From the NCBI GenBank assembly GCA_017520105.1, contig JAFWRL010000255.1:1-7695 (forward strand): 7,695 bases of DNA, in the 5' to 3' direction. Position numbers and translations under genes: made by a program. This document shows, piece by piece, positions 1-7,695 of this stretch. This stretch comes from Fibrobacter sp. GTDB taxonomy: Bacteria > Fibrobacterota > Fibrobacteria > Fibrobacterales > Fibrobacteraceae. Below the pieces are notes generated by a model, which was not told the DNA's origin, did no database searches, and saw only the letters and a list, made by a program, of their open reading frames with translations. Positions within the stretch are counted from its first letter, which is position 1. Each line of letters opens with the position of its first letter.

Positions 1-10
1 AAGTTTTATA

Positions 11-319
11 ATGAAAGAAGGTATCCACCCTAATTATCAACCGGTCGTGTTCGTCGATGCGAATACGGGTAAAGAATACATCACCCGCTCCACGAAGTCT
101 TCCGCCGAAAAGAAGACTATCGATGGTGTTGAATATAGCGTGATTTCCTTGGAAATCACGGCTGATACCCATCCGTTCTGGACGGGTAAGCAGCATCGCG
201 TGGATACGGCTGGCCGTATCGACAGCTTCAACAAGCGCTATGGTGGCGGTGCTAACATCACCTCTGCAAAGCGTAAGACTCGCAAGGCTGCACCGGTCAA
301 GGCTGAAGAAGAAGCTTAA
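11..319 (+). CDS. rpmE2: 50S ribosomal protein L31, type B
   Basis: This is a structural protein of the large ribosomal subunit. The 102-residue product starts M-K-E-G-I-H-P and carries the L31 type B hallmarks F-V-D-A-N-T-G-K, L-E-I-T-A-D-T-H-P-F-W-T-G-K-Q and V-D-T-A-G-R-I-D-x-F-N-K-R-Y. It has no cysteine, so it is the zinc-independent (C-minus) form, which in other bacteria can replace the zinc-binding form under zinc limitation. The C-terminal tail (about residues 86-102) is rich in Lys, Ala and Glu, and the total is somewhat longer than the roughly 80-90 residues usual for the family. Only ten bases of leader are visible, so the ribosome binding site and promoter cannot be judged. A strong terminator follows 16 bases after the stop, so it is probably the last or only gene of its transcript. 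Identification is secure. Confidence 0.96.
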   Translation: MKEGIHPNYQPVVFVDANTGKEYITRSTKSSAEKKTIDGVEYSVISLEITADTHPFWTGKQHRVDTAGRIDSFNKRYGGGANITSAKRKTRKAAPVKAEEEA

Positions 320-335
320 TCTTCTAAAGTTTAGG

Positions 336-362
336 GCCTCCCTAATTAGGGAGGCTTTTCTC
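336..362 (+). terminator. Rho-independent terminator of rpmE2
   Basis: A perfect 20-base palindrome (336-355, left arm GCCTCCCTAA) is followed at once by TTTTCTCTTATT. The GC-rich lower stem and T-rich tail lie 17 bases past the L31 stop codon and 31 bases before the next start codon, so transcription of rpmE2 is separated from the lipoprotein gene. Confidence 0.93.
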
Positions 363-385
363 TTATTAACCCTAGAGGACGCAAA

Positions 386-1282
386 ATGAAAAAGAAACTT
401 AGCATTTGTGCCGCCGCCATCATCGCACTCGCTATGACTGGTTGCGAAAAGACTGGTACTATCGAAGGTGAAGTTTGCGATGCATTCACCGGTAAGCCGT
501 TGGAAATGCCTACCGTCGGTATGGACTCCACGATTTTCACCACCCTTTCGAAAAAGTACGAGTTTAACCAAGAACTCCGCAAGGGTAAGTTCAAGTTTGT
601 CAAGGTTCCTCCTGGAACTTATCGCGTTTATGCGGGCCGCTCCAAGTATGTCAAGACCCGTACCACGGTCACGACGACGGAACAGAATCCGAATGCAACG
701 CTTCGTCTCTACATTTACAATTCTCAGGTAGAACCGGGCCTGTACCAGGGTACTGCCGAAGGTCCGCTCAAGATTTCGAACCAGTGGGTCGTCTATTCTA
801 CCAACTGCGACGAATCTATCGTCGGTTACCGTTTGTCGATGCCGCAGCAGGTCGAAAGCGCTACTGCAAGCATTGCCGAAAAGATTGGCGTCCCGAAGAA
901 GGGCAAGAAGGGCAAGAAAAAGCACAAACCGGCTCCTGCCGCTCAGGTTGTCACGAAGGTCACGAACCTCCCGGATCCGCGTGTCATCGAAGGCAAGCTC
1001 GAAGTTTTCTATCGCAATGCTTCCTCTGTGACGACTGCTCTCACGGCAAAGACCTATCCGGCTGTTGTCGCTTCGATCGCCTCCCACAAGGACTGCAAGG
1101 GCTTTGGCGCTGGCGAAACGAACGGCGTGTTCCCGGTTAAGGACAAGGGCACTGACCTCAAGGTCGAATACGTTGCCGAAAACCTCTTCAAGATTACTGG
1201 CGACCTCCCGAAGGGCAAGCAGATTATCCAGCTCACCCAGGACGGAAAGACGGTCCAGACTTACTATTTCGAAGCAAAGTAA
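386..1282 (+). CDS. Lipoprotein with carboxypeptidase-regulatory-like N-terminal domain, function unknown
   Basis: The 298-residue product begins with a lipoprotein signal: M-K-K-K-L, a hydrophobic stretch, then A-M-T-G-C with the lipidated cysteine at position 20. Residues about 24-112 (T-I-E-G-E-V-C-D-A-F-T-G-K-P-L ... V-P-P-G-T-Y-R-V-Y-A-G ... T-L-R-L-Y-I) look like a beta-sandwich of the carboxypeptidase-regulatory or CNA-B type, often an adhesion or stability module in surface proteins. A strongly basic Lys/Gly run (residues 171-182) separates this from a C-terminal half (about 185-298) I do not recognise, which ends V-Q-T-Y-Y-F-E-A-K. The start is supported by AGAGGA at 374-379, six bases before the ATG. 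Strong terminators on both sides suggest a single-gene transcript. The N-terminal domain is inferred from pattern, not searched. Confidence 0.85.
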   Translation: MKKKLSICAAAIIALAMTGCEKTGTIEGEVCDAFTGKPLEMPTVGMDSTIFTTLSKKYEFNQELRKGKFKFVKVPPGTYRVYAGRSKYVKTRTTVTTTEQNPNATLRLYIYNSQVEPGLYQGTAEGPLKISNQWVVYSTNCDESIVGYRLSMPQQVESATASIAEKIGVPKKGKKGKKKHKPAPAAQVVTKVTNLPDPRVIEGKLEVFYRNASSVTTALTAKTYPAVVASIASHKDCKGFGAGETNGVFPVKDKGTDLKVEYVAENLFKITGDLPKGKQIIQLTQDGKTVQTYYFEAK

Positions 1283-1306
1283 GTTCTTGAAAGTTGCTTG
1301 AAATTG

Positions 1307-1340
1307 AAAACACATGGCCGCAAAGACCATGTGTTTTTTT
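1307..1340 (+). terminator. Rho-independent terminator of the lipoprotein gene
   Basis: An 11-bp stem (1307-1317 AAAACACATGG pairing with 1327-1337) with a 9-base loop runs into a tract of T. It lies 24 bases past the stop codon at 1282. The left end of the IS200-type element starts directly after it. Confidence 0.9.
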
Positions 1341-1352
1341 GTATGAACCGAA

Positions 1353-1375
1353 AACCACCAGCTAGGCTGGTGGTT
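1353..1375 (+). repeat. Left-end hairpin of the IS200-type element
   Basis: A perfect 10-bp stem (AACCACCAGC at 1353-1362, complement at 1366-1375) closes a TAG loop. In this family the transposase TnpA recognises such subterminal hairpins on single-stranded DNA. Two extra A residues (1351-1352) separate a further possible G1350-C1376 pair, giving a bulged foot. It lies upstream of the tnpA promoter-like sequence. Confidence 0.85.
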
Positions 1376-1430
1376 CAAAAGAGCCTTCTGGCGTTGCGTC
1401 CTCGAATAAAAAGAAATCCCTTGATTACTA

Positions 1431-1458
1431 TTGACATGCGGTCTGCCAACTGCATAAC
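1431..1458 (+). promoter_or_regulatory. Probable sigma-70-type promoter of tnpA
   Basis: A consensus -35 hexamer TTGACA (1431-1436) is followed after 16 bases by CATAAC (1453-1458), a 4-of-6 match to the -10 consensus. It lies inside the left end of the element, about 20 bases before the tnpA start, so the leader would be very short. It was recognised by eye only. Confidence 0.5.
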
Positions 1459-1479
1459 AATAAAACCAAAGGATTTAAA

Positions 1480-1923
1480 ATGAATTATAGAAATAATAAC
1501 ACATTGGCTCATACATCGTGGAACTGCAAATATCATATTGTGTTTGCTCCGAAATTTAGGAGGAAGGTCTTTTATGGGGAAAAAAGGGCCGAAATCGGAG
1601 CAATCCTGAGAAAGCTTTGCGAATGGAAGCAGGTCAATATTTTGGAGGCCGAGGTTTGCCCGGATCACGTTCACATGTTGGTCGAGATACCGCCCAAAGT
1701 GAGTGTTTCGGGTTTTGTCGGATACTTGAAAGGGATGAGTTACCTGATGATCTACGAAAAGTACAAATCACTCCAGTTCAAATACCGTAACAGGGAATTT
1801 TGGTGTCGCGGCTACTATGTTGACACGACTGGTAAAAATACGGCAAGGATTGCAGCGTATATTCAAAATCAGCTGAAGGAAGACCAGTACGGAGAACAGT
1901 TGACAATGCTGGGAAAACTTTAG
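1480..1923 (+). CDS. tnpA: IS200-family Y1 transposase TnpA
   Basis: The 147-residue product is a full-length single-strand DNA transposase that cuts and rejoins the element ends through a 5'-phosphotyrosine intermediate. The HUH metal-binding motif is visible as C-P-D-H-V-H-M-L-V (His63, Val64, His65). The catalytic tyrosine is Tyr127 in A-A-Y-I-Q-N-Q, with Gln131 in the same helix, the same spacing as in characterised IS608-type enzymes. The N-terminal W-N-C-K-Y-H-I-V-F-A-P-K-F-R-R-K-V-F is typical of the family. The start is supported by AAAGGA (1468-1473), six bases upstream. No frameshift or missing catalytic residue is seen, so the enzyme is probably active. No accessory tnpB accompanies it. 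Confidence 0.95.
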   Translation: MNYRNNNTLAHTSWNCKYHIVFAPKFRRKVFYGEKRAEIGAILRKLCEWKQVNILEAEVCPDHVHMLVEIPPKVSVSGFVGYLKGMSYLMIYEKYKSLQFKYRNREFWCRGYYVDTTGKNTARIAAYIQNQLKEDQYGEQLTMLGKL

Positions 1924-2022
1924 CCCGTTTACGGGCAGCCGGTAAGGAAAATTCGCAGGTGGCAGATTGATTGACGTGACGTGACGCGTTGCTAGTATCC
2001 TAGGGCAGGGCCCGCATATGAA

Positions 2023-2048
2023 GAACCACCGGCTTTGCCGGTGGGTTC
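2023..2048 (+). terminator. Right-end hairpin of the IS200-type element, also a likely terminator
   Basis: GAACCACCGGC (2023-2033) pairs across a TTT loop with GCCGGTGGGTTC (2037-2048), leaving one extra G as a bulge. A bulged or mispaired base is common in hairpins recognised by IS200/IS605 TnpA. The stem is followed by CTTTTTATT, so it also has the form of an intrinsic terminator for tnpA. It resembles the left hairpin in the outer stem (AACCACC/GGTGG). Confidence 0.8.
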
Positions 2049-2167
2049 CTTTTTATTCAAGAATGAATCGTTTAGAGGGGCCAAATTGTCAATTCGGATT
2101 TGCTAAAGGTCGCGAAAGAACTTAAATTAATAACGAGTGTTCGGACATGGTTTAATGGAGGCGTGGT

Positions 2168-2938
2168 ATGAAACCAATATTGTTGTGCGTCGTGTTCCTT
2201 GCGGCCTCGGCGTGGTCCAGCGTAAACCTTATTTGGACGGAGTTCCAGTTCGAAAAAGGGTATTTGGAAGTAGATACCGCAAAGATTTGCAATGTGGATA
2301 CGACCTATATCAACTGCTCGCAGGACAGAGGTCTTGCGTACTATTCGACGATGGATACCACATTCGCAGTTCTTTTCAATCCGTTAATCACAAGGGTGCA
2401 GCTTTTTAAATCCTTGAATGTGGACGAACAAAGACAAGCCGCTGCGGGATATGATTTCAAGATGACGGCTGTTTTGCGTTATGAGTTTATGAAGTGGCAG
2501 GAGTGGGGTATTATCAAGATGACAAAGGATAGTGCCCAACGTTTGCTGGATCGTATCTTGCCGGAATCGAGAAATGTTCAGGGCCGTAAAATTATCCATA
2601 AGAAGGTTTGCGACGAGGAAATGATCTCGGCATGCCAAGGAGAGATCCTTTGGGGTGGGAGTGGTTCACCAGGGCTTACTGAAGATGATGTTTCGCGCCT
2701 TCCTCAAAAAAAGGTTTTGCTGAATGCGGAATCCGAAAATCCGGGTACGACTTCTTTGCCTCATAAATTTGGCAAGGAAATTCAGGGCGTGGGAAACGTT
2801 CAGCCGGGAACCGGCTACAAAGCTTTTGACATGAATGGAGTTTATCTGTTCCGCGGCTCTTGGGGCGGTAGCTTTACGGCTCAGGGAAAACCGGTCATCC
2901 TCAAGTTCGATAACGGAAGAAACGCCGTTTTCCGCTAG
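2168..2938 (+). CDS. Exported protein of unknown function with possible type IX-like C-terminal tail
   Basis: The 256-residue product has a Sec signal peptide (M-K-P then L-L-C-V-V-F-L-A-A-S-A, likely cleaved after Ala15 in A-S-A). The body is not recognised. It has Cys41, Cys50, Cys148 and Cys156, which could form disulfides outside the cytoplasm. The last ~40 residues (Y-K-A-F-D-M-N-G-V-Y-L-F-R-G ... G-K-P-V-I-L-K-F-D-N-G) resemble the 'F-D-M-x-G ... P-G-x-Y-x-V' pattern of C-terminal sorting domains of type IX secretion substrates, also found on Fibrobacter secreted proteins. This is a pattern match by eye. The start is supported by TGGAGG (2156-2161), six bases before the ATG. The gene lies just downstream of the insertion element and converges on the radical SAM gene, 82 bases away. 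Confidence 0.75.
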   Translation: MKPILLCVVFLAASAWSSVNLIWTEFQFEKGYLEVDTAKICNVDTTYINCSQDRGLAYYSTMDTTFAVLFNPLITRVQLFKSLNVDEQRQAAAGYDFKMTAVLRYEFMKWQEWGIIKMTKDSAQRLLDRILPESRNVQGRKIIHKKVCDEEMISACQGEILWGGSGSPGLTEDDVSRLPQKKVLLNAESENPGTTSLPHKFGKEIQGVGNVQPGTGYKAFDMNGVYLFRGSWGGSFTAQGKPVILKFDNGRNAVFR

Positions 2939-3020
2939 TATCCCCAATGCTTGCGGATGAACGAAATCATAAGTTTTCTCCTTCTTTTGGATGTCTGGCT
3001 TGACCGAGGTGCGGAGTTTT

Positions 3021-4097
3021 TTATGCTCCTGCATCCTCGAGACGCTGCACATGACAGTAGGCCAATTCCTTGGTTTTCTCATCTCTGAGGTGCAGGCTGG
3101 AGCCTTCGCAGTAGCGCCAGTATTTGCACTTTTTGCAGTCGCCAATTTTGGCCCAGTTGCGGTCGCGCATCACTTGGTAGCGGTTCTGCCACACGTCCCA
3201 CAGGTCGTCTTTGTAGATGTTCCCTTGGATGTAGTCGCCACGGAGGCTCGGGCATGCCGAGATGCTGCCGTCGCAAAGCACAGAAGACACGTTTACGCCG
3301 GCACGGCAGAAGAACGGGTAGTTGCGGGCGTCCTTCTCGTAACTGCCGAGGAATCCTTCGCAGCCGTAGTTCACGTTGATGACATTCAGCGATTTTACTT
3401 CGCGGATGAAGTCGAACACTTGGCGGAATTCCTGGTTCGTGAGCTGGAACAGCGGATTGTCCTTGGCGCGACCCTTCGGGAACACCGTCGCGATGCGCCA
3501 ACGCTTTACGCCAATTTTCAAAAGCAGGTCGAGAATTTTCGGGAGTTCCTTCAGGTTTTCGCGGTTCACGCACGTCATCACGTCGAAGGTGAGGCCTTGC
3601 GTGTGGGCGGCCATGTCGATGGCTCGCAGCGCTCGCTCAAAGCTATGCGGGTCGCCACGGAAATGGTTGTGATTCGCTTCGAGACCGTCGAGGCTGATGG
3701 TGAGCGAGCGCAGCCCTGCGTTCAAAAGGCGGGTGTAGCGTTCCGGCGTCATCGCAAGACCGTTCGTGACCATGCCCCAGGGGTAGCCGCGTTTCTTGAT
3801 TTCTTGACCGCATTCTTCGAGGTCGGGGCGCATCAAAGGTTCGCCGCCCGTAATCACCACGATAAAGTGCTTCGGGTCGATGTGCGGGGCGAGCTTGTCC
3901 AGCACGTTCATAAAATCTTCGCGGGGCATGTCCGGGATGGCGTCCTTCACGCAGTCACTACCGCAGTGCAGGCAGTGCAAATTGCAGCGCAGCGTACATT
4001 CCCAGAAAAAATACGTGAGCGGGTGCGCCTTGATTTCGTTGTGACGGTAAAGGCGATAAGCTTCGAGAGCGAGTTTCTTTTTAAGAGAGAGTTGCAT
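3021..4097 (-). CDS. Radical SAM/SPASM enzyme, rSAM/lipoprotein-system family
   Basis: The 358-residue product is a radical S-adenosylmethionine enzyme. The cluster-binding motif CX3CX2C is Cys38-N-L-H-Cys42-L-H-Cys45, within F-W-E-C-T-L-R-C. The SAM-binding G-G-E-P is at 84-87, and T-I-S-L-D-G (133-138) fits the core barrel. The C-terminal part (about 246-348) is SPASM-like with Cys264, Cys275, Cys282, Cys321-x2-Cys324-x5-Cys330 and Cys348, so auxiliary iron-sulfur clusters are likely. SPASM enzymes commonly modify peptides or proteins. From memory, the stretches F-W-E-C-T-L-R-C-N-L, Y-P-W-G-M-V-T-N-G-L and Q-G-N-I-Y-K-D-D closely match the family I know as TIGR04133, named for its lipoprotein neighbours. 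Here it follows a run of paralogous lipoprotein genes on the same strand, 45 bases after the nearest one. No Shine-Dalgarno is seen. The substrate and reaction are unknown. Confidence 0.92.
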   Translation of the reverse strand: MQLSLKKKLALEAYRLYRHNEIKAHPLTYFFWECTLRCNLHCLHCGSDCVKDAIPDMPREDFMNVLDKLAPHIDPKHFIVVITGGEPLMRPDLEECGQEIKKRGYPWGMVTNGLAMTPERYTRLLNAGLRSLTISLDGLEANHNHFRGDPHSFERALRAIDMAAHTQGLTFDVMTCVNRENLKELPKILDLLLKIGVKRWRIATVFPKGRAKDNPLFQLTNQEFRQVFDFIREVKSLNVINVNYGCEGFLGSYEKDARNYPFFCRAGVNVSSVLCDGSISACPSLRGDYIQGNIYKDDLWDVWQNRYQVMRDRNWAKIGDCKKCKYWRYCEGSSLHLRDEKTKELAYCHVQRLEDAGA

Positions 4098-4136
4098 AGG
4101 CTTTTAGGGGTTAGGATTTAAGATCTAGTGGTTAGG
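4094..4136 (-). repeat. Degenerate 7-bp repeats upstream of the radical SAM gene
   Basis: On the + strand the spacer reads as units GCATAGG (4094-4100, overlapping the start codon), an 8-base CTTTTAGG (4101-4108), GGTTAGG (4109-4115), two weaker units, and GGTTAGG (4130-4136). The coding strand therefore carries CCTAA-type units immediately before ATG. It belongs to the same repeat class as the other spacers of this cluster, but with one 8-base slip and two degenerate units. Confidence 0.65.
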
Positions 4137-4142
4137 GAAATT

Positions 4143-4547
4143 TTAGTGGATACGTTCGCTTTCAACGTAGTATTTTGAGTTGAATTCGTCTTTGGTGTAT
4201 GAGATGGATTTGCCTTGATAATCCGTGCAAGAAAAAGAATCACTATAACCATAGTCTTCGCATATTGTTCCGTCTTTGCATTCGTAATAATCTACGGAAA
4301 TGTAATTTCTACCATTCTCGCGTGTGTCGTAAATTCTTGAATGACGTTTGCACGCTATTTGTTCATTGCTAGAACTTGACGGAAGAGGATTTACGCTGGA
4401 ACTGCTTTCGGGCATCGCGGGCATCGGGTTACATATATCAGGCGGGCATCCATAGAAATCCGGCCCTTCGACGGAAGATGTTTCATCGCAACTGGCCCAG
4501 AATAGGGCCGTTAATGCAAGTGCAAATTTTTTCCAGTGTTTGTACAT
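4143..4547 (-). CDS. Short Cys-rich lipoprotein (type A), putative partner or substrate of the radical SAM enzyme
   Basis: The 134-residue product starts M-Y-K-H-W-K-K, followed by a hydrophobic segment ending A-L-F-W-A-S-C, with the lipidated cysteine at 20. A short Ser/Pro linker region (about 40-60) contains two S-S-S-S runs. The C-terminal module (about 63-134) has Y-Y-E-C90, D-G, Cys96, Cys107, Q-G-K, Y-T-K-D-E-F (117-122) and K-Y-Y (125-127). Cys34, Cys39 and Cys66 lie before it. The protein ends E-S-E-R-I-H, almost the same as the partial lipoprotein at the right edge (K-S-E-R-I-H). It is the gene nearest the radical SAM gene (45-base spacer, same strand). No Shine-Dalgarno is visible before the ATG. 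I do not recognise the family beyond the paralogues here. Membrane anchoring is likely, and any modification by the neighbouring enzyme is inference. Confidence 0.85.
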   Translation of the reverse strand: MYKHWKKFALALTALFWASCDETSSVEGPDFYGCPPDICNPMPAMPESSSSVNPLPSSSSNEQIACKRHSRIYDTRENGRNYISVDYYECKDGTICEDYGYSDSFSCTDYQGKSISYTKDEFNSKYYVESERIH

Positions 4548-4603
4548 AATTAGGTGTTAGGTTTTAGGTAATAGGTTGTAGGGGAGTGGACCAATGACTA
4601 AAC
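4548..4603 (-). repeat. Eight contiguous 7-bp units filling an intergenic spacer
   Basis: The spacer between two lipoprotein genes divides into eight 7-base units. The first five (4548-4582) each end in TAGG, for example AATTAGG, TGTTAGG and TTTTAGG. The next is GGAGTGG. The last two (4590-4603) belong to a related GACTAA-type phase and reach the stop codon of the upstream gene. On the coding strand the units read CCTANNN and abut the ATG with no interruption. Confidence 0.8.
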
Positions 4604-5811
4604 TAATAACGTCTTTTCTCATAATATTTCTTTTCGAATTCCTCATGGGTATATTTGATTTCTTTGCCTTGTTTGTCGGTGCAATTCATATTGCTTTCAT
4701 TCATTATTCTCCAGCATGAAAGACCGTCATTGCAGTTGTAGTAGTCCGTACATTTTGAATCCACGCCGTATAAGGGGCACGAAACGGTATATTCACATGC
4801 GATTTGTTCGATTTTTGAATATTCTATGCATTTGTCGATTAGTTTTTTTAACGATGCTTTGAGTGTGTCTAGCTCCTGTTGATAACGCGGATTCACGATT
4901 GTTTCGCCGTCGCAGGTTTGCTTCTTAGCAATAACATCTGTGGATGGAGATATATAAGTGCGTTCTACGCGGTCAAGGCAAATAGAGTCTTTTTCTGCAA
5001 GGTTTGTTCCGAGTTCTTTCTTGGCGATGTCTAAAAGTTCTTTTTTGTCATTTTCCCACGCTTTATCGAAATCGGTTGGTGTGGTAAAATCGCTTTTTTG
5101 ACAAAGCGGAGATGGAGGCGTGGCGCTGCTGCTGGATTCCGGCTCCGAACTTGAACTGGATTGATATTTTTCAGGAAATTGTGCTCTGTGTTCTTCTTTT
5201 GTATAGAGAATATGATTGTCGTAATCGGTTACTAATGTACTGGCTTCATAGCTTTTGTTGTTTGAACAATTATATACCAACGTTCCAGGATCTACATGTG
5301 TACAATGGGATTGGGGTGTTCTATACGCTTTATAGTCTGCATCAAGCCATTCTTTTAGATTTGCATTTATTTTTGCTTCGAGGGAATCGAGCTGGTCCAA
5401 TGTCAGAGTCTGGTTTTCTTCAAGTGCTTTTTTGTACTCGTCGATTTTTCTTTGAATAGCTTCTTTGTTGCTTTTGGCATCTTCTTCGTCGAGGCATTTG
5501 CCACCGTTGATGAAATCTTGAATGCATGTGATGCTTGGGTCGCTTGCAAGCCTGTAGGCGTTAAGATTTAAACTACTGGAACTGGACTCCGCAGCGCTGC
5601 TGGAACTTGGGACTTTAGCTTCGGAAGAACTGCTTTCGGCTGCGTTTTCGCTAGAGCTTTTATTGCTGTCGGAACTTATGCCGGGGTCAACAGCGGATGA
5701 CGTGTCCTGACCGATGGTCGGGAACGTATTTTCGTTTTCGCTCGTGCAGCTTGCCCAAAAGAGGGCTGTGGTCGTGAGCAAAAGTTTTTTCCAGTGCTTG
5801 CGAATGTTCAT
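4603..5811 (-). CDS. Long modular lipoprotein (type B) with fused type A C-terminal module
   Basis: The 402-residue product has the signal M-N-I-R-K-H-W-K-K ... A-L-F-W-A-S-C (Cys22). Residues about 38-80 are a Ser-rich linker. Domain I (about 86-216) has Cys96, Cys106, Cys170 and Cys182, with a K/E-rich, probably helical stretch at 114-152 and the motif Y-T-K-E-E (203-207). A second Ser linker lies at 218-231. Domain II (about 236-332) has Cys237, Cys278, Cys300 and Cys328 and the block T-C-D-G-E-T-I-V-N-P-R-Y. Domain III (about 333-402) is the same Cys module as in the short lipoproteins: Y-Y-N-C360, Cys366, Cys377, Q-G-K-E-I-K-Y-T, E-E-F and K-Y-Y. The paralogue at 6436-7410 lacks domain III, so this looks like a B plus A fusion. 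No Shine-Dalgarno is seen. The function is unknown, and lipid anchoring with a flexible stalk is likely. Confidence 0.87.
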   Translation of the reverse strand: MNIRKHWKKLLLTTTALFWASCTSENENTFPTIGQDTSSAVDPGISSDSNKSSSENAAESSSSEAKVPSSSSAAESSSSSLNLNAYRLASDPSITCIQDFINGGKCLDEEDAKSNKEAIQRKIDEYKKALEENQTLTLDQLDSLEAKINANLKEWLDADYKAYRTPQSHCTHVDPGTLVYNCSNNKSYEASTLVTDYDNHILYTKEEHRAQFPEKYQSSSSSEPESSSSATPPSPLCQKSDFTTPTDFDKAWENDKKELLDIAKKELGTNLAEKDSICLDRVERTYISPSTDVIAKKQTCDGETIVNPRYQQELDTLKASLKKLIDKCIEYSKIEQIACEYTVSCPLYGVDSKCTDYYNCNDGLSCWRIMNESNMNCTDKQGKEIKYTHEEFEKKYYEKRRY

Positions 5812-5888
5812 TTTTAGGTGCTAGGTTATAGGTTTTAGGTGGTAGGGGCGTGGTTAGTGGTTGGTGGTTAGTGATTAGTGGTTAGGAT
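5812..5888 (-). repeat. Eleven contiguous 7-bp units abutting a start codon
   Basis: Starting exactly next to the ATG (5809-5811), the + strand divides into 7-base units without a break. Five are of NNNTAGG type (5812-5846, such as TTTTAGG and TGCTAGG), then GGCGTGG, then four of TTAGTGG type (5854-5881, such as TTAGTGG and TTGGTGG), then TTAGGAT. On the coding strand these read as CCTANNN and CTAACCA-like units. It is the longest such array in the window. Confidence 0.85.
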
Positions 5889-5909
5889 TGCAAATAGAAC
5901 GTTCTTTTT

Positions 5910-5983
5910 ACATTCCTGTTTACTGCATACTGTTTACTAACCACTCATAACATTCCTGTTTACGGCCCAAGGGCCTAACCACT
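5910..5983. repeat. Direct repeat pair and further 7-bp units in a long spacer
   Basis: The 14-base ACATTCCTGTTTAC occurs at 5910-5923 and 5950-5963, and CTAACCACT follows at 5937-5945 and 5975-5983, giving a duplicated block of about 40 bases. Between them the sequence also falls into 7-base units ending in AC (TGTTTAC, TGCATAC, TGTTTAC, TAACCAC, TCATAAC at 5917-5951). A small palindrome GGCCCAAGGGCC lies at 5964-5975. CTAACCACT is the complement of the TTAGTGG units at 5854-5881. No gene is seen here. Confidence 0.7.
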
Positions 5984-5985
5984 TT

Positions 5986-6013
5986 CATTGACTATTGACT
6001 AATAACTAAACTA
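5986..6013 (-). repeat. Four 7-bp units running into a stop codon
   Basis: The + strand units CATTGAC, TATTGAC, TAATAAC and TAAACTA occupy 5986-6013. The last contains the complement of the TAG stop codon of the 118-residue lipoprotein gene. The same final unit, TAAACTA at 4599-4605, overlaps the stop of the 402-residue lipoprotein gene. Confidence 0.7.
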
Positions 6014-6367
6014 GTAACGGTTTTCCTCATAATAATTCTTTTCGAATTCCTTTTGGGTGTATTTGATTTCTTTGCCTTGTTTGTCGGAGCAATTTAGAGT
6101 GGTTTCATCTTCATAAGCCCAACAAGAAACACCGTCTTCACAATGATAATATTTTTGGCATTTTGGAGCTGGTTGGAAGGTGCAGTTTTGACCGTTGTCG
6201 TCCGGATGAACGCCGTCTTCACAATAATAACCAGAAACTCCGTATTCGGGACACCCTATAGTAAGTGTGCATGCTGTAGGCTCGTTGCTAGAAGACGAAT
6301 TGTCATTGCAACCACCCCAGAAAAAGGCGGTCAGGGCGAGTGCTATTTTTTTCCAGTGCTTGTACAT
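6011..6367 (-). CDS. Short Cys-rich lipoprotein (type A)
   Basis: The 118-residue product begins M-Y-K-H-W-K-K and has a hydrophobic stretch ending A-F-F-W-G-G-C (Cys20), a lipoprotein signal almost the same as that of 4143-4547. A short N-D-N-S-S-S-S linker follows. The mature part is dense in cysteine (33, 39, 49, 62, 70, 76, 82, 93), so disulfides outside the cytoplasm are plausible. Residues about 70-118 form the shared module: Y-Y-H-C76, E-D-G, Cys82, Cys93, D-K-Q-G-K-E-I-K-Y-T, K-E-F and N-Y-Y. An extra Y-Y-C-E-D-G at 47-52 looks like a second, shorter copy of its beginning. The module is closest to the end of the 402-residue protein downstream. No Shine-Dalgarno is visible. Function is unknown. 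Confidence 0.85.
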   Translation of the reverse strand: MYKHWKKIALALTAFFWGGCNDNSSSSNEPTACTLTIGCPEYGVSGYYCEDGVHPDDNGQNCTFQPAPKCQKYYHCEDGVSCWAYEDETTLNCSDKQGKEIKYTQKEFEKNYYEENRY

Positions 6368-6395
6368 AATTAGGCTTTAGGTGGTAGGTAATAAT
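6368..6395 (-). repeat. Short array of 7-bp units abutting a start codon
   Basis: Units AATTAGG, CTTTAGG, TGGTAGG and a decayed TAATAAT follow the start codon complement (6365-6367) without a gap on the + strand. The remaining spacer to 6435 is AT-rich, and I see no further structure in it. Confidence 0.7.
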
Positions 6396-6435
6396 TAAAA
6401 TAATATTTTAGTTGTTGATGGCTAGGTTTTAAACG

Positions 6436-7410
6436 CTATTTCTCTGTTTCCTTTAGACAATTGTCAATATTCCTTTTTGCTATTTTTTCATTGTAATCTA
6501 ATATTTCCTGATAACGTGGGTTCACAATTGTTTCTCCGTCGCAGGTTTGCTTTAGAGCTAGATAACCAGTACAATTGCTTGGAAAATGCACTTGAAGTCT
6601 TTCTAGACAATTAGATTGGTTGTCTGAAAGAGAATCGCCTTTTTCTGTTTTGATGTTGTTAATAAGATAATCTATTTGTTTGATTAAAGAATCGGTAGCG
6701 TCGGTGCAACGGATAAAATCACTTTTTTGACAGAGTGGAGATGGTATTGCTGAGCTGCTTGATAAAGAACTTGAACTGGATTTGTTTTTTTCGGGAAATT
6801 TTTTTTCAAATTCTTCTTTAGTGTAAATGATTTTTTTGTCTCTTACATGGGTTTCAAGTGTGTATATTTCATTGTTGGAACAGTCGTAATAGGGAATTCT
6901 CTCATACTCCCAGCAATTGTCTTGATCGATGAAAAATGCTAGAGGTCCATACATCGTTTGAGGACCGAGATCATCTTCTAGCTCATATTCTTCTAATTCA
7001 TCTTCAAAATACTCTAATTCGCTTAAAGGTAAAGTTTTGTTGTTTTCTAAACTGTCTTTGAGTTCTTCAAGAGTTCTTTTGATTGGATAAAGGCATTTCC
7101 CATTGCGAAAATTGAGGGCGCACGCTACTGTGGTGTCGCCTGCAAGTTTGTAAGGTCTAGAAACGGTACTGCTGGAACTTGGGGCTTTGGCTTCAGATGA
7201 ACTGCTTGCGACCGCATCAGAAGAACTGCTTTCGACGGTGTTTTCGCTAGAGCTTTCTGTATTGCTGTTGGAACTTGCACTGGGGTCAACAGCGGATGAC
7301 GTGTCCTGAGCTATTGTCGGGAGCGCGCTGTCGTTTTCACTCGTACAGCTTGTCCAAAAGAGGGCTGTCGTCGTGAGCAAAAGTCTTTTCCAGTGCTTGC
7401 GGATGTTCAT
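6436..7410 (-). CDS. Long modular lipoprotein (type B), without the C-terminal Cys module
   Basis: The 324-residue product has the signal M-N-I-R-K-H-W-K-R ... A-L-F-W-T-S-C (Cys22) and a long Ser-rich linker (about 38-83). Domain I (about 86-208) has Cys97, Cys106, Cys166 and Cys177, an unusually acidic stretch (131-147, mostly Glu/Asp/Leu/Tyr) and the motif Y-Y-D-C ... Y-T-K-E-E-F-E-K-K-F (196-205). A second Ser linker lies at 211-220. Domain II (about 225-320) has Cys227, Cys235, Cys268, Cys280, Cys290 and Cys318 with T-C-D-G-E-T-I-V-N-P-R-Y. It is clearly a paralogue of 4603-5811 but stops where that protein continues into its Y-Y-x-C module. The signal and Ser-linker region is also very similar at the DNA level to that gene. 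No Shine-Dalgarno is seen before the ATG. Function is unknown. Confidence 0.86.
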   Translation of the reverse strand: MNIRKHWKRLLLTTTALFWTSCTSENDSALPTIAQDTSSAVDPSASSNSNTESSSENTVESSSSDAVASSSSEAKAPSSSSTVSRPYKLAGDTTVACALNFRNGKCLYPIKRTLEELKDSLENNKTLPLSELEYFEDELEEYELEDDLGPQTMYGPLAFFIDQDNCWEYERIPYYDCSNNEIYTLETHVRDKKIIYTKEEFEKKFPEKNKSSSSSLSSSSAIPSPLCQKSDFIRCTDATDSLIKQIDYLINNIKTEKGDSLSDNQSNCLERLQVHFPSNCTGYLALKQTCDGETIVNPRYQEILDYNEKIAKRNIDNCLKETEK

Positions 7411-7452
7411 AATTAAAGTCGGAAGTAGTCGGTAGGAAGTGGTTGGTGCTTA
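7411..7452 (-). repeat. Six 7-bp units abutting a start codon, divergent type
   Basis: From the start codon complement (7408-7410) the + strand divides into AATTAAA, then GTCGGAA, GTAGTCG, GTAGGAA, GTGGTTG and GTGCTTA. Five successive units begin with GT at a 7-base period. The sequence differs from the NNNTAGG units of the other spacers but the phase and position are the same. Confidence 0.6.
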
Positions 7453-7493
7453 GGTTTAAATTATATAAATAGAAGTTGAAAATGAATATTTTT

Positions 7494-7695
7494 TTAATGA
7501 ATGCGTTCACTTTTTACATAGTATTTTGATTTGAATTCGTCTTCGGTATAGATTGTCTTGTTATCTTGTTCGTCGCGACAGTCAAAAGTTTTCGTCTTAT
7601 CGTCGGTTTCCAGGAAGCAAACGACCTTGTCTTGGCAATAGTAGGTTTCTGCGCATGAGTAGGGCTTTGTGCATGAAGGGTCGTCGGGGCTCCAC
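7494..7695 (-). CDS. C-terminal part of a further type A Cys-rich lipoprotein, cut by the window edge
   Basis: An open frame of 66 codons plus a TAA stop (7494-7496) runs off the right edge, so its start and signal peptide are not visible. Reading toward the C-terminus it shows Y-Y-C-Q-D, a second Cys five residues on, D-C-R-D, I-Y-T-E-D-E-F-K-S-K-Y-Y and the ending V-K-S-E-R-I-H. This matches the module and the E-S-E-R-I-H ending of the lipoprotein at 4143-4547. The Cys-to-Cys spacing before D-C-R-D is 12 rather than the 10 residues in the paralogues. Its stop lies 83 bases upstream of the next lipoprotein start, so the lipoprotein run continues beyond this window. Confidence 0.8.
   Translation of the reverse strand, partial: WSPDDPSCTKPYSCAETYYCQDKVVCFLETDDKTKTFDCRDEQDNKTIYTEDEFKSKYYVKSERIH

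What the first reader, a model, noticed from the sequence alone, without database searches (positions are those of the whole stretch)
3021..7695. Radical SAM/SPASM enzyme downstream of at least five paralogous lipoproteins: a candidate lipoprotein-modification system
Seen: the enzyme (CX3CX2C at Cys38/42/45, SPASM-like Cys set) is on the same strand and 45 bases after a run of five related lipoprotein genes with short spacers. Known from memory: a family named for an rSAM/lipoprotein pairing (TIGR04133, partner TIGR04134) exists, mainly in Bacteroidetes, and its chemistry is, to my knowledge, undetermined. Inference: these lipoproteins, which share a signal sequence and mostly a C-terminal Cys module, are the substrates, and one enzyme serves several of them. 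The serine-linker lipoproteins seem unlike the usual Bacteroidetes partner and may be a distinct branch.
Basis: partly seen in the sequence, partly recalled or inferred. Interest (0 to 1): 0.78.

Follow-up and report, generated by a model that had tools for sequence, protein, structure and literature searches.

The report
Tyrosine-splicing enzyme with its lipoproteins
A rumen bacterium carries an enzyme next to a set of membrane-anchored proteins, and a tiny motif shared by those proteins suggests that the enzyme cuts most of a tyrosine out of their backbones and leaves a reactive group at the cell surface, which would explain what a large enzyme family of gut bacteria does.

Summary
In detail: a TIGR04133 radical SAM/SPASM enzyme (623.7 bits, cut-off 425) lies 45 nt after a same-strand run of five lipoprotein-type genes, the fifth cut by the window edge. 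None of the window's lipoproteins matches the usual partner family TIGR04134. What the partners share is not the Ser linkers or the Cys module but a short motif, X-Tyr-Gly-(V/T/P/C/I)-(P). It is in 87 of 89 Fibrobacter partner lipoproteins (shuffle mean 38.5) and in 57 of 59 evaluable upstream neighbours of related enzymes outside Fibrobacter (shuffle mean about 26), across unlike scaffolds, down to 66-91 residues. In the context [LKEM]-Y-?-x-P the open place is Gly in 77 of 77 Fibrobacter cases. [quoted passage not shown] I propose that TIGR04133 enzymes splice pre-lipoproteins, the conserved signal peptide acting as leader. Not shown: the reaction, kinship with PlpX, and whether Scott et al. 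2022 (not readable here) already says so. A second system in 10 of 80 Fibrobacter genomes pairs a PlpX-like enzyme with proteins bearing 11-21 YG.

The parts
3021..4097 (-). radical SAM/SPASM enzyme, TIGR04133 (358 aa); proposed XYG splicease
   Evidence: NCBIfam TIGR04133 623.7 bits, cut-off 425; Pfam PF04055 and PF13186; Cys38/42/45; AlphaFold2 pLDDT 93.8, nearest PDB folds SkfB and SuiB
4143..4547 (-). Ser-linker lipoprotein, 134 aa, KHWKK...FWASC signal; candidate substrate
   Evidence: ORF; lipobox Cys20
4449..4454 (-). codons of Tyr-Gly in F-Y-G-C-P (Tyr32), candidate splice site
   Evidence: motif enrichment
4248..4253 (-). codons of Tyr-Gly in D-Y-G-Y (Tyr99); atypical context, uncertain site
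4603..5811 (-). Ser-linker lipoprotein, 402 aa; candidate substrate
   Evidence: ORF; lipobox Cys22
4765..4770 (-). codons of Tyr-Gly in L-Y-G-V (Tyr348), candidate splice site
6011..6367 (-). lipoprotein, 118 aa; candidate substrate
   Evidence: ORF; lipobox Cys20
6239..6244 (-). codons of Tyr-Gly in E-Y-G-V (Tyr42), candidate splice site
6436..7410 (-). Ser-linker lipoprotein, 324 aa, without a C-terminal Cys module; candidate substrate
   Evidence: ORF; lipobox Cys22
6946..6951 (-). codons of Tyr-Gly in M-Y-G-P (Tyr154), candidate splice site
7494..7694 (-). C-terminal part of a fifth lipoprotein-type protein; N-terminus and any XYG site lie outside the window
   Evidence: open-ended ORF; no YG in the visible 66 residues

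Best explanation
TIGR04133 enzymes act as spliceases on pre-lipoproteins. In the cytoplasm the enzyme recognises the substrate through its conserved signal peptide (KHWKK-x8-FWxxC in Fibrobacter), which doubles as a leader. [quoted passage not shown] The spliced protein is then exported, cut by signal peptidase II and lipidated, so the ketoamides end up displayed on the cell envelope, mostly one to seven per Fibrobacter protein. Their use is probably reversible covalent capture of nucleophiles, most simply inhibition of Ser/Cys proteases near the cell. Shown here: family of the enzyme, conserved pairing, near-invariance of Y and G, conservation of the signal in Fibrobacter. Inferred: that XYG is the modified site, the splicing chemistry (by analogy with PlpX), the order of events, and the biological use (weakest step).
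For: Enzyme family. Motif in partners: 87 of 89 Fibrobacter associated lipoproteins hold YG, 247 YG against 27 GY, shuffles 57.6 YG; 57 of 59 evaluable upstream neighbours outside Fibrobacter, shuffle mean 26.2, max 38 of 1000. YGxP in 54 of 59 (expected 1.5) and 52 of 89 (expected 2.7), against 4 of 54 control lipoproteins, and those four look like further members by signal or place. Y and G are each near-invariant in context while X and the next residue vary: Gly 77/77, Tyr 77/82 in Fibrobacter. This fits the published XYG rule for PlpX, with natural MYG and LYG sites, several sites per precursor, and tyramine loss (PMC10533398 passages; PMC11002830 passage; PMC10373908 section 10). A Nostoc TIGR04103 enzyme (853 bits) lies beside a Nif11 precursor ending GGRGSIALYGLPPELF, the same X-Y-G-x-P shape. 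32 of 57 non-Fibrobacter YG partners have no Cys after the lipobox (or, where none was called, after the motif), which speaks against Cys-based thioether chemistry as the family's rule. Signal peptides: 52% identity within a locus, 44% where the mature parts are under 25% identical, against 13% in controls; synonymous codons nearly randomised (49% same, 38% expected), so this is not simply recent copying. With two long-branched families left out, TIGR04133 and the TIGR04103/TIGR03913 group form one side of a 100/99 branch.
Against: No biochemical data. The enzyme scores only 141.7 bits against TIGR04103 (cut-off 725), barely above TIGR04053 (139.9) and AhbD (138.1), so specific kinship with PlpX is not shown. 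With MftC and PqqE in the tree the grouping has no support (49/17). I saw no PlpY-like RRE gene beside the window's enzyme and no RRE domain in it (Pfam), whereas PlpX works with PlpY. Two of 89 associated Fibrobacter lipoproteins have no YG, one of them (L037, 107 aa) directly before an enzyme gene. A 270-bit TIGR04133-like group in 8 Fibrobacter genomes has no adjacent lipoprotein; a same-strand ORF after it carries one or two YG and was not studied (L159-L166). Outside Fibrobacter the signal peptide is hardly more conserved than in a small control. 9 of 62 genus genomes with the enzyme lack the exact KHW...FW signal pattern, although all 9 have YG partners with variant signals. No splicease is named among the 50 best PDB fold matches shown.
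Confidence: 0.62

Rival explanations
1. The enzyme modifies the XYG site by a different radical reaction: epimerisation at X or Tyr, C-C or C-O cross-linking of the Tyr ring, or Tyr side-chain loss, without backbone splicing.
For: The association and motif data fix the site, not the chemistry; the nearest solved folds are other peptide-modifying SPASM enzymes, SkfB and SuiB, with BlsE and PqqE further down the list.
Against: Strict need for both Tyr and the following Gly with free choice of X is the published rule for splicing; I know of no other radical SAM family with an internal XYG rule (recalled, not searched).
Confidence: 0.22
2. The Cys module is the target: the enzyme makes thioethers or other Cys-derived links in the Fibrobacter lipoproteins, and YG is only part of the fold.
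For: 4 of the 5 window lipoproteins carry a C-terminal Cys module; the nearest solved fold, SkfB, is a thioether-forming enzyme (recalled).
Against: 32 of 57 YG partners elsewhere have no Cys after the lipobox or motif; peptides of 78-80 aa such as L130, L137 and L089 carry the YG motif and no module; the 324-aa window protein has no C-terminal module.
Confidence: 0.07
3. The enzyme acts on something other than the neighbouring lipoproteins, and the conserved neighbourhood reflects co-regulation; YG is a structural motif of these envelope proteins.
For: No activity was measured; XYG-bearing KHW-signal lipoproteins also occur in stretches without any TIGR04133 gene (nine printed: L182, L184, L186-L189, L194, L196, L197).
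Against: The motif recurs in partners with unlike scaffolds (Ser-linker/Cys, carboxypeptidase-regulatory-like, 66-91-residue peptides) beside this enzyme and not above chance in 54 control lipoproteins except in apparent members; a PlpX-like enzyme sits beside XYG-repeat proteins in 10 of 10 loci. Seven of the nine orphan genomes are and all seven carry the enzyme over its cut-off, so the orphans may be served in trans.
Confidence: 0.07

Closest known systems
TIGR04133 (rSAM_w_lipo) with TIGR04134 (lipo_with_rSAM)
   Same: The enzyme is a full member by score; pairing with envelope lipoproteins; the four TIGR04134 members scored here (L066, L067, L082, L181) carry an XYG motif soon after the signal peptide
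   Different: None of the window's lipoproteins matches TIGR04134; they are mostly Ser- and Cys-rich, come in runs, and relatives can carry several XYG sites
PlpXY splicease and spliceotides (TIGR04103, nif11-class maturase 3; that PlpX belongs to TIGR04103 is recalled)
   Same: Radical SAM/SPASM enzyme next to substrates with X-Y-G sites, several sites per substrate possible; motif shape LYGLPP (Nostoc) against KYGVP/EYGTP/LYGPP
   Different: Score far below the TIGR04103 cut-off (141.7 of 725); no RRE protein seen beside the gene; the leader would be a lipoprotein signal peptide rather than Nif11/NHLP; the product is a whole anchored protein
TIGR03913 / GDL-motif (DUF1843) systems
   Same: Tree neighbours of TIGR04103; one of two Azospirillum DUF1843 peptides reads RPYGPAM and one of three Aureibacter ones IQPYGAG
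   Different: Short peptides without an evident signal peptide; the other three of these five peptides have no YG in that place
KYGYP-repeat protein with TIGR04103-like rSAM in Fibrobacter (found here)
   Same: XYG-bearing protein beside a radical SAM/SPASM enzyme, same genus
   Different: No lipoprotein signal; 11-21 YG per protein; the one enzyme scored has TIGR04103 as best family at 226 bits, below cut-off

Membership tests
TIGR04133 | NCBIfam score over the curated cut-off | tested here: met
   623.7 bits, cut-off 425, profile 1-350 of 350
TIGR04133 | radical SAM CX3CX2C plus SPASM domain | tested here: met
   Cys38/42/45; PF04055 and PF13186 over their cut-offs
TIGR04133 | adjacent TIGR04134 lipoprotein (recalled as part of the family's description, not of its score) | tested here: not met
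   none of the ten window proteins given matches TIGR04134 up to E 1; in the phylum 5 of 150 genomes exceed its cut-off against 78 of 150 for TIGR04133
TIGR04134 (for the window lipoproteins) | score over 39.8 bits | tested here: not met
   positives on L066, L067, L082, L181
PlpX-type splicease (TIGR04103) | score over the cut-off of 725 | tested here: not met
   141.7 bits; Nostoc enzyme 853.1 bits as positive
PlpX-type splicease | substrate with X-Tyr-Gly | tested here: met
PlpX-type splicease | RRE partner protein (PlpY) | tested here: inconclusive
   by inspection no gene lies between the lipoproteins and the enzyme, and same-strand ORFs after the enzyme (2384-2638, 2666-3145) lie opposite the 256-aa gene 2168-2938; Pfam shows no RRE domain in the enzyme. 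No RRE profile search of the neighbourhood was made
PlpX-type splicease | common descent with PlpX to the exclusion of other SPASM families | tested here: inconclusive
   unsupported with MftC and PqqE (49/17), 100/99 without them; few families sampled, PlpX itself not in the tree
PlpX-type splicease | loss of tyramine, alpha-keto-beta-amino product | not testable with these tools
   needs mass spectrometry
RiPP-like precursor | conserved leader next to a variable core | tested here: met
   Fibrobacter only: signal identity 52% against 13% in controls, mature 28%; synonymous sites diverged. Outside Fibrobacter not shown (32.3 against 30.6 bits)

The most novel reading that the evidence does not exclude
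A whole enzyme family (TIGR04133), common in rumen Fibrobacter and present in many gut Bacteroidota, edits the backbones of exported lipoproteins: it uses the lipoprotein signal peptide as a RiPP leader, needs no RRE partner, splices tyramine out of one to seven XYG sites per protein, and so coats the cell surface with reactive ketoamides.
Probability: 0.5. Interest if true: 0.86.

Novelty: new variant of a known kind. Interest (0 to 1): 0.72.

Why it matters
TIGR04133 is a 'hypothetical equivalog' for which I found no assigned reaction (searches returned no paper). The XYG motif gives it a concrete, cheaply testable one: a -135 Da loss at a named Tyr in a named small protein. If right, protein backbone splicing would not be confined to small peptide systems but be a routine modification of surface proteins in Fibrobacter and in gut genera met here (Parabacteroides, Bacteroides, Phocaeicola), with consequences for proteomics (such peptides escape normal searches), for gut and rumen protease biology, and for protein-labelling tools. 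What I could not check is whether Scott et al. [quoted passage not shown] that would lower the novelty, not the explanation.

Tried and rejected
Rejected: the Cys module as target (no Cys in many partners). Rejected: TIGR04134 homology as the link. Not upheld: a clear sister relation of TIGR04133 to TIGR04103; the first tree gave no support, and the second, without two long branches, did; I report both. Led nowhere: a protein search with one TIGR04134 member gave only 12 relatives; the PDB sequence search gave eight radical SAM enzymes of other functions; a recalled likeness of the KYGYP protein's N-terminus to chagasin-type inhibitors got no Pfam support (its one high-scoring row, OTU1_UBXL with 0 stretches, looks like a repeat artefact). 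Scott 2022 and Richter 2024 are not held. In the library no paper held 'TIGR04133' and none held 'TIGR04134' or the phrases; in the listings of the other searches (ranked and capped) I saw no paper that links spliceases with lipoproteins.

Rows dropped before counts: 7 of 66 non-Fibrobacter loci were not evaluable (4 without an upstream ORF within 150 nt, 3 cut by the contig end). Of these, L084 and L104 show YG in an upstream ORF (L104's is cut), L129 and L154 in a downstream one; L108, L139 and L158 stay undecided. The two misses (L116, L147) have YG proteins elsewhere in the locus. These 66 loci were taken as relatives by tblastn, not scored against TIGR04133. My simple gene caller missed intact partners in L051, L058, L062 and L068; L058 was recovered, the other three by reading the three upstream frames. 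The associated and control sets were de-duplicated by residues 26-60. A first count of upstream YG frames, 62 of 65, was too high by one because an enzyme gene's own frame was counted for the gene after it; the recount gives 61 of 65.
Full report
What is there. The window is from Fibrobacter or a close relative: its own assembly is not held and the nearest held genome shares 20% of its words; loci with enzymes over 90% identical to the window's include stretches of records named Fibrobacter succinogenes (e.g. L047 and L103 are the same place). On the minus strand a run of lipoprotein genes ends 45 nt before a 358-aa radical SAM/SPASM gene. The enzyme is a full-length TIGR04133 member (623.7 bits, cut-off 425). 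None of the five lipoprotein-type proteins matches TIGR04134 or any Pfam or NCBIfam family over its cut-off.

Distribution. In 150 genomes of the phylum, 78 hold a TIGR04133 gene over the cut-off. In the genus I count from that table 62 of 67 genomes with a match of that strength; the five others (G065, G077, G144, G145, G147) have only far weaker matches or none. I read the neighbourhoods of 40 loci plus the window and 18 more. In the genus the enzyme mostly follows one to several lipoproteins, often with Ser runs; in more distant Fibrobacterota the neighbour is of other kinds.

The shared motif. Reading the partners side by side shows X-Tyr-Gly with V, P, C, I or T after it, often several times. 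Of 89 de-duplicated lipoproteins in runs with the enzyme, 87 contain YG; they hold 247 YG but 27 GY, and shuffles give 57.6 YG (maximum 82 of 200) and 38.5 proteins with YG. Outside Fibrobacter, a scan of genome records gave 80 loci, 66 of them not labelled Fibrobacter. Taking the upstream neighbour by position alone, 59 were evaluable and 57 have YG (shuffle mean 26.2, maximum 38 of 1000; GY in 13 of 59); the residue before the first YG is Glu 30 or Met 16 times and Pro stands at the second place after it in 49 of 57. YGxP occurs in 54 of 59 of these partners (expected 1.5) and 52 of 89 Fibrobacter ones (expected 2.7), against 4 of 54 control lipoproteins (expected 1.9) and 27 of 441 other called genes in the non-Fibrobacter loci (expected 13.7; that set still contains further copies of the partner). 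11 of 40 other lipobox genes in those loci also carry it; of the 8 that I printed, most read as second copies of the partner or as the true partner that the 150-nt rule missed. Plain YG is also somewhat above chance in the Fibrobacter control set as first drawn (43 of 65, expected 31.2), which held 11 proteins with the partner-type signal; without them it is 32 of 54, expected 26.8. Place by place, [LKEM]-Y-?-x-P is filled by Gly 77 of 77 times in Fibrobacter and 61 of 63 outside; [LKEM]-?-G-x-P by Tyr 77 of 82 in Fibrobacter and 61 of at least 71 outside (the list shows the eight commonest residues).

Exceptions. Over 65 TIGR04133-type genes in 59 Fibrobacterota loci, 61 have a frame with YG[VTPCSIMAG] ending within 250 nt upstream, enzyme frames excluded (reversed motif: 8). 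The other four have such a protein elsewhere: two enzyme genes in L037 share a run with five YG lipoproteins on the same strand, and L063 and L217 have one downstream. Two associated lipoproteins have no YG (L037 107 aa, directly before an enzyme gene, and L044 274 aa). Eight of the 61 upstream frames lack a signal-plus-lipobox pattern. Scaffolds differ widely: Ser-linker/Cys proteins, proteins with weak carboxypeptidase-regulatory-like matches (one tested), peptides of 66-91 aa, proteins without a called lipobox in distant Fibrobacterota (L220-L222), and a Treponema lipoprotein with CYGMP. What stays constant is XYG.

What XYG means. [quoted passage not shown] natural sites are MYG and LYG, the two tags accepted within FtsZ contain PIRPGYGLPI with an engineered GYG (others, LYG ones among them, were not accepted there), and the leader is not required (PMC10533398, passages read); PlpY is a truncated RRE (PMC11002830, one passage); [quoted passage not shown] As an internal comparison, a Nostoc plasmid carries a TIGR04103 enzyme (853 bits) next to a Nif11 precursor that ends GGRGSIALYGLPPELF and to a 71-aa protein. 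That TIGR04103 is the family of PlpX is my recollection, consistent with the published description of the plp cluster.

The leader. Fibrobacter partners share an unusual signal peptide: Lys85 His83 Trp76 Lys78 Lys79 (percent) and Phe86 Trp94 before the lipobox. Identity of signals within a locus is 52% (44% for pairs whose mature parts are under 25% identical) against 13% for control lipoproteins. At identical residues the codons agree 49% of the time against 38% expected, so the conservation is mostly not recent copying. A DNA pattern for this signal hits 61 of 80 genus genomes, with no hit in the backwards control. Among the five genus genomes without an over-cut-off enzyme only G145 has it; nine of the 62 enzyme-bearing genomes lack the exact pattern but have YG partners with variant signals. 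Outside Fibrobacter the signal shows hardly more conservation than a control (32.3 bits in 43 partners against 30.6 in 19 other lipoproteins), so the leader idea is supported in Fibrobacter only.

The enzyme. The AlphaFold2 model is confident (pLDDT 93.8); nearest PDB folds by E-value are the peptide-modifying SPASM enzymes SkfB and SuiB, TM about 0.67. By profile the next family after TIGR04133 is TIGR04103, but only just (141.7 bits against 139.9 and 138.1). Trees: with MftC and PqqE the position of TIGR04133 is unresolved; without them it joins the TIGR04103/TIGR03913 group with 100/99 support against NirJ, TIGR04053 and TIGR04347 relatives. Few families were sampled and PlpX itself is not in the tree, so common descent with PlpX is open; the function could also be convergent.

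Mechanism and use. Modification must precede export, because radical SAM enzymes work in the reducing cytoplasm (established knowledge), so the signal peptide is the natural handle. The product would be an envelope lipoprotein with one or more ketoamides. A protease-inhibitor role is the simplest guess, since such residues are reported to inhibit proteases; sites such as YGC and YGPPC with a nearby Cys could also form internal hemithioketals. Both are speculation.

A second system. Ten of 80 Fibrobacter genomes carry another radical SAM enzyme (best family TIGR04103, 226 bits of 725 for the one scored) beside a protein with 11-21 YG, mainly KYGYP (10 of 10 loci). Two separate XYG enzyme systems in one genus make the splicing reading more plausible.

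Limits. No reaction was observed. Lipobox and gene calls are by simple rules of mine, which missed four intact partners at first (recovered) and once counted an enzyme frame as a partner (mended). Whether the literature already assigns this family could not be settled: the key paper is not held, and the library held no paper with TIGR04133 or TIGR04134.

Noticed in passing
L168-L170 and L224-L233 (10 of 80 Fibrobacter genomes): Proteins with 11-21 Tyr-Gly motifs, mostly KYGYP repeats, beside a TIGR04103-like radical SAM enzyme: an apparent multi-site splicease substrate without lipoprotein signal.
   Followed up: partly
L182, L184, L186-L189, L194, L196, L197: KHW-signal lipoproteins with XYG motifs in stretches without any TIGR04133 gene; possible substrates in trans.
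   Followed up: partly
L159-L166: A TIGR04133-like enzyme group (about 270 bits, below the cut-off) in eight Fibrobacter genomes with no adjacent lipoprotein; a same-strand ORF after it (259-357 aa) holds one or two YG.
   Followed up: partly
L200 1290-1502; L180 3699-3869: One of two Azospirillum and one of three Aureibacter DUF1843 (GDL-motif) peptides carry PYG near the N-terminus, hinting that the XYG rule may extend to the TIGR03913 family.
   Followed up: no
window 4550-4582, 5822-5885, 5916-5938, 5987-6001: Spacers between the lipoprotein genes hold degenerate 7-base repeats (TTAGGTG, GTGGTTA, ATTGACT types), and no Shine-Dalgarno-like sequence precedes the lipoprotein start codons (by eye).
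   Followed up: no
window 1350-2050: An IS200/IS605-type transposase gene (1480-1923) flanked by GGTGGTTC-type inverted repeats (by eye), between a carboxypeptidase-regulatory-like lipoprotein and a hypothetical secreted protein (2168-2938).
   Followed up: no
L206: A Tropicibacter plasmid has a radical SAM enzyme that groups with TIGR04103 in the tree next to a trypsin-like peptidase and an M23 metallopeptidase.
   Followed up: no
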